From NCBI GenBank assembly GCA_000421325.1, contig ATWQ01000006.1:1-64000 (forward strand): a stretch of 64,000 bases of DNA, read 5' to 3'. The DNA comes from an alpha proteobacterium SCGC AAA536-K22. GTDB taxonomy: Bacteria; Pseudomonadota; Alphaproteobacteria; Puniceispirillales; Marisalimonadaceae. Shown here piece by piece: positions 1-64,000 of this stretch. Below the pieces are notes generated by a model. It worked only from the letters and a program-made list of their open reading frames with translations. It did not search any database and was not told the origin of the DNA. Numbering within the stretch: position 1 is the first letter of the stretch; each line of letters opens with the position of its first letter. A program made the translations under genes and the position numbers.

Positions 1-713
1 GCTTCTTGCATATGATACCCAGAAATTGAAATGGAGTTGAACTTTGGCATTTTCTTAGATGTAAAATGGATAATATCTGACACAATTCTCATAGAGGGCT
101 CTGGTGGGTAGATATAAGTATTCCTAACCATAAATTCTTTCAAAATATCATTCTGAATTGTTCCACTTAATTTTTCAAGACTAACTCCCTGCTCTTCTGC
201 AGCAACTATATACCCCGCTAATACAGGAAGAACTGCACCATTCATAGTCATGGAAACAGACATTTTATCGAGAGGGATACCTTCAAAAAGAATTTTCATA
301 TCCTCAACGCTATCAATTGCTACTCCAGCCTTGCCTACATCACCATACACTCTTTCGTGATCTGAATCATAACCTCTATGTGTTGCTAGATCAAAAGCTA
401 CAGATAATCCCTTTTGCCCCGAAGCCAAATTTCTTTTATAAAATTCGTTAGATTCAGAAGCTGTTGAAAAACCTGCGTATTGCCTTATTGTCCACGGTCT
501 TCCTGTGTACATTGTTGCTTTTGGACCTCTAACATAAGGAGCTTCTCCTGGATTAGAGCCAAGATGTTTTATATCTTTATTGTCTAGCTCAGTGTAAAGA
601 GGTTTAATGTTAATACCTTCTGGCGTTTCAACTATAATTGCATCAATATCTTGTTTTTTTAGCTCCTTAAGAGCGTTTTCTTTCCAACTTTCTAAGCAAT
701 TATTTTTTGTCAT
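1..713 (-). CDS. methylmalonyl-CoA mutase, N-terminal part (cut by window edge)
   Basis: This is the first 237 codons of the adenosylcobalamin-dependent methylmalonyl-CoA mutase that is complete at 45969-48146; the shared part is identical. It contains the substrate-barrel motif [11 protein letters not shown] and the stretch [13 protein letters not shown]. The start is the ATG at 711-713, downstream of pccA in the same order as in the right copy. Only the catalytic-barrel portion is present and the cobalamin domain is missing. Because it lies in the inverted repeat it may be an assembly or amplification artefact rather than a second locus. Confidence 0.9.
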
Positions 714-740
714 TTATTTATCTCTTAAAGCTTAAATTAT

Positions 741-2816
741 CTATTTAAATATGAATTCCATTATTATTTGGTCAACAGACAAAGTAGCGCCCTCTTGATA
801 ATTTATTTTGTAAACCATACATTTTTTTGAAGCTGTTAAAGTGTTTTCCATTTTCATTGCTTCTACAACACATAATGGCTGTCCTTCATCTATAATATCA
901 TTTTCTTTAACTAAAACTCTAATTAATTTTCCTGGCATTGGACATATTAAAAGGTTTGATCTATCTTCGATTTTAATTGGTTTCATGTATTTATAATGTT
1001 CAGCTACATGTCTTGGAAAAATAGTTGCTGACATTGAAATGCCTCTATAGAAAAGTTCTAAATTTGGGTTCTGATAGTTTATCCTACATTGAATTTTATC
1101 AGGAAAAGTTAATTCATGATTACTGTCATTGAAAAGTTTAATAGATGCTGAAACTAATTTTGCAATAAAATCTTTTTGAATATCTATAATCAAATATTCA
1201 TTTACCATGCCTGACGTCTTTTTCGATGGTATGGGCTGAACATATAATTGAATTTTATCTTCAACTTGTTTTTTAATTTTAAAATTTAATTTAGAGATCT
1301 CTGATACTAATGATTTATAATTGATGTGGACTTGCCATTCCTTAGAAAACCCTTCTGAAATTTCAAAATCTTTTGATATTTCAGTTATATGATAAGCAAG
1401 GATTATAGAAGCTAAAGTCCATTCTTCATGCTTGTTAGGAATAATTCCCTGAAAGCCCTCTTCAAATTCATCTTGGATAAATGATGTGCTTAAGTTAGCA
1501 GACTTAAATCTTTTATTCCCTAAAATAGCCGACAGGAAAGGTATATTGTGATCAATACCCTCTAGCAAAAAATTATCTAAAGCAGATTCCATTCTTTTTA
1601 TTGAAACATCTCGTGTTTCACCCCATGAGCACAGTTTAGCAATCATTGGATCATAAAACATTGATACTTCATCACCTTCTCTTACTCCATTATCATTTCT
1701 TATAATTGAACCGTCAGGGTATTTTTTTTCTTTGGGTGGATGATATTTAGTTAATCTTCCTGTAGAGGGTAAAAAGTTTTTATATGGATTTTCAGCATAG
1801 ATTCTTGTTTCTATAGCTGAACCGTTTAACTTTATATCTTTTTGAGTAATATCTAATTTTTTACCGAATGCAATGTTAATCATCTGTTCTACTAGGTCTA
1901 TACCAGTGATTAATTCAGTAACAGGATGTTCAACTTGTAAACGTGTATTCATTTCCAAAAAATAAAATTTTTTTTCTTTATCTACTATAAATTCAACAGT
2001 CCCAGCACTAGAATAACAAACCTTTCTAGATAATTGTACAGCTTGATCACCCATTTCTTTTCTAGTTTGTTCATCTAAAAAAGGTGATGGTGCTTCTTCA
2101 ATAACTTTTTGATTTCTTCTTTGAATAGAGCACTCTCTTTCACCTAAATACACTATGTTCCCATAATTATCAGCTAAAATTTGAATTTCAATATGTCTTG
2201 GTTCAGTTATAAATTTTTCAATAAAAATACGTTTGTCTCCAAAACTATTTAAAGCTTCGCTTTCTGCTCTTTCAAAATTCTCCGAAATCTCGTCTCTTGA
2301 GAAAGCAATTCTCATGCCTTTGCCACCACCACCCGCACTTGCTTTTATCATAACCGGATAGCCTATTTCGTCAGCAATCTTAATAGCTTCATTCTTGTCT
2401 TTAATAATACCTATGTGACCTGGAACGGTATTAACATTGGCAGTTTGGGCAATTTTTTTTGATTCTATTTTATCTCCCATTGAAGCAATAGCTGACTTTG
2501 AGGGGCCAATAAAAATAATTCCAGCCTTTTTCAAAGCTTCTGCAAAATCAGCATTTTCTGATAAGAACCCGTATCCGGGATGTAAGGCGTCACAATTCAT
2601 GTCCTTACATGCTTTAATGATTAAATCTGATCTTAAATAACTCTCTGATGCTAAAGAAGCCCCTAAGTGAAAGGCTTCATCAGCTAGACGAACGTGTTCA
2701 GCATATCGGTCTGCATCTGAAAAAACAGCAACAGTTTTGATATTCATTTTTCTTGCAGTTTTGATTACTCTACAAGCTATTTCCCCACGATTTGCAATTA
2801 AAATTTTTTTAAACAT
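741..2816 (-). CDS. pccA: propionyl-CoA carboxylase alpha subunit (biotin carboxylase + biotin carrier), duplicate copy
   Basis: The 691-residue protein is identical to that at 43866-45941. It has a biotin carboxylase N-domain starting FKKILIANRGEIA, an ATP-grasp domain with the glycine loop GGGGKGMR at residues 162-169, and a C-terminal biotinyl domain with EAMKMEN at 652-658 (biotinylated Lys 655). It carboxylates biotin for transfer to propionyl-CoA. Only a pccB fragment sits upstream, so this copy lacks an intact partner and, as drawn, its promoter. If the inverted repeat is artefactual this gene does not exist as a second copy. Confidence 0.93.
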   Translation of the reverse strand: MFKKILIANRGEIACRVIKTARKMNIKTVAVFSDADRYAEHVRLADEAFHLGASLASESYLRSDLIIKACKDMNCDALHPGYGFLSENADFAEALKKAGIIFIGPSKSAIASMGDKIESKKIAQTANVNTVPGHIGIIKDKNEAIKIADEIGYPVMIKASAGGGGKGMRIAFSRDEISENFERAESEALNSFGDKRIFIEKFITEPRHIEIQILADNYGNIVYLGERECSIQRRNQKVIEEAPSPFLDEQTRKEMGDQAVQLSRKVCYSSAGTVEFIVDKEKKFYFLEMNTRLQVEHPVTELITGIDLVEQMINIAFGKKLDITQKDIKLNGSAIETRIYAENPYKNFLPSTGRLTKYHPPKEKKYPDGSIIRNDNGVREGDEVSMFYDPMIAKLCSWGETRDVSIKRMESALDNFLLEGIDHNIPFLSAILGNKRFKSANLSTSFIQDEFEEGFQGIIPNKHEEWTLASIILAYHITEISKDFEISEGFSKEWQVHINYKSLVSEISKLNFKIKKQVEDKIQLYVQPIPSKKTSGMVNEYLIIDIQKDFIAKLVSASIKLFNDSNHELTFPDKIQCRINYQNPNLELFYRGISMSATIFPRHVAEHYKYMKPIKIEDRSNLLICPMPGKLIRVLVKENDIIDEGQPLCVVEAMKMENTLTASKKCMVYKINYQEGATLSVDQIIMEFIFK

Positions 2817-2834
2817 TTTTTACTTCTATAATTA

Positions 2835-3173
2835 TTAAAGAGGAATATTTCCAAATTTTTTATCTGGATTAGTTTGTGTTTTATTTTTTAATTTCGAAAA
2901 AGCTTGTATAAGCCGAAATCTAGAATTACTCGGTATAATAACATCATCAAGGAATCCTCTCTCGGCAGCGATAAAAGGATTGGCAAATGTTTCTTCATAA
3001 TCTAAAGTTCTTTTTTGAATTTTTGTTGGATCGTCAAGTTCATCTCTAAATAAAATTTCAACCGCACCTTTAGCGCCCATAACTGCTATTTCTGCAGTTG
3101 GCCAAGCATAATTTGCATCCCCTCTTAAGTGCTTTGAACTCATTACGTCATAGGCACCACCATAAGCTTTTCT
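2835..3173 (-). pseudogene. C-terminal fragment of propionyl-CoA carboxylase beta subunit
   Basis: This is the last 112 codons of pccB (from the [10 protein letters not shown] region to the stop), identical to 43509-43847. The coding frame is cut at 3173, where the inverted repeat ends, so the fragment has no native start. An internal ATG at 3143 opens a 102-codon frame but would not encode a working carboxyltransferase. It overlaps the last codons of the truncated mobAB frame. This is remnant or chimera sequence. Confidence 0.93.
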
Positions 3174-4038
3174 CTTCGTTTTGATCGTTTTCTTGAATTA
3201 GAGCAAACCTCTCTTTAGATGAAATAATCATGGGTCTTGCTCCAGCTTTTCTTAAGTTGTAAGAATCTTTTCCTGGTTTATCTATATCAAATTTGTGATG
3301 AGCATGTTTTAGAGTACCCACATTAATACCAATTTTAGTAAAATTTTTAATTAATTTTGTAGATAAAGTTGTTTTGCCTGATCCAGACCAGCCCGCCAGC
3401 CCAAACAAAGGTGGTAATTTGCCAAGGATTTGTTGTGCAAGGATAAGATCTTGAGGTGAATTCAAATTAGTAAAAGGATCAAAGTCGGAATTTTGTATTT
3501 TATCAAAGTCAACATAAGCAATGTTTAGTTGAGCTGTAAAAATATCTATTTTTCTAACACCTTCATTTAGAGCACTTTGTAATTTTTGATTAATATCTGA
3601 TTTCCATAAAGCTATTACTGGATGATTAAACCCTCTTGATTTTGCAACCACCAAATCAACTTCTGGAGTTTTATTCTTTGCTTCGACCATAGATTGAACT
3701 AGATTCTTAGGAAGAAATGGAGTATCGCACGGTAAAGTCAAAACCCAATCTTGATTTATTTCCTTTGCCCAATTTAATGATGCTAAAATTCCAGCTAAGG
3801 GCCCCAAGTGACCTTTGATAGGATCCTTAATTATCTTGTAACCAAACTTTTGAAAGCTATCAAAATTTGTATTTATATTTAATGCAATAGGTGCAACTTT
3901 GCCTGATACTTTTTCTAAAACATAAGATAAAAGTGGTCTATCCAAAAGATGGATTAAAGCTTTTTCTTTACCACCCATCCTTCTACCTTTGCCTCCTGCT
4001 AAAATGACACACGGTATTATTTCGTTTAATGTTTCCAA
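3148..4038 (-). CDS. mobA: molybdenum cofactor guanylyltransferase MobA fused to MobB, C-terminus truncated
   Basis: Residues 1-about 207 are MobA, which attaches GMP to molybdopterin: nucleotide loop [11 protein letters not shown] near the N-terminus and the PCDTPFL motif. It is followed by a MobB P-loop domain (GWSGSGKTT) and the MobB motif [10 protein letters not shown]. The last 7-8 residues (KSLWWCL) are read out of the inverted repeat after 3173, so MobB loses its end. No ATG is available. I place the start at TTG 4036-4038 because AAGG lies nine bases upstream; TTG 4045-4047 is an alternative three codons earlier. The gene follows fdhD directly, in one leftward operon serving molybdo- or tungsto-enzymes. 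Confidence 0.85.
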
Positions 4039-4050
4039 ATTATTCAACCT

Positions 4051-4929
4051 TCAGTTGATCAAAGACCTTTGTGCAGACACTACGTCTTCATTCGCAACTG
4101 CCTTGATGTCAGTATCAAAATTCACCCTATCTACACCATTTGCAATTATCATCCTCTTACCTTTAGCTCTTCCAATTAATGTAAGACCGGCTTCTCTAGC
4201 AAGTTTAACTCCTGATTCAGTAAAACCTGACCTTGATATTAATATTGGGATTCCCATTTGAACTGTTTTTATGACCATTTCTGAGGTAAGTCTTCCAGTT
4301 GTATAAAAAATTTTATCATTTGCATTTTCTTTATTTAAAAACATCCAACCAGCAATCTTATCTACGGCATTATGTCTACCAACATCTTCAACATAAATTA
4401 GAGGTGAATCTTTTTGGCATAATACGCAACCATGAAGGGCTCCTGCTTTTAAATACAAGCTGGGTCTTGTATTAACTTTTTTTGAAATCGTATAAATCCA
4501 AGAAGTTTTTATTTTTGTTTTTTTATCAAGATTAACTGATGAAAAATCATCCATTATATCTCCATAAACTGTGCCCACTGCACAGCCACTTGTTCTGATT
4601 TTCTTCTCCATTTTTTTTTCATAGTTTGTTTTTCGTTCAGTTCTTACGATTACAACTTGGAGGTCTTCGTCATAATCAATTCCTGAAATGACATCATCTC
4701 TCTTCAGCATATTTTGGTTAAGCAGATAGCCAACTGCTAACAAGTCAGGCATATCACCTAATGTCATGACGGTGACAATTTCTTGTTTGTTAAGATAGAT
4801 TGTTAATGGAATTTCTTTAACGACAGGTAGTCTTATATTTTCACCAGATTCATTTAAACACTCGATTGACTCAGTTAGATTATCATTTTCTAAATTAGGT
4901 GAAATATAAAACTCTTTATTGTTTTCCAT
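4051..4929 (-). CDS. fdhD: formate dehydrogenase accessory sulfurtransferase FdhD
   Basis: FdhD passes sulfur from the cysteine desulfurase to the Mo/W-bis-MGD cofactor of formate dehydrogenase in the cytoplasm. The 292-residue length is normal. Family signatures include ALHGCVLC, VEDVGRHNAVDKI, TTGRLTSEMV and SRSGFTESGVKLAREAGLTL. The catalytic loop reads TSGCAVGTVYGD: Cys116 is kept, but the second cysteine of the E. coli CxxC pair is glycine. The gene sits between a ModE-type regulator and mobAB on the same strand; its stop codon is followed at once by the mobA ribosome-binding region. No formate dehydrogenase structural gene is in the window. Confidence 0.92.
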   Translation of the reverse strand: MENNKEFYISPNLENDNLTESIECLNESGENIRLPVVKEIPLTIYLNKQEIVTVMTLGDMPDLLAVGYLLNQNMLKRDDVISGIDYDEDLQVVIVRTERKTNYEKKMEKKIRTSGCAVGTVYGDIMDDFSSVNLDKKTKIKTSWIYTISKKVNTRPSLYLKAGALHGCVLCQKDSPLIYVEDVGRHNAVDKIAGWMFLNKENANDKIFYTTGRLTSEMVIKTVQMGIPILISRSGFTESGVKLAREAGLTLIGRAKGKRMIIANGVDRVNFDTDIKAVANEDVVSAQRSLIN

Positions 4930-4940
4930 AGTCTTACCTT

Positions 4941-5333
4941 TTATCTAAGAGTTTGTTTGGATGCAGCCCAATTAATGAATTCTTGAGATTCTTTTGACAA
5001 GTGGTCACATAAATTCAAATATTTTTTTAAAAGCTCTTTTCCAAAAGAGGTAATGTGTGTACCTTTATTTCCCAATTTTTTTTCTAAAATAGGTGTTGGG
5101 AATGCTTCTTCTATAGTCTTAAGAAGCAAAGTAGCTCTTCTTGTGCTCATGCCCATTTCTTTTGCTGCAGATCTAATAGAACCTCTATTAGCAACTAAGT
5201 TAAACAGCTCCATTTTCCCAGCGCCAATCATATGACCTTTAATATAAACTTTGATCCTTACACCATTTTCATTTTCATTTACTAGTCTAGGTGGTAAAGA
5301 AGAATTTTTTAAATTTGTAGATCTGTTTTTCAT
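4941..5333 (-). CDS. ModE-type winged-helix regulator, DNA-binding domain only
   Basis: This is a 130-residue protein with the LysR/ModE-like N-terminal helix-turn-helix: ELFNLVANRGSIRSAAKEM (residues about 43-60) followed by GMSTRRATLLLKTIEEAF, and a C-terminal helix. It lacks the MOP/TOBE molybdate-binding domains of full-length ModE, so it cannot sense oxyanion that way. It starts the leftward regulator-fdhD-mobAB operon, ending 11 bases before fdhD, and is divergent from the HTH/PBP regulator at 5393. It is probably a repressor or activator of Mo/W genes; the ligand partner is unknown. Confidence 0.75.
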   Translation of the reverse strand: MKNRSTNLKNSSLPPRLVNENENGVRIKVYIKGHMIGAGKMELFNLVANRGSIRSAAKEMGMSTRRATLLLKTIEEAFPTPILEKKLGNKGTHITSFGKELLKKYLNLCDHLSKESQEFINWAASKQTLR

Positions 5334-5368
5334 TAACTAATTATATAGTATAATGTAAAAATACACTA
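5327..5368. promoter_or_regulatory. candidate divergent promoter/operator between two metal regulators
   Basis: On the + strand a perfect TATAAT lies at 5349-5354, 16 bases after TTTTCA (5327-5332). It overlaps a 7-bp inverted repeat with one mismatch (TAGTATA 5346-5352, TACACTA 5362-5368, nine bases apart). On the - strand TATAAT can be read at 5345-5340, very close to the leftward start at 5333. The arrangement fits cross- or auto-regulation of the two divergent regulator genes. In an AT-rich spacer such matches also arise by chance. Confidence 0.35.
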
Positions 5369-5392
5369 AATATTTATTATGGAAATGAGCTT

Positions 5393-6262
5393 ATGTCTGA
5401 ATACTTTACAACTGATGAATTAGCAGAGTTTCTAAGAATTAAACCAAGAAAAGTTTACGATTTAGTTTCTACAGACAAAGTTCCTTATTCAAGAGTAATG
5501 GGTAAATTATTGTTTTCTAAATCTGAAATATCAAATTGGATTTCTGGTGGAAAAAATAATAAATCTACTCAAAAAAATCTACCAAATATAATATTAGGAA
5601 GTCATGACCCTCTTCTAGAATTAGCAGTCAAACAGTCAAAATCTGGGATTGCAATGTCATTTGATGGAAGTACTGAAGGATTACACAGATTTAAACTTAA
5701 TCAGGGTATAGCGTCAGGGCTTCATATTTATGATAGTGATTTGGAATCTTGGAATGTTCCAATAGTAAAAAAATGTCTAGAAAAACAAGATTTTGTTTTA
5801 ATGGAATGGGCCAAAAGAGATAGAGGTTTAATCTATAAACCAAAAGAAAAAAGTGAAAAGAAATCTATAAATGAATTCTTAGGTCAGAGACTTGTTACTA
5901 GACAAAGTGGATCTGGATCAGATAATTATTTCAGATATATATGTAAAAGAGAAAATATTAATTCCTCTGATTTTATTGGTACTGAAGTCACTTACTCCGA
6001 AAACGACGCTGTTTCACTTATTTTATCAAACAATGCAGATGTAACTCTTGGTCTTGCATCTGAGGCTAAAAAGCATCAGTTGGGATTTGTTCATATTGCT
6101 ACTGAAAGATTTGATATTGTTGTAAATAGAATTTCTTGGTTTGAAAAACCTTTTCAAAGACTTTTGAGTTTTTCTAGATCTGACGATTTTTTAAATACTG
6201 CTTCAAATTTTTTTGGTTATAATATTAATGATTTAGGAACAGTACATTTCAATAATAAATAG
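5393..6262 (+). CDS. HTH (excisionase-type) regulator with periplasmic-binding-protein-like sensor domain
   Basis: This is a 289-residue protein. Residues 5-50 form a MerR/excisionase-type winged helix (FTTDELAEFLRIKPRKVY, ending SKSEISNWI). The rest resembles a cytosolic PBP-like domain, with SHDPLLELA, FDGSTEGLHRF, QGIASGLHIY, RQSGSGSDNYF and a C-terminal lobe with DVTLGLASEAK. Such HTH-PBP proteins are typically tied to molybdate/tungstate or related small-ligand control. No signal peptide is present, so it is cytoplasmic. It is divergent from the ModE-type gene and in the same region as fdhD, mobAB and tupABC, which supports metal-oxyanion sensing as an inference. Confidence 0.8.
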   Translation: MSEYFTTDELAEFLRIKPRKVYDLVSTDKVPYSRVMGKLLFSKSEISNWISGGKNNKSTQKNLPNIILGSHDPLLELAVKQSKSGIAMSFDGSTEGLHRFKLNQGIASGLHIYDSDLESWNVPIVKKCLEKQDFVLMEWAKRDRGLIYKPKEKSEKKSINEFLGQRLVTRQSGSGSDNYFRYICKRENINSSDFIGTEVTYSENDAVSLILSNNADVTLGLASEAKKHQLGFVHIATERFDIVVNRISWFEKPFQRLLSFSRSDDFLNTASNFFGYNINDLGTVHFNNK

Positions 6263-6270
6263 GCAAAAAA

Positions 6271-6375
6271 ATGTTTAAAGAAATTGGTAAGGGGTTGTTA
6301 GGTGTTGCAATAATACTCATTCTATTTTTTTTCTTTTTAGGGGCCAAAACATTTATTTTCACTTCTTTAGTTTAA
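6271..6375 (+). CDS. 34-residue single-span membrane peptide
   Basis: This short frame begins with ATG eight bases after the regulator stop, preceded by AGGC, and ends TAA. The translation starts MFKEIGKGLLGVAIILI, continues through a phenylalanine-rich hydrophobic run and ends FIFTSLV. It has a charged N-terminus followed by one membrane span of about 20 residues, typical of small inner-membrane proteins. It probably shares the transcript of the HTH-PBP gene. No homologue is recognised, and chance cannot be excluded for a frame this short. Confidence 0.45.
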   Translation: MFKEIGKGLLGVAIILILFFFFLGAKTFIFTSLV

Positions 6376-6390
6376 GTTGTTAAACTATTG

Positions 6391-7278
6391 ATGAAAATTT
6401 TAAAAGTAATTAGCCTACAAAATAAGAAAATCAAATTAGATGTTTTACCTGAAATTGGTGGAAGAATAAGTAGTTTAATTTGTGACGATTTTCATGTTTT
6501 ACGTCCAATACCTCTCCATGATCTAAAGTCTATTCATTTGTTTAAAGGTGGGAGTTTCCCATTAGCTCCATTTTCTAATAGAATTAAAAATGCAAAATTT
6601 AAATTTAATGGATTGGAATACAATTTAAATCAAAATGCTTTTCCTCATGCAATTCATGGTCATGGATACTTAAGTGAATGGAGCATTATAGAACAATCAA
6701 ATTCTTCTGTTATTTTAATTTATCGACATGAAGCAGATAAATTCGGTTGGCCTTGGTCATATGAAATAACTCAATCAATTTATTTGACTGCTTTCTCATG
6801 CAAAATTGAACTAAAACTTGTGAATAATTCAAAAAACATTATGCCTTTTGGATTTGGAATACACCCATTTTTCAATTTTAATGATGCGGTTAAATTAAGA
6901 TTGAATGCTTCAAGGGAATGGGAAGGACAACCTGAAGATTTTCCAACTAAAACTAAGCCTATAGAAAATAACTTTAATTTTAGAAATGGAAAAGCATTGT
7001 GGAATAATGAAAAGACAGTGTGTTATGAGAATTTCAGTGGAAAGGTTCAAATTATTTGGCCTAATAAAAAGAAAAAAATCACAATGAAAGTGGACAAAAT
7101 TTTCAATCATTTAATTGTGCATGTTCCAAAAAGAGAGGAATATTTTTGTATTGAGCCAGTAAGCCATCCAACTGACGGCTTTAACTTAATACACGGAAAA
7201 AAAGAAAATATAGATTGTAAGTATCTGGAACCAAATGAATACATAAGTGGTTTGATAGAGTTAGATATAGAACAATAG
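6391..7278 (+). CDS. aldose 1-epimerase (mutarotase) family protein
   Basis: The protein has 295 residues if it starts at the ATG at 6391; an in-frame TTG precedes it directly. It has galactose-mutarotase fold hallmarks: GGSFPLAPFSNRI near the N-terminus, HAIHGHGYLSEW (catalytic-type His), FGFGIHPFF (second His) and CIEPVSHPTDGFN (general-base Glu region). It would interconvert anomers of a free sugar. The next genes are a lactonase and polyol/aldonate dehydrogenases, which places it at the start of an oxidative sugar route. Its 3' end converges on the lactonase gene with only three bases between stops. Confidence 0.85.
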   Translation: MKILKVISLQNKKIKLDVLPEIGGRISSLICDDFHVLRPIPLHDLKSIHLFKGGSFPLAPFSNRIKNAKFKFNGLEYNLNQNAFPHAIHGHGYLSEWSIIEQSNSSVILIYRHEADKFGWPWSYEITQSIYLTAFSCKIELKLVNNSKNIMPFGFGIHPFFNFNDAVKLRLNASREWEGQPEDFPTKTKPIENNFNFRNGKALWNNEKTVCYENFSGKVQIIWPNKKKKITMKVDKIFNHLIVHVPKREEYFCIEPVSHPTDGFNLIHGKKENIDCKYLEPNEYISGLIELDIEQ

Positions 7279-7281
7279 TTT

Positions 7282-8178
7282 TTATCCAAAAAAGGGAAAT
7301 TGAATTCCTTTAACTCCAGGAACTTTTAAAGCAAATATTCCACCTGCTAAAGGTTGTTTTTCTTCTGTTCCTATAGTTATATCTTTCCCAATAGATGTGA
7401 CATACATAATCTCTAGATCTTTTCCACCAAAGGCAATTTTAGTAGGTTTTTCTACTGGCATTTTTATAATCATATCAACTTTTCCTTTTGGAGTAATTCT
7501 TACTATCTCCCAACCAGAAACTCCAGCCATCCAATAACAGCCATCAGTGTCAATACATCCTCCATCTGGCCTTCCTGCTATATCATTGGTATCAAAGAAA
7601 ACGCGTTTGTTAGACCAAACACCCTCATCCAAATCATAATCATATGCCCATATAGTTCTTACCCAATCAGCACTATCGGAAACGTATGCTATTTTACTAT
7701 CGGGTGAAAAAGCCAATCCATTAATTACGTTGAAACCACTCATTATTTTCTTAACATTTCTATCTGGATTAAGACAATAGAGGTTTCCTTTTGCCCCAAT
7801 ATTCTTGTTTGGACCATTAATTGGCATTGTTCCTGCGTAAAATCTTCCTTTCATATCAACTGTCCCGTCATTAAATCTATTTTCTAAGACGTGACTTTCA
7901 GGATTATTTATAAAAGACATACTTTTATCATTTTGCTTTAATTCAAAAAAACCATCAGTAAGAGCTAAAATAATATTAAGGTTTTTTTTTATTGCAAAAC
8001 ATCCAATTGGTTTACCAACATCGATAGTTTTATTTTTTCCATTTATGGGATTGTACTTGTTAAGTTGGCAATTATTGATATCAACCCAGTAGAGATTTTG
8101 GTCGACTATTGACCAAATAGGACCTTCTCCTAAATTTGCTTTTATATCTAACACGCAATCTACGTAAATATTATTCAA
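7282..8178 (-). CDS. SMP-30/gluconolactonase family lactonase
   Basis: This is a 298-residue six-bladed propeller of the SMP-30/regucalcin family. It shows LGEGPIW (metal-ligand Glu), DGTVDMKGRFYAGTM, GLAFSPDSKIAYVSDS and DTDGCYWMAGV. Family members hydrolyse aldono-lactones to aldonic acids with a divalent metal. No signal peptide is present, so it is cytoplasmic. It lies 85 bases downstream of an idonate-type dehydrogenase on the same strand, so the two probably act in sequence on a sugar acid. The exact sugar cannot be told from sequence. Confidence 0.87.
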   Translation of the reverse strand: MNNIYVDCVLDIKANLGEGPIWSIVDQNLYWVDINNCQLNKYNPINGKNKTIDVGKPIGCFAIKKNLNIILALTDGFFELKQNDKSMSFINNPESHVLENRFNDGTVDMKGRFYAGTMPINGPNKNIGAKGNLYCLNPDRNVKKIMSGFNVINGLAFSPDSKIAYVSDSADWVRTIWAYDYDLDEGVWSNKRVFFDTNDIAGRPDGGCIDTDGCYWMAGVSGWEIVRITPKGKVDMIIKMPVEKPTKIAFGGKDLEIMYVTSIGKDITIGTEEKQPLAGGIFALKVPGVKGIQFPFFG

Positions 8179-8263
8179 TTTATTTTCTCCAACATTACAA
8201 AAAATTAAATAAAATAACTATTTTATCACCTTAGGTAAAGTTAAGGATATAGCAGGTATAAAA

Positions 8264-9295
8264 TTAGAATGTTAATTGTACCTTCATACTATTTTCTTTT
8301 TCATCCATTGCAATTTTGAAGCCTTGTTCAGCATTTTGAAAAGGAATACTGTGAGTAATAAGAGGTTTAACATCAATTAGTTTCTTTTTCATCATTTTGA
8401 CAGCTAACTCAAACTCCGAATGAAATCTAAATGATCCTTTAATATTCAATTCTTTAGTTGTCACGGAAACTAATGGCATAAGGATATCCCCTCCCAATCC
8501 TAGTTGTATAAGAGTACCTTTAGGTTTTAAACACTTAATAGCATCATTTATACCTGAGGCAGAGCCAGAACATTCAATTGCAAGATCAAAATAACCTTTA
8601 CCAACCTGAAATTTTTCAATTTGAGGATAGTTTTTTGAAGTATTTATAACTTTGTCTGCTCCTACTAAATTTGAAAATTCCAGAGTCTTATCTGAAATAT
8701 CTGTAACTAATATTTCTTCTGCTCCTGCACGTCTGGCTGATAAAACACCAAGTGTCCCAATAGGACCAGATCCAATTATTAATACTTTTTTTCCAAAAAC
8801 ATCTCCTGCTTGTTTTATGGCATGAAGACAAACTGCTAGCGGTTCTGCCATTGCCGCTTCTTCTGGTGATAGACCGTCTGCTGCTACACATTGATAATCC
8901 TCCGCAATTAGTCTTTCCCTAAAAGCGCCTTGAATATGGGGAAAGGGCATTGCAGAGCCATAAAATTTCATGTTTATGCAATGGTTCTGGTTGCCTTCTA
9001 AACAGAACATACATTTATTACACGGTCTAGATGGCGATACTGAAACAAGTTGTCCAATAGATAAGTTAGTTACTTTTGGTCCTAATTTAGTAACATGGCC
9101 AGATACTTCATGTCCTAACACCATAGGTTCCTTTAGTTTAATGTGGCCAAACCCACCATGTTTATAATAGTGGAGATCAGTTCCACAAATACCGCCGGTT
9201 GCAATAGAAATTTCAACTTGATTAGAAGACATTTTTTCCAATGGATAATCGTCTATTCTTAAGTCCATAGCCCCGTGAATCTTTATTGATTTCAT
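8264..9295 (-). CDS. zinc-dependent dehydrogenase, L-idonate 5-dehydrogenase-like
   Basis: This is a 343-residue medium-chain dehydrogenase. Catalytic zinc ligands are in GGICGTDLHYY and LGHEVSGH; the structural-zinc lobe has four cysteines in CNKCMFCLEGNQNHC; the NAD(P) loop is GSGPIGTLG. The overall pattern resembles L-idonate 5-dehydrogenase, which oxidises idonate to 5-ketogluconate. A divergent SDR like gluconate 5-dehydrogenase supports the idonate/ketogluconate assignment. Related polyol dehydrogenases share most motifs, so specificity is uncertain. Confidence 0.83.
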   Translation of the reverse strand: MKSIKIHGAMDLRIDDYPLEKMSSNQVEISIATGGICGTDLHYYKHGGFGHIKLKEPMVLGHEVSGHVTKLGPKVTNLSIGQLVSVSPSRPCNKCMFCLEGNQNHCINMKFYGSAMPFPHIQGAFRERLIAEDYQCVAADGLSPEEAAMAEPLAVCLHAIKQAGDVFGKKVLIIGSGPIGTLGVLSARRAGAEEILVTDISDKTLEFSNLVGADKVINTSKNYPQIEKFQVGKGYFDLAIECSGSASGINDAIKCLKPKGTLIQLGLGGDILMPLVSVTTKELNIKGSFRFHSEFELAVKMMKKKLIDVKPLITHSIPFQNAEQGFKIAMDEKENSMKVQLTF

Positions 9296-9408
9296 ATCTA
9301 TTTTCCCACATTCGAAATTAAGATTTTAAAGTTAAATTTTTGAAAGATGATTAGCAATATTTTTATTATTTATATATATTTTACTTTTATTCAATTTGGA
9401 GATAGTGA

Positions 9409-10179
9409 ATGAGTTCTGGAACAGAATTATTTAACCTAAAAGGTAAAAGAGCTCTTATAACAGGTTCATCTCAAGGAATAGGTTTCGCTTTGGCTAAAGG
9501 ACTTGATGAAGCTGGCGCAGAAATTATTTTAAATGGAAGGAATAAAGAAAAATTAGATAAAGCAGCAAAAGCTCTTACCCCACAAAATAATTTGCATCAA
9601 TTATCTTTTGACGTTACTAACAAAAATGAGATTGATAATGTTGTTAATAAATTTGAAAACGAAATAGGTCCAATTGAAATATTAGTAAATAATGCTGGAA
9701 TGCAACATCGAACACCGCTTGAAGATTTTCCACCTGAAATGTTTGAACAATTATTAAAAACAAATATTTCATCTGTTTTTAATGTAAGCCAAGTAGTAGC
9801 AAGGCATATGATCAAAAGGGGCTCAGGAAAAATTATTAATATTGCGAGTGTTCAAACTTTATTAGCAAGACCTGGTATTGCTCCTTACACAGCAACCAAA
9901 GGTGCTGTTGGAAATCTTACTAAAGGAATGGCAACAGATTGGGCAAGATATGGACTTCAATGTAATGCTATTGCTCCAGGTTATTTTGACACACCTTTGA
10001 ATGCCGCACTAGTGTCTGATAAAAATTTTACCTTGTGGTTAGAAAAGAGAACACCTGCAGGTAGGTGGGGCAAAGTAGAAGAGTTAGTTGGTGCAAGTAT
10101 TTTTTTAAGTTCTGATGCATCTAACTTCGTTAATGGTCACACGCTTTATGTTGATGGTGGCATTACGGCTTCTTTATAA
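9409..10179 (+). CDS. SDR oxidoreductase, gluconate 5-dehydrogenase-like
   Basis: This is a 256-residue classical short-chain dehydrogenase: cofactor loop TGSSQGIG (19-25), NNAG, catalytic Ser147, Tyr160 and Lys164 (YTATK), and DGG near the C-terminus. Best overall resemblance is to gluconate 5-dehydrogenase (5-ketogluconate reductase). It has a good ribosome site (GGAG) eight bases before ATG. It is divergent from the idonate-type dehydrogenase with a 113-bp shared promoter region. Together they would convert idonate via 5-ketogluconate to gluconate; no gluconate kinase is nearby. Confidence 0.85.
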   Translation: MSSGTELFNLKGKRALITGSSQGIGFALAKGLDEAGAEIILNGRNKEKLDKAAKALTPQNNLHQLSFDVTNKNEIDNVVNKFENEIGPIEILVNNAGMQHRTPLEDFPPEMFEQLLKTNISSVFNVSQVVARHMIKRGSGKIINIASVQTLLARPGIAPYTATKGAVGNLTKGMATDWARYGLQCNAIAPGYFDTPLNAALVSDKNFTLWLEKRTPAGRWGKVEELVGASIFLSSDASNFVNGHTLYVDGGITASL

Positions 10180-10286
10180 ATCAAATTAAAAAATTATTCT
10201 GTAAAATAAAATATTTATTAATAAATTTTCTTTTTATTTAAATAATAAATGGTATATTGAAGAAAAATTTTTCAAAAGTTTTTGAT

Positions 10287-10760
10287 ATGATTGATGGTAT
10301 TGATAAGAAAATTTTAACTATAATTCAGAAGAATGCTGGTTTACCTTTGTCAGAAATTTCCAAAAGGGTGGGAATTTCTTCCACGCCTTGTTGGAACAGG
10401 ATAAAAAAAATGGAAGAGGGTGGGATAATTTCAGCTAGAACTATCGTTCTTAACAGAAAAGCAATAAATTTATCTGTAGTAGTTTTTTTATCTATTAGGG
10501 TTAGTCACCAATCAAGGGACTGGATTTCAAGTTTTCAAAAAGTTATTGATAAGCACGAAGAAATTATTGAAACACATAGGTTAACTGGGTCAGACTCAGA
10601 TTATTTATTAAAAATTGTTGCTTCTAGCATTGAGGATTATGATAATTTTCAGCAGAAGTTGATTGGAGAACTTGAATTTACAAAAATGTCTTCGAGTATA
10701 TCTCTTCAAGAAATGAAAAATTCTCATAACTTACCCTTAAAACAGCTTGAAAACTTTTAA
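10287..10760 (+). CDS. Lrp/AsnC family transcriptional regulator
   Basis: The protein has 157 residues from the ATG at 10287. It has an N-terminal winged helix (IDKKILTIIQKNAGLPLSEISKRVGISSTPCWNRIKKM, split over residues 4-41) and a C-terminal RAM-type effector domain with the GSDSDYLLKIV motif. An in-frame TTG at 10257 would add ten residues; no clear ribosome site decides, but the family normally starts a few residues before IDKKIL. It follows the SDR gene and may control the sugar-acid genes or amino-acid catabolism. Its 3' end overlaps that of tupA (convergent). Confidence 0.88.
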   Translation: MIDGIDKKILTIIQKNAGLPLSEISKRVGISSTPCWNRIKKMEEGGIISARTIVLNRKAINLSVVVFLSIRVSHQSRDWISSFQKVIDKHEEIIETHRLTGSDSDYLLKIVASSIEDYDNFQQKLIGELEFTKMSSSISLQEMKNSHNLPLKQLENF

Positions 10761-11564
10761 CTTGCGTTAGGAAAAAAAAGTTGTTTTCCTTTCAATTTAA
10801 AGTTTTCAATAATTTTTTGTCCTCTTTTTGATAATAGCCAACTAATAAATTTATTGGCGTTTTTAAATTTTACATTTGGACAACTTGATGGGTTAACCAT
10901 CGTAATCCCATATTGATTAAATAACGTTTTATTTTTTTCAGCTATAATACGTAAGTTATTTTTATTGTTAAAATTAATCCATGATGCTCTGTCACTTAAT
11001 GTATAAGCACCCATACCACTTGCTAAATTAAGAGTTGTTCCCATCCCAGAACCTGTTTCTCTGTACCATTTTCCGGAGAATTTAATTGGCTTTAATTTAG
11101 CTTTGTCCCATATACTTATTTCTTTAAAGTGGGTTCCAGAGTCATCGCCTCTTGATATAAAAATTGAGGATGTGGTAAAAATTTTTGTAAAAGATGTAAT
11201 AGGGTCATCAGTTAAATTTATTTTAGCAGGATTTTCTTTTGGTCCAACTATGATGAAATCATTATACATTAAATTGTATCTCTTAAGGCCAAATCCATTT
11301 TTAACAAATTTCAACTCTCTTTTTTTTTGCATGTACTATTAGTACGTCTCCGTCACAATTAGCTGCATTTTTCAGTGCAGCGCCAGTGCCAACTGATACA
11401 ACATGAGCAACTACATTTATCTCTGATTTAATAATTGGGAGTATGTACTCATAGAATCCAGAGTTATAGGTTGAAGTTGTTGACTGAACTATTAATGAGT
11501 TGTCCCCTGAGCATATCCTTGGAAATAATAAAAACAAGAGAATAAATAGATTTAGTCTAAACAT
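10757..11564 (-). pseudogene. tupA: tungstate-type ABC transporter substrate-binding protein, split by +1 frameshift
   Basis: Two overlapping frames together make a TupA-family binding protein. The first (11301-11564) has a signal peptide (MFRLNLFILLFLLFPRICSG), then SLIVQSTTSTYNSGFYEYILP and GDVLIVHAKKK. The second (10757-11332) has ELKFVKNGFGLKRYNLMYNDFIIVGP, ISRGDDSGTH, WYRETGSGMG and YTLSDRASW. They join at a run of nine T (11320-11328; A on the coding strand). Eight would restore one 268-residue frame. It supplies the oxyanion to TupBC, encoded divergently. The extra base may be sequencing error, a real mutation or a slippage site. Confidence 0.9.
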
Positions 11565-11590
11565 ATTTTGCCTAACTAATATAACGTAAA

Positions 11591-11627
11591 AATTGCAATT
11601 ATTGTAATTTTCACATAATATTGCAAT
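11591..11627. promoter_or_regulatory. repeated ATTGCAAT-type motifs in the tupA/tupB divergent spacer
   Basis: The 89-bp spacer contains a perfect 10-bp palindrome AATTGCAATT (11591-11600), directly followed by ATTGTAAT (11601-11608), and a second ATTGCAAT at 11620-11627. Closely spaced copies of a palindromic word between divergent transporter genes look like a regulator operator. The ModE-type or HTH-PBP regulator 6 kb away is a candidate. This is inferred from pattern only. Confidence 0.4.
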
Positions 11628-11653
11628 TTAAAACATAATAAATCAATAATAAT

Positions 11654-12361
11654 ATGAATATTTTACTAGAAGCATTTGCGAAATCATTTGAGTTAGTTTT
11701 TACTCTTAATGAGGATTTATTTGAAATATTACTACTTTCTTTAAAAGTGAGCGGTATTTCATTACTTCTTTCTTGTTTAATTGGTTTGCCATTAGGAACT
11801 TTTTTAGCCATTAAAAGTTTTTGGGGTAAGGACGCATTTTTAGTTCTATTTAATACTATGATGGGGTTACCACCAGTTGTTGTTGGATTAATTGTTTATT
11901 TACTAGTTTCAAGGTCTGGGCCATTTGGCTGGCTGGGCATTTTATATACTCCAACTGCAATGATAATCGCTCAGATGATATTAATAACTCCAATTATAGT
12001 TTCGTTAACCTCTCAAATAATAGAAGAAATTAGTCAAGAATATAAGTCTCTTTTTGCTTCTCTGGTGGTACCATCTCATAAAGCGATCATAGCGTATCTT
12101 TTTGATGCTAGATATTCGATACTTACAGTAGTCTTAGCCGGATTTGGTAGAGCTATATCAGAAGTTGGAGCTGTTATAATTGTAGGTGGAAATATTGATC
12201 ACTTAACAAGGGTTATGACGACAACAATAGCATTAGAAACTTCTAAAGGTAATTTGTCTCTAGCATTAGCTTTGGGAATTATTCTTCTATCAATTGCATT
12301 AACTACAAACTTTATTTTAATTCGTCTAAAGATTAGGGCGAAAAGAAGAATGTATGTATAA
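11654..12361 (+). CDS. tupB: tungstate-type ABC transporter permease
   Basis: This is a 235-residue inner-membrane protein with about five or six hydrophobic spans and the BPD_transp_1 EAA-like loop (SLVVPSHKAIIAYLFDARYS, then VVLAGFGRAISEVGAVIIVGG). GFGRAISEVGA is typical of tungstate/anion importer permeases. It overlaps tupC by eight bases, indicating translational coupling. tupA lies on the opposite strand just upstream, an unusual split of the usual tupABC order. The importer would deliver tungstate or molybdate for the bis-MGD cofactor. Confidence 0.88.
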   Translation: MNILLEAFAKSFELVFTLNEDLFEILLLSLKVSGISLLLSCLIGLPLGTFLAIKSFWGKDAFLVLFNTMMGLPPVVVGLIVYLLVSRSGPFGWLGILYTPTAMIIAQMILITPIIVSLTSQIIEEISQEYKSLFASLVVPSHKAIIAYLFDARYSILTVVLAGFGRAISEVGAVIIVGGNIDHLTRVMTTTIALETSKGNLSLALALGIILLSIALTTNFILIRLKIRAKRRMYV

Positions 12362-13088
12362 ATCTAACAAAAAAAACTTAATGAAATTAACCCCCATTGA
12401 AGTTATTGATCTATCAGTTTTATTAGGAAAAGATCTAATTCTAGACAAAGTTAGTTGTAGCATTAAAAATAATTCTATTACTGCAGTAATTGGACCAAAC
12501 GGTGCAGGCAAAAGTATATTTTTACAGACCATAAATGGATTAACAAATATAGATAATGGGAAAATAACGTTTAACAAAATATATAACAATGATGAAATTA
12601 GAAATAAGCAAGCAATGGTTTTTCAAACTCCAACTTTGTTAAGAAGAAATGTAAAATCCAATATGGATTTTGTTTCTAATGTTAAAAATAAAAATGGTAA
12701 ATTAATTATTAAAAATATTTTAAAAAGAGTTGGATTAGAGGGATATGATAATAAACCTGCACGCTTACTTTCTGGAGGAGAAAAACAAAGACTTTCTCTA
12801 GCAAGAGCTTTATTAATTGAGCCATCAGTTCTTCTACTTGACGAGCCCACTGCAAATTTAGACCCATTTTCATTGAAATTAATAGAAGAAATTATTCTAG
12901 AGGAGAGTAAAAAAGGGGCTACAATTATACTTACTACACATGATATGGCTCAAGCTAAGAGACTAGCATCTGATATAATTTTTTTTAATAAGGGTAAAAT
13001 ACTAGAGCAAACAGATGCAAATGCATTTTTTAGAAATCCTTTAACTAAAGAGGCAAAAAAATATATTAATGGAGAAATTCTTTTATAA
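12354..13088 (+). CDS. tupC: tungstate-type ABC transporter ATP-binding protein
   Basis: This is a 244-residue ABC ATPase: Walker A GPNGAGKS (47-54), Q-loop VFQTPTLL, signature LSGGEKQR, Walker B LLLDEPTANLD and switch His in TTHDMAQAKRLA. There is no C-terminal TOBE/MOP domain, as in TupC and unlike ModC. The start overlaps the end of tupB; an alternative internal ATG at 12381 would shorten it by nine residues. It energises TupB. Its 3' end faces the M20 gene with three bases between stops. Confidence 0.88.
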   Translation: MYKSNKKNLMKLTPIEVIDLSVLLGKDLILDKVSCSIKNNSITAVIGPNGAGKSIFLQTINGLTNIDNGKITFNKIYNNDEIRNKQAMVFQTPTLLRRNVKSNMDFVSNVKNKNGKLIIKNILKRVGLEGYDNKPARLLSGGEKQRLSLARALLIEPSVLLLDEPTANLDPFSLKLIEEIILEESKKGATIILTTHDMAQAKRLASDIIFFNKGKILEQTDANAFFRNPLTKEAKKYINGEILL

Positions 13089-13091
13089 TTA

Positions 13092-14261
13092 TTATTCCAC
13101 AAGAATTGTTTCAGCTAAGTTTGCCCAGTATTCAGCACCAATTGGTAATAGTGCATCATTGAAATCATAATATGCACTGTGAAGCTTTTCTGCATCCTCG
13201 CCTGCTCCTAGCCAGATATAGGCTCCTGGTTTTTCTTCAAGCATATATGAAAAATCTTCAGAACCCATAGTTGGAGTTTCTTTAACATTGATTGAAGCTT
13301 CACCAAAAGTATTTTTAAAAATTTCTGATGCTAATTTTGCACTTTTTTTATCGTTTATTGTTGATGGATATCCTGGCCTAATTTCAATGTTAACTTTGCA
13401 GTTAGAAATTGCGCATGCGTTTAATGCAACTTTCTTAATCTTCTTTAGCATGTCATCTCTTATGATTGTATTGGTTGACCTCAGGGTTCCTCCAATTGTT
13501 ACTGTATCGGGTATTACATTAAAAGCTGAACCACCTTCAATTTTAGTAAGTGATAAAACAGCATTTTTAAATGGATCTAATTGTCTTGAAATTAAACTTT
13601 GAAGAGCTGTAATAGTTAAACCGGCAGCTACCATTGGATCATTAGAATATTGAGGCTGGGCTGCATGCCCTCCTTTTCCTTCAATTGTAAAAATAATTAT
13701 ATCTCCCCCAGCCATTGCAAAACCTTCATGAATGACAGCTTGTCCTAGAGGTATTCCTGGCCAATTATGTATTCCCCAGACAGTGTCAATTTTAAATTTT
13801 TTAAAAAGACCATCATTAATCATTGCCTTAGCGCCTGCGTTGCCACCTTCTTCTGCTGGCTGAAAAATACAATAAACTGTTCCATGAAAATTTCGGGTTT
13901 CTGCTAGATATTTTGCTGCACCTAACAACATTGTTGAATGACCATCATGACCGCACGCATGCATGGCTCCTTCATTTTTAGATGAGTAGTGTAAATTAGT
14001 CTTTTCTGTCATAGGAAGAGCATCCATATCAGCTCTTATACCTATTGCTTTATCTGAATTACTATTTTTACCTTTAATAATTCCAACAATACCAGTTTTA
14101 CCAATACCTTGATGAACTTCTATTCCAAATTCATTTAGCTTTTTTGAAATAAAGTCAGAAGTATCTTTTTCTTGGTACGCTACTTCAGGTTTCTCGTGGA
14201 TATTATGGCGCCATTCAATCATTGCGGGAGTTATTTGTTCAATTTTTTGCTTGATATTCAT
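13092..14261 (-). CDS. M20 family metallo-amidohydrolase (hippurate/N-acyl amino-acid hydrolase-like)
   Basis: This is a 389-residue cytosolic peptidase-M20D-type enzyme. It has RADMDALPM, the metal-site HACGHDGHSTMLLGAA, the EEGG motif (FQPAEEGGNAGAK), GKGGHAAQP in the dimer domain and MGSEDFSYM near the end. Such enzymes remove an acyl group from an amino acid (hippurate, N-acetyl or indole conjugates) or the carboxamide end of dipeptides. It is divergent from the N-formylglutamate amidohydrolase and the peptide importer, which suggests that blocked amino acids are the imported substrate. Exact specificity is unknown. Confidence 0.9.
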   Translation of the reverse strand: MNIKQKIEQITPAMIEWRHNIHEKPEVAYQEKDTSDFISKKLNEFGIEVHQGIGKTGIVGIIKGKNSNSDKAIGIRADMDALPMTEKTNLHYSSKNEGAMHACGHDGHSTMLLGAAKYLAETRNFHGTVYCIFQPAEEGGNAGAKAMINDGLFKKFKIDTVWGIHNWPGIPLGQAVIHEGFAMAGGDIIIFTIEGKGGHAAQPQYSNDPMVAAGLTITALQSLISRQLDPFKNAVLSLTKIEGGSAFNVIPDTVTIGGTLRSTNTIIRDDMLKKIKKVALNACAISNCKVNIEIRPGYPSTINDKKSAKLASEIFKNTFGEASINVKETPTMGSEDFSYMLEEKPGAYIWLGAGEDAEKLHSAYYDFNDALLPIGAEYWANLAETILVE

Positions 14262-14310
14262 TTTTTATACACTCAATAATTAGGTATTATTTTAAAATTT
14301 GGAGCTTCAA

Positions 14311-15177
14311 ATGTCTGATAAGATCCTAAACGTTGAAGGAGATGAAGGTCAATCTATTCCTTTAATAATTGATTCTCCTCATAGTGGCACTGAATATCCA
14401 TTAGATTTCAATCATCAAGCAGAACCTTCAAAACTAAGACAAGCTGAAGATACTCATGTTAATGAGCTATATGAATATGTTTCTTCTATTGGTGGGGTTT
14501 TTATAGAAGCTAAATTTCCAAGGTCATATATTGATCCTAATAGATCAGAAACCGATTTCATATTTGAAGATTTAAATGAAAAAAATAACAGTATTAGCGA
14601 AATAAAATTTAATCCCACTATTAAAAGTGAACTTGGCATTGGTTTAGTTTGGATAAAAATTCCTCCAAATGGAGAGCCAATGTATAAAGATAAAATTACA
14701 CTAAAACAATTAATGGATAGAGTTAATAAATATCATAGACCATATCATAAAATACTCAAACACACACTAAACGAAACTTATAAAAATTATGGTAAGTTTT
14801 ACCACGTAAATGCTCACTCCATGCAAAATCAAGCTACAGCAATGTCAGATCAATCACAGGGCACAACAAGACCAGACTTTGTAATAGGAGATAGAGAAGG
14901 AACATCTTGTCATAGAAAGTTTATAGACCTAATTGTAGATTTTTTGAGGGGTTTAAACTACTCTGTAGATATCAATTATCCATATAAAGGTATGGAGCTT
15001 GTAAAAGCATATAGTGATCCTTTGCAAAATAAGAATTCAGTTCAAATTGAGGTAAATAGAAAATTATATATGAATGAAGAAACAAGAAAAAAAACAGACA
15101 ACTTCAAAATTTTAAAAAAAGATTTAGAAAAACTAATTAATAAAATAAAAAAAGAAATTGATGAGGGTTACTTATGA
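14311..15177 (+). CDS. N-formylglutamate amidohydrolase family protein
   Basis: This is a 288-residue FGase-family zinc hydrolase: IIDSPHSGTEYP, EDTHVNELYEYV, YIDPNRSETDF, FYHVNAHSMQNQA and late VQIEVNRKLYM. The family cleaves N-formyl-L-glutamate to formate and glutamate, or acts on related N-acyl amino acids. The start is the ATG at 14311, with GGAG seven bases before it; an in-frame TTG at 14299 precedes the ribosome site and is rejected. The stop overlaps the ATP-binding gene start (ATGA), so it is coupled to peptide uptake. No hut genes are nearby, so a role in histidine breakdown is not supported. Confidence 0.87.
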   Translation: MSDKILNVEGDEGQSIPLIIDSPHSGTEYPLDFNHQAEPSKLRQAEDTHVNELYEYVSSIGGVFIEAKFPRSYIDPNRSETDFIFEDLNEKNNSISEIKFNPTIKSELGIGLVWIKIPPNGEPMYKDKITLKQLMDRVNKYHRPYHKILKHTLNETYKNYGKFYHVNAHSMQNQATAMSDQSQGTTRPDFVIGDREGTSCHRKFIDLIVDFLRGLNYSVDINYPYKGMELVKAYSDPLQNKNSVQIEVNRKLYMNEETRKKTDNFKILKKDLEKLINKIKKEIDEGYL

Positions 15178-17069
15178 ATGAGTCAGGTTTACAAAGTAAA
15201 AAAAATAACTCCTTACCTGTAATAGAAGTAAAAGATCTTAGAGTTCATTTTAATTTAAAAGATCAAGTGGTTAAAGCTGTTGATGGAGTATCATTCGATA
15301 TCAAAAAAGGAGAAACAATTGCTATTGTTGGCGAATCTGGTTCAGGTAAATCTGTAACTGCATTATCACTAATGAGACTTGTTGATTTTTCGGGTGGAAA
15401 CATAATTTCAGGAGAAATTAATCTAGAAACTAAAAATAAAATAAATCTAGATTTAGCTCAACAGAGCCAAGATATAATGAAAGATATTAGAGGTAACGAT
15501 GTTTCCATGATTTTTCAAGAACCAATGACATCGTTAAATCCAGTATTCACAATACGAATGCAAATGACAGAAACAATTTTAAAGCATCAGGGAAAAACTA
15601 GGGCGGAAGCTCTCGAAATAGCATTAGAAATGTTGAAGTTAGTTAGAATACCTGAGCCTGAAAAGAGATTAAACCAATATCCGCATGAGCTCTCAGGGGG
15701 TATGAGACAAAGAGTCATGATAGCTATGGCATTAAGTTGTAAACCTTCTTTACTAATTGCTGACGAACCCACAACTGCGCTTGATGTTACAATACAGGCT
15801 CAAATACTAGATTTAATTAAATTGTTACAACGTGATATTGGAATGTCGGTAATTTTTATTACTCATGATATGGGAGTGGTTGCAGAAATTGCTGATAGGG
15901 TTGTTGTAATGTTTGCTGGAAAAAAAGTTGAAGAAGGATCTGCTTTAGAAATTTTCAATAATCCGCAACATCCTTATACAAAATCATTGCTTGCAGCCGT
16001 TCCAAAATTAGGAAGTATGAAAGGTAAGTTACTACCCGCAAAATTTATGAATGTAGATATAAATTCATCAGACAATCAGCAATTAAAAACAACAACTCGA
16101 AATAAAATAATTGAAATAAAAGATACTGTAAATCGAGTTTCCATTCCGTTACTTCAGGTTAGAGGATTAACAACAAGGTTTTCTATAAAACAGGATTTTG
16201 GAACAAAAAAAGGTAATATTCATGCTGTTGAAAATATTGATCTTAGTTTGCAACCTGGAGAAACTTTTGGGCTGGTTGGTGAAAGTGGATGTGGAAAATC
16301 TACAACTGGAAGAAGTATTATAGGTTTAACATCACCAACAAGAGGGAGTGTTGTTTTTGAGGGGGTAGAATTAACCAACTTAAATAATAAAGAGATGATT
16401 CAATACAGAAAACAAATGCAAATGATATTTCAAGATCCTTTTGCATCTTTGAATCCTCGTATGACAGTTGGACAGATAATAGCTGAACCTATTTTAGTAC
16501 ATGGATTAGATGAAAAATTAGGATCAACTGAAAAAGTTATGCAATTGTTAAATCGTGTAGGATTGAACGAACAATATGCCTTGAGATTTCCACACGAACT
16601 TTCGGGGGGGCAGAGGCAGAGAATTGGGATTGCAAGAGCACTTGCTTTAGAACCAAAATTAATTATTGCTGATGAAGCTGTTTCCGCCCTAGATGTCTCC
16701 ATTCAAGCACAAGTAGTTAACTTAATGATGGAACTTCAAGAAGAGTTTGGCCTGTCTTACCTCTTTATAAGTCATGATATGGCAGTAGTTGAAAGAGTTA
16801 GTCATAGAATAGGTGTAATGTATCTAGGTGAGATAGTTGAAATTGGTCTAAGAAGTGAAATTTTTGAAAATCCGCAACACCCATATACAAAAAAGTTAAT
16901 GGCTGCAGTGCCAATAGCAGATCCCAGTAAAAGAAAAACAAAGTTAAATTTGATGAGCGACGAAATTCCTAGTCTTCTAAAACCACATGGTTATGAGCCT
17001 GAAAAAATAGAAATGGTAAAATTGAGTGAAGAGCATTTTGTTAAACCGTTTGAAGGAATGATTAATTAA
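15174..17069 (+). CDS. oligopeptide/dipeptide ABC transporter, fused double ATP-binding protein
   Basis: The 631-residue protein has two complete ATPase halves (DppD- and DppF-like, as in GsiA). Half one has Walker A GESGSGKS at 53-60, signature LSGGMRQR and FITHDMGVVAEIADR. Half two has GESGCGKST, signature LSGGQRQR and FISHDMAVVERVSHR. Each half ends with an oligopeptide-transporter C-terminal segment containing NPQHPYTK. It powers the permeases encoded on the opposite strand at 18092-19944. It overlaps the amidohydrolase upstream and is followed by the desuccinylase-like gene after 24 bases. Confidence 0.93.
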   Translation: MNESGLQSKKNNSLPVIEVKDLRVHFNLKDQVVKAVDGVSFDIKKGETIAIVGESGSGKSVTALSLMRLVDFSGGNIISGEINLETKNKINLDLAQQSQDIMKDIRGNDVSMIFQEPMTSLNPVFTIRMQMTETILKHQGKTRAEALEIALEMLKLVRIPEPEKRLNQYPHELSGGMRQRVMIAMALSCKPSLLIADEPTTALDVTIQAQILDLIKLLQRDIGMSVIFITHDMGVVAEIADRVVVMFAGKKVEEGSALEIFNNPQHPYTKSLLAAVPKLGSMKGKLLPAKFMNVDINSSDNQQLKTTTRNKIIEIKDTVNRVSIPLLQVRGLTTRFSIKQDFGTKKGNIHAVENIDLSLQPGETFGLVGESGCGKSTTGRSIIGLTSPTRGSVVFEGVELTNLNNKEMIQYRKQMQMIFQDPFASLNPRMTVGQIIAEPILVHGLDEKLGSTEKVMQLLNRVGLNEQYALRFPHELSGGQRQRIGIARALALEPKLIIADEAVSALDVSIQAQVVNLMMELQEEFGLSYLFISHDMAVVERVSHRIGVMYLGEIVEIGLRSEIFENPQHPYTKKLMAAVPIADPSKRKTKLNLMSDEIPSLLKPHGYEPEKIEMVKLSEEHFVKPFEGMIN

Positions 17070-17093
17070 CAATGTAATTTAGAGATAAAAATT

Positions 17094-18077
17094 ATGAATG
17101 ACCCAAGACTAGATTATGCTAATGAGTTCCCGGTAGAATTAACTGCTCCTGACATATCAAGTTATAAAAAAACTAATACAGGAGTCGATTATATATTATC
17201 ACTTGATAGTGGTATGAGTGGTCCTCATGTTTTTATATCTTCAATAGTACATGGGAATGAGCCTTGTGGAGCTATTGCTTTAGATTGGTTTTTAAAAAAT
17301 AATTTTAGACCTAAATCAGGTAAATTAACTCTAGGTTTCATGAATGTTGAGGCTTATTTTTCTTTTGATCCCAAAAATCCAAATAGAACTAGATGGGTTG
17401 ATGAAGATTTTAACAGATTATGGGCAGATGGTGTCTTGGAAGATACTACCAGAAAAAAGACTAGTGAATTTTTTAGAGCTAATGAAGTCAAGAGTATAGT
17501 ATCGCAAGCTGATTATTTATTAGATATTCACTCAATGCAAAAACCATGTGTTCCACTTATGATGGCGGGTACATTAGAAAAAGGTATTAAATTTGCTAAA
17601 TCTGTTGGAATGAGCATGCCTATTATTTCTGACACAGGCCATAAAGAGGGTATGAGAATGAGAGATTACCTGAACTTCTCAAGAAAAGAGAGTAATAAAA
17701 ATGCACTCCTAGTTGAATGTGGTCAACATTGGGAAAAACTGTCTGAAAGAATAGCAATTGAAACCCTGATAAGATTTCTTAGAAGCACAAGCACTATGGA
17801 TAAAAAATTTGGTGAAGAGTTTCTAAATGAATTAAAGCCTAAAAAATTTCAAAAAGAAGTTTATCGGGTAGGAGAAATTATCACTATAAAGACAGATAAA
17901 TTTAAATTTTCTAGCGACTGGCAAGGCTTTGAAGTTCTAAAAAAAGGGACTGTTATTGGTAAAGATGACCAGGAATTTGTTTATGCTCCATATGACGAAA
18001 CAATTTTAATAATGCCTACTAAAAGGTTATTCAAAGGTAAAACGGCTGTTAGGCTAGCATACAGAATTAAAGATTAA
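17094..18077 (+). CDS. succinylglutamate desuccinylase/aspartoacylase family protein
   Basis: This is a 327-residue M14-like zinc deacylase. The metal-binding HGNEPCGAIALDWFL motif, a DEDFNRLW motif and LDIHSMQKP (third zinc ligand) are clear, with Glu in VECGQHWE as the likely general base. The family removes succinyl or acetyl groups from amino acids. It is co-directional with the N-formylglutamate hydrolase and peptide ATPase, forming a three-gene unit. Its arginine-catabolism relatives (ast genes) are absent, so the substrate is probably an imported N-acyl amino acid. Confidence 0.85.
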   Translation: MNDPRLDYANEFPVELTAPDISSYKKTNTGVDYILSLDSGMSGPHVFISSIVHGNEPCGAIALDWFLKNNFRPKSGKLTLGFMNVEAYFSFDPKNPNRTRWVDEDFNRLWADGVLEDTTRKKTSEFFRANEVKSIVSQADYLLDIHSMQKPCVPLMMAGTLEKGIKFAKSVGMSMPIISDTGHKEGMRMRDYLNFSRKESNKNALLVECGQHWEKLSERIAIETLIRFLRSTSTMDKKFGEEFLNELKPKKFQKEVYRVGEIITIKTDKFKFSSDWQGFEVLKKGTVIGKDDQEFVYAPYDETILIMPTKRLFKGKTAVRLAYRIKD

Positions 18078-18091
18078 ACAATTATTTATTT

Positions 18092-18970
18092 TTAATGAAG
18101 ACGAGGATTAAACATATCTCGTAAATGGTCTCCAACTAAGTTTATGGAAGCAACGGTAATAAGTAGTGCCACACCAGGAAAGATACTTATCCAATAATCA
18201 CCGCTATACATATATTCAAATCCATTGCCAATAAGAAGACCTAAGGAAGGCTCTGTAATAGGTAACCCGAGCCCAAGAAAACTTAGCGTTGCTTCCAATG
18301 AAATAGCATGTGCTGTTTGAAGAGTACCAACAACAATTAGCGGTGCCATACAATTTGGTAGAATATGTTTAAACATAATCCTGGTGTTACTAAAAGCCAA
18401 ACATCTCGCTGCATCAACATATTCTTTATTTAACTCTACTAAAGCACTCGAACGAGCAGTTCGTGCATAATAGGCCCATTGCACTAAAATTAATGCAATA
18501 ATAGTTTTTTCAACTCCTTTTCCAAAAGCAGCTAGAATTATCAGAGCAACTAAAATTGAGGGAAAACTCAGTTGAATATCAACTATCCTCATAACTACAG
18601 ATTCGTATTTTCCTCCAAAAAAAGCTGCTGAAATTCCAAAAAAAGATCCAATAATAAGAGCAAAAATGCCTGAAAGCACACCAACGCCTAGACTAACACG
18701 TAAACCATAAAATATAGCAGAAACCATATCTCTTCCAGCTCCGTCGGTGCCAAGTAAAAAATAATTCCCAGAAAAATCTTCTGAAAAAGGGGCTAGCCTA
18801 CTGTTCATTATACTTACAGTATTTAGATCATATGGGTCAGTTGGAGATACTAAAGGTGCAAAAACAGCAACAAATAAAATTAACATAAAAACTATTAAAG
18901 ATACTACAGCAACTTTATTGGATGAAAAATCTTTCCAAAACTCTTTGATTTTTTTTATTTTGGGATTCAT
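18092..18970 (-). CDS. peptide ABC transporter permease (DppC type)
   Basis: This is a 292-residue inner-membrane protein with an N-terminal OppC-type segment (FWKDFSSNKVAVVSLIVFM) and about six spans. LGTDGAGRDMVSAIFYGLRVSLGVG is the family signature, and the EAA loop reads YVDAARCLAFSNTRIMFKHILPNCMAPLIV. It overlaps the DppB-type gene by four bases (ATGA). It pairs with that permease, the binding protein upstream and the fused ATPase on the other strand. The convergent desuccinylase stop lies 14 bases away. Confidence 0.92.
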   Translation of the reverse strand: MNPKIKKIKEFWKDFSSNKVAVVSLIVFMLILFVAVFAPLVSPTDPYDLNTVSIMNSRLAPFSEDFSGNYFLLGTDGAGRDMVSAIFYGLRVSLGVGVLSGIFALIIGSFFGISAAFFGGKYESVVMRIVDIQLSFPSILVALIILAAFGKGVEKTIIALILVQWAYYARTARSSALVELNKEYVDAARCLAFSNTRIMFKHILPNCMAPLIVVGTLQTAHAISLEATLSFLGLGLPITEPSLGLLIGNGFEYMYSGDYWISIFPGVALLITVASINLVGDHLRDMFNPRLH

Positions 18971-19944
18971 TGACTGTCACCTTTAATTCTCACTCTAGGG
19001 TCTAAAAAAGTATAAAGAATATCGACAATAAGGTTTAAAAAAACAAAAAATGTTACAATGATCATCAGATAAGCGACAATAACTGGTCTATCTAGATTAT
19101 AAATTGAGTCTATGATTAGTTTACCCATTCCGGGCCACGCAAATACTGTTTCAGTTACAGTTGAAAATGCGATTAGTGATCCAAATTCAAGTCCAACAAC
19201 TGTTACAATGGGAATTAGAATATTCTTTAGTATATGTACCAAAACTATTCTTTTTTCAGACAAACCTTTTGATCGAGCAAAAGTAATATAATCTTGAAGA
19301 ATTATTTCTCTTGTTCCAGCTCTAGTTAAGCGGATCACTGATGAAATTTTAAATAATGCTAAATTTAAAGCAGGTAAAAAAACATGTGACAACCCATTTA
19401 AAGTAAATAAAGAGCTATTAATCCCTAAAAAAGTCCCAATTTCTCCTCTTCCTGTCGATGGTAACCATCCAAGATGGACCGCAAAAATCATAATAAAGAT
19501 TATACCTACCCAAAATGTAGGCATTGAAAAACCTAAAATTGAACCACCCATTATTATTTTACTAGTCTTGCTTTCTGGCTTATAGCCTGCATAGATACCA
19601 AGAGGTATAGCTATGATAAGTGAAATAAAAAGAGAAAATAATGCTAATTCAAGTGTCGCCGGCATTCTTTGAATAATCAGTTTTAATGCTGGTTCACCAA
19701 AAATAAATGAATCTCCAAGATCCCCCTTAAAAGCATTTACCAAGAAATACCAATATTGTTCTGTAACAGGTCTATCTAATCCTAACTCTCTTATAACTCT
19801 TTCTACTTCGGCTTGGTCAGCTTCGGGGTTAATCAGCATTTCAACTGGATCCCCAACTAGATTTACCCCCCCAAACACCAAGAGTGACATTATAAATAAT
19901 ACGAGCACACTCTGGGCTAATCTTGTAAATATAAAAGGGGTCAT
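18967..19944 (-). CDS. peptide ABC transporter permease (DppB type)
   Basis: This is a 325-residue membrane protein with an N-terminal span (FIFTRLAQSVLVLFIMSLLVF), the periplasmic GDPVEMLINPEA and RELGLDRP motifs of DppB/OppB, a GYKPESKTSKIIMGG turn and the EAA loop RSKGLSEKRIVLVHILKN. Six membrane segments are evident. It starts 60 bases after the binding-protein stop; a hairpin terminator sits in that gap, so permease expression is likely lower than that of the binding protein. Confidence 0.92.
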   Translation of the reverse strand: MTPFIFTRLAQSVLVLFIMSLLVFGGVNLVGDPVEMLINPEADQAEVERVIRELGLDRPVTEQYWYFLVNAFKGDLGDSFIFGEPALKLIIQRMPATLELALFSLFISLIIAIPLGIYAGYKPESKTSKIIMGGSILGFSMPTFWVGIIFIMIFAVHLGWLPSTGRGEIGTFLGINSSLFTLNGLSHVFLPALNLALFKISSVIRLTRAGTREIILQDYITFARSKGLSEKRIVLVHILKNILIPIVTVVGLEFGSLIAFSTVTETVFAWPGMGKLIIDSIYNLDRPVIVAYLMIIVTFFVFLNLIVDILYTFLDPRVRIKGDSQ

Positions 19945-19960
19945 GTTTTCATCATTAAAT

Positions 19961-19992
19961 TAAAAAAAACCAGAGCAGTTATGCTCTGGTTT
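19961..19992 (-). terminator. intra-operon rho-independent terminator/attenuator
   Basis: This is a perfect 11-bp stem, AAACCAGAGCA (19967-19977) with TGCTCTGGTTT (19982-19992), and a four-base loop. Read on the minus strand it is followed by eight T (19969-19962). It lies 12 bases after the binding-protein stop and before the DppB gene. Such a hairpin would end most transcripts after the binding protein and let a minority continue into the permeases, a common stoichiometry control for ABC importers. Confidence 0.85.
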
Positions 19993-20004
19993 AAATTGTT
20001 CTAA

Positions 20005-21594
20005 TTACTTACAGTTTACGTAAGTTGCAATAGTTCTCTCATCTGTTCGAGGAGTGTAGCTACAGCCGGATTTAGATGCCCAAGTATTCATTTGATAATG
20101 TATTGGGATAACACCATAATTTTTACCTACTGCTACTTCTGTTGCTTCAGCAAGGAGTTTTCCTCTTGCATCAGAATCAACGGTTCCAAGAGCTTCTTGA
20201 ACTAGTTTGTCGACAACAGGATCAGAATGTCTTCCTCTATTGGCTCTTCCCATTCCTATAGACTTATCATAAGTATGCAAAAGTGCTCTCAAAGGGGATG
20301 AAGCTTCTCCGGAACCAGCCCCCCAACCAAGAACCATAAAACTGAATTCTGGACTTTTATTAGGACCACCACGTGATGCTCTTTTGAAATAGACAGCTTT
20401 TGGCATTGTTTCAACTTTTGCTTTAATACCAATTCTAGAGAACATTTGAGCTAAAGCTTCTGCAATTTTAGCATCATTAATGTATCTATCATTTGGTCCG
20501 TGAATTGTCATTTCAAAACCATTGCCATAACCAGCTTCCTTCAAAAGCATTTTTGCAGTATCTGGATCATAAGGATCAGGTTTCATTTTTGTTGAAACTC
20601 CATGAAAACCTGCAGGTAATAATTGGCCTGCTTTAACAGCTATACCTTCCATTACCTTCGCAACCATTGCGTCACGATTAATTGCTAATGATAAAGCTTT
20701 CCTAACTCTAACATCCATTAATGGGTTTTTAATTTTTCCGCCACCAATGGCAGTGATGTGAGGTGAATCTTCTCTGAATTGGTCCATATGTAAATAAATA
20801 ACACGGTTAGATGGACCACTATTTAATTTAATTGTAGGATTTTTTTTCATTTTTCCAACGTTCAAAGGAGGAACGTTGTCAATAAAATCAACATCCTTTG
20901 CTAATAGTGCTGCTATTCTGGCTGGACCAGATTTAATAGGCTTAAAAAGTACATTTTCAAACTGTGCCATTCCAGTGCCGGCTCCATGATAATCTTTATT
21001 AGCTTTTAGGACAATCTTATCACCAGGCACCCATTCAACAAATTTGTAAGGCCCAGTTCCTATGGCAGCTTTTCCACTATTGTAGTCACCTGTAGTAGCA
21101 CCTTCACCATTTTTCTTTGAAATAATTTTAACAGTCATTATGTCATTAGGCATTAGAGGATAGGGCTTTTTTGTTTTAATATGTATAGTATGACTATCTA
21201 TTTTAATAAACTCTTTCCCTTTTAAATAAGTACCAAATCCTGATGGAGATTTTGGAACATTTTGTGCTCTCTCAGCAGTAAATATAACATCGTCAGCTGT
21301 AAAATCACTGCCATCATGAAATTTTACACCTTTTCTAAGTTTAAATTCCCATGTTGTATCATTTATAGGCTTCCATGACGTAGCTAAGTCAGGATAGTGT
21401 TGTTGGTTTTCGTCTGATCCAACTAAAGTTCCGTAAATATGTGTTGCGAAAGCGTTATTAGGACCAAGATTATGGTAATGTGGATCAATTGAGCTAGGCT
21501 CAGATTTTAATCCAACAGTAAGATCTTTTGCCAAAGCCACAGTAGACAAAAGACAACTTATCATCACTATAAAAAGTCTGTTGATTAATTTCAT
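20005..21594 (-). CDS. peptide ABC transporter substrate-binding protein (SBP family 5)
   Basis: The protein has 529 residues from the ATG at 21592-21594, which has a strong GAGGGA-type ribosome site just upstream; a longer frame reaching 21654 lacks this. The signal peptide is MKLINRLFIVMISCLLSTVALA. Family-5 motifs include GLKSEPSSIDPHY, TWEFKLRKGVKFHDG, IGTGPYKF and RVRKALSLAINRDAMV. It is a periplasmic binder of peptides or other solutes for the DppBC-like permeases. It is the first gene of its operon and is followed by a strong terminator. Neighbouring deacylases hint at N-acylated ligands. Confidence 0.93.
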   Translation of the reverse strand: MKLINRLFIVMISCLLSTVALAKDLTVGLKSEPSSIDPHYHNLGPNNAFATHIYGTLVGSDENQQHYPDLATSWKPINDTTWEFKLRKGVKFHDGSDFTADDVIFTAERAQNVPKSPSGFGTYLKGKEFIKIDSHTIHIKTKKPYPLMPNDIMTVKIISKKNGEGATTGDYNSGKAAIGTGPYKFVEWVPGDKIVLKANKDYHGAGTGMAQFENVLFKPIKSGPARIAALLAKDVDFIDNVPPLNVGKMKKNPTIKLNSGPSNRVIYLHMDQFREDSPHITAIGGGKIKNPLMDVRVRKALSLAINRDAMVAKVMEGIAVKAGQLLPAGFHGVSTKMKPDPYDPDTAKMLLKEAGYGNGFEMTIHGPNDRYINDAKIAEALAQMFSRIGIKAKVETMPKAVYFKRASRGGPNKSPEFSFMVLGWGAGSGEASSPLRALLHTYDKSIGMGRANRGRHSDPVVDKLVQEALGTVDSDARGKLLAEATEVAVGKNYGVIPIHYQMNTWASKSGCSYTPRTDERTIATYVNCK

Positions 21595-21744
21595 TTTTCC
21601 CTCCTGAAATTCTATATTAAAAAAAACTTTGTAGTAAAAATGGAATAGAGTCAAAATAAAAGATATAAGTATATCTTAATAATAACTTTATTTTTTTTTA
21701 AATTCATTCATAGAGTAATTATTTTAATTTTTGGAGTTAGCCAT

Positions 21745-22569
21745 TTGCATTTTACAGAAATAATAAATCAATTGCCGCAATTAAAAATATTTAAGGACAA
21801 CACATACAATATACAAATTTCTTACAGATACCAAAAATTTAATGAAGAAATTCCAATATTATTTCTACATGGATTTAATGGAAATAGTAAAAGTTGGGCA
21901 TATCAATTTCATTATTTTAAAGGTAGAAGGTCATTTATAGCTATTGATGCGCCAGGTTTTGGTCAGTCTGATCCTTCAGATTTAGATATGTTGTCTATAT
22001 CAAATATTGTTTATAACTTATTAAAAAGTATAGATGTTAAAAAGTGTGATCTAGTTGGTCATTCAATGGGCGGAATGCTTGCTCAAATAGTTGCATCAAA
22101 ACATAGCAAATTAATTAATAAGGTAATTCTATCCTGTACTCATAAAGGTTATGCGATGCCCGTAGGAAGTTCTCTGAGAGATCCATATAAATTAAGGCTA
22201 GAAGAGCGAAAACAAATGTCAAATAAAGAATTTGGTCAATTAAGAATCCAAAAAATGTTACCTGAATTAAAAAATCCAGAGATCTTCAAATTTTTATCTT
22301 TAATAAGTGAAGAAATTACGGAAGGTTCTATCAAATCTGGTGGAATGGCCATGCAGACTTTAGATACAACAGATTATTTATCAAATCTCAAACAAGATTG
22401 TCTTATATTAAAGGGTTCAAAAGACATTGTTGTATCTAAAGAACGTTCTTATCAGTTAGAAAATTTATTGAGGCACGCAAAAATCAAAGAAATACCTAAT
22501 GTTGGACATGCACCTTATTGTGAAGATACAAAAACTTTCAACGCCGAAGTGGAAAATTTTTTCCAATAA
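21745..22569 (+). CDS. alpha/beta hydrolase
   Basis: This is a 274-residue alpha/beta-hydrolase-fold protein with oxyanion segment FLHGFNGNSKSWAYQF, nucleophile elbow VGHSMGGMLAQ, late acid region LKGSKDIVVSKERS and catalytic His in NVGHAPYCED. It starts at TTG, eight bases after GGAG (21733-21736); no in-frame ATG fits. No signal peptide is present, so it is cytoplasmic. Its stop overlaps the following MFS gene (TAATG), so hydrolase and transporter are co-translated and may handle the same ester or lactone compound. The substrate is unknown. Confidence 0.85.
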   Translation: MHFTEIINQLPQLKIFKDNTYNIQISYRYQKFNEEIPILFLHGFNGNSKSWAYQFHYFKGRRSFIAIDAPGFGQSDPSDLDMLSISNIVYNLLKSIDVKKCDLVGHSMGGMLAQIVASKHSKLINKVILSCTHKGYAMPVGSSLRDPYKLRLEERKQMSNKEFGQLRIQKMLPELKNPEIFKFLSLISEEITEGSIKSGGMAMQTLDTTDYLSNLKQDCLILKGSKDIVVSKERSYQLENLLRHAKIKEIPNVGHAPYCEDTKTFNAEVENFFQ

Positions 22570-23768
22570 TGACTGCCTTATCAAACAAGCCTTTTACCTT
22601 ATATTTTCTCAGTAATACAATTGCTCTATTAGGCCTTTGGATACAAAAAATTGGAGTTGGTTGGCTTACATGGGAAATTACCGAGTCAACTTTTTGGACA
22701 AGTTTTGTTACTTTAGCTTTGATGGCACCAGCAGGAGTTATAGGTCCTCTATTTGCTGTTTTTGCCGAAAATTGGAATATGAGAACAGCAAGTATTATAT
22801 TGAAAGTGCTAATGTTTATGACTGGAGGTATAATCTGGTTTTTGCAGTATTTAGATATGCATTCGCTTTTTACTTTAGCTTCTTTATCAATTTTACAAGG
22901 TTTATTAAGCGCATGTTATCATCCAGTAAGACTAGTTTTTGTGTCTATAGTTGTTCCTAGAAATTTGTTATCCAGTGCAGTAGGGCTTAATTCAGCCTCT
23001 TTTAATGGATCCAGAGTTGTAGGGCCAGCTTTCGCTGGGGGCACAATAGCTTTATTTAACCTCGAAACAACTTTTTTTATTGCCATGCTTACTTATATTC
23101 CACTCATTCCAGTTTTAATTTATATGCCGCTTAGAGATCGAGTTAAATCCTCAAGTACACACGATAATTTTCTCAGACGTTTGTTAGAGGGTGGAAAAGT
23201 AGCATTGAAAACTCCAATTATAGCCAGGGGTTTATTTGTAGTTTTTATCAGTGCATTCTTTGTACGTGGAATGCTTGAGATACAACCTACTATTGCAGGA
23301 GAAATTTTAGATAAAGGTAGTATTGGATTGTCTTTAATCACAGCAACTGCTGGATTTGGGGCTTTACTTGCTTCTATCTGGATAGGTTTGCGAACTAATA
23401 CTGAAGTAAAAATTGAAACTAAATTGGTCCCAATGTTAACTCTAGGACTAGTAGTAAGTTTCATAATTGGTTTTATCTCAGAAATGTACTTAATGGCATT
23501 TGCTTTTACAATTGTTGGCTTTACTACGACAGTTGTAGGTATTGGCACTCAAACAGTTATACAATTAAAGGTTGATGAAATTTATCGAGCCAGGGTTTTA
23601 ACTTGGTGGTCCAGTGTTTCTTTTGGCTCTCTTACAATTGGGGGAATATTGTTGGGTCTTGCAGGGGAATTTATCCCTCTGAATGTTGGTATGATGATAA
23701 TGCCAATTCTAGGATACCTAATATTCAAATTAGTATTGTATTATTATTTTAAAAACAACTTTATGTAG
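22569..23768 (+). CDS. MFS transporter (enterobactin-exporter-like superfamily branch)
   Basis: This is a 399-residue protein with 11-12 hydrophobic segments. The N-terminal NKPFTLYFLSNTIALLGLWIQ and the first cytoplasmic-loop region resemble MFS_3/EntS-type transporters. It is coupled by a one-base overlap to the alpha/beta hydrolase. The direction of transport and the substrate cannot be told. Its last codons overlap by eight bases the end of the convergent EamA gene. Confidence 0.8.
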   Translation: MTALSNKPFTLYFLSNTIALLGLWIQKIGVGWLTWEITESTFWTSFVTLALMAPAGVIGPLFAVFAENWNMRTASIILKVLMFMTGGIIWFLQYLDMHSLFTLASLSILQGLLSACYHPVRLVFVSIVVPRNLLSSAVGLNSASFNGSRVVGPAFAGGTIALFNLETTFFIAMLTYIPLIPVLIYMPLRDRVKSSSTHDNFLRRLLEGGKVALKTPIIARGLFVVFISAFFVRGMLEIQPTIAGEILDKGSIGLSLITATAGFGALLASIWIGLRTNTEVKIETKLVPMLTLGLVVSFIIGFISEMYLMAFAFTIVGFTTTVVGIGTQTVIQLKVDEIYRARVLTWWSSVSFGSLTIGGILLGLAGEFIPLNVGMMIMPILGYLIFKLVLYYYFKNNFM

Positions 23769-24621
23769 TTTTTTTTATTTTAGCTTCCCTTTTAAAAATA
23801 TATAAACCTGAAATAGTTATTATAATTCCACCTAATATTGTAGAGAAAATTGGATATGTATTCCAAATCAAAAAATCAAAAATTATTGCCCAAATAATTC
23901 CTGTATAATTAAATGGACTGACTATTGACGCAGGGGCTTTTTGTAGAGCATAAGTCATTAATAGTTGTGTTAAAAAGGCAGAAACGCCTAAACCAATAAA
24001 TAATAACATGACTTCTATAGATGGCTGTTTCCAAAAAAAAGGTTGAAAAAATGAAGTTACGATTACGCTAACCAACATAAAAAAGAATACTGTTTTAACT
24101 GGATGTTCAGTAGTACCAAGCAATCTTAAAAAAATAATGGTTGTAGACCACATAAGAGTTCCAATTAACGCATAAATAGAGGCTATGGCAATTTGTCCAG
24201 TTGGATTTATAGCTATGATGACACCTAAAAAGCCAATAAAAATTGCCGTCCATCTACGCCAACCTATAGTTTCTTTTAGAAAAAAAATTGCAAAAATACA
24301 TGCAAAAATAGGGACTGCTTGAGAGATAACAGTTACATCTGCTACTGGAAGTCTTTGAAAAGCTAGGAAGAACATTATATTGCCAATAAGACCTGCAATT
24401 CCTCTAAAAAAATGTGTCTTTGGTTTTTTAGTTTTAAGAAAATTAAATCCGCCTAATTTGTAGATAATAGGTGACAATAGAATTAAAACTACGATCGCTC
24501 TTGCAAAAGCAATTTGAACTGGGTGATATTCTATACCAATTAACTTTGCTTGGACACTCATAATAGTGACACATAAAACAGCTAAAATCATAGCTGCAAT
24601 AGCTTTAAAATTGTCGTTCAT
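23761..24621 (-). CDS. DMT/EamA family transporter
   Basis: This is a ten-span membrane protein with two EamA repeats: KAIAAMILAVLCVTIMSVQAKLIG in the first half, and RLPVADVTVISQAVPIFACIFAIFFLKE at the end of repeat one. The second repeat ends with a PASIVSPFNYTGIIWAI motif and a lysine-rich tail. The ATG at 24621 gives 286 residues; a TTG at 24648 in frame would start one base before the upstream MFS stop. It is a probable metabolite exporter. It is co-directional with the MFS gene at 24650 and the DUF1932 dehydrogenase. Confidence 0.85.
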   Translation of the reverse strand: MNDNFKAIAAMILAVLCVTIMSVQAKLIGIEYHPVQIAFARAIVVLILLSPIIYKLGGFNFLKTKKPKTHFFRGIAGLIGNIMFFLAFQRLPVADVTVISQAVPIFACIFAIFFLKETIGWRRWTAIFIGFLGVIIAINPTGQIAIASIYALIGTLMWSTTIIFLRLLGTTEHPVKTVFFFMLVSVIVTSFFQPFFWKQPSIEVMLLFIGLGVSAFLTQLLMTYALQKAPASIVSPFNYTGIIWAIIFDFLIWNTYPIFSTILGGIIITISGLYIFKREAKIKKTT

Positions 24622-24649
24622 ATTTTTATAAATATCAACTATTCGCAAT

Positions 24650-25927
24650 TTATTTTTGGTTTCGCATGTCTGTAAGCTTTTGCGATTCTCTTAAAAAGAA
24701 AAAACATAAAAAAGCTGATAAGAAAGGGTATAGTGCTGATAATCTAATAGTAAATAATAAGTCATATCCTAAGTCCATTGCCAAAGCAAATGGCATGGCT
24801 CCAATAGATGCACCTACGACTAGAACCATTTGACCTGTTCCTTGGATACTTCCGACATGAAGTCGACCAAAATATCTTGGCCATATATATCCAAATAATG
24901 CTAAATTAAAAGCGTTATTAATTCCAAAAATTACTGAATATATTATTGCAAAAGTGATGTTTGATGAAAAAGTAATAAAAATCAAAGATGCAGTTGTTAC
25001 TAGAAGAGATGTTCCAATTACATTATGTGTTTTAAATCTGTCTAAAAGTTTGCCAGCTAATGGGATAAATATAATCATAGTAATCATGGTAGGTATAAAC
25101 AACGCAGCAGCTTCCCTACTTGGGAGACTAAAATACTGATTTAATATTGTTACTTGGAAAAAATGGAGGGCAGTAACTAAAGAAGATATAGAAAAAAAAG
25201 AAAATGATAAAATATAAAAACTTTTTTCTTTAAGTGCCTCATTTAAATTTAAACCAAAAATTTTAGTGTTTTTATTGATTACCTTTTGTTTAATACCATC
25301 AGGTTTTTCATTAACATCTTCCGGTTTATCAATAGCTAAAAATATCAATGGTGGAAGCATTAAAATCCATGTGGACAAACCTATAATTACCCATGCATTT
25401 CTCCAACCATAATTAGTAATTAAAAAGTCAGAAATAAGTGGATGTAATCCCATTGAAAAAGCAAAACCTAATCCCATCAAGCCAAGTGCGATACCACGTT
25501 TTTTATCAAACCACTGGGTAATAATATTTGCTGAACCTAACATTAAAGTTCCTTGACCAAAAAATCTTAAAAAACCAAATGCGACGGCTAACATTAAAAA
25601 GTTTGATGCCGCACCAAATGCTAAACAGCCAATACCAAGAAATATTGTTGTATAAATTAGGATTATCCTAGGCCCATACCTGTCAACTAATTTTCCTATT
25701 TGTGGAAGTAAAAAAGCGGCAAATAAAGTTGCAATCATGTAGGCAGTTGTAATAGATGTACTAGAAATTTGTAAATCTTTAGATATTACTGGAATAAAAG
25801 GGCTGAACGTATGTGATTGACCGGCACCACTAGTGAAAATACCGAGGCTGCCAATCCCAACAATTGTCCAACCATAAAAAAATTTTTGATTAACTTTATT
25901 GTAGATCAGTTTATTTATATAAAACAT
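24650..25927 (-). CDS. MFS transporter (monocarboxylate/OFA-like)
   Basis: This is a 425-residue, 12-span protein. N-terminal FFYGWTIVGIGSLGIFTSG and RYGPRIILIYTTIFLGIGCLAFG are typical of the oxalate/formate-antiporter and monocarboxylate branch, which often carries small organic acids. A cytoplasmic loop with DKPEDVNEKPDG separates the two six-helix halves. It sits between the EamA gene and the DUF1932 dehydrogenase on one strand, suggesting uptake of the acid processed there. Substrate assignment is inference. Confidence 0.83.
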   Translation of the reverse strand: MFYINKLIYNKVNQKFFYGWTIVGIGSLGIFTSGAGQSHTFSPFIPVISKDLQISSTSITTAYMIATLFAAFLLPQIGKLVDRYGPRIILIYTTIFLGIGCLAFGAASNFLMLAVAFGFLRFFGQGTLMLGSANIITQWFDKKRGIALGLMGLGFAFSMGLHPLISDFLITNYGWRNAWVIIGLSTWILMLPPLIFLAIDKPEDVNEKPDGIKQKVINKNTKIFGLNLNEALKEKSFYILSFSFFSISSLVTALHFFQVTILNQYFSLPSREAAALFIPTMITMIIFIPLAGKLLDRFKTHNVIGTSLLVTTASLIFITFSSNITFAIIYSVIFGINNAFNLALFGYIWPRYFGRLHVGSIQGTGQMVLVVGASIGAMPFALAMDLGYDLLFTIRLSALYPFLSAFLCFFFLRESQKLTDMRNQK

Positions 25928-25974
25928 CTCAGGATAATATAATAAATTAATATGTGAATCATTATAATATTTAC

Positions 25975-26862
25975 TTATTTATGATTTAAGGCCTCTACAT
26001 ACATGTCAAGTGTCTCTCTAAGCGAACGGTTTTGATTAACAGTTTCTCGTGTTTCGTTTGCAATTGGAGTTTTGTTTGCCAAAGACATAATATCTGCAGA
26101 TCCTTGATGGAATTTTGGTGTAACTCCAGCATCAGAAAATGTATTAGCAATTTCATGCATTTCACCTTCCCATCTTGCTGCATCTAAGGGAATTCTTGGG
26201 ATCATTCTTTCCATGGCGGATAAAATGTCAGGTTTACTATATTTTAATTCGTCAAAATACTCAGAAGATAAACCTAGCTTATGAGCGGTTGTTAAGACAG
26301 CAGCGTGAAGTGCAAAAGTACCTTTTGTTGCACTAGCATAAACCATTTTCATAGCTGAGGCTTTTCCAACTTTCTTTCCTAAATCCTTTATTACAAAACC
26401 CTTATTGTGAAGAATTTTTACTGGTTCAGTATTAAGTCCTGAAACATATAATCTTGTTTGACCCTTTTCTACAACCGGGTTAAAGCCAATAATGCCAGCA
26501 TCAATAAAGTTGCAATATTTACTAGAAATTGTGTTGTTTATCTTTTCTGCGGTTTTTGGAGAAACAGCATTACAATCAACATAAGTAATATATTTTTTTT
26601 TCTCTAAAATTATTCTGTTAACAATACTTGCCTGTTTAAGAGCGGCTTCAGGAGGCAGAATAGATAATATTATATCGGAAAAATTAACAACATTTTCTAT
26701 TGTTTGTACATTTTCTATACCCGCATTTTCAGATAATTTTTTTGTACGATTACTTCTACCATTGAGACATGTAATAACCCTGAAGTTATTTTCTATAAAT
26801 ACTTTGCCACACCCATGGCCCATGTCGCCAGGCATTAAAATACCAATTGTCTCGTTGGACAT
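25975..26862 (-). CDS. NAD(P)-dependent oxidoreductase with DUF1932 C-terminal domain
   Basis: This is a 295-residue protein of the 6-phosphogluconate/3-hydroxyisobutyrate dehydrogenase superfamily. The Rossmann start is IGILMPGDMGHG, ILSILPPEAAL follows, DAGIIGF is in the substrate loop, and the C-terminal helical DUF1932 part contains KASAMKMVYASATKGTFAL with the conserved lysine. It would oxidise a hydroxy-acid or related substrate. The nearby MFS carrier may import it. The rhodanese gene lies 28 bases upstream on the same strand. Confidence 0.85.
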   Translation of the reverse strand: MSNETIGILMPGDMGHGCGKVFIENNFRVITCLNGRSNRTKKLSENAGIENVQTIENVVNFSDIILSILPPEAALKQASIVNRIILEKKKYITYVDCNAVSPKTAEKINNTISSKYCNFIDAGIIGFNPVVEKGQTRLYVSGLNTEPVKILHNKGFVIKDLGKKVGKASAMKMVYASATKGTFALHAAVLTTAHKLGLSSEYFDELKYSKPDILSAMERMIPRIPLDAARWEGEMHEIANTFSDAGVTPKFHQGSADIMSLANKTPIANETRETVNQNRSLRETLDMYVEALNHK

Positions 26863-26889
26863 TATTTCACCATAATAGAATTGAAAAAA

Positions 26890-27264
26890 CTACTTCTTCA
26901 TAGGGCCACCATTTTTTTCCCATTCAGGTATTCCTCCTACATTCAGAACATTCTTATAGCCCATTTCTAAAAGAGTTTTTCCAGTCAATGCTGCTTGACC
27001 ACCTACTCCGCACACTAATATAATTTCGGAATCTTTCTTAAGAGTTTTATTATAAAGTGGCGTGGCTTCGTCTGCTACGAACTCAATTAATCCTCTAGGT
27101 ATTTCTAATCCATTTAGGATCGTTCCAGTTTTTTTTATATCTGAACTGTCTCGGACATCTATAAAAATGGAAGACCCAGACTTATGTTTTTCAATGGCCT
27201 CATTAACATCAATTTTTGGTACCACTTCGTTTGCTTCCTTTAGATAATCTTTAGCTGTTTTCAT
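26890..27264 (-). CDS. rhodanese-like domain protein
   Basis: This is a 124-residue single rhodanese domain: FIDVRDSSDIKKTG, then EIPRG, active-site loop LVCGVGGQAALTG with the catalytic cysteine, and a final GIPEWEKNGGP. It could carry a persulfide or act as a sulfur-transfer partner. The start is the ATG at 27262-27264, with AGGA-type ribosome site upstream. An extended frame to 27339 overlaps the neighbouring gene and is rejected. It is soluble and cytoplasmic. Confidence 0.88.
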   Translation of the reverse strand: MKTAKDYLKEANEVVPKIDVNEAIEKHKSGSSIFIDVRDSSDIKKTGTILNGLEIPRGLIEFVADEATPLYNKTLKKDSEIILVCGVGGQAALTGKTLLEMGYKNVLNVGGIPEWEKNGGPMKK

Positions 27265-27284
27265 AATTTCCTCTTTGTTTAAAT

Positions 27285-27743
27285 TTAATTTAATAAACCA
27301 ATGAATTGGGGTTGGGTAACAGAAGTAGTCATCCAACAATTCTTACAATTTTCATTAAGCTTAGTTTTTTCTAAAACCCAAGTTAAATTGTAACGTTTAT
27401 TATCATATGCGTCTACATCTACAGAATATTTTGCAATCTTTTTATCTTTCGAAAGTAACTTAGTTTTAAATTTTAGAGAATTTAACAAAATTTTATAAGA
27501 AGTATCCGCAATCATTCTTTTGAAATTTGAAAAAGGACCAGTATATTTTTTATTTTCTGGATGAGCAAAAAGCCAGCATTGATAAATACCTGAGTTATCA
27601 ACTTTTGAGTTTGTTTGTAATGAGTTCATTTGTAATTCAACAACCTCAACAGACGAAAAGATGTCATTAGGTAAAACGTCACTAAAAACTTTGTCGTTTT
27701 TAAGAAACAGCAAAGATATCGTAATTAAAAGTATATATTTCAT
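27285..27743 (-). CDS. secreted protein of unknown function, DUF4864-like
   Basis: This is a 152-residue protein with a signal peptide (MKYILLITISLLFLKNDKVFS). The mature part has an NTF2-like feel: a start helix with VEVVELQMNSLQTN, then FAHPENKKYTGPFSNFKRMI, strands with KYSVDVDAYD, and a late CKNC pair. The order resembles DUF4864 proteins, which are exported and uncharacterised; this is only a pattern resemblance. It is just upstream of the rhodanese gene and divergent from the TPR protein. Confidence 0.6.
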   Translation of the reverse strand: MKYILLITISLLFLKNDKVFSDVLPNDIFSSVEVVELQMNSLQTNSKVDNSGIYQCWLFAHPENKKYTGPFSNFKRMIADTSYKILLNSLKFKTKLLSKDKKIAKYSVDVDAYDNKRYNLTWVLEKTKLNENCKNCWMTTSVTQPQFIGLLN

Positions 27744-27800
27744 AAGTTACCTAGTATAATTGTTTATTAAATATATATACATCTCAATATATTTTTGTAA

Positions 27801-28310
27801 ATGGAGTTCAAATTGGTAATAAAATTTAAGTCATATTCATCAATTAACAAAATCAATTTATTTATCATATTATCACTTTTCAGCTTTTCAGCATATTCTG
27901 CTGGAAGTGATGATGACAGTAAGAAAACAATGGTTAAATCAAATTATTATTATAATGCTGTCAAACTAATAAAGAAAAAATCATACAATTTGGCAATTGA
28001 AAACCTTGTTAAGGCTGAACAAAGTAATAAACTTGACCCTGATATATATAATTATCTTGGTTTTTCTTTTAGGAAAATTGGAGATTTAGACAAAGCAGGA
28101 ATGTATTATAATAAAGCATTAACCATATCCCCTAAGCATAAAGGTGCGCTTGAATACCAAGGAGAAATGTTTTTAACTTTGGGAAAATTGAAAAAAGCAG
28201 AAAATAATTTGAAAAAATTAGAAAAATTATGTTTTCTTGGTTGTGAAGAAGAAAAAATGTTAAAAGCATCTATTTCAAAATACAAAAAAGGGCAGAAGAG
28301 TAATTATTAG
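27801..28310 (+). CDS. tetratricopeptide-repeat protein, exported or membrane-anchored
   Basis: This is a 169-residue protein. After a hydrophobic segment (INLFIILSLFSFSAYSAG) come TPR helices: YYNAVKLIKKKSYNLAIENL, LDPDIYNYLGFSFRKIGDLD, KAGMYYNKALTISPKHKGAL and a third unit to the end. TPR proteins act as scaffolds, here probably in the periplasm. The N-terminus is a little long for a signal peptide; an internal start is possible. It lies 30 bases before the CoA-transferase alpha gene, though a functional tie is not evident. Confidence 0.75.
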   Translation: MEFKLVIKFKSYSSINKINLFIILSLFSFSAYSAGSDDDSKKTMVKSNYYYNAVKLIKKKSYNLAIENLVKAEQSNKLDPDIYNYLGFSFRKIGDLDKAGMYYNKALTISPKHKGALEYQGEMFLTLGKLKKAENNLKKLEKLCFLGCEEEKMLKASISKYKKGQKSNY

Positions 28311-28340
28311 TCAATATCTGTAATTAGATAGGAAATTAAA

Positions 28341-29162
28341 ATGAAGTCATTTGATGAATTATCTTTGAAAGAAATTGTTGATGAAGTTCAAGATGGATTT
28401 ATTTTAGGGATACCGGCTGATTATTCAGGTGTTCCAATGAAATTCACAACGGAATTAATAAAAAAAGGTGTCAAAGATTTAAAACTATATTGTCTTCCAT
28501 TGACTACTATTCAAGGCGACATGTTAATTGGTAGTGGGTGTGTATCTGAAATTGAGGCTGCTGCTGTAACGTTGGGTGAATTTGGTTTGGCTCCTAGATT
28601 TTCAGAAGCTATTGAAAATGGTAATATTTTAATAAAAGATTCAACATGTCCAGCATTACATGCTCAACTTCAAGCCACTGAAAAGTCTGTCCCGTTTATG
28701 CCTTTGAGGGGTGTGATTGGTTCTGACATTCAAAAATATAGAAAAGATTGGCATGTTATTGCTAACCCTATGAAATCATCAGGGGTTAAAGATGAACCCG
28801 TTTTATTACTTCCTGCCATCCAGTTGGATGTGTTAGTTTTTCATGCCGCTTGTTCTGACAGAAATGGAAATATTCAAATTGGACGAAGAAGAGAATTAGC
28901 TACTTTAGCACATGCTTCAAAAAAAGTATTTGTTACTGTAGAAAAGGTCATGGATATAGATTTTTTTGAAGATGAATTATCTGCGGCAACTTGTCTTCCT
29001 GCTCTATATGTGGATGGTATTTCAATTGTTAAAAATGGTGCATGGCCGTGCGCTCTTCCTGGGGTTTATGGTTCAGATAATGAAGAAATAAAAAAATATT
29101 CTTTAGCAGCTAAGACCAAAGAAGGTTTTAGAGAATATATGAAACACTGTCTGAAAAATTAG
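28341..29162 (+). CDS. CoA-transferase alpha subunit (glutaconate CoA-transferase-like)
   Basis: This is a 273-residue family I CoA-transferase subunit A with an N-terminal DGFILGIPADYSGVP segment (unlike the usual GxGG), LPLTTIQGDMLIGSG, TLGEFGLAPRF, and later VLVFHAACSDRNGNIQIG and VTVEKVMD. It works with the beta subunit 18 bases downstream to move CoA between acyl groups. The acid substrate is not identifiable; the layout resembles GctA/IpdA-type enzymes. It has a ribosome site AGGAA before the ATG. Confidence 0.82.
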   Translation: MKSFDELSLKEIVDEVQDGFILGIPADYSGVPMKFTTELIKKGVKDLKLYCLPLTTIQGDMLIGSGCVSEIEAAAVTLGEFGLAPRFSEAIENGNILIKDSTCPALHAQLQATEKSVPFMPLRGVIGSDIQKYRKDWHVIANPMKSSGVKDEPVLLLPAIQLDVLVFHAACSDRNGNIQIGRRRELATLAHASKKVFVTVEKVMDIDFFEDELSAATCLPALYVDGISIVKNGAWPCALPGVYGSDNEEIKKYSLAAKTKEGFREYMKHCLKN

Positions 29163-29179
29163 CTACAAGGTAACAAAAA

Positions 29180-29921
29180 GTGATCTTAGACATTCAAAGA
29201 GAAGAACTCTTAATAAGTCAATTAGCAGATTTATTGAAAAATGATAGACACGTAGCAGTTGGTGCCGCGTCTCCTATTCCGGGGGCTGCGGCTCTACTTG
29301 CAAGAGAAGAAGCAAAAACTTTTGATAAAAGGTTAAGGGTGACTATTCTTCACTCAAACAGATATAATAATTTTACAGATGGGGCTAGAGAACTTTTTGA
29401 CTGTGCAGCTCAGGGACGGATAGACACTTTTTTCTTAGGAGGTGTTCAAATTGATGGTAAAGCAAACATTAATTTAGTAGGAACTGGAGAGTATCCAAAA
29501 AATTGAAAAAAGATTTCCTGGTTCATTTGGTTCAGCATTGATGTATTTTGTAGTTCCTCAAATAATTTTGTTTAGAGAAGAGCATTCCCCTAGAACTTTA
29601 GTAAAAAAAGTTGATTTCATATCTGCACCTGGAGTGTCAGAAAAAGGAGTTTATAGACCAGGTGGTCCAAAATATTTATTAACGAATAGAGCTTTATTTA
29701 AGTTTAATAAAAGCTTACAAAAATTTTCTTTATTTAAAATAAATGAAAAAGAAACCATTGAAAATTTAATCAAACTGACAGGCTTTAATTTTGACGTAGA
29801 TAAAGAAATAACTCAAATGCCCCATCCTCATACGAATAGAATTAATATTTTAAGAAATAAGATTGCGCCGATGGTTTCAGAATTTTATCCAGAGTTTGCC
29901 AATAGGGTCTGGGGTATTTAG
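29180..29921 (+). pseudogene. CoA-transferase beta subunit, split by frameshift
   Basis: The first frame (29180-29506) starts at GTG after AAGG and carries VAVGAASPIPGAAALLAREEA and FFLGGVQIDGKANINLVGTGEYPK. The second reaches 29921 and, read upstream of its first ATG (29538), begins IEKRFPGSFGSALMYFVV. They join at a run of six A (29497-29502); five would give a single 246-residue protein. It continues with RTLVKKVDFISAPGV and ends KIAPMVSEFYPEFANRVWG. The break may be technical, since the rest of the gene is clean and the alpha subunit is intact. Confidence 0.88.
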
Positions 29922-29927
29922 CTCATA

Positions 29928-30608
29928 ATGAAAAAACTAATTTTTCTTATATTTATTTTGATATTAGCTTTTCTCATATCATATTTTTATCTTCAAGAAA
30001 TTTTGAATTTAGATAGTTTAAAACAAAATATTAACTGGTTGATGATGTGGGCTAGTAAAGAGATTGTGTTGTCTAGATTTGTTTTTTTCATTTCATACAT
30101 CATTTTTGCAGGATTATCCTTTCCGTTTTTACCTGGTGTTTTGACTGTTGCTGCTGGGGCTTTGTTTGGTGTTGTAGAAGGTGTAATTTTAGTATCCTTT
30201 GCTTCAACACTTGGCGCTTGTATATGTTTTTTGCTATCAAGATATTTCTTAGCTGATTTTGTTAATAACAAATTTTTTAAAAAAAAATCTGTAATGATAG
30301 AAAAATTCAATGAAAATGGTCCCTGGTATCTCTTAAGTTTAAGATTAATTCCAACAATTTCATTTATATTAATCAACTTAATTATGGGTGTCTTACCCAT
30401 TAGCATTAAAAAATTCTATTATATAAGCCAACTAGGTATGTTACCTGCCACGATAGTCTATGTGAATGCAGGCTCAGAAGTATCAAAAATAAATAATATT
30501 AATGATATCATGTCTTTATCTCTTTTAATGAGTTTTGCTTTAATAGCCACATTACCATTATTGATAAAATGGTTAGTAAATTATTTTAATCAGATTAAAA
30601 AAAATTAA
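29928..30608 (+). CDS. TVP38/TMEM64 (SNARE-associated Golgi / DedA-like) membrane protein
   Basis: This is a 226-residue protein with about six membrane segments. The central SNARE-associated domain includes the FPFLPGVLTVAAGALFG motif, ASTLGACICFLLSRYF, and RLIPTISFILINLIMG followed by KKFYYISQLGMLPATIVYVNAG. Family members are lipid scramblases or transport-related inner-membrane proteins. It starts six bases after the CoA-transferase stop. Its stop faces acs convergently with 17 bases between. Confidence 0.85.
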   Translation: MKKLIFLIFILILAFLISYFYLQEILNLDSLKQNINWLMMWASKEIVLSRFVFFISYIIFAGLSFPFLPGVLTVAAGALFGVVEGVILVSFASTLGACICFLLSRYFLADFVNNKFFKKKSVMIEKFNENGPWYLLSLRLIPTISFILINLIMGVLPISIKKFYYISQLGMLPATIVYVNAGSEVSKINNINDIMSLSLLMSFALIATLPLLIKWLVNYFNQIKKN

Positions 30609-30625
30609 ATATCAAATATTAAGAA

Positions 30626-32567
30626 TTAAATATTTTTTCTGTTTTCCACCAAATTTTCTACAACCAATGGATCAGCTAAGGTAGATACATCTCCAAGTTC
30701 ATTATGCTCGTTTGCAGCAATTTTTCTCAAAATACGTCGCATTATTTTGCCGGATCTTGTCTTAGGAAGCCCTGGCGCAAATTGAATTAAATCAGGAGTA
30801 GCAATAGGACCTATTTCTTTTCTAACCCATTTTTTTAGTTCTGATAATAATTCCTCAGATGCTTTAACATTAATGTTTACTGTGACATATGCATAAATAC
30901 CTTGACCTTTAATATCATGTGGATAGCCAACGACGGCAGCCTCTGCAACATCAGAATGAGCTACAAGCGCAGATTCAACTTCTGCTGTCCCCATTCTGTG
31001 ACCCGACACATTGATTACGTCATCAACTCTTCCTGTAATCCAAAAATATCCATCTTCGTCTCTTCTACAACCATCTCCAGAGAAGTATCTTCCTGGGAAA
31101 GTAGAAAAATATGTGTCAATAAAACGTTGATGGTCACCATATACAGTTCTCATTTGTCCTGGCCAAGACATATTAATACATAAATTACCTTCAGCTGCTC
31201 CATCTAATTCATTATTTTCAGAATCAACTAAAACAGGTAGGATCCCAAAAAAAAGGTTTAGTAGCTGAACCAGGTTTAGTTGTGGTTGCACCAGGTAAAG
31301 GTGTAATCAATATCCCTCCAGTTTCAGTTTGCCACCAAGTATCAACTATAGGGCATTTACCATTCCCAACAACATTATTGTACCAATTCCATGCCTCTGG
31401 ATTAATTGGCTCACCCACACTACCTAATATTCTTAAACTAGTTCGCTTTGTTGTATTAACAGGATGATCTCCCTCAGCCATTAATGCTCTTATTGCTGTT
31501 GGCGCAGTATAAAAAATATTAACTTGGTGTTTGTCTACAATTTCCCAAAACCTACTTACAGTTGGATAATTAGGAACACCTTCAAACATTAGAGTTGTTG
31601 CTCCATTTGATAATGGCCCATAGACTATATAAGAGTGACCTGTAACCCAACCAACATCTGCAGTACACCAATAGATTTCATTCTCTTGATAATCAAAAAC
31701 ATAATGGTGTGTCATAGAAGTATAAACCATATAACCACCAGTAGTATGAAGAACTCCTTTTGGTTTGCCTGTAGATCCTGAGGTATATAAAATAAACATC
31801 GGGTCTTCAGCGTTCATTTCAGTAGGAGGACAATTAGGAGATGCTTTTTCCATTTCTTCGTGATACCAAATATCTTGTCCGTCTATCCAATTAATTTTTG
31901 AACCAGTTCTTCTAACAACAATAGTAGTTTTACACATTTTGGCTTTAGATATAGCTTCGTCAGTATTAGACTTTAGAGGAATTGATTTTCCACCCCTTAC
32001 ACCCTCATCAGCGGTTATAATAATTGTGGAGTTACAGTCCTCGATCCTTCCGGCGAGTGCGTCAGGAGAAAACCCTCCAAAAACAACTGAATGAATTGCT
32101 CCAATCCTTGTACAAGCTAACATTGCAATTGTTGCTTCGGGGATCATAGGCATATAAATAGTTATACGATCTCCTTTTTTTGCACCAGCGTTCTTTAGTA
32201 CATTAGAAAATTTACAAACATCTTCGTAAAGTTCATTGTAACTTATATGCTTAGATTCGTCTGGGTTATCACCTTCCCAAATAATTGCAGTATTTTTACC
32301 TTTTGTCTTTAGGTGCCTATCTAGGCAGTTAAAACTTGCATTTAGAGTTCCATCTTCATACCAATTTATAAGGAGGTCTTCCTTTTTATATGATACATTA
32401 TTAACCTTTGTATAAGGCTTAATCCAATCAATCCTCTGACCGTGATATCTCCAAAATTCTTCTGGAGAACTTAAAGATTCTCTATACATTTTTTCATAAA
32501 TTTCTTCATTAGCATGGGAGTTTTTAATAATACTTGATGCTGGTTTATATAAATCTTTATCTGTCAT
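30626..32567 (-). pseudogene. acs: acetyl-CoA synthetase, split by frameshift
   Basis: The N-terminal frame (to 31224) holds the AMP-forming signatures [48 protein letters not shown] and [10 protein letters not shown]. The C-terminal frame holds [34 protein letters not shown] and [14 protein letters not shown] with the acetylatable Lys. They join at a run of eight A on the + strand (31247-31254); seven would give one 646-residue protein reading [10 protein letters not shown] across the join. It converts acetate and ATP to acetyl-CoA. Both halves are strongly conserved, which argues against long-standing decay. Confidence 0.92.
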
Positions 32568-32584
32568 TTTGTACTCCCCTTTTT

Positions 32585-33160
32585 TTATATACTATCTTCT
32601 AATAATAAATCTGCATTAACAATATCTTTGATATTTATTACTTTTCGAATGATTTCTAATGAAAATCCTTTTCTTGAAAGAGCACCAAACCATTTATCTC
32701 TTAATGTATATTCATTAGTTTCATTACCAATTTTTTTATTTTTATAATAAATTCCTATGTTTTTTTTCTTAATAAACCTTAAAGCAGCAATCATTTCGGC
32801 GTTTTCATGCCCTTCATCTACTACATCAATAGCAAATTGTATCACATCATTTGAAAGTCCTTTTTCTTTTAACTTAGCATAAATTAACCTTAGTGAGCTT
32901 CCTTGACGTCTCATTGAACGTACCCTAATTTCAGCAAAACGTTTATCATCAATAAACTTAGCAGAAATCATTTCTCTTTTAATTATGTCAATCATTTTCA
33001 TTTTTTCTTGCTCACTTAAATGATCTTGAAAATTAGACAATTTTCTCTTCATTGTTTGTTCAAACTGATTTATTGATACTTCATAACGTGCTAGATATGA
33101 AATAGCTGAATGTCTTAATCTTTTAATTATTTTCTCTTCATTATTCATTAAATTATTCAT
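32585..33160 (-). CDS. recX: RecX family regulatory protein
   Basis: This is a 191-residue helical protein. [17 protein letters not shown]-like N-terminus ([20 protein letters not shown]), [20 protein letters not shown], and [19 protein letters not shown] are the three-helix repeats of RecX, which modulates RecA filaments. Alphaproteobacterial members often carry an extended tail like this one. The first ATG gives MNNLMNNEE; a second start at codon 5 is equally good. It lies 18 bases upstream of acs on the same strand. recA is not in the window. Confidence 0.8.
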
Positions 33161-33241
33161 TTATGATTATAAAAGCTGATTTCATGTAATTATATATAGA
33201 TTATAAAAATTATAAATATTTAAGTTGCGGGAGACAAATGA

Positions 33242-34051
33242 TTGAAAGATAAGAATTTAAACTTAGGTGTTAAAAGAGAAATTGGAACAGTTAACTGGAC
33301 AGGTTTGTTCACTCTTTATTTGAAAGAAGTAAAAAGATTTTCAAATGTTTTTTTACAAACTATTACTGCTCCAATGGTAACTACATTGCTTTTTGTAATC
33401 GTTTTTTCTATAGCTATTGACAGAGGTGCTGGGTTTAAAGGTATTTCTTTTATTACATTCTTAGTTCCAGGTTTGATGATGATGAGTGTTTTACAAAATT
33501 CATTCGCAAATGTTTCTTCCGCATTCATGACAGCAAAAGTTCAGGGTTCAATAGTAGATCTTTTAATGTCTCCATTGGGACCAGTAGAAATATTAGTTGC
33601 ACATACCATGGCTGGTATGACAAGAGGTTTATGTGTTTTTATAGCCTCTTTTATATTACTCTGGGCATTGGGGATTTTAAATTTTCCAGATAATTTTATT
33701 TGGATGGTATTATTTTTATTACAAGGAGCTTTCTCCTTAGCAGTAATAGGAATGTTAGCAGGAATTTGGGCTGAAAAATTTGATCAATTAGCTATTATTT
33801 CAAATTTTGTAATACAGCCCTTAGCGTTCTTGTCTGGAACTTTTTATTCTATTGAAAGACTTCCAGATTCTCTTAAAATTGTGGCTTATTGTAATCCTAT
33901 TTTCTATGCTATAGATGGCTTAAGGTTTAGTTTTTTAGGATTGAGCGATGCATCCCCTATTACAGGAAGTATAATTTTACTTTTTTGCAATCTAGGACTA
34001 AGTTTTTTTGCTTGGTATATCCTTAAAACAGGCTATAGACTTCGGTCATAG
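33242..34051 (+). CDS. ABC-2 type transporter permease
   Basis: This is a 269-residue inner-membrane protein with six spans: FSNVFLQTITAPMVTTLLFV (first), SFITFLVPGLMMMSVLQNSF, SSAFMTAKVQGSIVDLLMSPL and VIQPLAFLSGTFYSIERLP are the typical ABC-2 motifs. It starts at TTG, eight bases after GGGAG (33229-33233). An ATG at 33238 is in another frame and stops after four codons. No ATPase gene adjoins it, so its partner must be elsewhere. The cargo is unknown. Confidence 0.85.
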   Translation: MKDKNLNLGVKREIGTVNWTGLFTLYLKEVKRFSNVFLQTITAPMVTTLLFVIVFSIAIDRGAGFKGISFITFLVPGLMMMSVLQNSFANVSSAFMTAKVQGSIVDLLMSPLGPVEILVAHTMAGMTRGLCVFIASFILLWALGILNFPDNFIWMVLFLLQGAFSLAVIGMLAGIWAEKFDQLAIISNFVIQPLAFLSGTFYSIERLPDSLKIVAYCNPIFYAIDGLRFSFLGLSDASPITGSIILLFCNLGLSFFAWYILKTGYRLRS

Positions 34052-34065
34052 AATAATAAATATTT

Positions 34066-35229
34066 ATGGAAACTTTTAAAATGAACAAAGTTCAAAAAAT
34101 AGCGGGTATTTTATCAAGTCAAGAAATTCTGGAATTAATTAATAAAAATATTATTAGTAGTGATCAAGATATTGATAAAGACATTATTCAACCAGCTTCT
34201 ATTGACTTAAGGCTTGGGATTAAAGCATGGAGAGTTCCTGCTTCTTTTCTTCCTGGTAAAGGAAACAAAGTTTCGAGTAGATTAAAAGATCTTGCTATGC
34301 ATGAGTTTAGTCTTTTTGATGGTGCTGTCTTAGAGTGCGGATGTGTTTACATTGTAAAGCTTTTAGAAAGAGTTTGTTTAACAGATGATCTAGCAGGCAT
34401 TGCAAATCCAAAAAGCTCAACTGGAAGATTAGATGTTTTTACAAGATTAATAGTTGACGGAGCATCAGAATTCGAAGATGTTCCTGCTGGTTATGAAGGA
34501 CCACTATATGCAGAAATATCCCCTCGAACATTTTCTGTCTTAGTTAGAACTGGGTCAAGATTAAATCAATTGAGGATAAGGAGAGGTCAATCTTTTACCT
34601 CTGATAAAGAAATGGAAATTTTACAAGAGCATGTAGGGTTAGTTAGAAGTCAAGATAATGATGATCTTCCTGATAAAATTAAAAATGGTGTACCTTTATC
34701 AGTCGATTTGGTTGGAAAAAATGGGTTGATTGGGTATAAAGCTAGAAAACATTCTAAGCTAATAGACATTGACAAACCAAATTTTTACAAACGTGAGCTT
34801 TTTTGGGAAAAAATAACAACAGAAGATTTAATTTATCAAACTAACAAAAATGAAAATGAAAATAAATCTGGAAGCTTAATTCTTAGTCCAGATGCTTTTT
34901 ATATTTTAGCTAGTAAAGAATATGTTTCTGTGCCATCAAATTATGCAGCTGAAATGAGAGCATATGACACAAAAGTTGGAGAATTTAGAGCTCATTATGC
35001 TGGATTTTTTGATCCTGGATTTGGATTAACTAACTTAGGGGCTTCTAGAACTAGAGCAGTGCTAGAGGTAAGATCTCATGATGTACCTTTTCTAATTGAA
35101 CAAGGTCAGACAGTTTGTAGATTAGTATACGAGCCAATGGCAAATATTCCTAAATTTTTGTATGGAGAAGCTGGTAGTACTAGCAATTATCAAGCTCAAG
35201 GCTTAAAGTTAGCCAAACATTTTATTTAA
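34066..35229 (+). CDS. dcd: 2'-deoxycytidine 5'-triphosphate deaminase, tandem-domain type
   Basis: The 387-residue protein has two dUTPase-like halves: the first includes QPASIDLRLGIKAWRVP and GIANPKSSTGRLDVFTRL, the second SPDAFYILASKEYVSVPSNYAAEMR and GFFDPGFG. Length and double-domain form match the alphaproteobacterial dCTP deaminases rather than the 190-residue E. coli enzyme. It deaminates dCTP to dUTP for dTMP supply. It starts 14 bases after the ABC-2 permease and is probably co-transcribed. It has no odd composition. Confidence 0.9.
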   Translation: METFKMNKVQKIAGILSSQEILELINKNIISSDQDIDKDIIQPASIDLRLGIKAWRVPASFLPGKGNKVSSRLKDLAMHEFSLFDGAVLECGCVYIVKLLERVCLTDDLAGIANPKSSTGRLDVFTRLIVDGASEFEDVPAGYEGPLYAEISPRTFSVLVRTGSRLNQLRIRRGQSFTSDKEMEILQEHVGLVRSQDNDDLPDKIKNGVPLSVDLVGKNGLIGYKARKHSKLIDIDKPNFYKRELFWEKITTEDLIYQTNKNENENKSGSLILSPDAFYILASKEYVSVPSNYAAEMRAYDTKVGEFRAHYAGFFDPGFGLTNLGASRTRAVLEVRSHDVPFLIEQGQTVCRLVYEPMANIPKFLYGEAGSTSNYQAQGLKLAKHFI

Positions 35230-35300
35230 ACTTTCTTATTTATTTCTTTTTATTTATTATCGTTCGTATATTCTATTTATAATTTTTTAAGAGCTTAAAA

Positions 35301-36497
35301 ATGACTATTAGTCCATCAATAATGACAACTTATGGTAGAATTGATATTGCATTTACGCATGGTCAAGGTAGCTTTTTAATTGCCGAAGACGGAAAAAAAT
35401 ATTTAGATTACGCTAGTGGTATAGCAGTAAATGCTTTTGGACACTGTCATCCTAAATTAGTAAAAGCCCTCCAAGATCAGGCATCTAAGTTATGGCATAC
35501 TTCTAATCTTTACAGGATACCAGAGCAGGAAACTGTTGCAGAAAAGCTTGTTGCTAATTCATGTGCAGAAAGAGTTTTCTTTTGTAACTCTGGTGCAGAA
35601 GCAACAGAAGGAGCTGTTAAAGTTGCAAGAAGGTATGCTTGGGCCAATGGTGAAAAAGATAGAACAGAAATTATATGTGCTACAGGTGCTTTTCACGGCC
35701 GTACATTAGCTATGTTAGCTGCAAATGACAGACCATTATTTAGAGAAGGTTTTGGTCCATCTGCTCAAGGTTTTACTCATGTCGAATGGGGTGATGTTGA
35801 GAGCTTAAAAAAAGTTATTGGGAAACATGTTGCAGCAATTTTAGTAGAACCTGTTCAGGGTGAAGGTGGTGCTAGAAAAGCTCCTGATGGGTATTTGAAA
35901 TTACTCAAAGATATTGCTTTGGAAAATGGATCTTTATTGATTTCAGATGAGGTGCAAATAGGGATGGGTAGGTCAGGCACTTTATTTGCTTATCAGCAAC
36001 AGGATATAGAGCCTGATATAATTGCACTAGCTAAAGGGCTGGGAGGTGGTTTTCCAGTAGGAGCAGTAATGGCAAAAGCAGAAGTAGGTGACGCAATGAT
36101 ACCTGGGACTCATGGAAGTACCTTTGGAGGTAACCCATTAGCAATGCGTTCCGCAAATGCTGTTTTAGAACTTCTATTAGAAAAAGACTTTTTGGATAAT
36201 TTAAGAAAAATGATTGTTTATTTTGACAAAAAAATGGATCAATTAATAAAAAACGACATGCATGTTACACCTATAATATTTTCAAAAAAAGGCTCTGGAA
36301 TGTTAAGAGGATTTCAGTTAAATGAGAATGTCACTGCAGGAGATTTTGGAAATATCGCAAGAGAAAAAGGTTTGTTATTAGTAGGTGCAGCAGAAAATAC
36401 AATTAGATTGCTTCCTCCTTTAAACACATCAAAAGAAGAAGTTGATAATGCGTTTGATATACTCGATGATATAGTTTTAGAATTAAAGAAAACATAG
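35301..36497 (+). CDS. argD: acetylornithine aminotransferase
   Basis: This is a 398-residue PLP-dependent class-III aminotransferase. Motifs are GIAVNAFGHCHPKLV, FFCNSGAEATEGAVKVARRYA, GAFHGRT, VEPVQGEGG, ISDEVQIGMGRSG and the PLP-lysine region ALAKGLGGGFPVGA. It transfers the amino group to N-acetylglutamate semialdehyde in arginine biosynthesis. argF follows after six bases and hslO next, the usual alphaproteobacterial order. argG is at 51403-52629, so the cytosolic arginine pathway is well represented. Confidence 0.95.
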   Translation: MTISPSIMTTYGRIDIAFTHGQGSFLIAEDGKKYLDYASGIAVNAFGHCHPKLVKALQDQASKLWHTSNLYRIPEQETVAEKLVANSCAERVFFCNSGAEATEGAVKVARRYAWANGEKDRTEIICATGAFHGRTLAMLAANDRPLFREGFGPSAQGFTHVEWGDVESLKKVIGKHVAAILVEPVQGEGGARKAPDGYLKLLKDIALENGSLLISDEVQIGMGRSGTLFAYQQQDIEPDIIALAKGLGGGFPVGAVMAKAEVGDAMIPGTHGSTFGGNPLAMRSANAVLELLLEKDFLDNLRKMIVYFDKKMDQLIKNDMHVTPIIFSKKGSGMLRGFQLNENVTAGDFGNIAREKGLLLVGAAENTIRLLPPLNTSKEEVDNAFDILDDIVLELKKT

Positions 36498-36503
36498 AGT
36501 AAC

Positions 36504-37391
36504 ATGTCTAATTTTATTGATTTAAAAGATCTTTCAACAGATCAACTTTTAGATTTAATTTCATTATCTTTAAAATGGAAAAAAGAAGCTCATCCAAAGT
36601 TTATGGCAGACAAACAAGTCGTTCTAATTTTTGAAAAACCCTCACTAAGAACCCGCGTATCATTTGAAGTTGGAATAAATCAATTAGGCGGAAAAAGTTA
36701 TCTTTTAAATGAAAAAGAAATGCAATTAGGTGAAAGAGAAACTGTAGAAGACACGGCTCACGTTCTTGAAAGATACGCTGATATGGTAATTATAAGGTGC
36801 TTTGGACATAGCCAGTTAATAAAATATGCAAAAGCATCAAGTGTTCCTGTAATAAATGCATTAACTGATTTTAGTCATCCTTGCCAAGTGTTAGCAGATT
36901 TGGTTACATTTAAAGAACATTTACATAATTTTGATAATAAGAAAATCGCCTGGTTTGGGGATTGTAATAATGTCTTACAAAGTTGGATCGAAGCTGCAGC
37001 TTTATTAAAGTTTGAATTACATATAGCTTGCCCTGAAGGAGTTAAGCCTAACTCAGAGACTATATCATGGGCAATTGAAAGAAATAATAACATTTATATT
37101 ACTGACAATCCAATTCAAGCTGCTGATGGGGCTAATTGTATAATTACAGATACATGGAGGTCTATGGGAAATAAAAATCCACTGCCTGAAGATGTTTTTG
37201 TTCCATTCCAAGTTAATAACAAAATTATGAAAGTAGCGAATAAAAAAGCTATTTTCATGCATTGTTTACCTGCTTATCGGAACAAGGAAGTAAGTTCTGA
37301 GGTGCTTGAAGGAGAGCATTCTGTAATATTTGACGAAGCAGAAAATAGACTGCATGCTCAAAAAGCAATTATGCATTTTTGTATAAACTGA
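36504..37391 (+). CDS. argF: ornithine carbamoyltransferase
   Basis: This is a 295-residue enzyme with carbamoyl-phosphate loop FEKPSLRTRVSFE, GGKSYLLNEKEMQLGERE, the central DFSHPCQVLADL (HPxQ), and ornithine loop FMHCLPAYRNKEV (HCLP). It forms citrulline in arginine biosynthesis. Length is slightly under the usual 305-330. It overlaps nothing but is separated from argD by six bases only and from hslO by 28, so it is probably one operon. Confidence 0.95.
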   Translation: MSNFIDLKDLSTDQLLDLISLSLKWKKEAHPKFMADKQVVLIFEKPSLRTRVSFEVGINQLGGKSYLLNEKEMQLGERETVEDTAHVLERYADMVIIRCFGHSQLIKYAKASSVPVINALTDFSHPCQVLADLVTFKEHLHNFDNKKIAWFGDCNNVLQSWIEAAALLKFELHIACPEGVKPNSETISWAIERNNNIYITDNPIQAADGANCIITDTWRSMGNKNPLPEDVFVPFQVNNKIMKVANKKAIFMHCLPAYRNKEVSSEVLEGEHSVIFDEAENRLHAQKAIMHFCIN

Positions 37392-37419
37392 AAATTATTA
37401 TGAAATTCACATTTTTTAA

Positions 37420-38295
37420 ATGACATCCACTAATCATATAATTCCCTTTCAGTTAGGTAAAAGTCAAGTCAGGGGTAGTATAGTTAGGCTTGAAAATACT
37501 GTATCTGAAATTATTAAACGACATAATTATCCTAGCAATATTGAAAGTCTGCTCGCTGATACATTGACTATTACTGCTTGCTTAGGATCTAGGATGAAAC
37601 ATGATGGTATTTTTACAATTCAAGCTAAAGGTTCTGGTGAGGTTCACACATTAATTTCTGATATAACAAATGATGGTTGTTTGAGAGGTTATGTTGGATT
37701 AGAAGATAATTTTTCGAAAAAAGATGTTGATTTAAATTCATTAATGGGATCTGGGCATATTTCCTTTACATTAGATCAAGGAAAATATTCAAAAAGATAT
37801 CAAGGCATTGTGGCACTTGAAGAACAAACTATTTCTAAAACAGCAGAATTATATTTTAATAATTCAGAGCAATTAGATACTAAATTTTTAAATTTTAATT
37901 ATTATAGTTCAAATAAAAAAAATAGAGAAAAAATGATTTCATCAGGTTTAGTCATGCTTCAAAAAATGCCTATTAAACATATTATTGAAAAAGAGGACTA
38001 TGATGAGATTTGGGAAGATTCGTTAACTTTTTTGTCAACATTACGAAATGAAGAATTCTTATCGAATGATCTTAGTTCACAAGACATTCTTTTTAGATTA
38101 TTTAATGAATTAGGAGTAACAATATATGATGAAATTATAATCAAAGATAAGTGTAGATGTTCAAAAGCTAAGGTTGAGTTTGCAATAAAAAACTTAAGTA
38201 AAGAAGAATTAATAGATATTTCAGATGAAAATGGAAATATTAAAGTTATATGCGAATTCTGCAAAACTGAGAGAATATTCTCTAATTTTAATTAG
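37420..38295 (+). CDS. hslO: redox-regulated chaperone Hsp33
   Basis: This is a 291-residue chaperone with the N-terminal substrate-binding domain (FQLGKSQVRGSIVRLEN) and a C-terminal zinc-switch with CRC near residue 243 and CEFC near 278. Those are the four cysteines whose oxidation activates holdase function. Its position after argD-argF is conserved in alphaproteobacteria. The start is ATG after a weak AT-rich leader. Its stop faces trkH with seven bases between. Confidence 0.93.
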   Translation: MTSTNHIIPFQLGKSQVRGSIVRLENTVSEIIKRHNYPSNIESLLADTLTITACLGSRMKHDGIFTIQAKGSGEVHTLISDITNDGCLRGYVGLEDNFSKKDVDLNSLMGSGHISFTLDQGKYSKRYQGIVALEEQTISKTAELYFNNSEQLDTKFLNFNYYSSNKKNREKMISSGLVMLQKMPIKHIIEKEDYDEIWEDSLTFLSTLRNEEFLSNDLSSQDILFRLFNELGVTIYDEIIIKDKCRCSKAKVEFAIKNLSKEELIDISDENGNIKVICEFCKTERIFSNFN

Positions 38296-38302
38296 CTAAT
38301 AT

Positions 38303-39748
38303 CTAGTTTTTCCAAAATAATGGTGAGAACATAACTAAAATTGCAAAAATTTCTAATCTCCCCAAAATCATCCCAGCACATAAAAACAACTTACCAAGTT
38401 CTGGGATGGATTGATAAGATCCTGAGGGTCCAATGATATCTCCTAAGCCAGGACCAACGTTTCCAATTGCTGACGCAGCTCCTGAAATTGCCGTTATTAA
38501 ATCTAATCCTAATCCTCCCAAAAGGCAGGCAATAACTGCAAAAGAGATTATATATAAAAAAAAGAACCCCATAACTGACTCAGCAACATTTTCTGGTATT
38601 GGCTTTTGATTATAATATGAAACAACTACTGCATGAGGTCTAATAAGTTTAGAAATTTGAGATTTTGCGTTTGCCACTAAAACTTGTATTCTAGCCATTC
38701 TTAGACCACAAGTGGTTGAACCAGCACATCCTCCAACAAACATAAGAATAAGTAGAATTGTAGTAGGAAAGCCACCCCAATTATTAAAGTCAGATGTCCC
38801 AAAACCTGTTCCAGTAATAATTGATATTACATTAAATGAAGCCAATCTTAGAGCTTCTAAAAATGGCATGTCATTAAAGTGTAAATATATTGAAACAATA
38901 AAAACAACAAATACTATTAAACTTAAAAATAATTTCACTTGGTCGTCTTTAAATAAGTTTCTAAAACCTTTTTTTGTTATTGCTAAATAATGAACAAATG
39001 GTAATGAGCCAACGACCATTCCAAAGATAATAATTATTTCGATGGAAGAGGAGTTAAATGCCGCTAAAGAGTGAGATCTGGTTGAATATCCTCCTGTTGC
39101 AAGAGTAGTCATTGCATGTGCAATTGAGTCAAATATAGGCATTCCAGCACCCCATAGCATAAATGCCCATACAATTGTTAATGTAATGTATACTATACTT
39201 ATACCAGCTGCAAAACTTGCTGCTTTAGGAACAACTTTGTCAGGCGTTTCATAAGATTCGGTTTTGAAAAGCTGCATTCCGCCTATTGATAGCATTGGTA
39301 AAACAGCTAAAGCCATTACAATAATACCAACACCGCCTAGCCATTGAAGAAGTGCTCTCCATATTAAAATTCCATGTGAAGTTGCTTCTAAATTATTGAT
39401 AACTGTAGCGCCTGTAGTTGTTATTCCAGAAGTTGACTCAAAAATTGCATCAGTAAAACCCATATTAATTTCAGAAAATAAAAAAGGTAAAGATCCAAAC
39501 AAGGCAATTGATATCCATGCACTATTTGTTAATAAAAATGCCTGTCTTAATTCTAAATGTTCAGTTGTACTATCTTTATTTGAAAGAAAAAGTATTGCTC
39601 CTACAAATAAAGTTGCAAGTGAAGAGCCAACAAACGCAGGCCAATCATTGTTTCCATAAAACCAATCTACAAAAGCAGGGATCATCATAAAAAGAGAAAG
39701 GATACATAACAACATCCCTATTAGATAAATTATTGGTGCAAATTTCAT
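38303..39748 (-). CDS. trkH: TrkH family potassium uptake protein
   Basis: This is a 481-residue inner-membrane protein with four pore repeats: TTTGATVIN in the first selectivity loop, TTLATGGYSTR in the second, ITGTGFGTSDFNNWG in the third and AIGNVGPGLGDI in the fourth. SYNQKPIPENV-like cytoplasmic loop (YYNQKPIPENVAE) is typical. It imports K+ with a TrkA regulator that is not in this window. It is the only ion-channel-like gene here; the 3' end is convergent with hslO. Confidence 0.93.
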   Translation of the reverse strand: MKFAPIIYLIGMLLCILSLFMMIPAFVDWFYGNNDWPAFVGSSLATLFVGAILFLSNKDSTTEHLELRQAFLLTNSAWISIALFGSLPFLFSEINMGFTDAIFESTSGITTTGATVINNLEATSHGILIWRALLQWLGGVGIIVMALAVLPMLSIGGMQLFKTESYETPDKVVPKAASFAAGISIVYITLTIVWAFMLWGAGMPIFDSIAHAMTTLATGGYSTRSHSLAAFNSSSIEIIIIFGMVVGSLPFVHYLAITKKGFRNLFKDDQVKLFLSLIVFVVFIVSIYLHFNDMPFLEALRLASFNVISIITGTGFGTSDFNNWGGFPTTILLILMFVGGCAGSTTCGLRMARIQVLVANAKSQISKLIRPHAVVVSYYNQKPIPENVAESVMGFFFLYIISFAVIACLLGGLGLDLITAISGAASAIGNVGPGLGDIIGPSGSYQSIPELGKLFLCAGMILGRLEIFAILVMFSPLFWKN

Positions 39749-39797
39749 AACTTTTTTTCTATAAATTTCGTCTTAAAGAGAAATATATTTAATTTAA

Positions 39798-40412
39798 TTA
39801 AGTTGCCATTTTCAAAAATCTATCTTGTAAATTCACATCTTCTAAAAAACAACCACTAAATTGGTTAGTGGTCATTTTTACATCATTTTTTAAAACACCT
39901 CTTGTACTCATACAATGATGTTCTGCGTTTATATAAACAGCAGTACCTTTAGGTGATAGAGTTTTATCGATACAATTTAATATTTGTGCAGTCATTGTTT
40001 CCTGTGTTTGAAGTCTTTTAGCAAATGCGTCTAAAACTCTGGCTAATTTTGATATTCCAACAACTCTGTTGTCTGGATAATATCCAATTGAAGCACTTCC
40101 AATTATTGGAACCATGTGATGCTCACAATGGCTTTCAAAACTAATATTTTTAAGTAGTACTATATCGTCATAGCCCTCAATATCTTCAAATGTTTTAGAC
40201 AATAATATTTCTGGGTTTTCACCATAACCTGCATAAAATTCATTAAAAGATTTTATTACTCTTTTAGGTGTTTCTATTAATCCCTCTCTTTCAGGATCCT
40301 CGCCTATATATTGAATAAGAGTTTTTACAGCTTCCTCAGCTTCTTCTTGAGAAATAATTTTATTATCTTGATTATCCAATATAATTTTCGAAGTATTTAT
40401 AGACGAATTCAT
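39798..40412 (-). CDS. folE: GTP cyclohydrolase I
   Basis: This is a 204-residue enzyme. Zinc ligands lie in SFESHCEHHMVPIIG and HHCMSTRGV; KLARVLDAFAKRLQTQE is the conserved pterin-binding stretch. It opens GTP to dihydroneopterin triphosphate, first step of folate (and queuosine) synthesis. AGGTGTGAA before the ATG provides a ribosome site. It lies between trkH and a ThiQ-like ATPase on the same strand with ordinary gaps. Confidence 0.95.
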   Translation of the reverse strand: MNSSINTSKIILDNQDNKIISQEEAEEAVKTLIQYIGEDPEREGLIETPKRVIKSFNEFYAGYGENPEILLSKTFEDIEGYDDIVLLKNISFESHCEHHMVPIIGSASIGYYPDNRVVGISKLARVLDAFAKRLQTQETMTAQILNCIDKTLSPKGTAVYINAEHHCMSTRGVLKNDVKMTTNQFSGCFLEDVNLQDRFLKMAT

Positions 40413-40501
40413 TTCACACCTTTTTATAATCCAATAAAATTCTTAACAAAAAATGTTATTTAAGCAAAGGATTATTAATTTTAATCGAAAATATTAAAAG
40501 C

Positions 40502-41149
40502 TTATCTTTGAAAAATATTTAAGTTTAATGGTTCACTGTCACTAATTATTTTATCATTTTCGTCATGTGTTACTAATAAACATGCGATTTTATTTTCTTT
40601 AATATTATTCACTACAAATTCTCTAAAGCTATTTCTTTGGTCTGGGTCAAGTGATGAAAATGGTTCATCTAATAGTAATGCTTCAGGCCCTGATAAAATT
40701 GCTCTAAGACAAGCCACTCTTGCTTTTTGTCCTCCTGATAAGGTGTGAGGATATCTATCTTCAAACCCCGTCATATTGGACTTTTTAAGATTACTGCTAA
40801 TTAATGAAGATTTTTCCTTATAAGTAAGTTTTTTATCCATCCCAAATAAAATATTTTGTTCTACAGTTAAATGAGGAAATAATGTGCCGTCTTGAAGTAA
40901 AAGACCAATTTTTCGTTTTTCGGTTGGAATTTGATTTAATTTTTTCCCATTCAATATTATTTCACCTTCAAATAGCAAGTCATCTTCGTAAATACCTGCT
41001 ATGATATTTATTAATGACGACTTCCCAACACCACTTGCTCCAAAAATACATAAAATCTCACCATTTTTAATTTTAAGATTGAGGTTCTGTATAAATATTT
41101 TTTCTTTTGGAGAATTCCATTTCAGTGTTATATTTTTTAATTCAAGCAA
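40502..41149 (-). CDS. ABC transporter ATP-binding protein, ThiQ-like
   Basis: This is a 215-residue ABC ATPase: Walker A GASGVGKSS, Q-loop LLLQDGTLFPHLTVEQNI, signature LSGGQKARVACLRA, Walker B LLLDEPFSSLDPDQRN and LLVTHDENDK. The short form with LSGGQKARV resembles the thiamine (ThiQ) or YnjD group. No permease or binding protein adjoins it, so it may work with a distant permease. The assignment to thiamine is tentative. Confidence 0.75.
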   Translation of the reverse strand: MLELKNITLKWNSPKEKIFIQNLNLKIKNGEILCIFGASGVGKSSLINIIAGIYEDDLLFEGEIILNGKKLNQIPTEKRKIGLLLQDGTLFPHLTVEQNILFGMDKKLTYKEKSSLISSNLKKSNMTGFEDRYPHTLSGGQKARVACLRAILSGPEALLLDEPFSSLDPDQRNSFREFVVNNIKENKIACLLVTHDENDKIISDSEPLNLNIFQR

Positions 41150-41207
41150 TTTTATATATCCAGATATTAAAATTTTTAGTTAAAAGTGTTTTTTATAAAT
41201 ATAAAAT

Positions 41208-41717
41208 ATGATGAAAGATCTTTTTAAAATAAAAAAATTATTTAATTTAAAGAAAAGTTATTCACTTCCTAGAAAAAGACAATCAAAAGATCTATATCTC
41301 TTCAGATATTTTTTAAATTTAGCTAGATCAGAAATGGATAAATATGGACTTTGTGATTGGAAATTAGAGCTTGATCACGCGAAAGTTAGAGCTGGAGCTT
41401 GTCATTTCACAGAAAAAAAAATATCTTTTTCAAGAAATTTTATAAAACATGCAGATGATTTAGATATTAATGACACTATACTACATGAGATTGCACACGC
41501 TTTAGTTGGCCCTAACCACGGTCACGACAGTGTGTGGAAAACTATGGCTAAAAAAATTGGATGCTCGGCTAAACGTTGCCATACTTTAGAATTTTCAGAT
41601 TATAAATGGGTTAGGTTTTGTATAAATCAATGTTGGGAACAAAAAACACACAGGAGAAAGCCTAACTTGGTTTGTAAGAAATGTGGAGCACCTGTAATTT
41701 ATAAAAAAAATATATAA
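41208..41717 (+). CDS. SprT-like zinc metalloprotease-type protein
   Basis: This is a 169-residue protein with the SprT-like HExxH zinc motif (LHEIAHALVGPNHGHDSVWKTMAKKIG), ARSEMDKYGLCDWKLELDHAKVRAGAC upstream, and a C-terminal zinc ribbon: CINQCWEQ and CKKCGAP cysteines. Family members are DNA- or rescue-associated proteases; the bacterial role is unclear. Two ATGs in a row open it (41208 and 41211). It is divergent from the ThiQ-like gene and convergent with the epimerase, with two bases between stops. Confidence 0.85.
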   Translation: MMKDLFKIKKLFNLKKSYSLPRKRQSKDLYLFRYFLNLARSEMDKYGLCDWKLELDHAKVRAGACHFTEKKISFSRNFIKHADDLDINDTILHEIAHALVGPNHGHDSVWKTMAKKIGCSAKRCHTLEFSDYKWVRFCINQCWEQKTHRRKPNLVCKKCGAPVIYKKNI

Positions 41718-41719
41718 TT

Positions 41720-42145
41720 TTATTCAATTTCCTCTAATTCAATAAGTGTGCCTGAAAAATCCTTTGGGTTTAAAAAAATTACTGGGTTTCCATGAGCACC
41801 AATTTTAGGGAGTCCATCTCCCAAAATTCTTGCACCAACTGCTTCAAGTTTTTTTGAAGCTGATTTTAGATTTTTAACTTCATAACAAATATGATGCATC
41901 CCACCATTAGGATTTTTTTCTAGAAATCGACTTATTGGACTATTTTCGTTTAAAGGTTCAAGAAGCTCAACTTTTGTGTTAGGTGCTTCAACAAAGATTA
42001 CTTTTACACCGTGATCAGTTAATATCTGAGGTGCACTTATATTAGCCCCTAATGCCTTTTTCCACATATCTGATGCTATTTGGATACTTGGTACCGCAAT
42101 CGCAATATGATTTAGTTTTCCTACACTAGAAATTATTTCCTTCAT
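41720..42145 (-). CDS. mce: methylmalonyl-CoA epimerase
   Basis: This is a 141-residue vicinal-oxygen-chelate protein. VGKLNHIAIAVPSIQIASDMWK (first metal His), KVIFVEAPNTKVELLEPL (Glu), GGMHHICYEVKNL (second His) and GTLIELEEIE (final Glu) match the family. It converts (S)- to (R)-methylmalonyl-CoA between PccAB and the mutase. The start is the ATG at 42143-42145 with GGAG just upstream. A TTG at 42157 lies before that site and is rejected. It is divergent from pccB across about 157 bases that must carry both promoters. Confidence 0.93.
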   Translation of the reverse strand: MKEIISSVGKLNHIAIAVPSIQIASDMWKKALGANISAPQILTDHGVKVIFVEAPNTKVELLEPLNENSPISRFLEKNPNGGMHHICYEVKNLKSASKKLEAVGARILGDGLPKIGAHGNPVIFLNPKDFSGTLIELEEIE

Positions 42146-42289
42146 ACAGATCTCCAAGAAAATATTCTTTATATTTGTTTTTATTATTCATAATTGATTA
42201 TATTAAATAATATTTCAATTAACATATATTGATTATTGCTAGTTAAATTTTTTAAATTTTGTTAAATAATATGTTTTATGGGTTCTCTA

Positions 42290-42305
42290 GGGGAGAAATA
42301 TTATT
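42290..42305 (+). promoter_or_regulatory. strong Shine-Dalgarno placed before an ATT codon (pccB)
   Basis: The hexamer GGGGAG at 42290-42295 is the best ribosome site in this stretch. Counting from it, ATT at 42303 is seven bases away and ATT at 42300 is four; TTG at 42336 is 40 bases away with no site of its own. ATT (AUU) initiates infC in many bacteria and is otherwise very rare. A base-call error in the first codon (ATG read as ATT) would give the same picture. Confidence 0.65.
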
Positions 42306-43847
42306 AAAAAATCAAGCAGAGAAATAATCTTAGAGTTGCAATCTAGACGAGAAAAAGCTCGTCTCGGTGGTGGTCAGAAAAGAATTGAAAAACAACACTC
42401 ATTAGGAAAACTTACCGCAAGAGAAAGAATTAACACTCTTTTAGACGAAGGCTCGTTCGAAGAAACAGACATGTTTGTAATCCATCGTATCAGAGATTTT
42501 GGAATGGATGGGAAAACTATACCAGGAGATGGCGTTATTACAGGCTCTGGTAAAGTGAATGGAAAATTAATTTATGTTTATGCCCAAGATTTCACGGTTT
42601 TTGGAGGTTCATTATCATCAGATCATGCAAAAAAAATAGTTAAGATTATGAAGTTAGCTGTTCAAAATAAAGCACCTATTATTGGTTTGAATGACAGTGG
42701 CGGAGCTAGAATTCAAGAAGGAGTGGAATCATTAGGAGGCTATGCAGATGTATTTCTTCAAAATGCTCTGGCTTCTGGGGTAATTCCACAAATATCAATG
42801 ATTATGGGCCCTTGTGCTGGAGGAGCAGTTTACTCACCAGCTATGACTGACTTTACTTTCATGGTTAAGGGAACAAGTTATATGTTTGTAACTGGACCAG
42901 ATGTAGTAAAAACAGTAACTTCAGAGGAGGTGACAGCAGAAGAGTTGGGGGGAGCTGAAACACATACAACAATTTCATCTGTTGCAGATGGTTCATATAG
43001 TAATGATATTGAGGCCTTAACAGGTTTAAGAAGGTTTCTTAGTTTTTTACCTTCGAATAATTCAGAAAAATCAAAAACGAGAAAAACTGAGGATTCAAAA
43101 AGGAGATTGTCTCTTGCCTTAGACACTCTAATCCCTGAAAATCCTAATTTACCTTATGATATGAGAGAACTTATTACATCTGTTTCAGATCAGTTTGATT
43201 TTTTTGAACTACAAGAAAATTTTGCAAAAAATATTCTGATTGGCTTTATAAGATTAGATGGGCAAACCATAGGTGTTGTAGCCAATCAACCAATGGTTTT
43301 AGCAGGTTGTTTAGACATAGACTCCAGTAGAAAAGCAGCTAGATTCGTAAGGTTCTGTGATGCTTTTAATATTCCTATACTAACTCTAGTTGACGTTCCA
43401 GGGTTTATGCCAGGTACTACTCAAGAGTATGGTGGTATTATTAAGCATGGTGCAAAACTTTTATTTGCATACGCAGAAGCTACTACTCCAAAAGTTACTT
43501 TAATTACTAGAAAAGCTTATGGTGGTGCCTATGACGTAATGAGTTCAAAGCACTTAAGAGGGGATGCAAATTATGCTTGGCCAACTGCAGAAATAGCAGT
43601 TATGGGCGCTAAAGGTGCGGTTGAAATTTTATTTAGAGATGAACTTGACGATCCAACAAAAATTCAAAAAAGAACTTTAGATTATGAAGAAACATTTGCC
43701 AATCCTTTTATCGCTGCCGAGAGAGGATTCCTTGATGATGTTATTATACCGAGTAATTCTAGATTTCGGCTTATACAAGCTTTTTCGAAATTAAAAAATA
43801 AAACACAAACTAATCCAGATAAAAAATTTGGAAATATTCCTCTTTAA
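42303..43847 (+). CDS. pccB: propionyl-CoA carboxylase beta subunit, probable ATT start
   Basis: This is a carboxyltransferase subunit: [18 protein letters not shown] at the N-terminus, GGAR and [16 protein letters not shown] in the first half, and [18 protein letters not shown] and [12 protein letters not shown] in the second. It takes the carboxyl from biotin to propionyl-CoA. From TTG 42336 the protein has 503 residues. No ATG, GTG or TTG exists between the in-frame TAG at 42288 and 42336, but homologous sequence [12 protein letters not shown] precedes it. GGGGAG (42290-42295) sits seven bases before ATT 42303, giving 514 residues, normal for PccB. Confidence 0.9.
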
Positions 43848-46681
43848 TAATTATAGAAGTAAAAAATGTTTAAAAAAATTTTAATTGCAAATCGTGGGGA
43901 AATAGCTTGTAGAGTAATCAAAACTGCAAGAAAAATGAATATCAAAACTGTTGCTGTTTTTTCAGATGCAGACCGATATGCTGAACACGTTCGTCTAGCT
44001 GATGAAGCCTTTCACTTAGGGGCTTCTTTAGCATCAGAGAGTTATTTAAGATCAGATTTAATCATTAAAGCATGTAAGGACATGAATTGTGACGCCTTAC
44101 ATCCCGGATACGGGTTCTTATCAGAAAATGCTGATTTTGCAGAAGCTTTGAAAAAGGCTGGAATTATTTTTATTGGCCCCTCAAAGTCAGCTATTGCTTC
44201 AATGGGAGATAAAATAGAATCAAAAAAAATTGCCCAAACTGCCAATGTTAATACCGTTCCAGGTCACATAGGTATTATTAAAGACAAGAATGAAGCTATT
44301 AAGATTGCTGACGAAATAGGCTATCCGGTTATGATAAAAGCAAGTGCGGGTGGTGGTGGCAAAGGCATGAGAATTGCTTTCTCAAGAGACGAGATTTCGG
44401 AGAATTTTGAAAGAGCAGAAAGCGAAGCTTTAAATAGTTTTGGAGACAAACGTATTTTTATTGAAAAATTTATAACTGAACCAAGACATATTGAAATTCA
44501 AATTTTAGCTGATAATTATGGGAACATAGTGTATTTAGGTGAAAGAGAGTGCTCTATTCAAAGAAGAAATCAAAAAGTTATTGAAGAAGCACCATCACCT
44601 TTTTTAGATGAACAAACTAGAAAAGAAATGGGTGATCAAGCTGTACAATTATCTAGAAAGGTTTGTTATTCTAGTGCTGGGACTGTTGAATTTATAGTAG
44701 ATAAAGAAAAAAAATTTTATTTTTTGGAAATGAATACACGTTTACAAGTTGAACATCCTGTTACTGAATTAATCACTGGTATAGACCTAGTAGAACAGAT
44801 GATTAACATTGCATTCGGTAAAAAATTAGATATTACTCAAAAAGATATAAAGTTAAACGGTTCAGCTATAGAAACAAGAATCTATGCTGAAAATCCATAT
44901 AAAAACTTTTTACCCTCTACAGGAAGATTAACTAAATATCATCCACCCAAAGAAAAAAAATACCCTGACGGTTCAATTATAAGAAATGATAATGGAGTAA
45001 GAGAAGGTGATGAAGTATCAATGTTTTATGATCCAATGATTGCTAAACTGTGCTCATGGGGTGAAACACGAGATGTTTCAATAAAAAGAATGGAATCTGC
45101 TTTAGATAATTTTTTGCTAGAGGGTATTGATCACAATATACCTTTCCTGTCGGCTATTTTAGGGAATAAAAGATTTAAGTCTGCTAACTTAAGCACATCA
45201 TTTATCCAAGATGAATTTGAAGAGGGCTTTCAGGGAATTATTCCTAACAAGCATGAAGAATGGACTTTAGCTTCTATAATCCTTGCTTATCATATAACTG
45301 AAATATCAAAAGATTTTGAAATTTCAGAAGGGTTTTCTAAGGAATGGCAAGTCCACATCAATTATAAATCATTAGTATCAGAGATCTCTAAATTAAATTT
45401 TAAAATTAAAAAACAAGTTGAAGATAAAATTCAATTATATGTTCAGCCCATACCATCGAAAAAGACGTCAGGCATGGTAAATGAATATTTGATTATAGAT
45501 ATTCAAAAAGATTTTATTGCAAAATTAGTTTCAGCATCTATTAAACTTTTCAATGACAGTAATCATGAATTAACTTTTCCTGATAAAATTCAATGTAGGA
45601 TAAACTATCAGAACCCAAATTTAGAACTTTTCTATAGAGGCATTTCAATGTCAGCAACTATTTTTCCAAGACATGTAGCTGAACATTATAAATACATGAA
45701 ACCAATTAAAATCGAAGATAGATCAAACCTTTTAATATGTCCAATGCCAGGAAAATTAATTAGAGTTTTAGTTAAAGAAAATGATATTATAGATGAAGGA
45801 CAGCCATTATGTGTTGTAGAAGCAATGAAAATGGAAAACACTTTAACAGCTTCAAAAAAATGTATGGTTTACAAAATAAATTATCAAGAGGGCGCTACTT
45901 TGTCTGTTGACCAAATAATAATGGAATTCATATTTAAATAGATAATTTAAGCTTTAAGAGATAAATAAATGACAAAAAATAATTGCTTAGAAAGTTGGAA
46001 AGAAAACGCTCTTAAGGAGCTAAAAAAACAAGATATTGATGCAATTATAGTTGAAACGCCAGAAGGTATTAACATTAAACCTCTTTACACTGAGCTAGAC
46101 AATAAAGATATAAAACATCTTGGCTCTAATCCAGGAGAAGCTCCTTATGTTAGAGGTCCAAAAGCAACAATGTACACAGGAAGACCGTGGACAATAAGGC
46201 AATACGCAGGTTTTTCAACAGCTTCTGAATCTAACGAATTTTATAAAAGAAATTTGGCTTCGGGGCAAAAGGGATTATCTGTAGCTTTTGATCTAGCAAC
46301 ACATAGAGGTTATGATTCAGATCACGAAAGAGTGTATGGTGATGTAGGCAAGGCTGGAGTAGCAATTGATAGCGTTGAGGATATGAAAATTCTTTTTGAA
46401 GGTATCCCTCTCGATAAAATGTCTGTTTCCATGACTATGAATGGTGCAGTTCTTCCTGTATTAGCGGGGTATATAGTTGCTGCAGAAGAGCAGGGAGTTA
46501 GTCTTGAAAAATTAAGTGGAACAATTCAGAATGATATTTTGAAAGAATTTATGGTTAGGAATACTTATATCTACCCACCAGAGCCCTCTATGAGAATTGT
46601 GTCAGATATTATCCATTTTACATCTAAGAAAATGCCAAAGTTCAACTCCATTTCAATTTCTGGGTATCATATGCAAGAAGC
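43509..46681. repeat. 3,173-bp inverted repeat, right copy
   Basis: This is the reverse complement of window positions 1-3173. It begins inside pccB (codon 392 in the TTG-based numbering), spans pccA, and ends within mutase codon 238. The genes here run unbroken through both repeat ends, so this is the native arrangement. The left copy is the derived or artefactual one. Confidence 0.97.
43866..45941 (+). CDS. pccA: propionyl-CoA carboxylase alpha subunit
   Basis: This is the native copy of the 691-residue biotin carboxylase/biotin carrier chain. Order: N-domain to about residue 115, ATP-grasp (GGGGKGMR 162-169; later FLEMNTRLQVEHPVTE), C-domain, a linker of about 200 residues, biotinyl domain (EAMKMEN, Lys 655). 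It starts 18 bases after pccB and 27 before mcm, one operon. The long linker before the biotinyl domain fits PccA better than AccC, which lacks a carrier. It uses bicarbonate and ATP. Confidence 0.95.
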   Translation: MFKKILIANRGEIACRVIKTARKMNIKTVAVFSDADRYAEHVRLADEAFHLGASLASESYLRSDLIIKACKDMNCDALHPGYGFLSENADFAEALKKAGIIFIGPSKSAIASMGDKIESKKIAQTANVNTVPGHIGIIKDKNEAIKIADEIGYPVMIKASAGGGGKGMRIAFSRDEISENFERAESEALNSFGDKRIFIEKFITEPRHIEIQILADNYGNIVYLGERECSIQRRNQKVIEEAPSPFLDEQTRKEMGDQAVQLSRKVCYSSAGTVEFIVDKEKKFYFLEMNTRLQVEHPVTELITGIDLVEQMINIAFGKKLDITQKDIKLNGSAIETRIYAENPYKNFLPSTGRLTKYHPPKEKKYPDGSIIRNDNGVREGDEVSMFYDPMIAKLCSWGETRDVSIKRMESALDNFLLEGIDHNIPFLSAILGNKRFKSANLSTSFIQDEFEEGFQGIIPNKHEEWTLASIILAYHITEISKDFEISEGFSKEWQVHINYKSLVSEISKLNFKIKKQVEDKIQLYVQPIPSKKTSGMVNEYLIIDIQKDFIAKLVSASIKLFNDSNHELTFPDKIQCRINYQNPNLELFYRGISMSATIFPRHVAEHYKYMKPIKIEDRSNLLICPMPGKLIRVLVKENDIIDEGQPLCVVEAMKMENTLTASKKCMVYKINYQEGATLSVDQIIMEFIFK

Positions 46682-48146
46682 AGGAGCTTCTTTGGTTCAA
46701 GAGTTAGCTTTTACAATCGCAGATGGCTTGGAATATATAAGAGCGGCTTCTAAAAAAGATTTATTAGTTGATGACTTTGCACCAAGGTTATCCTTTTTCT
46801 TTGCCATTGGAATGAATTTTTTTATGGAAGCTGCTAAGTTAAGAGCTGCAAGGTATTTATGGTCAGAATGGACGAAAAAGTTATTTAATTGTCAAAATCC
46901 AAAATCTCAAATGCTTAGAACTCATTGTCAAACCTCTGGTGCAAGTTTACAAGAGCAAGATCCATACAATAATATTATTAGAACTACTATTGAGGCACTA
47001 GCAGCTACTTTAGGTGGCACTCAATCGTTACACACTAATTCGTTTGATGAGGCAATAGGATTACCAACTGAATTTTCAGCTAAAATAGCTAGGAACACTC
47101 AATTAATTCTTCAACATGAGAGTGGTATTACTGACACTGTTGACCCTCTTGCTGGAAGCTATTTTGTTGAAAATATGACAAAGGAACTAATAGACAAGGC
47201 AAACATACTTATTGAAAAGATTGAAGATATGGGAGGTATGACAGTAGCAGTAATTGAAGGATTCCCAAAGTCAGAAATAGAAATATCTGCTACTAAACGT
47301 CAGGCAAAAATTGATTCAGGAGAACAAGTAATTGTTGGAGTAAATAAATTTAAATCTGATGAACAAGATCCTATTGAAATATTAGATATTGATAACAACG
47401 CAGTCCGTAACGAACAAATAAGTAAATTAATTGAGATAAAAAAGTTAAGAAATTCTAACAATGTAAAAATTGCTTTGGAAAATTTAAAAAACGCTGCAAG
47501 AGTAAATACTGGTAACCTTCTAGACTTAACTATTATTGCTATTAGAGCAAGGGCAACAGTAGGAGAAGTTTCTTATGCCTTAGAAGAAGTTTATGGTCGT
47601 TACGGTGTCAAACAAGATGTAATTAAAAATATTTATAAAAATTCTTATCTCAATAAAGAAGATTTTAAAGAGGTCGATAACGCTTTATTAAACTTTAAAA
47701 ATATTGCAGGTGAGAACCCTAAAATTTTTATGGCTAAACTAGGACAAGATGGACATGACAGAGGAGCTAAAGTAATAGCATCTGCGTTCACTGATATTGG
47801 TTTTGTGGTTGAAATTGGCACTTTATTTCAGACACCAAAAGAGGCGGTTGATCTTGCAATTAAATCTAGCGTACATGTAATAGGCGTTTCTTCTCTAGCT
47901 GCAGGTCACAAAACATTGATACCTGAATTATTAGATGAACTTAAAAGAAGACAGGCAGACGATATTCTCGTTGTTTGTGGCGGGGTTATTCCCCCACAAG
48001 ATTATCAATTTTTATATGATGCCGGTGTTGCTGCCATTTTTGGTCCGGGAACATCAATTCCACACGCAGCGTCAACAACAATTAACAAAGCATCTGAACA
48101 GTTAATGAGAATGCATAATTATAGAAATGCTAGAACCAATAATTAG
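45969..48146 (+). CDS. methylmalonyl-CoA mutase (single-chain)
   Basis: This is a 725-residue B12-dependent mutase converting (R)-methylmalonyl-CoA to succinyl-CoA. The N-terminal barrel has [39 protein letters not shown] and [13 protein letters not shown]. The C-terminal cobalamin domain has [11 protein letters not shown] (base-off DxHxxG), [10 protein letters not shown] and GGVIPPQDY. Large and cobalamin parts are fused as in ScpA/MutB. It follows pccA at 27 bases. Its first 237 codons recur at the left window edge. The meaB chaperone gene is not in the window. Confidence 0.95.
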
Positions 48147-48170
48147 TCATTAATTTCATGGGAGAAACTA

Positions 48171-50056
48171 TTGGAATATTATAGAGATATTTACAAAAGT
48201 TGGAAAAATGATCATCTTAAATTTTGGGCTAAACAATCTGAAGCTGTTACATGGGAAAAAAAACCAAAAAAATTTTAGACAACTCGAATAGTCCCTTTTA
48301 TAAATGGTTTCCTGATGGAACTTTAAACACATCTTACAACGCAATTGATAGACATGTTTTATCAGGCAGGGGAGATCAAGATGCTATTATTTATGATAGT
48401 CCAGTTACCAATACTAAAAAGAGAATAACTTATTCACAATTACAATATAAAGTTTCCCAGTTTGCTGGAGCATTAACAAAATTAAGTGTTGTTAAAGGTG
48501 ATCGTGTGATCATTTACATGCCTATGATACCTGAAGCTTTAGTGGCTATGTTAGCTTGCGCTCGAATTGGAGCGGTTCATTCTGTTGTTTTTGGGGGATT
48601 TGCCTCAAATGAATTAGCTGTGAGAATTGATGATTGTAAACCTAAGGTCATAGTTTCTGCATCATGTGGCCATGAGCCAAATAGAATCATTGAATATAAG
48701 CCTTTACTTGATAAAGCAATTGAAATTGCAAAACATCAAGTAGAAAAATGTGTAATTTTTCAAAGAGACACTTTCAAAGCTCAACTCAATCCAAACTATG
48801 ATATAGATTGGAATCAAATTATTAAAGATGTTTCTTTGGCTAAGTCTGTCGAAGTAGATGCAAATGATCCTTTGTACATTTTGTATACCTCAGGAACTAC
48901 AGGTAAACCAAAAGGGGTGGTTAGGGATAATGGAGGACATGCAGTATCTCTTAAATGGTCAATGAATAACATATATAATGTAAACCCTGGAGATGTGTAT
49001 TGGGCGGCATCAGATATTGGTTGGGTTGTAGGTCATTCTTATATCGTATATGCACCGTTATTTCATGGTTGTACTACAGTTTTGTTTGAAGGCAAACCCA
49101 TTGGTACACCTGATGCTGGGACTTTTTGGAGAATTATCTCAGAGTATAAAGTTAAAGTTTTATTTACGGCACCAACTGCATTAAGGGCTGTAAAAAGAGA
49201 TGATCCAACAGGTGAGTATATTAAAAACTTTGACATTACAAGTTTGCAATCTCTATTTCTTGCTGGAGAAAGGGCGGATCCTGATACTGTATTATGGCTA
49301 GAAGATAAACTAAAAATTCCTATTATTGATCACTGGTGGCAAACAGAAACAGGATGGCCTGTAGCTTCTAATCCTCTAGGAATAGAGGCTCTTCCTATAA
49401 AAACAGGTTCACCAACTTTGGCTATGCCAGGATATGATGTACAAGTTTTATCTGAAGAGGGAAAAGAAGTTCCAAGAGGTACGCTTGGAGCAATTTCGAT
49501 AAAGCTACCTTTACCACCTGGTTCACTACCGACTTTATGGAATGCAGATGATAGATATATAGAGTCGTATTTAGCCACATTTAAAGGTTATTACGAGACA
49601 GGTGACGCTGGTTATCAAGATGAAGAAGATTACTTGTACATAATGTCTAGAACTGATGATGTAATCAATGTTGCAGGACATAGACTTTCAACTGGTGCTA
49701 TGGAAGAGGCGTTGTCTAATCATATAGATGTTGCTGAATGTGCTGTTGTTGGAGTGTATGACGATCTCAAAGGGCAAGTGCCCCTTGGACTAATTTGTTT
49801 GAACAAAGGGTGTAATAAAACTCATGAAATTGTATGTAAAGAAGTGGTTGATTTAGTTCGTAATGATATAGGGCCAGTGGCAGCATTCAAGTCAGTTGCA
49901 GTGGTATCTTCACTTCCTAAGACCAGATCAGGAAAAATATTAAGAGCTACAATTAGAAAAATAGCAGATAAAGTTGAATGGGAAATGCCTGCAACTGTTG
50001 ATAATCCCTTAGTTTTTGAAGAAATTAAAAAAGCTTTAAAACCCCTTGGTTATTAA
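48171..50056 (+). pseudogene. prpE: propionyl-CoA synthetase, split by -1 frameshift near N-terminus
   Basis: The start is TTG 48171, six bases after GGGAG (48160-48164). It reads MEYYRDIYKSWKNDHLKF and AVTWEKKP, then stops at 48276. The main frame (from ATG 48251) continues ILDNSNSPFYKWF through [53 protein letters not shown] and [12 protein letters not shown]. One extra A in the run of seven (48266-48272), or in the run of eight just before it, would fuse them into 628 residues. The SCGHEPNR and YKPLLD segments favour propionyl- over acetyl-CoA synthetase. It supplies propionyl-CoA to PccAB. Confidence 0.87.
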
Positions 50057-50062
50057 TTATCA

Positions 50063-51073
50063 TCAAACTTTCATAATAAATTTTCCAACATGATCTCCTT
50101 TTTCGAGAGCTTTATGTGCATTAACTGCATCCATCAATTTAAATTCTTTTTCAATAATTGGTTTTATCTTACCTGATTCTAAATATTGCCAAGTGTTTTT
50201 AATAAGGCTTTCAACATACTCAGATTTCTTGCTAGATGACTGCGGTCTTAACGTAGATCCCGAAATTGTTTGCCTCTTAATCATTATGTTTGCAAAATTT
50301 ACTTCATCTTTAATTCCTCCTTGAACTGCAATAATTACTAATCTGCCATCAAAGTTTAAACATTTTAAATTTCTTGGAATATAGCTTCCTGCAACCATGT
50401 CCAAAATAACATCAACACCTTCACTATTTGTAAGTTGATTTATTTCATCTTCAAATTTCATACTTTTATAGTTGATGCATTTGCTTGCCCCAATCTTTTC
50501 TACGGCATTACATTTTTCGTCGCTTCCTGCTGTAGCGTAAACTGTACTACCAAATTGTTTTGCTAATTGAATTGCAGTGGTCCCGATACCACTTGCCCCG
50601 CCATGAATTAGAACTTTTTCATTTTTTGATAATTTTCCTCGGATAAACAAATTACTCCAAACAGTTATAAAAGTTTCAGGTATGCATGCAGCCTCTCGCA
50701 ATGAGTAATTATTTGGTATAGGCATACAATGACCTACATCTACCGCAACATATTCTGCATATCCACCCCCATGACAAAGTGCACAAACTTTATCACCTCT
50801 ATTGAATTTTAAATTTGAACCTTTTGTATCAACTATAATACCAGAAACTTCTAAACCAGGTAAATCTGAAGCAGTATCTGGGACTTTGTAATTTCCTTGT
50901 CTTTGCAATAAATCTGGCCTATTTACTCCTGCAAATGAGACTTTTATTAAAACTTGATTATCCGAAAGATTTGGTACTGATCGAAAACACAGATGCAAAT
51001 TTTCAGGAGCTCCAAATTCTTTTATTTCTATAGCTTGCATTTGTTCTGGTATTGTAAATATCTTATTACTCAT
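50063..51073 (-). CDS. NAD(P)H:quinone oxidoreductase, zinc-less medium-chain type
   Basis: This is a 336-residue protein of the quinone oxidoreductase/PIG3 group: MQAIEIKEFGAPENL, GVNRPDLLQRQG, PGLEVSGIIV, HGGASGIGTTAIQLAKQFG (NADPH loop) and a final HVGKFIMKV. No zinc-ligand cysteine cluster is present. The start is the ATG at 51071-51073 with GGAG upstream; a longer frame to 51100 is not favoured. It is convergent with prpE, six bases between stops. Confidence 0.88.
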   Translation of the reverse strand: MSNKIFTIPEQMQAIEIKEFGAPENLHLCFRSVPNLSDNQVLIKVSFAGVNRPDLLQRQGNYKVPDTASDLPGLEVSGIIVDTKGSNLKFNRGDKVCALCHGGGYAEYVAVDVGHCMPIPNNYSLREAACIPETFITVWSNLFIRGKLSKNEKVLIHGGASGIGTTAIQLAKQFGSTVYATAGSDEKCNAVEKIGASKCINYKSMKFEDEINQLTNSEGVDVILDMVAGSYIPRNLKCLNFDGRLVIIAVQGGIKDEVNFANIMIKRQTISGSTLRPQSSSKKSEYVESLIKNTWQYLESGKIKPIIEKEFKLMDAVNAHKALEKGDHVGKFIMKV

Positions 51074-51168
51074 TTTATACTCCTTAAAAAAAATGCCCAA
51101 ATTTAGTCTATATTTGTCAAATTATAGCCACTTAATAATGAAATATATATAATTAAAAGGAGAAATTA

Positions 51169-51396
51169 ATGATATTTTTTGTTGCTATTTATTCAATACT
51201 AGCTCTTCAGGAGCCTCATGTTAAAGAATTTTTAAATGAAGCATCTAAATCAGGTCCCATAAAATATAGTTTTGTGAAGCCTGTAGATTGTTCATCTGGT
51301 AAATTAAAAAACACTTACGCATTAGCTCAGAATGGAAAAGTTGTTTTAAAACAGGTTTCTCAAGATGGTTCAATAGGACCAGTTTGTATAAAATAA
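51169..51396 (+). CDS. small protein of unknown function (75 residues)
   Basis: The frame opens at ATG with AAGGAG six to eight bases upstream, a convincing translation start. It has a short hydrophobic beginning (MIFFVAIYSILALQ), then VKEFLNEASKSGP, a CSSGKLKNTYALAQNGKVV stretch and a final VCIK. I recognise no family. It lies between the quinone reductase start and the argG stop (seven bases), and may be a short periplasmic or membrane-tethered peptide with two cysteines. Confidence 0.6.
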   Translation: MIFFVAIYSILALQEPHVKEFLNEASKSGPIKYSFVKPVDCSSGKLKNTYALAQNGKVVLKQVSQDGSIGPVCIK

Positions 51397-51402
51397 ATAG
51401 AT

Positions 51403-52629
51403 TCAAGAAGAGCTTTCAATCATTTTTTTGACTCTTAATCTAAGTGCATTTAATTTTATAAATCCTTCAGCATCGGAGTGATTATAATCTGCAGTACCTT
51501 CTTCGAAAGTTACTAAGCTTTCACTATATAAAGAAAAAGGAGACTTTCTTCCAGTTATAATAACGTTTCCTTTATATAATTTAGCTCTTACTGTTCCTGA
51601 AACATTTTTTTGACTTATGTCTATTGAGGCTTGTAACATTTCTCTTTCAGGAGAAAACCAAAATCCATTGTAAATCAACTCTGCATATTTGGGCATTAAT
51701 TCATCCTTGAGATGTGCTGCACCTCTATCTAAGGTAATTGACTCAATTGCTCTTCTCATATGAAATAGGATAGTGCCACCAGGAGTTTCATATACTCCTC
51801 TAGATTTCATTCCAACAAATCTGTTTTCAACTAAATCAATTCTTCCTATACCATTCTCTCCCCCCAAAATATTTAATTGATGAAGCATTAATGCTGGAGA
51901 TAAACTTTTACCATTTAAAGAGACTGGATCACCATTTAAGAATTCTAAAGTTATTTCTGTTGGTTTGTCTGGAGCTTCAAATGGTGAAACGGTTCTAGAA
52001 TATATAAATTCTTCAGGTTCAACCCATGGGTCTTCCAAAATTTTTCCTTCTGCTGAAATATGTAATAAATTTGCATCTACACTAAATGGTGCATCTCCTC
52101 TTTTATCTTTCGGCACTTGAATTTGATTTTTTTCTGCATAGTTTATCAAATTAGTTCTGCTTGAGAGATCCCACTCTCTCCATGGCGAAATGACTTTAAT
52201 ATCTGGTTGCAGGCTATAGTAACCAATTTCAAATCTTACTTGATCATTACCTTTTCCAGTCGCCCCATGTGAAACTGCATCAGAGCCAGTTAAGTTTGCA
52301 ATCTCAATCTGTCTTTTGGCTATGAGAGGTCTAGCAATAGAGGTGCCAAGTAAATATACTCCTTCATATAAAGCATTACCCCTAAACATTGGGAAGACAA
52401 AATCTCTTACAAACTCTTCTTTTAAATCATCAATAAAAATCTCTTTAACGCCCAATGATTCTGCTTTATTTCTTGCAGGCTCAACTTCTTCGCCTTGACC
52501 AATGTCAGCAGTAAAAGTTACGACATCACATTTATAATTATCTTGGAGCCATTTTAAAATAACTGAAGTATCTAAACCTCCAGAGTAAGCTAAAACAATT
52601 TTTTTGATTTTAGAATTTTCTTTAAGCAT
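51403..52629 (-). CDS. argG: argininosuccinate synthase
   Basis: This is a 408-residue ATP-dependent ligase joining citrulline and aspartate. It has the PP-loop [39 protein letters not shown] and [19 protein letters not shown] (citrulline/aspartate site). The start is ATG with GGAAG-like ribosome site. It completes, with argD and argF, the later arginine pathway; argH is not in the window. A 270-bp gap separates it from the divergent IalB-like gene. Confidence 0.96.
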
Positions 52630-52899
52630 TTTTCTTCCTTAAGTTATAATAATTGTAATTTACAAATTTTTTAAATAACCCATAGGTTTAAGCTGGAATT
52701 AATTATAAGTACGTTAAATATTGTTTTTTGTAAAAATAATTATATAATTTGATGTTATATATTTTAAGGTTGTAAGTATTGCCAATTCTTGTTATTTGTC
52801 ATAAGTACCTTCTATTAATTTTAAAATATATCATTTTCTTCATTTAGATGAATGTATTATGTAATTGTTAAGAAATTGTATTAGAAGCAATAAAATTGA
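52630..52899. other. 270-bp AT-rich divergent spacer with no recognisable gene
   Basis: This region lies between argG (leftward) and the IalB-like gene (rightward). I find no reading frame with a ribosome site, no tRNA-like cloverleaf and no hairpin-plus-T-run. It must carry both divergent promoters. An arginine-repressor site is possible but no clear inverted repeat was seen. Confidence 0.5.
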
Positions 52900-53427
52900 A
52901 TGAGATGTTTGATGAAACCCTACCAAAGATTTACTTTTTTAATATGTTTTTTTTCAACAGTTCTTTTTTCTAATCTAGTTTTTGGGGAAACCAAATTATT
53001 GGGTGCTGAAAAAAAATGGAATGCTTACGCAACAAAACTTAATAAAAACAAAACATGCTTTATTACCTCTGAGCCTATAAAAACAATTGGCAAATTTAAC
53101 CAGAAAAACAGGGGAAAACCTTATGTTTTTGTCACAAACACAAAGGGTGGAAGTAACCATGAGGTTTCAATAAAAGCTGGCTTTAATTTTAAACGAAATA
53201 AAGATGTGATTTTCGATGTTGATGGAAAAAAAACAAAATTATTTCCAGTTGACGATAGAGCATGGTCCGAAAGCTCGAAAATAGATAGGTTTTTAGTTCA
53301 ATCGATGAGAAGGGGTAAGATATTAACAATTACTGGCACGTCTACTCCAGGTAATAAAATTATTGATACATACTCATTATCAGGTTTCACAAAAGCTTTA
53401 AGGTTAATAGATAAGAGTTGCTCTTAA
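52900..53427 (+). CDS. invasion-associated locus B (IalB) family protein
   Basis: This is a 175-residue exported protein: signal peptide ([24 protein letters not shown]), then [64 protein letters not shown] and [15 protein letters not shown] with a final Cys. That order of motifs matches IalB-family periplasmic proteins common in alphaproteobacteria; the name derives from Bartonella but the general function is unknown. An ATG at codon 5 (52912) could be the true start. It lies eleven bases before rlmN, a conserved neighbour. Confidence 0.82.
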
Positions 53428-53455
53428 TTTAAAAAAATTGAGAAAGAAATTAGAT

Positions 53456-54553
53456 ATGTCTAAACAAGATCTATTAAATTTTAGCTTTGAAGAATTAAAG
53501 ACTTTTTGTTTAAACAATAACCTTCCAAAATTTAGAGCCACTCAAATTTGGAGATGGTTATATTGTTTTGGATTTCAGTCATTTTTGGAAATGAATAATA
53601 TCTCAAAATCCACGAGAAATATTTTAAATGAGTTGTCTGTAATTACTAGGCCGGAAATTTCAGAGATGAAAGAAAGCAAAGATGGTACTATTAAATGGTT
53701 AATAAAGCTTAAAGATAATTCTGAAATAGAAACAGTTTACATACCCCAAGAAGATCGAGGAACAGTTTGCTTGTCAAGTCAAGTGGGCTGCACTCTGAAT
53801 TGTTCATTTTGTCATACTGGAACACAAGCTCTTGTTAGAAATCTTACTTCAGGAGAAATTATTGGTCAATTGATGTTAGTTATGGATCATTTAAATGATT
53901 GGCCATCAGGAAAAAATCATAGAAAAGTTACTAATGTAGTTATGATGGGTATGGGTGAACCATTGTTAAATTATGATGAGGTGAGTAAAGCAATAAAAAT
54001 TATGATGTCTAGTGATGGAATATCGTTATCTAGGCGTAGAATAACACTTTCAACTTCAGGCATAATACCTAACATTGATAAGACTGGAACTGAGTTAGGC
54101 GTAAACTTAGCTATTTCACTCCATGCAGTTAATGATAAACTTAGAGATCAATTAGTTCCTATTAATAAAAAATATAATCTAGAAGATTTAATAAATTCAT
54201 GCCGAAATTATCCTAACTTATCGAATTCACGCAGAATTACTTGGGAATATGTTATGTTAAAAAATATTAATGACTCTGAAGAAGATGCAAAAAATCTGAT
54301 AAAACTAATTAGAGGAATTCCATCTAAAATTAATTTAATACCTTTCAACCCATGGCCGGGCTCTTTTTTTGAAACTTCAACACAAAATAAAATAGATATT
54401 TTTGCAAAAATTATAATGGATGCGGGTTTTGCATCTCCAATAAGAAAGCCAAGGGGGCAGGATATTTATGCTGCGTGTGGTCAATTGAAATCTGATACTG
54501 AGAAAATAAGAAAATCACAAATAAACAAGCTTGTTCCTATACATTCTCTATAA
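53456..54553 (+). CDS. rlmN: dual-specificity rRNA/tRNA adenine-C2 methyltransferase
   Basis: This is a 365-residue radical-SAM enzyme from the ATG at 53456 (a TTG at 53438 is in frame). [18 protein letters not shown] holds the CxxxCxxC cluster ligands, [12 protein letters not shown] and [10 protein letters not shown] bind SAM, and DIYAACGQL carries the C-terminal methyl-accepting cysteine. It methylates A2503 of 23S rRNA and A37 of some tRNAs. It is co-directional with the IalB-like gene; BI-1 follows after 90 bases. Confidence 0.95.
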
Positions 54554-54643
54554 ATATTAATTTTTGTGTAACTATTGCTTTAGAACCTATTTAGTATTAC
54601 ATTATCAATATATTAATAAATAACTTAAAAGGATAATTAATAA

Positions 54644-55372
54644 ATGAATAATAATCGTTTTATGTCAAGTTCCAATGCTCAAGCTACCCAAATAGATTTG
54701 GGTCTTAGATCATATATGCTTGGTGTCTATAATCATATGACAACTGCGTTAGCATTGACTGGGTTAATGGCTATGGGATTAAATTTTCTTGCTATATCAA
54801 ATGGTGCTTTAACACCTATAGGTGAGTTATTCTTCTTAAGCCCTTTAAAGTGGGTTATCATGCTTGCGCCCTTAGGAATGGTTTTTTATATTTCAGCAAG
54901 AATAAATAGTATTTCTTCAGGAAAAGCTAGGAATTTGTTCTATATATATGCTGGTCTAATGGGACTTTCTTTGTCATCATTGCTGCTTGTTTACACAGGC
55001 GCTTCGGTTGTAAGAGCTTTTTTTGTTACTGCAGCTGCTTTTGCAGCGTTATCTATATATGGATATACCACTAAAAAGTCTCTCTCAGGTTTAGGCTCTT
55101 TTCTAATGATGGGTGTATTTGGTCTTATTATTGCTCAAATAGTAAATATATTTATGGCTTCTACACAGTTAGATTTTATGATTTCAATAATCGGAGTTCT
55201 TATTTTTGCAGGTTTAACTGCTTATGACACGCAAAAGATTAAGAATATGTATTTGGCTGGAGACAATAACGAGGCAGCAGGTAAAAAATCTGTTTTGGGA
55301 GCTTTAACACTGTATTTAGATTTTATATTAATGTTTCAGTTTTTATTAATGTTTCTTGGTAATAGAGAGTAA
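54644..55372 (+). CDS. Bax inhibitor-1/YccA family membrane protein
   Basis: This is a 242-residue protein with seven hydrophobic spans. LRSYMLGVYNHMTTALALTG near the start, SSGKARNLFYIYAGLMGLSLSS in the middle, and a late AYDTQKIKNMYLAG and YLDFILMFQFLLMF are the BI-1 signatures; a conserved Asp pair (TAYDTQ, YLDF) is the pH/Ca2+ sensor in homologues. AAAGGAT lies upstream of the ATG. The 3' end is closed by a strong bidirectional terminator. Confidence 0.92.
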   Translation: MNNNRFMSSSNAQATQIDLGLRSYMLGVYNHMTTALALTGLMAMGLNFLAISNGALTPIGELFFLSPLKWVIMLAPLGMVFYISARINSISSGKARNLFYIYAGLMGLSLSSLLLVYTGASVVRAFFVTAAAFAALSIYGYTTKKSLSGLGSFLMMGVFGLIIAQIVNIFMASTQLDFMISIIGVLIFAGLTAYDTQKIKNMYLAGDNNEAAGKKSVLGALTLYLDFILMFQFLLMFLGNRE

Positions 55373-55386
55373 ACATAATTGAATCG

Positions 55387-55430
55387 AATAATAAATGAAA
55401 AGCCATCTTAAGATGGCTTTTTTATTATTC
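55387..55430. terminator. bidirectional rho-independent terminator
   Basis: A 24-bp perfect palindrome at 55398-55421 (centre TCTTAAGA, GCC/GGC stems, A4/T4 ends) lies inside an outer AT-rich repeat (CGAATAAT at 55384-55391 and ATTATTCG at 55424-55431). It is between the BI-1 stop and the glutathione-peroxidase stop, which overlaps it at 55425. A/T runs on both sides allow termination on either strand. It is a compact way to end two convergent genes. Confidence 0.88.
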
Positions 55431-55976
55431 GTACATTAATTTTTGTAATTCTTTTTGTATCTTGTCAGATTTAGGGTTTGTGGTACTGGTATACCATGAA
55501 ACTAATTCACCTTTATTGTTTATTAAATATTTATAAAAATTCCATTTTGGAAAAGCTAAAAAACCAGCCTCTTGTTTTATCCATTTGAAAAAAGGATGAC
55601 CATTTTGTCCTTTAATTTTTGTAATTTCAGTTAATAAAAAACTAATATCAAAATTTGTTGTACAAAACTCTTTAACTTTAGTGTTTGAAGATAACTCTTG
55701 GTTTCCAAAATCATTAGAAGGGATCCCTATAACAACTAAGCCATCTTCTTTATAATGATCATAAAGTAATTCAATATCTGCATATTGATTGGTAAAACCG
55801 CAAAGAGAGGCTGTATTTATTATTAAAATTGGTTTCCCCTTAAAGTCTTTTAAATTAACAATTTTACCGTCAATTGAGTTGAAACTAAACTTATATGCGT
55901 TTGCATTTACTTTATTAATCATTGCGATTCCAATTATTATTAAAAAAAAGATAAATATTTTATTCATGATTTTCAT
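55425..55976 (-). CDS. glutathione peroxidase family protein, exported
   Basis: This is a thioredoxin-fold peroxidase. It has the signal peptide IFIFFLIIIGIAMINKVNA, then FSFNSIDGKIVNLKDFKGKP, catalytic Cys (not selenocysteine) in NTASLCGFTNQY, GIPSNDFGNQEL, and FPKWNFYKYLI with the Trp-Asn pair. It reduces peroxides, probably in the periplasm and with thioredoxin-like donors. The start is ATG at 55974-55976 or 55965-55967; both overlap the end of the upstream FAD-monooxygenase gene, so translation is coupled. The terminator at its end is shared with BI-1. Confidence 0.88.
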   Translation of the reverse strand: MKIMNKIFIFFLIIIGIAMINKVNANAYKFSFNSIDGKIVNLKDFKGKPILIINTASLCGFTNQYADIELLYDHYKEDGLVVIGIPSNDFGNQELSSNTKVKEFCTTNFDISFLLTEITKIKGQNGHPFFKWIKQEAGFLAFPKWNFYKYLINNKGELVSWYTSTTNPKSDKIQKELQKLMYE

Positions 55977-57075
55977 TTGTCCATATAGGATTGAGAACAT
56001 GATCAAATAACTCGAGATTGTTTGATTTAATACCTAAGTTTCTGAGGCTTCCAAACAATTTTTGTGAACTAAATATTTTACCAATCATTGACGATTTATT
56101 AGCAATGATATTTTTCTTGAGATATCTATTTTTTATAAAAGAATTTATGATTTCTTTAAAATCATTATTCTCTGTAAGGCTGTTTCTTATAAAAGCTGCA
56201 TCTTCTAATATTTGATTACCCGCTTGGGCTAAATGTGGAGGTATTGTAAATGCAGCATCACCAAATAAGAAAACTCCATTTTTATAAATAGAAGTTTTCT
56301 CGCCATTATTATATGAACTAAATGTCGTAATCCAATCCAAATCATTAGGTATTAAATAATTTACAGTTTTGTTATTAATTGTTGGTGGGCCATAATTATT
56401 ATTAATGGGAACAAAAATATAATTAGTAGCTTTTTTCTTATTAATTTTAGTTGGGTAAATAACAAAATAACCCTTATCATGAAATAATACTTGAAGAATT
56501 CTTTTTGTTAATTGATAAGGATTATTTTCAAAAGAAATAGCTCTAAAAATTTTTTTTGAATTGATATTATTATTTGACCCCACTACGAATTTTCTGGTTA
56601 CTCCATTTATACCATCAGCACCTATTATATATTTTGCCTCAAAAACTCTCCCGTCATTGTCAATAATTTGCTTATTTTCATTATCAGAAATTATATGTTT
56701 TATTTGTGAATTATAAACTTTAACAGATTTATTTTTAAGAGTTTGGTTCTTAAAAATATTAATTATACTTTTTCTTTCGATAGAACCAAAATTACTTGCT
56801 TTGTTGATTAAGTTATATTGAGATAAAAATTCTACGTTCTGTTTAGAGTTTAATTTTTTAAAATGAATATTATGAAAGGCTTCGAAATGTGATTGGATTA
56901 ACTTAGAGTTGATTAATTTAGATAATGCAAACCAACCATTAGGTGATATTTGTTGTGATCCAAAACTTTTGTCTTTACCCTCAAAAATATTTATAAAATA
57001 ACCTTTATTAGCAAAGACACTTGCAACAACCCAAGAGGCAAAGCCTCCACCAATGATAGTTAAATATTTATCCAT
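55960..57075 (-). CDS. FAD-dependent monooxygenase, UbiH/PHBH-like
   Basis: This is a 371-residue flavoprotein. The dinucleotide fold IIGGGFASWVVASVFANKGY is at the N-terminus, the DG motif in IIGADGINGVTRK, and the FAD-ribityl motif GDAAFTIPPHLAQAGNQILED near residue 275. Members hydroxylate aromatic rings (ubiquinone synthesis, hydroxybenzoate). It is divergent from the family in low overall complexity of lysine/asparagine-rich loops, and no ubi neighbours are here. It overlaps the peroxidase gene. Confidence 0.83.
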   Translation of the reverse strand: MDKYLTIIGGGFASWVVASVFANKGYFINIFEGKDKSFGSQQISPNGWFALSKLINSKLIQSHFEAFHNIHFKKLNSKQNVEFLSQYNLINKASNFGSIERKSIINIFKNQTLKNKSVKVYNSQIKHIISDNENKQIIDNDGRVFEAKYIIGADGINGVTRKFVVGSNNNINSKKIFRAISFENNPYQLTKRILQVLFHDKGYFVIYPTKINKKKATNYIFVPINNNYGPPTINNKTVNYLIPNDLDWITTFSSYNNGEKTSIYKNGVFLFGDAAFTIPPHLAQAGNQILEDAAFIRNSLTENNDFKEIINSFIKNRYLKKNIIANKSSMIGKIFSSQKLFGSLRNLGIKSNNLELFDHVLNPIWTNENHE

Positions 57076-57282
57076 AATTATTCTTGCGTTAATTTGAACT
57101 AATTAAATTTCATTAATTAAAATTTAAGATTAACTTAATCTATTTTATAAACTAAAACATATTCGAAAATATAATATTTTATATCATTAATTTTGATTTT
57201 TTATATACATATTTTTTAATATAATTAACTTGAACTTTCTCTTAAAATAATAAAGATTAATTTTTAAGCCGTATAATTTATT

Positions 57283-58905
57283 TTGGATGATTTAATGAAC
57301 AATAAAGTACATAAACAATTAGTAGATATTGGAATAAATGATATATCTGAAATTATCTACAACCCGTCCTACGAACTACTTTATGATGAAGAAAACTCGA
57401 AACAATTACAAGGTTATGAAAAAGTTCAAAATACTGAGTGCGGCGCTGTCAATGTAATGACTGGCGTCTACACGGGAAGATCTCCAAAAGATAAATATAT
57501 TTTAAGAGATGAAGACACCAAAGATAACTTATGGTGGAACTCTGAGTTTTCTAAAAATGATAATAAACCAATAGATAAGATTGTTTGGGATAGCCTTTAT
57601 GATATTGTAAGTAATCAACTTTCAAATAAAAAGCTTTATGTAGTTGACGCCTTTTGTGGGTCAAACAAAGATACTTGTTTGAAAGTTAGATTTGTGATGG
57701 AAGTTGCCTGGCAAGCTCATTTTGTTAAAAACATGTTTATAAGACCTACTGATAAAGAACTTGAAGATTTCTCACCTGATTTTCATGTTTTAAATGGATC
57801 CAAATCAAATAACAAAAACTTTGAAAAGCAAGGACTTAATTCAGAGACGTTCATAGCTTTTAATTTAACAAATAAAATTCAAATTATTGGAGGCAGTTGG
57901 TACGGCGGTGAGATGAAAAAAGGTATGTTCTCAGTTATGAATTATCTTTTGCCTCAGAAAAATATTGCTTCAATGCATTGTTCTGCCAACAAAGGGAATG
58001 ATGGTTCAGTCGCACTGTTTTTTGGTCTTTCAGGAACCGGTAAAACAACACTTTCTACTGATCCAAACAGACAATTGATAGGTGATGATGAGCATGGATG
58101 GGATGAAGAAGGTGTTTTTAATTTTGAAGGTGGATGCTATGCAAAAACTATAGACTTGGATAAAGATAAAGAGCCAGATATTTATAAAGCAATTCGACGA
58201 GACGCTCTTTTAGAAAATGTAACAGTTAATGAAAAAGGTATCGTTGATTACAGTGATACCTCAATCACACAAAATACCAGAGTTTCATATCCAATATATC
58301 ACATTGATAATATAGTTAAGCCAATATCTAAAGGACAACATGCTTCAAAAATTATTTTTTTAACGGCCGATGCGTTTGGCGTTCTTCCAGCAGTATCCAA
58401 ACTTTCATACGAGCAAGCCGAATATCATTTTTTATCGGGGTTTACGGCAAAACTCGCTGGGACAGAAAGAGGTGTAACTGAACCTCAACCAGCATTTTCG
58501 GCATGTTATGGGGCAGCATTCTTGATGCTACACCCAACAAAATACTCAAATGTCTTGTCAAAAAAAATGAAGGCTAATAATTCAGAAGTGTTTTTAGTTA
58601 ATACAGGTTGGAATGGTAAAGGTGAAAGGATCTCCCTAAAGAACACTAGATTAATAATAGATTCTATTTTGAATAATGAATTGGATGAAGTTGATTTACA
58701 AAATATTCCTATTTTTAATCTTAAAATCCCTACTAAAGTAAAAAATATTCCAAGCGAATTACTTGACCCTCGATTTACATGGAGTTCTAATGAGGCTTGG
58801 GATAAAAAAGCTAATGAATTAGCAAAATTATTTATAAATAACTTTGAGAAATTCTGTGATAATGATCATGGCAAAAAACTATTAGCTTCAGGCCCACAGA
58901 TTTAA
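57283..58905 (+). CDS. pckA: phosphoenolpyruvate carboxykinase (ATP)
   Basis: This is a 540-residue enzyme with a [12 protein letters not shown] substrate loop, [19 protein letters not shown]-loop [13 protein letters not shown], metal-binding [10 protein letters not shown], and [11 protein letters not shown]. It makes PEP from oxaloacetate, the entry to gluconeogenesis, which suits growth on propionate and acetate. The start may be TTG 57283 or ATG 57295; no ribosome site settles it. A 207-bp AT-rich spacer with no gene precedes it. Confidence 0.95.
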
Positions 58906-58948
58906 TATTACTGTGATATTTTAAATACTTAAAAATTTGGAAAAAAAT

Positions 58949-60067
58949 ATGAAAACTTTGATCTTTTTATTAGTTTCCTTAAGTTTTTTTACTTCAATTC
59001 CTTTATATGCCCAATCTTACAAAAATAAAGGTAAGAGGGCATCATTAGTAGAAGTCAAGAAAGTTAAATTTTTTAATATTGCTGAAAAAACTAATACAAT
59101 TGGAAGGTTAGTTGCAATTAATCCTACTATTATTTCTTCAAAGATTAATGAAGAAATCCTAAAAATTCATTTTAAAATTGGAGATAATGTAAAAAAAAAT
59201 GATGAGTTATTTAAACTTAATTCAAAAAATATAGTTAGAAATATTAAGCGAATTTCAGCTGAGTTAAAATATGAACAACAAACTTTAGACCTTTTAAAAA
59301 AACAATTATCCCTGAGGACCTCAAAGTCATTAAATGCTATAAATCTTAGGAACCAAAATATTATTACACAAGATAACTTAGATAATGTGAATATATTACT
59401 TCTCCAAAACCAACAACAAATTGCACAAAGAAAATATAATATAAGAAAGTTGAAAATTGGTTTAGATGAAAATAAAGATAATTTAAGTTTTTCAAAAATA
59501 AAATCACCAGTAAATGGAAATATCATAACTATTGAAGCGCAAATTGGAGCTGTTACGAATAAAGGTGAAGTTTTAGCTTCTATTGTTGGGAATGGATCGA
59601 ATGAAATAGAAACTGATTTGAGATCAGATTTAGCATCTAAAGTTACAATCGGTTCTAATGTGGAAATTTTTCACAACAACTCTAGTTATTCTGGAAAAGT
59701 GAGAGGGATAGTTAATTTAGAAAACATAAGAACAGGCACACGTAAACTAAGGATAAGTTTAAATGAGATTTTACCAAAAAATTTAAACACCTCTGGAACA
59801 AGGTTTTCTTTATATATACCAGTAGGGGAAAGTAAACTAAGATTACTTATACCAAAGGACGCATTGGTACCAAGAGGAAAACAACAAGTTGTATATATAT
59901 TTGTCAACGGAATGGCCAAACAAAACTTTATTCAAACGGGAGTTTCAGTAGGAAATAAAATTGAAATATTAAAAGGTTTAAATGAGGGACAGTTAGTTAT
60001 TGTCAAAGGAAACGAAAACTTAAGGCCAAATCAAGCAATCAAAATAAAAAGAAATAAAAAGAAATAA
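58949..60067 (+). CDS. RND efflux periplasmic adaptor subunit
   Basis: This is a 372-residue membrane-fusion protein from ATG 58949: signal peptide (MKTLIFLLVSLSFFTSIPLYAQ), lipoyl half-motif INEEILKIHFKIGDNVKKNDELF, a coiled-coil hairpin of about 90 residues, the second lipoyl half (FSKIKSPVNGNIITIEAQIGAVTNKGEVLASI), beta-barrel and a late KQNFIQTGVSVGNKIEILKGL. It links the inner-membrane pump to an outer-membrane channel. The pump gene follows after 28 bases. An in-frame TTG at 58937 is less likely as start. Confidence 0.9.
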   Translation: MKTLIFLLVSLSFFTSIPLYAQSYKNKGKRASLVEVKKVKFFNIAEKTNTIGRLVAINPTIISSKINEEILKIHFKIGDNVKKNDELFKLNSKNIVRNIKRISAELKYEQQTLDLLKKQLSLRTSKSLNAINLRNQNIITQDNLDNVNILLLQNQQQIAQRKYNIRKLKIGLDENKDNLSFSKIKSPVNGNIITIEAQIGAVTNKGEVLASIVGNGSNEIETDLRSDLASKVTIGSNVEIFHNNSSYSGKVRGIVNLENIRTGTRKLRISLNEILPKNLNTSGTRFSLYIPVGESKLRLLIPKDALVPRGKQQVVYIFVNGMAKQNFIQTGVSVGNKIEILKGLNEGQLVIVKGNENLRPNQAIKIKRNKKK

Positions 60068-60095
60068 AAAAGTATATTAGGTATTTTTATAAATT

Positions 60096-63000
60096 ATGGA
60101 TAGTGTAATTAAACTTGCAATCAAACAGCCTATCGCAGTTGCTGCTTTTGTTTTTTTAATTATAGCCTTCGGTATTGTAGCTCTCCAAAAAATACCTATA
60201 CAAATGACACCTGATATTGATAAGCCAGTTTTACAAGTAAGGGTCTCTTGGCCTGGAGCTTCACCAGAAGATGTAGAAAGAGAAGTAGTTACTAGACTTG
60301 AGCTAGCAGTTACGTCTCTTACAGGAGTTGAAAATGTAGAGTCAGATAGTAGATTTGGTTCTGCGCGGGTTACTTTAACATATTCTGTTGGTCAGGACAT
60401 GGATATTGCCCTTATACAACTTTTAAGTAAAGTATCCGCAATTGATGGTTTGCCCTTCGAATCAAAACGTCCAACTGTTAGAACATCAAATTCAGATGAT
60501 AGTCCGATTTCAAGATTGGCTATGGTCAAATTACCCAACTCTAAAACTGATGATTTAGGAACTTTAGGGGATTTTGTAGAGTTTGAAATAATAGAAAAAT
60601 TATCCCGTATTGAAGGGATTTCAGAGATAACATTCCGCGGCGGACAAAAAAAGGAATTAAAAGTTGCTTTAGACACTCAAAAATTAACTGAATATTCAAT
60701 TTCAATACCAAGTGTTTTAGAATCCTTAAAAGCAAGCTCTGCTCAAGTTACTGCAGGTGAAATAATTGAAGGAAAAAGAACTTATTCTCTAAGAGCTGAA
60801 GCTATTTCATACACATCTTCAACAGCTGGAAATATAATCTTAAGATCTGAAACAGGTCCAGATGGTAGACCGGTAAATGTTAAACTTAAAGATGTTGCAA
60901 AGATTTATATGTCTTACAAAAAGCCAACCAGTTTTAGAAGAATGAATGGCCAAGATGCCATAACTTTTGCTGTAATTAGAGAGCCAAATTCTAACGTAGT
61001 TGAAATTATTGAAAATTTAAAAGTAGAAATTGAAAAATTAAATATTGGAGCACTTGCTGAAAAAGGTCTTGTTTTAAATAATGTCTATGACGAAACAGTT
61101 TACATAAATGCAGCTATTAAATTAGTTCAGCAAAATATTATTATTGGTGGAATTCTAGCAATTTGTATACTTATGCTCTTTTTAAGAAGTTTTCGTCCTA
61201 CATTTATAATTATGTTAGCCATTCCAGTCTCTGTTATAGGAACATTTGTAGCTATTTCTTGGTTAGGTCTATCAGTAAATGTTATTTCATTAGCGGGATT
61301 AGCTTTTGCAGTTGGAATGGTGGTTGACGCATCTATTGTAAGTCAGGAAAATATATATAGATTAAAACAATCAGGAATAGCTCCTATTATGGCGGCATAT
61401 AACGGATCACGTCAAGTTTGGGCTCCAATACTTGGTTCAGCACTTACTACTGTTGTAGTTTTTATTCCAATTCTACTCCTAGATTTACCTATTGGGCAAT
61501 TATTCAGAGATATTGGTATTGCAATTTCAGTGTCAGTATTAATATCAGTAATCATTTCTGTCACACTAATACCTACAATTGCAGCCAAAATATTGAAAAA
61601 ATCGGGTTCAAATGAAACTAAGAAATTTTCAATTATTTATCTAGATGCTTTTGCCTCTAAATTTGCTAAACTAATGGAAAAGTATGCTTCTTATTCTGCA
61701 AGCTCTCTAAAATTTGGTCTTACAGTTGTTCTTGGTCTAGTTTTAACTGCAGGCGTTATTATTTCATCTTTTCTTCCTCCACTTGATTATTTGCCGGATG
61801 GGAATAGAAATTTTGTTTTTGCACGCATAATGGTACCGTCTGGTTATAATAAAGAAGCAACTTTAGAAATATCGCGAGCTATGGAAAGAGCTGCCCAACC
61901 CCTTTGGGAGGCTGAAAATGACGGACCATATGGGAAACCTAAAATTGCACGTTTTTTCTTTGTCGCTTATTCTGGAGGCGCCTTCGCAGGAGCAGCAACT
62001 GATAATCCAGAAAGAGTTAAAGAAATTTTACCTGTACTTACAAAGCCTATAAGATCACAACCAGGAGCAAGAGCTTTTGCCCAACAAGCGTCATTATTTG
62101 GAAGATCTGTAGGCGGTTCAAGAGTAATAAAGGTAGAAATTACAGGATCATCTTTAGAATTAATACAACCAACTGCTCAAAAAATTATTGGGTCAATTAG
62201 AAATCAATTTCCGCCTAAAGATGGACATCAAGTTCGTTCAGTTCCACAAATGGGAAGTGGATCTCCTCAAGTAATAATTGAACCTATTCCAGAACAACTT
62301 GCGAAAATCGGTATGTCTGCTAGAGAGTTTGCTCAGTCATTGGATGTTTATAATGATGGTATTAGGGTTATTGAAATTCCATTTGAGGGTAGGCTTATAG
62401 AACTTATATTAACTTCTGATAAAGCCAACAATAATAAGATTGATGACATAAAAGATTTACCATTAATTTTAAAAACAGGCGGAATAGTAAGATTGTCTCA
62501 GGTTGCTGACATAAACTTGATTGGTGTTCCAAAGCAGATAAAAAGGTTGTCTGGTAGGAGAGTGATAACTCTACAGTTACGTCCTCACGAGAGCATTTCT
62601 TTAGAAAATGCCGTTTTAAAGCTACAAAATTCAGTCATAAATCCTAATATTAAAAATATTCCAGAAGGTGTATCTGTAAATTTGTCTGGCGCAGCAAGTG
62701 AGTTAGAGCAAACTTGGATAGCAATGAAAAATAATGTGATGATCGCATTGTTTGTAATATTTTTATTGCTTACAGTTCTTATGAAATCTTTTGTCCTTCC
62801 ACTTGTAATAATGATAACTGTTCCAGTCGCAGGTGCAGGTGGTATTCTAGGTTTGGTTTTTTTAAATCAATTTTCAGCCCAACCTTTAGATATGTTGACA
62901 ATGTTAGGATTTATAATTTTGACGGGAATTGTTGTAAACAATTCTATTCTAATGGTAGAGCAAACCTTGTGGCATATAAGACATGAAAGTATGATAATTT

Positions 63001-63263
63001 CAGAAGCTATAACTGAAGCAACTAGAAATAGAATTAGACCAATATTCATGTCTACCTTAACTAGTCTTTTTGGGTTGATCCCATTAGTTATTTTTCCAGG
63101 TTCAGGTTCCGAGTTATATCGTGGTATCGGTACAGTTGTCTTTGGTGGTTTAGCTACATCTGCCATCTTGACTTTGCTGATGGTTCCTCCATTACTTTCA
63201 TTAGCTTTAAAAACCGAGAAATTAAAGCCTGTTTCTGAAGCAAAAGAAGACTTATTTGTATAA
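60096..63263 (+). CDS. RND efflux inner-membrane pump (HAE1/AcrB family)
   Basis: This is a 1055-residue pump with twelve spans in two repeats. KQPIAVAAFVFLIIAFGIVAL (TM1), ERE and PGASPEDVERE in the porter domain, and AFAVGMVVDASIVSQENIYR (TM4; GxxxD with Asp for proton relay), GFIILTGIVVNNSILMVEQ (TM10) are recognised. It would export drugs or metabolites using the proton gradient. No outer-membrane TolC gene is adjacent. Substrate is unknown. Confidence 0.92.
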   Translation: MDSVIKLAIKQPIAVAAFVFLIIAFGIVALQKIPIQMTPDIDKPVLQVRVSWPGASPEDVEREVVTRLELAVTSLTGVENVESDSRFGSARVTLTYSVGQDMDIALIQLLSKVSAIDGLPFESKRPTVRTSNSDDSPISRLAMVKLPNSKTDDLGTLGDFVEFEIIEKLSRIEGISEITFRGGQKKELKVALDTQKLTEYSISIPSVLESLKASSAQVTAGEIIEGKRTYSLRAEAISYTSSTAGNIILRSETGPDGRPVNVKLKDVAKIYMSYKKPTSFRRMNGQDAITFAVIREPNSNVVEIIENLKVEIEKLNIGALAEKGLVLNNVYDETVYINAAIKLVQQNIIIGGILAICILMLFLRSFRPTFIIMLAIPVSVIGTFVAISWLGLSVNVISLAGLAFAVGMVVDASIVSQENIYRLKQSGIAPIMAAYNGSRQVWAPILGSALTTVVVFIPILLLDLPIGQLFRDIGIAISVSVLISVIISVTLIPTIAAKILKKSGSNETKKFSIIYLDAFASKFAKLMEKYASYSASSLKFGLTVVLGLVLTAGVIISSFLPPLDYLPDGNRNFVFARIMVPSGYNKEATLEISRAMERAAQPLWEAENDGPYGKPKIARFFFVAYSGGAFAGAATDNPERVKEILPVLTKPIRSQPGARAFAQQASLFGRSVGGSRVIKVEITGSSLELIQPTAQKIIGSIRNQFPPKDGHQVRSVPQMGSGSPQVIIEPIPEQLAKIGMSAREFAQSLDVYNDGIRVIEIPFEGRLIELILTSDKANNNKIDDIKDLPLILKTGGIVRLSQVADINLIGVPKQIKRLSGRRVITLQLRPHESISLENAVLKLQNSVINPNIKNIPEGVSVNLSGAASELEQTWIAMKNNVMIALFVIFLLLTVLMKSFVLPLVIMITVPVAGAGGILGLVFLNQFSAQPLDMLTMLGFIILTGIVVNNSILMVEQTLWHIRHESMIISEAITEATRNRIRPIFMSTLTSLFGLIPLVIFPGSGSELYRGIGTVVFGGLATSAILTLLMVPPLLSLALKTEKLKPVSEAKEDLFV

Positions 63264-63381
63264 ATTTTAAATGAATTACTCAAATTGATTCTATTTAATT
63301 GATTTTATTTAGTGACAACAGGTCTGATAAAGAGCTATATAAGCACATTTATAAAAATAACATCAAAAAATTTGAGATAAA

Positions 63382-64000
63382 ATGAGTAACAAAATAACTG
63401 CAGAAGAAAAAATAAAATTAATTCGCAACATTGCAATTGTCGCACATGTTGATCATGGAAAGACGACTTTAGTAGATACATTATTACAGCAATCAGGAAC
63501 CTTTGCCGCTCATGCTGAAACAATTGAAAGAGTAATGGACTCTAATGATCTTGAAAAAGAACGTGGAATTACAATTTTATCTAAAAATACTGGTTTAAGA
63601 TGGAAAGAATATAGAATTAATATTGTAGACACTCCAGGTCATGCTGATTTTGGCGGAGAAGTTGAAAGAGTTCTTTCAATGGTAGACTCAGTGTTATTGT
63701 TAGTTGATGCAGTTGATGGCCCCATGCCACAAACTGGATTCGTAACTAAAAAAGCTCTTCAGGCAGGACTTCGACCTATTGTAGTTATTAATAAGGTGGA
63801 TAGAGACGGTGCCAGACCTGATTGGGTGCTTGATCAAACATTTGATCTTTTTGATAGGTTAGGAGCAGATGAGCATCAACTTGATTTCCCTGTAGTGTAC
63901 GCATCTGCAATTCAAGGTTGGGCGACAGATGAAATGTCGGATAAAAAAAATAATATGGATACCATATTTGAAACTATTATAAAAAATGTTGCTTATCCAA
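63382..64000 (+). CDS. typA: translational GTPase TypA/BipA (runs off window)
   Basis: The first 206 codons of a ribosome-binding GTPase. [20 protein letters not shown] is the P-loop, [16 protein letters not shown] the switch [17 protein letters not shown]3, and [15 protein letters not shown]4. The pattern with [13 protein letters not shown] and LSKNTGL is BipA rather than EF-G. BipA helps 50S assembly at low temperature and stress. It starts at ATG after a 118-bp spacer beyond the RND gene. The C-terminus lies outside the window. Confidence 0.95.

Follow-up and report, generated by a model that had tools for sequence, protein, structure and literature searches.

The stretch of DNA analysed here, hereafter the window, comprises 64,000 nucleotides of contig ATWQ01000006.1 of the alpha proteobacterium SCGC AAA536-K22. 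It carries two divergent regulatory genes separated by 59 bases (5334-5392, ORF check): modeN, whose product (ModE-N) contains a predicted ModE-type DNA-binding domain only (HTH_1 and ModE_repress matches, no TOBE), and a taoR-like gene, whose product combines an excisionase-type HTH with a PBP-like domain (HTH_17 and PBP_like matches). The first-pass annotation had described these ORFs with the same strands, gap and domain content, and a 34-residue membrane peptide after the sensor gene; all these points are confirmed (Table 1).

Table 1. Positions of the features of the modeN/taoR locus and of the tup genes in the window.
Feature	Position	Strand	Remarks
mobAB fusion	3148..4047	-	299 aa, C-terminally truncated in the window; 377 aa in G018
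fdhD (formate dehydrogenase accessory sulfurtransferase)	4051..4929	-	directly downstream of modeN
modeN (ModE-N)	4941..5333	-	single-domain ModE-type winged-helix protein, 130 aa, without TOBE/molbindin domain (Pfam/NCBIfam, PDB profile match)
divergent promoter region	5334..5392	.	59 bases, kept across SAR116 loci
predicted -10 box of modeN (TATAAT, minus strand)	5340..5345	-	6 bases from the ATG; arm exact in 26/27 loci
predicted -10 box of taoR (TATAAT)	5349..5354	+	with TTTTCA at 5327-5332 as -35; 38 bases before the taoR ATG
conserved block AAAATACACTAAATATTTATTATGG	5358..5382	.	may serve as an operator or as the upstream portion of modeN's promoter
taoR-like gene	5393..6262	+	289 aa; excisionase-type HTH at residues 4-52, PBP_like sensor at residues 76-260
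membrane peptide gene	6271..6375	+	34 aa; kept beside modeN with or without taoR
tupA (tungstate-binding protein)	10757..11564	-	two frames in the window (broken)
tupA/tupB divergent promoter	11565..11653	.	
candidate regulator site CGTAAAAATTGCAA	11585-11598	.	12.7 bits, tupA/tupB promoter
candidate regulator site ACATAATATTGCAA	11613-11626	.	8.1 bits, tupA/tupB promoter
tupB (tungstate ABC permease)	11654..12361	+	TupB model 187 bits, under the cut-off of 320
tupC (ATPase)	12354..13088	+	name from position

The nearest named relatives of the HTH-PBP gene (among the best 80 of 433 relatives) are records of the SAR116 cluster, and the window probably belongs to a SAR116 alphaproteobacterium. 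SAR116 bacteria are common in surface sea water. The genus set comprises 37 genomes, the window's own included (G000, 79.8% complete); many of them are 52-90% complete. In G018 the gene order is: TorD/NarJ-type chaperone, fdhA, fdhB, cytochrome b, WD40, trypsin-like, moeA, 2OG-Fe(II) oxygenase, mobAB, fdhD, then modeN/taoR (divergent), peptide, adh, sdr, lrp, tupA/tupB (divergent) and tupC, some of these names being given by position.

The two tupA frames of the window overlap near a T-run at about 11320-11328, and a single continuous match is found in the 6 fetched clade regions with tupA; the split is either a sequencing error or a broken gene. At 2835-3148, the C-terminal 102 aa of a carboxyltransferase abut the cut C-terminus of mobAB, and the clade genomes fetched at that place have a full mobAB, then moeA. 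This junction has the look of a rearrangement or of a chimeric join in the contig. The gene of the formate dehydrogenase alpha subunit was not found in the window's own assembly (79.8% complete; best match at 25% identity), despite the presence of fdhD, mobAB, taoR and tup.

ModE-N matches HTH_1 (5.5e-7) and ModE_repress TIGR00637 (6.1e-12, 45.5 bits, i.e., under the cut-off of 98.5). A profile of eight ModE-N proteins finds its best PDB match in 2ijl (8.6e-27), a chain of 135 residues that bears the name 'Molybdenum-binding transcriptional repressor', followed by E. coli ModE (1o7l/1b9m, 3.5e-9). By this profile match, 2ijl resembles ModE-N as a single-domain ModE of the same size, and a ModE of such size is thus already among the solved structures. 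E. coli ModE would, by the same match, have this kind of winged-helix DNA-binding domain, but ModE-N lacks the TOBE sensor domain (130 aa vs. about 262). No TOBE domain was found in ModE-N, nor in the window's own assembly at its 79.8% completeness, which agrees with the earlier statement that the ModE present here has no oxyanion domain. Likewise, the 37 genomes of the genus, some of which are incomplete, yielded no molbindin and no ModE with a TOBE domain; the one weak TOBE match in each of G009, G028 and G031 falls in frames of 365-408 aa, presumed to encode ABC ATPases.

In the taoR-like protein, HTH_17 (1.1e-9, 38.8 bits) and PBP_like (PF12727; 4.5e-40, 137.3 bits) are both above their cut-off of 27, while TIGR01764 excise (1e-5, 25.8 bits) is under its cut-off of 28.8. 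There is also a match between the PBP part and the last portion of a MoeA-type model (NF011068, positions 420-643 of 647). A structure model built from 45 sequences has a mean pLDDT of 89.4. The fold matches of the PBP part (about residues 64-284) are: (i) the phosphate-binding protein 4gd5 (Z 16.2, rmsd 3.2, 201 aligned); (ii) ModA with tungstate, 1wod (Z 16.1, rmsd 3.3, 206 aligned); (iii) the CatM effector domain 2f7c (Z 15.9, rmsd 3.0, 192 aligned); (iv) WtpA with tungstate, 3cg3 (Z 15.6, rmsd 3.2, 216 aligned). Oxyanion-binding proteins and LysR effector domains are tied within 1 Z, and the fold search does not decide on the ligand; the modelled fold permits an oxyanion ligand without proving it.

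The abstract of Rajeev et al. 2019 (Environ Microbiol 21:784) on TaoR reportedly describes an excisionase-related DNA-binding domain. An HTH plus PBP-like architecture, also that of the window protein, is the one given for TaoR, a tungstate/molybdate regulator, in the available text of PMC11980592, and the same TaoR work is cited for tupR, a regulator of tungstate uptake, in the available text of PMC10102598. The HTH-PBP gene is here assigned to the TaoR type by domain architecture and genomic association, TaoR being known from descriptions. As in the TaoR family, it lies near tungstate transport genes, in SAR116 also near formate dehydrogenase genes. It differs in that taoR of the genus is divergent from a ModE-N gene and lies about 2.5-10 kb from tup instead of adjoining it. 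It must be noted that taoR of G022 (L009/L102) has in-frame stops near its C-terminus.

To evaluate the genomic association, an alignment of seven sequences was run against the species genomes in a pattern-based scan, and of 433 relatives the best 80 were kept, i.e., 26 from SAR116 and 54 others, and neighbours were looked for on fetched DNA of up to 10 kb each side (many contigs being shorter), a tup match requiring 38% identity or more. Among the 54 non-SAR116 loci, tupA, tupB or tupC is found in 46, an fdhA match in 5 (4 at 65% or more, 1 at 24% identity), fdhD in none and a ModE-N match in 1; outside SAR116 the link is therefore with tup and not with the FDH genes. The 26 SAR116 loci have ModE-N in 26, fdhD in 25, tup in 19 and fdhA in 15. 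Three plasmid records were opened of 26 matching, with annotations that leave the transporters unnamed. In Sagittula sp. P11, the HTH-PBP gene comes after an ABC permease/ATPase/substrate-binding set and has a formate dehydrogenase operon next to it; the record of Ruegeria TM1040 has it at its start, behind a substrate-binding gene; the Mesorhizobium INR15 gene (29% identity) lies beside molybdopterin genes and is divergent from an ABC permease/ATPase/substrate-binding set. The moeA1-mobB-tupBCA cluster of Methylorubrum extorquens is comparable, as it associates W uptake, MoeA, MobB and FdhD for a W formate dehydrogenase, but the gene order is different and no regulator pair similar to TaoR/ModE-N is named in the available text (PMC13197769). 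Literature searches, with subscription papers mostly outside their reach, gave no paper recognised as dealing with the TaoR/ModE-N pair.

In the genus, taoR is present in 25 genomes, ModE-N in 29 and FdhD in 26. Both taoR and FdhD are found in 25 genomes, FdhD alone in 1 (G005, whose contig ends just behind fdhD), neither in 11 and taoR alone in none; since these genes lie in one cluster and many genomes are 52-90% complete, the genomes are not independent events and the absences are uncertain. In 25/25 taoR-bearing genomes the pair is divergent on a single contig. A close tupB occurs in 22/25 taoR genomes (the contig ends first in G002, G014 and G020) and, near a contig end, in one of the 11 FdhD-less genomes (G013). 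The co-occurrence survey with fdhD, mobAB and tup proposed at first thus comes out in favour of a Mo/W role: the HTH-PBP gene is co-conserved with all of them, and every one of the 25 taoR genomes has fdhD. ModE-N is present in 25/26 FdhD genomes (not in G005) vs. 4/11 of the others; therefore it too tracks FdhD, less strictly.

It might be argued that the ligand sensed by the PBP domain is a different one (phosphate, formate or a cofactor intermediate), the link with tup and FDH being incidental. The first rank of phosphate-binding 4gd5, although tied with 1wod and 2f7c, and the match to the MoeA-type model would agree with this. Against it are the tungstate transporter neighbourhood in 46 of the 54 loci, the joint absence with the transporter in the genus and the relative cited as a regulator of tungstate uptake (available text of PMC10102598), and such a ligand appears quite unlikely.

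The pairing of taoR and ModE-N was searched in a total of 61 genomes, and the two are separable. ModE-N without detected TaoR occurs in 12 of them, i.e., G007, G010, G015 and G024 in the genus and G041, G044, G045, G048, G050, G055, G057 and G060 in the order (frames of 121-140 aa); TaoR without detected ModE-N occurs in 2, both at the order level (G037, on one contig, and G058). In G053, TaoR and a ModE-N-like gene are 123 kb apart, the latter being doubtful (28% identity, no NCBIfam match). The counts leave out G052 (HTH-only match) and G040, as well as weak second matches in G016 and G034 (LysR-sized frames, 297-318 aa). Of the 8 genomes of the order in which ModE-N was detected and TaoR was not, 6 have a tupA-like gene (46-59% identity) beside or near ModE-N; each protein thus seems to serve alone elsewhere, and ModE-N itself may be a regulator linked to tungstate or FDH. 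Of these stretches with ModE-N and a tupA-like gene and without detected TaoR (L117, L118, L120-L123), several also carry formate dehydrogenase genes.

These results bear on the idea, put forward in the first-pass annotation, that the HTH-PBP protein is the sensor that ModE lacks here. The absence of a sensor in ModE-N and the Mo/W context stand; the two-protein replacement is not supported, the halves being separable. According to that idea, ModE-N would bind DNA, TaoR would sense the metal, and both would act jointly on shared operators as the equivalent of a full-length ModE. In its favour are the lack of any TOBE-bearing ModE or molbindin found in the genus, the divergent pair kept in all 25 taoR-bearing genus genomes, the distribution of ModE-N with fdhD (25/26 vs. 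4/11) and the change of modeN in G010 (see below), though that change may stem from the loss of target genes instead. But TaoR has its own HTH, and a ModE-N match is missing from the fetched DNA of 53/54 TaoR loci outside SAR116. The occurrence of TaoR and ModE-N apart from each other makes it improbable that they are the two halves of a single ModE. The proposal of a divided ModE is thus unlikely and probably wrong.

The genomes with ModE-N and without taoR in the genus belong to two separate lineages on a midpoint-rooted tree built from the genes of this locus: G010 is inside the window's clade, as sister of G001 (support 0.913), and G007, G015 and G024 form a separate clade. All four keep moeA, mobAB, modeN and the peptide, fdhD and taoR are missing from their places, and the search for a close tupB gave none. 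G010 further lacks the tup genes at their place between sdr and the amidohydrolase; its three gaps (fdhD, taoR, tupABC) fall in a span of about 9 kb where synteny is otherwise kept (L108, 7022-18000), and the loss is clear. For G007, G015 and G024, whose tup place is outside the fetched DNA, a loss is likely, not proven.

ModE-N of G010 is only 62% identical to that of its clade (59-66, n=7) vs. 91% within the clade (84-95, n=21; 7 genomes, G022 not included), while its neighbours moeA, mobAB, adh, sdr, smp30, galM and amidohydrolase have means of 89-98% in the same comparison. In the ModE-N tree, G010 still groups close to the lineage of the window, on a branch of 0.57. Such a divergence would follow alike from relaxed constraint, from target genes having been lost or from the absence of a former TaoR partner. 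Together with the absence of ModE-N from 7/11 fdhD-less genomes, this divergence suggests a coupling beyond simple neighbourhood. G010 is thereby a natural experiment on a single-domain ModE without tungstate transporter, fdhD and TaoR. A parallel change of ModE-N in the taoR-less genomes was looked for and rejected: just 2 columns set G010, together with two or more of G007, G015 and G024, apart from all 18 aligned TaoR-bearing genomes, vs. 31 states found in G010 only. In G007, G015 and G024, ModE-N is at 58-61% and moeA at a mean of 64%; therefore no special acceleration is claimed there.

The strong divergence in G010 and the fact that ModE-N was not found in 8/37 genus genomes would also fit a ModE-N that is an unimportant leftover of a ModE after loss of its sensor, the conserved intergenic region being the taoR promoter only. 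This is very unlikely, given that the frame is open in 22/22 genus genomes aligned with 91% mean identity within the window's clade, that the minus-strand TATAAT arm is exact in 26/27 loci and that a 135-residue relative (2ijl) has a solved structure.

The inverted repeat on a TATAAT noted earlier in the gap is present, as ATTATA-TAG-TATAAT (5340-5345 / 5349-5354, i.e., ATTATA-n3-TATAAT). When this stretch (83% AT) is shuffled with its dinucleotides preserved, a repeat with 6-base arms turns up in 44% of the shuffles for a gap of 0-10 and in 6.7% for a gap of exactly 3; promoter-like matches in 4900-6420 number 8 vs. 7.3 expected from shuffles. The repeat alone is unremarkable, and what exceeds chance is its conservation. 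Both arms are exact in 26/27 SAR116 loci (19/20 distinct sequences), the spacer of 3 bases has four forms across these loci, and the plus-strand TATAAT is present in 27/27 taoR-bearing loci. Compared with four diverged members of the genus, the 59-base gap is 71-80% identical (42-47 of 59 columns) vs. 41-51% for the fourfold-degenerate sites of both genes pooled. In G010, which has no taoR, the plus-strand TATAAT is changed, the minus-strand box is TATCAT and the block AAAATAAACTAAATATTTTTTAT is kept. The conserved dyad coincides with the two -10-like boxes, and it is best read as two putative back-to-back -10 boxes rather than as a shared operator. No obvious ribosome-binding site precedes the modeN ATG, and the modeN message would be leaderless.

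The 25-base block at 5358..5382 was also considered as a regulon-wide element, by an ungapped search with at most 3 mismatches in 37 genomes (23 of the genus and 14 of the order), and this was rejected. The locus itself is recovered in 5/37 only, so the rarity of the block elsewhere holds for the window's clade; the pattern misses the shorter form of other SAR116 clades and thus says little beyond that clade. Outside the locus, one other sequence was found (the same one, with 3 mismatches, in G022 and G010), vs. 2 matches for the reversed control.

A candidate site was obtained at the tup promoters. Training on 40 upstream regions of tupB from outside SAR116 gave the 14-base motif cGnAAATTaTGCA (of the 41 regions extracted from the 54 loci, L159 was dropped because its upstream is coding). 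It is the second-best width-14 solution by likelihood (414.8 vs. 469.6 for ctGcAAAtTTTgCa) and was chosen as more site-like. At the tup promoter of the window p is 0.007 on 120 bases and 0.020 on 89 bases, but the 64-kb window contains 16 sites of 10.5 bits or more. The motif is significant (p of 0.02 or less) at 10/25 tup promoters, i.e., 22 of the genus (including G013, without detected taoR) and 3 of TaoR-bearing order members, L065 (G035, tupB at the contig edge) being left out; it is significant at 0/4 tup promoters of order members without TaoR. As a regulator site it is a lead only. In the modeN/taoR gap the motif reaches 2.8 bits only, and an operator shared by both proteins was not retained on this basis.

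The reading preferred here, with a probability of about 58%, is that of a TaoR-type regulator of tungstate uptake and formate dehydrogenase and a separate ModE-N, joined by overlapping promoters in FDH-bearing SAR116. Points that weigh against it are the tied fold matches, the lack of fdhD and the few fdhA matches at the 54 loci outside SAR116, the significance of the tup motif at 10/25 promoters only, the FDH alpha gene not found in the window's own assembly (79.8% complete) and the signs of a closer coupling of ModE-N. TaoR would be a one-component regulator of tungstate uptake and of a formate dehydrogenase branch dependent on tungsten/molybdenum. Cytoplasmic tungstate (or molybdate) is the probable ligand of its PBP domain, and its excisionase-type HTH would then control tup and the FDH-branch genes. 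ModE-N would be a separate single-domain protein of the moeA-mobAB (Moco) cluster, without a metal sensor of its own. In FDH-bearing SAR116, modeN and taoR would be joined via overlapping back-to-back promoters. As the predicted -10 boxes are 3 bases apart (both within 15 bases), RNA polymerase would occupy one promoter at a time; at any given moment only one of modeN and taoR would be transcribed, and ModE-N levels may be set by the metal state of TaoR. This 59-base promoter would thus offer both a candidate metal input and a candidate output for a sensor-less ModE. The joint presence or absence of the tungstate transporter, the formate dehydrogenase genes and the TaoR-type regulator suggests that some SAR116 use tungsten or switch metals.

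A stronger version, according to which TaoR/ModE-N is a tungsten-vs-molybdenum switch where ModE-N depends on TaoR or its regulon, the interdependent pair substituting for a full-length ModE, is doubtful. If it were true, two one-component regulators would have evolved into an interdependent pair, and the 62% vs. 91% identity of G010 would mean that ModE-N changes fast once taoR, fdhD and tup are gone.

The 34-aa membrane peptide (MFKEIGKGLLG...FFFFLG...) has no Pfam match and was not seen in the 13 order-level regions looked at. In the genus it is behind taoR in 23/23 genomes checked (25 have taoR). It follows the sensor gene, as noted at first, but is not tied to it: the peptide stays next to modeN in 4/4 regions without taoR. 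The peptide is tied to modeN rather than to taoR.
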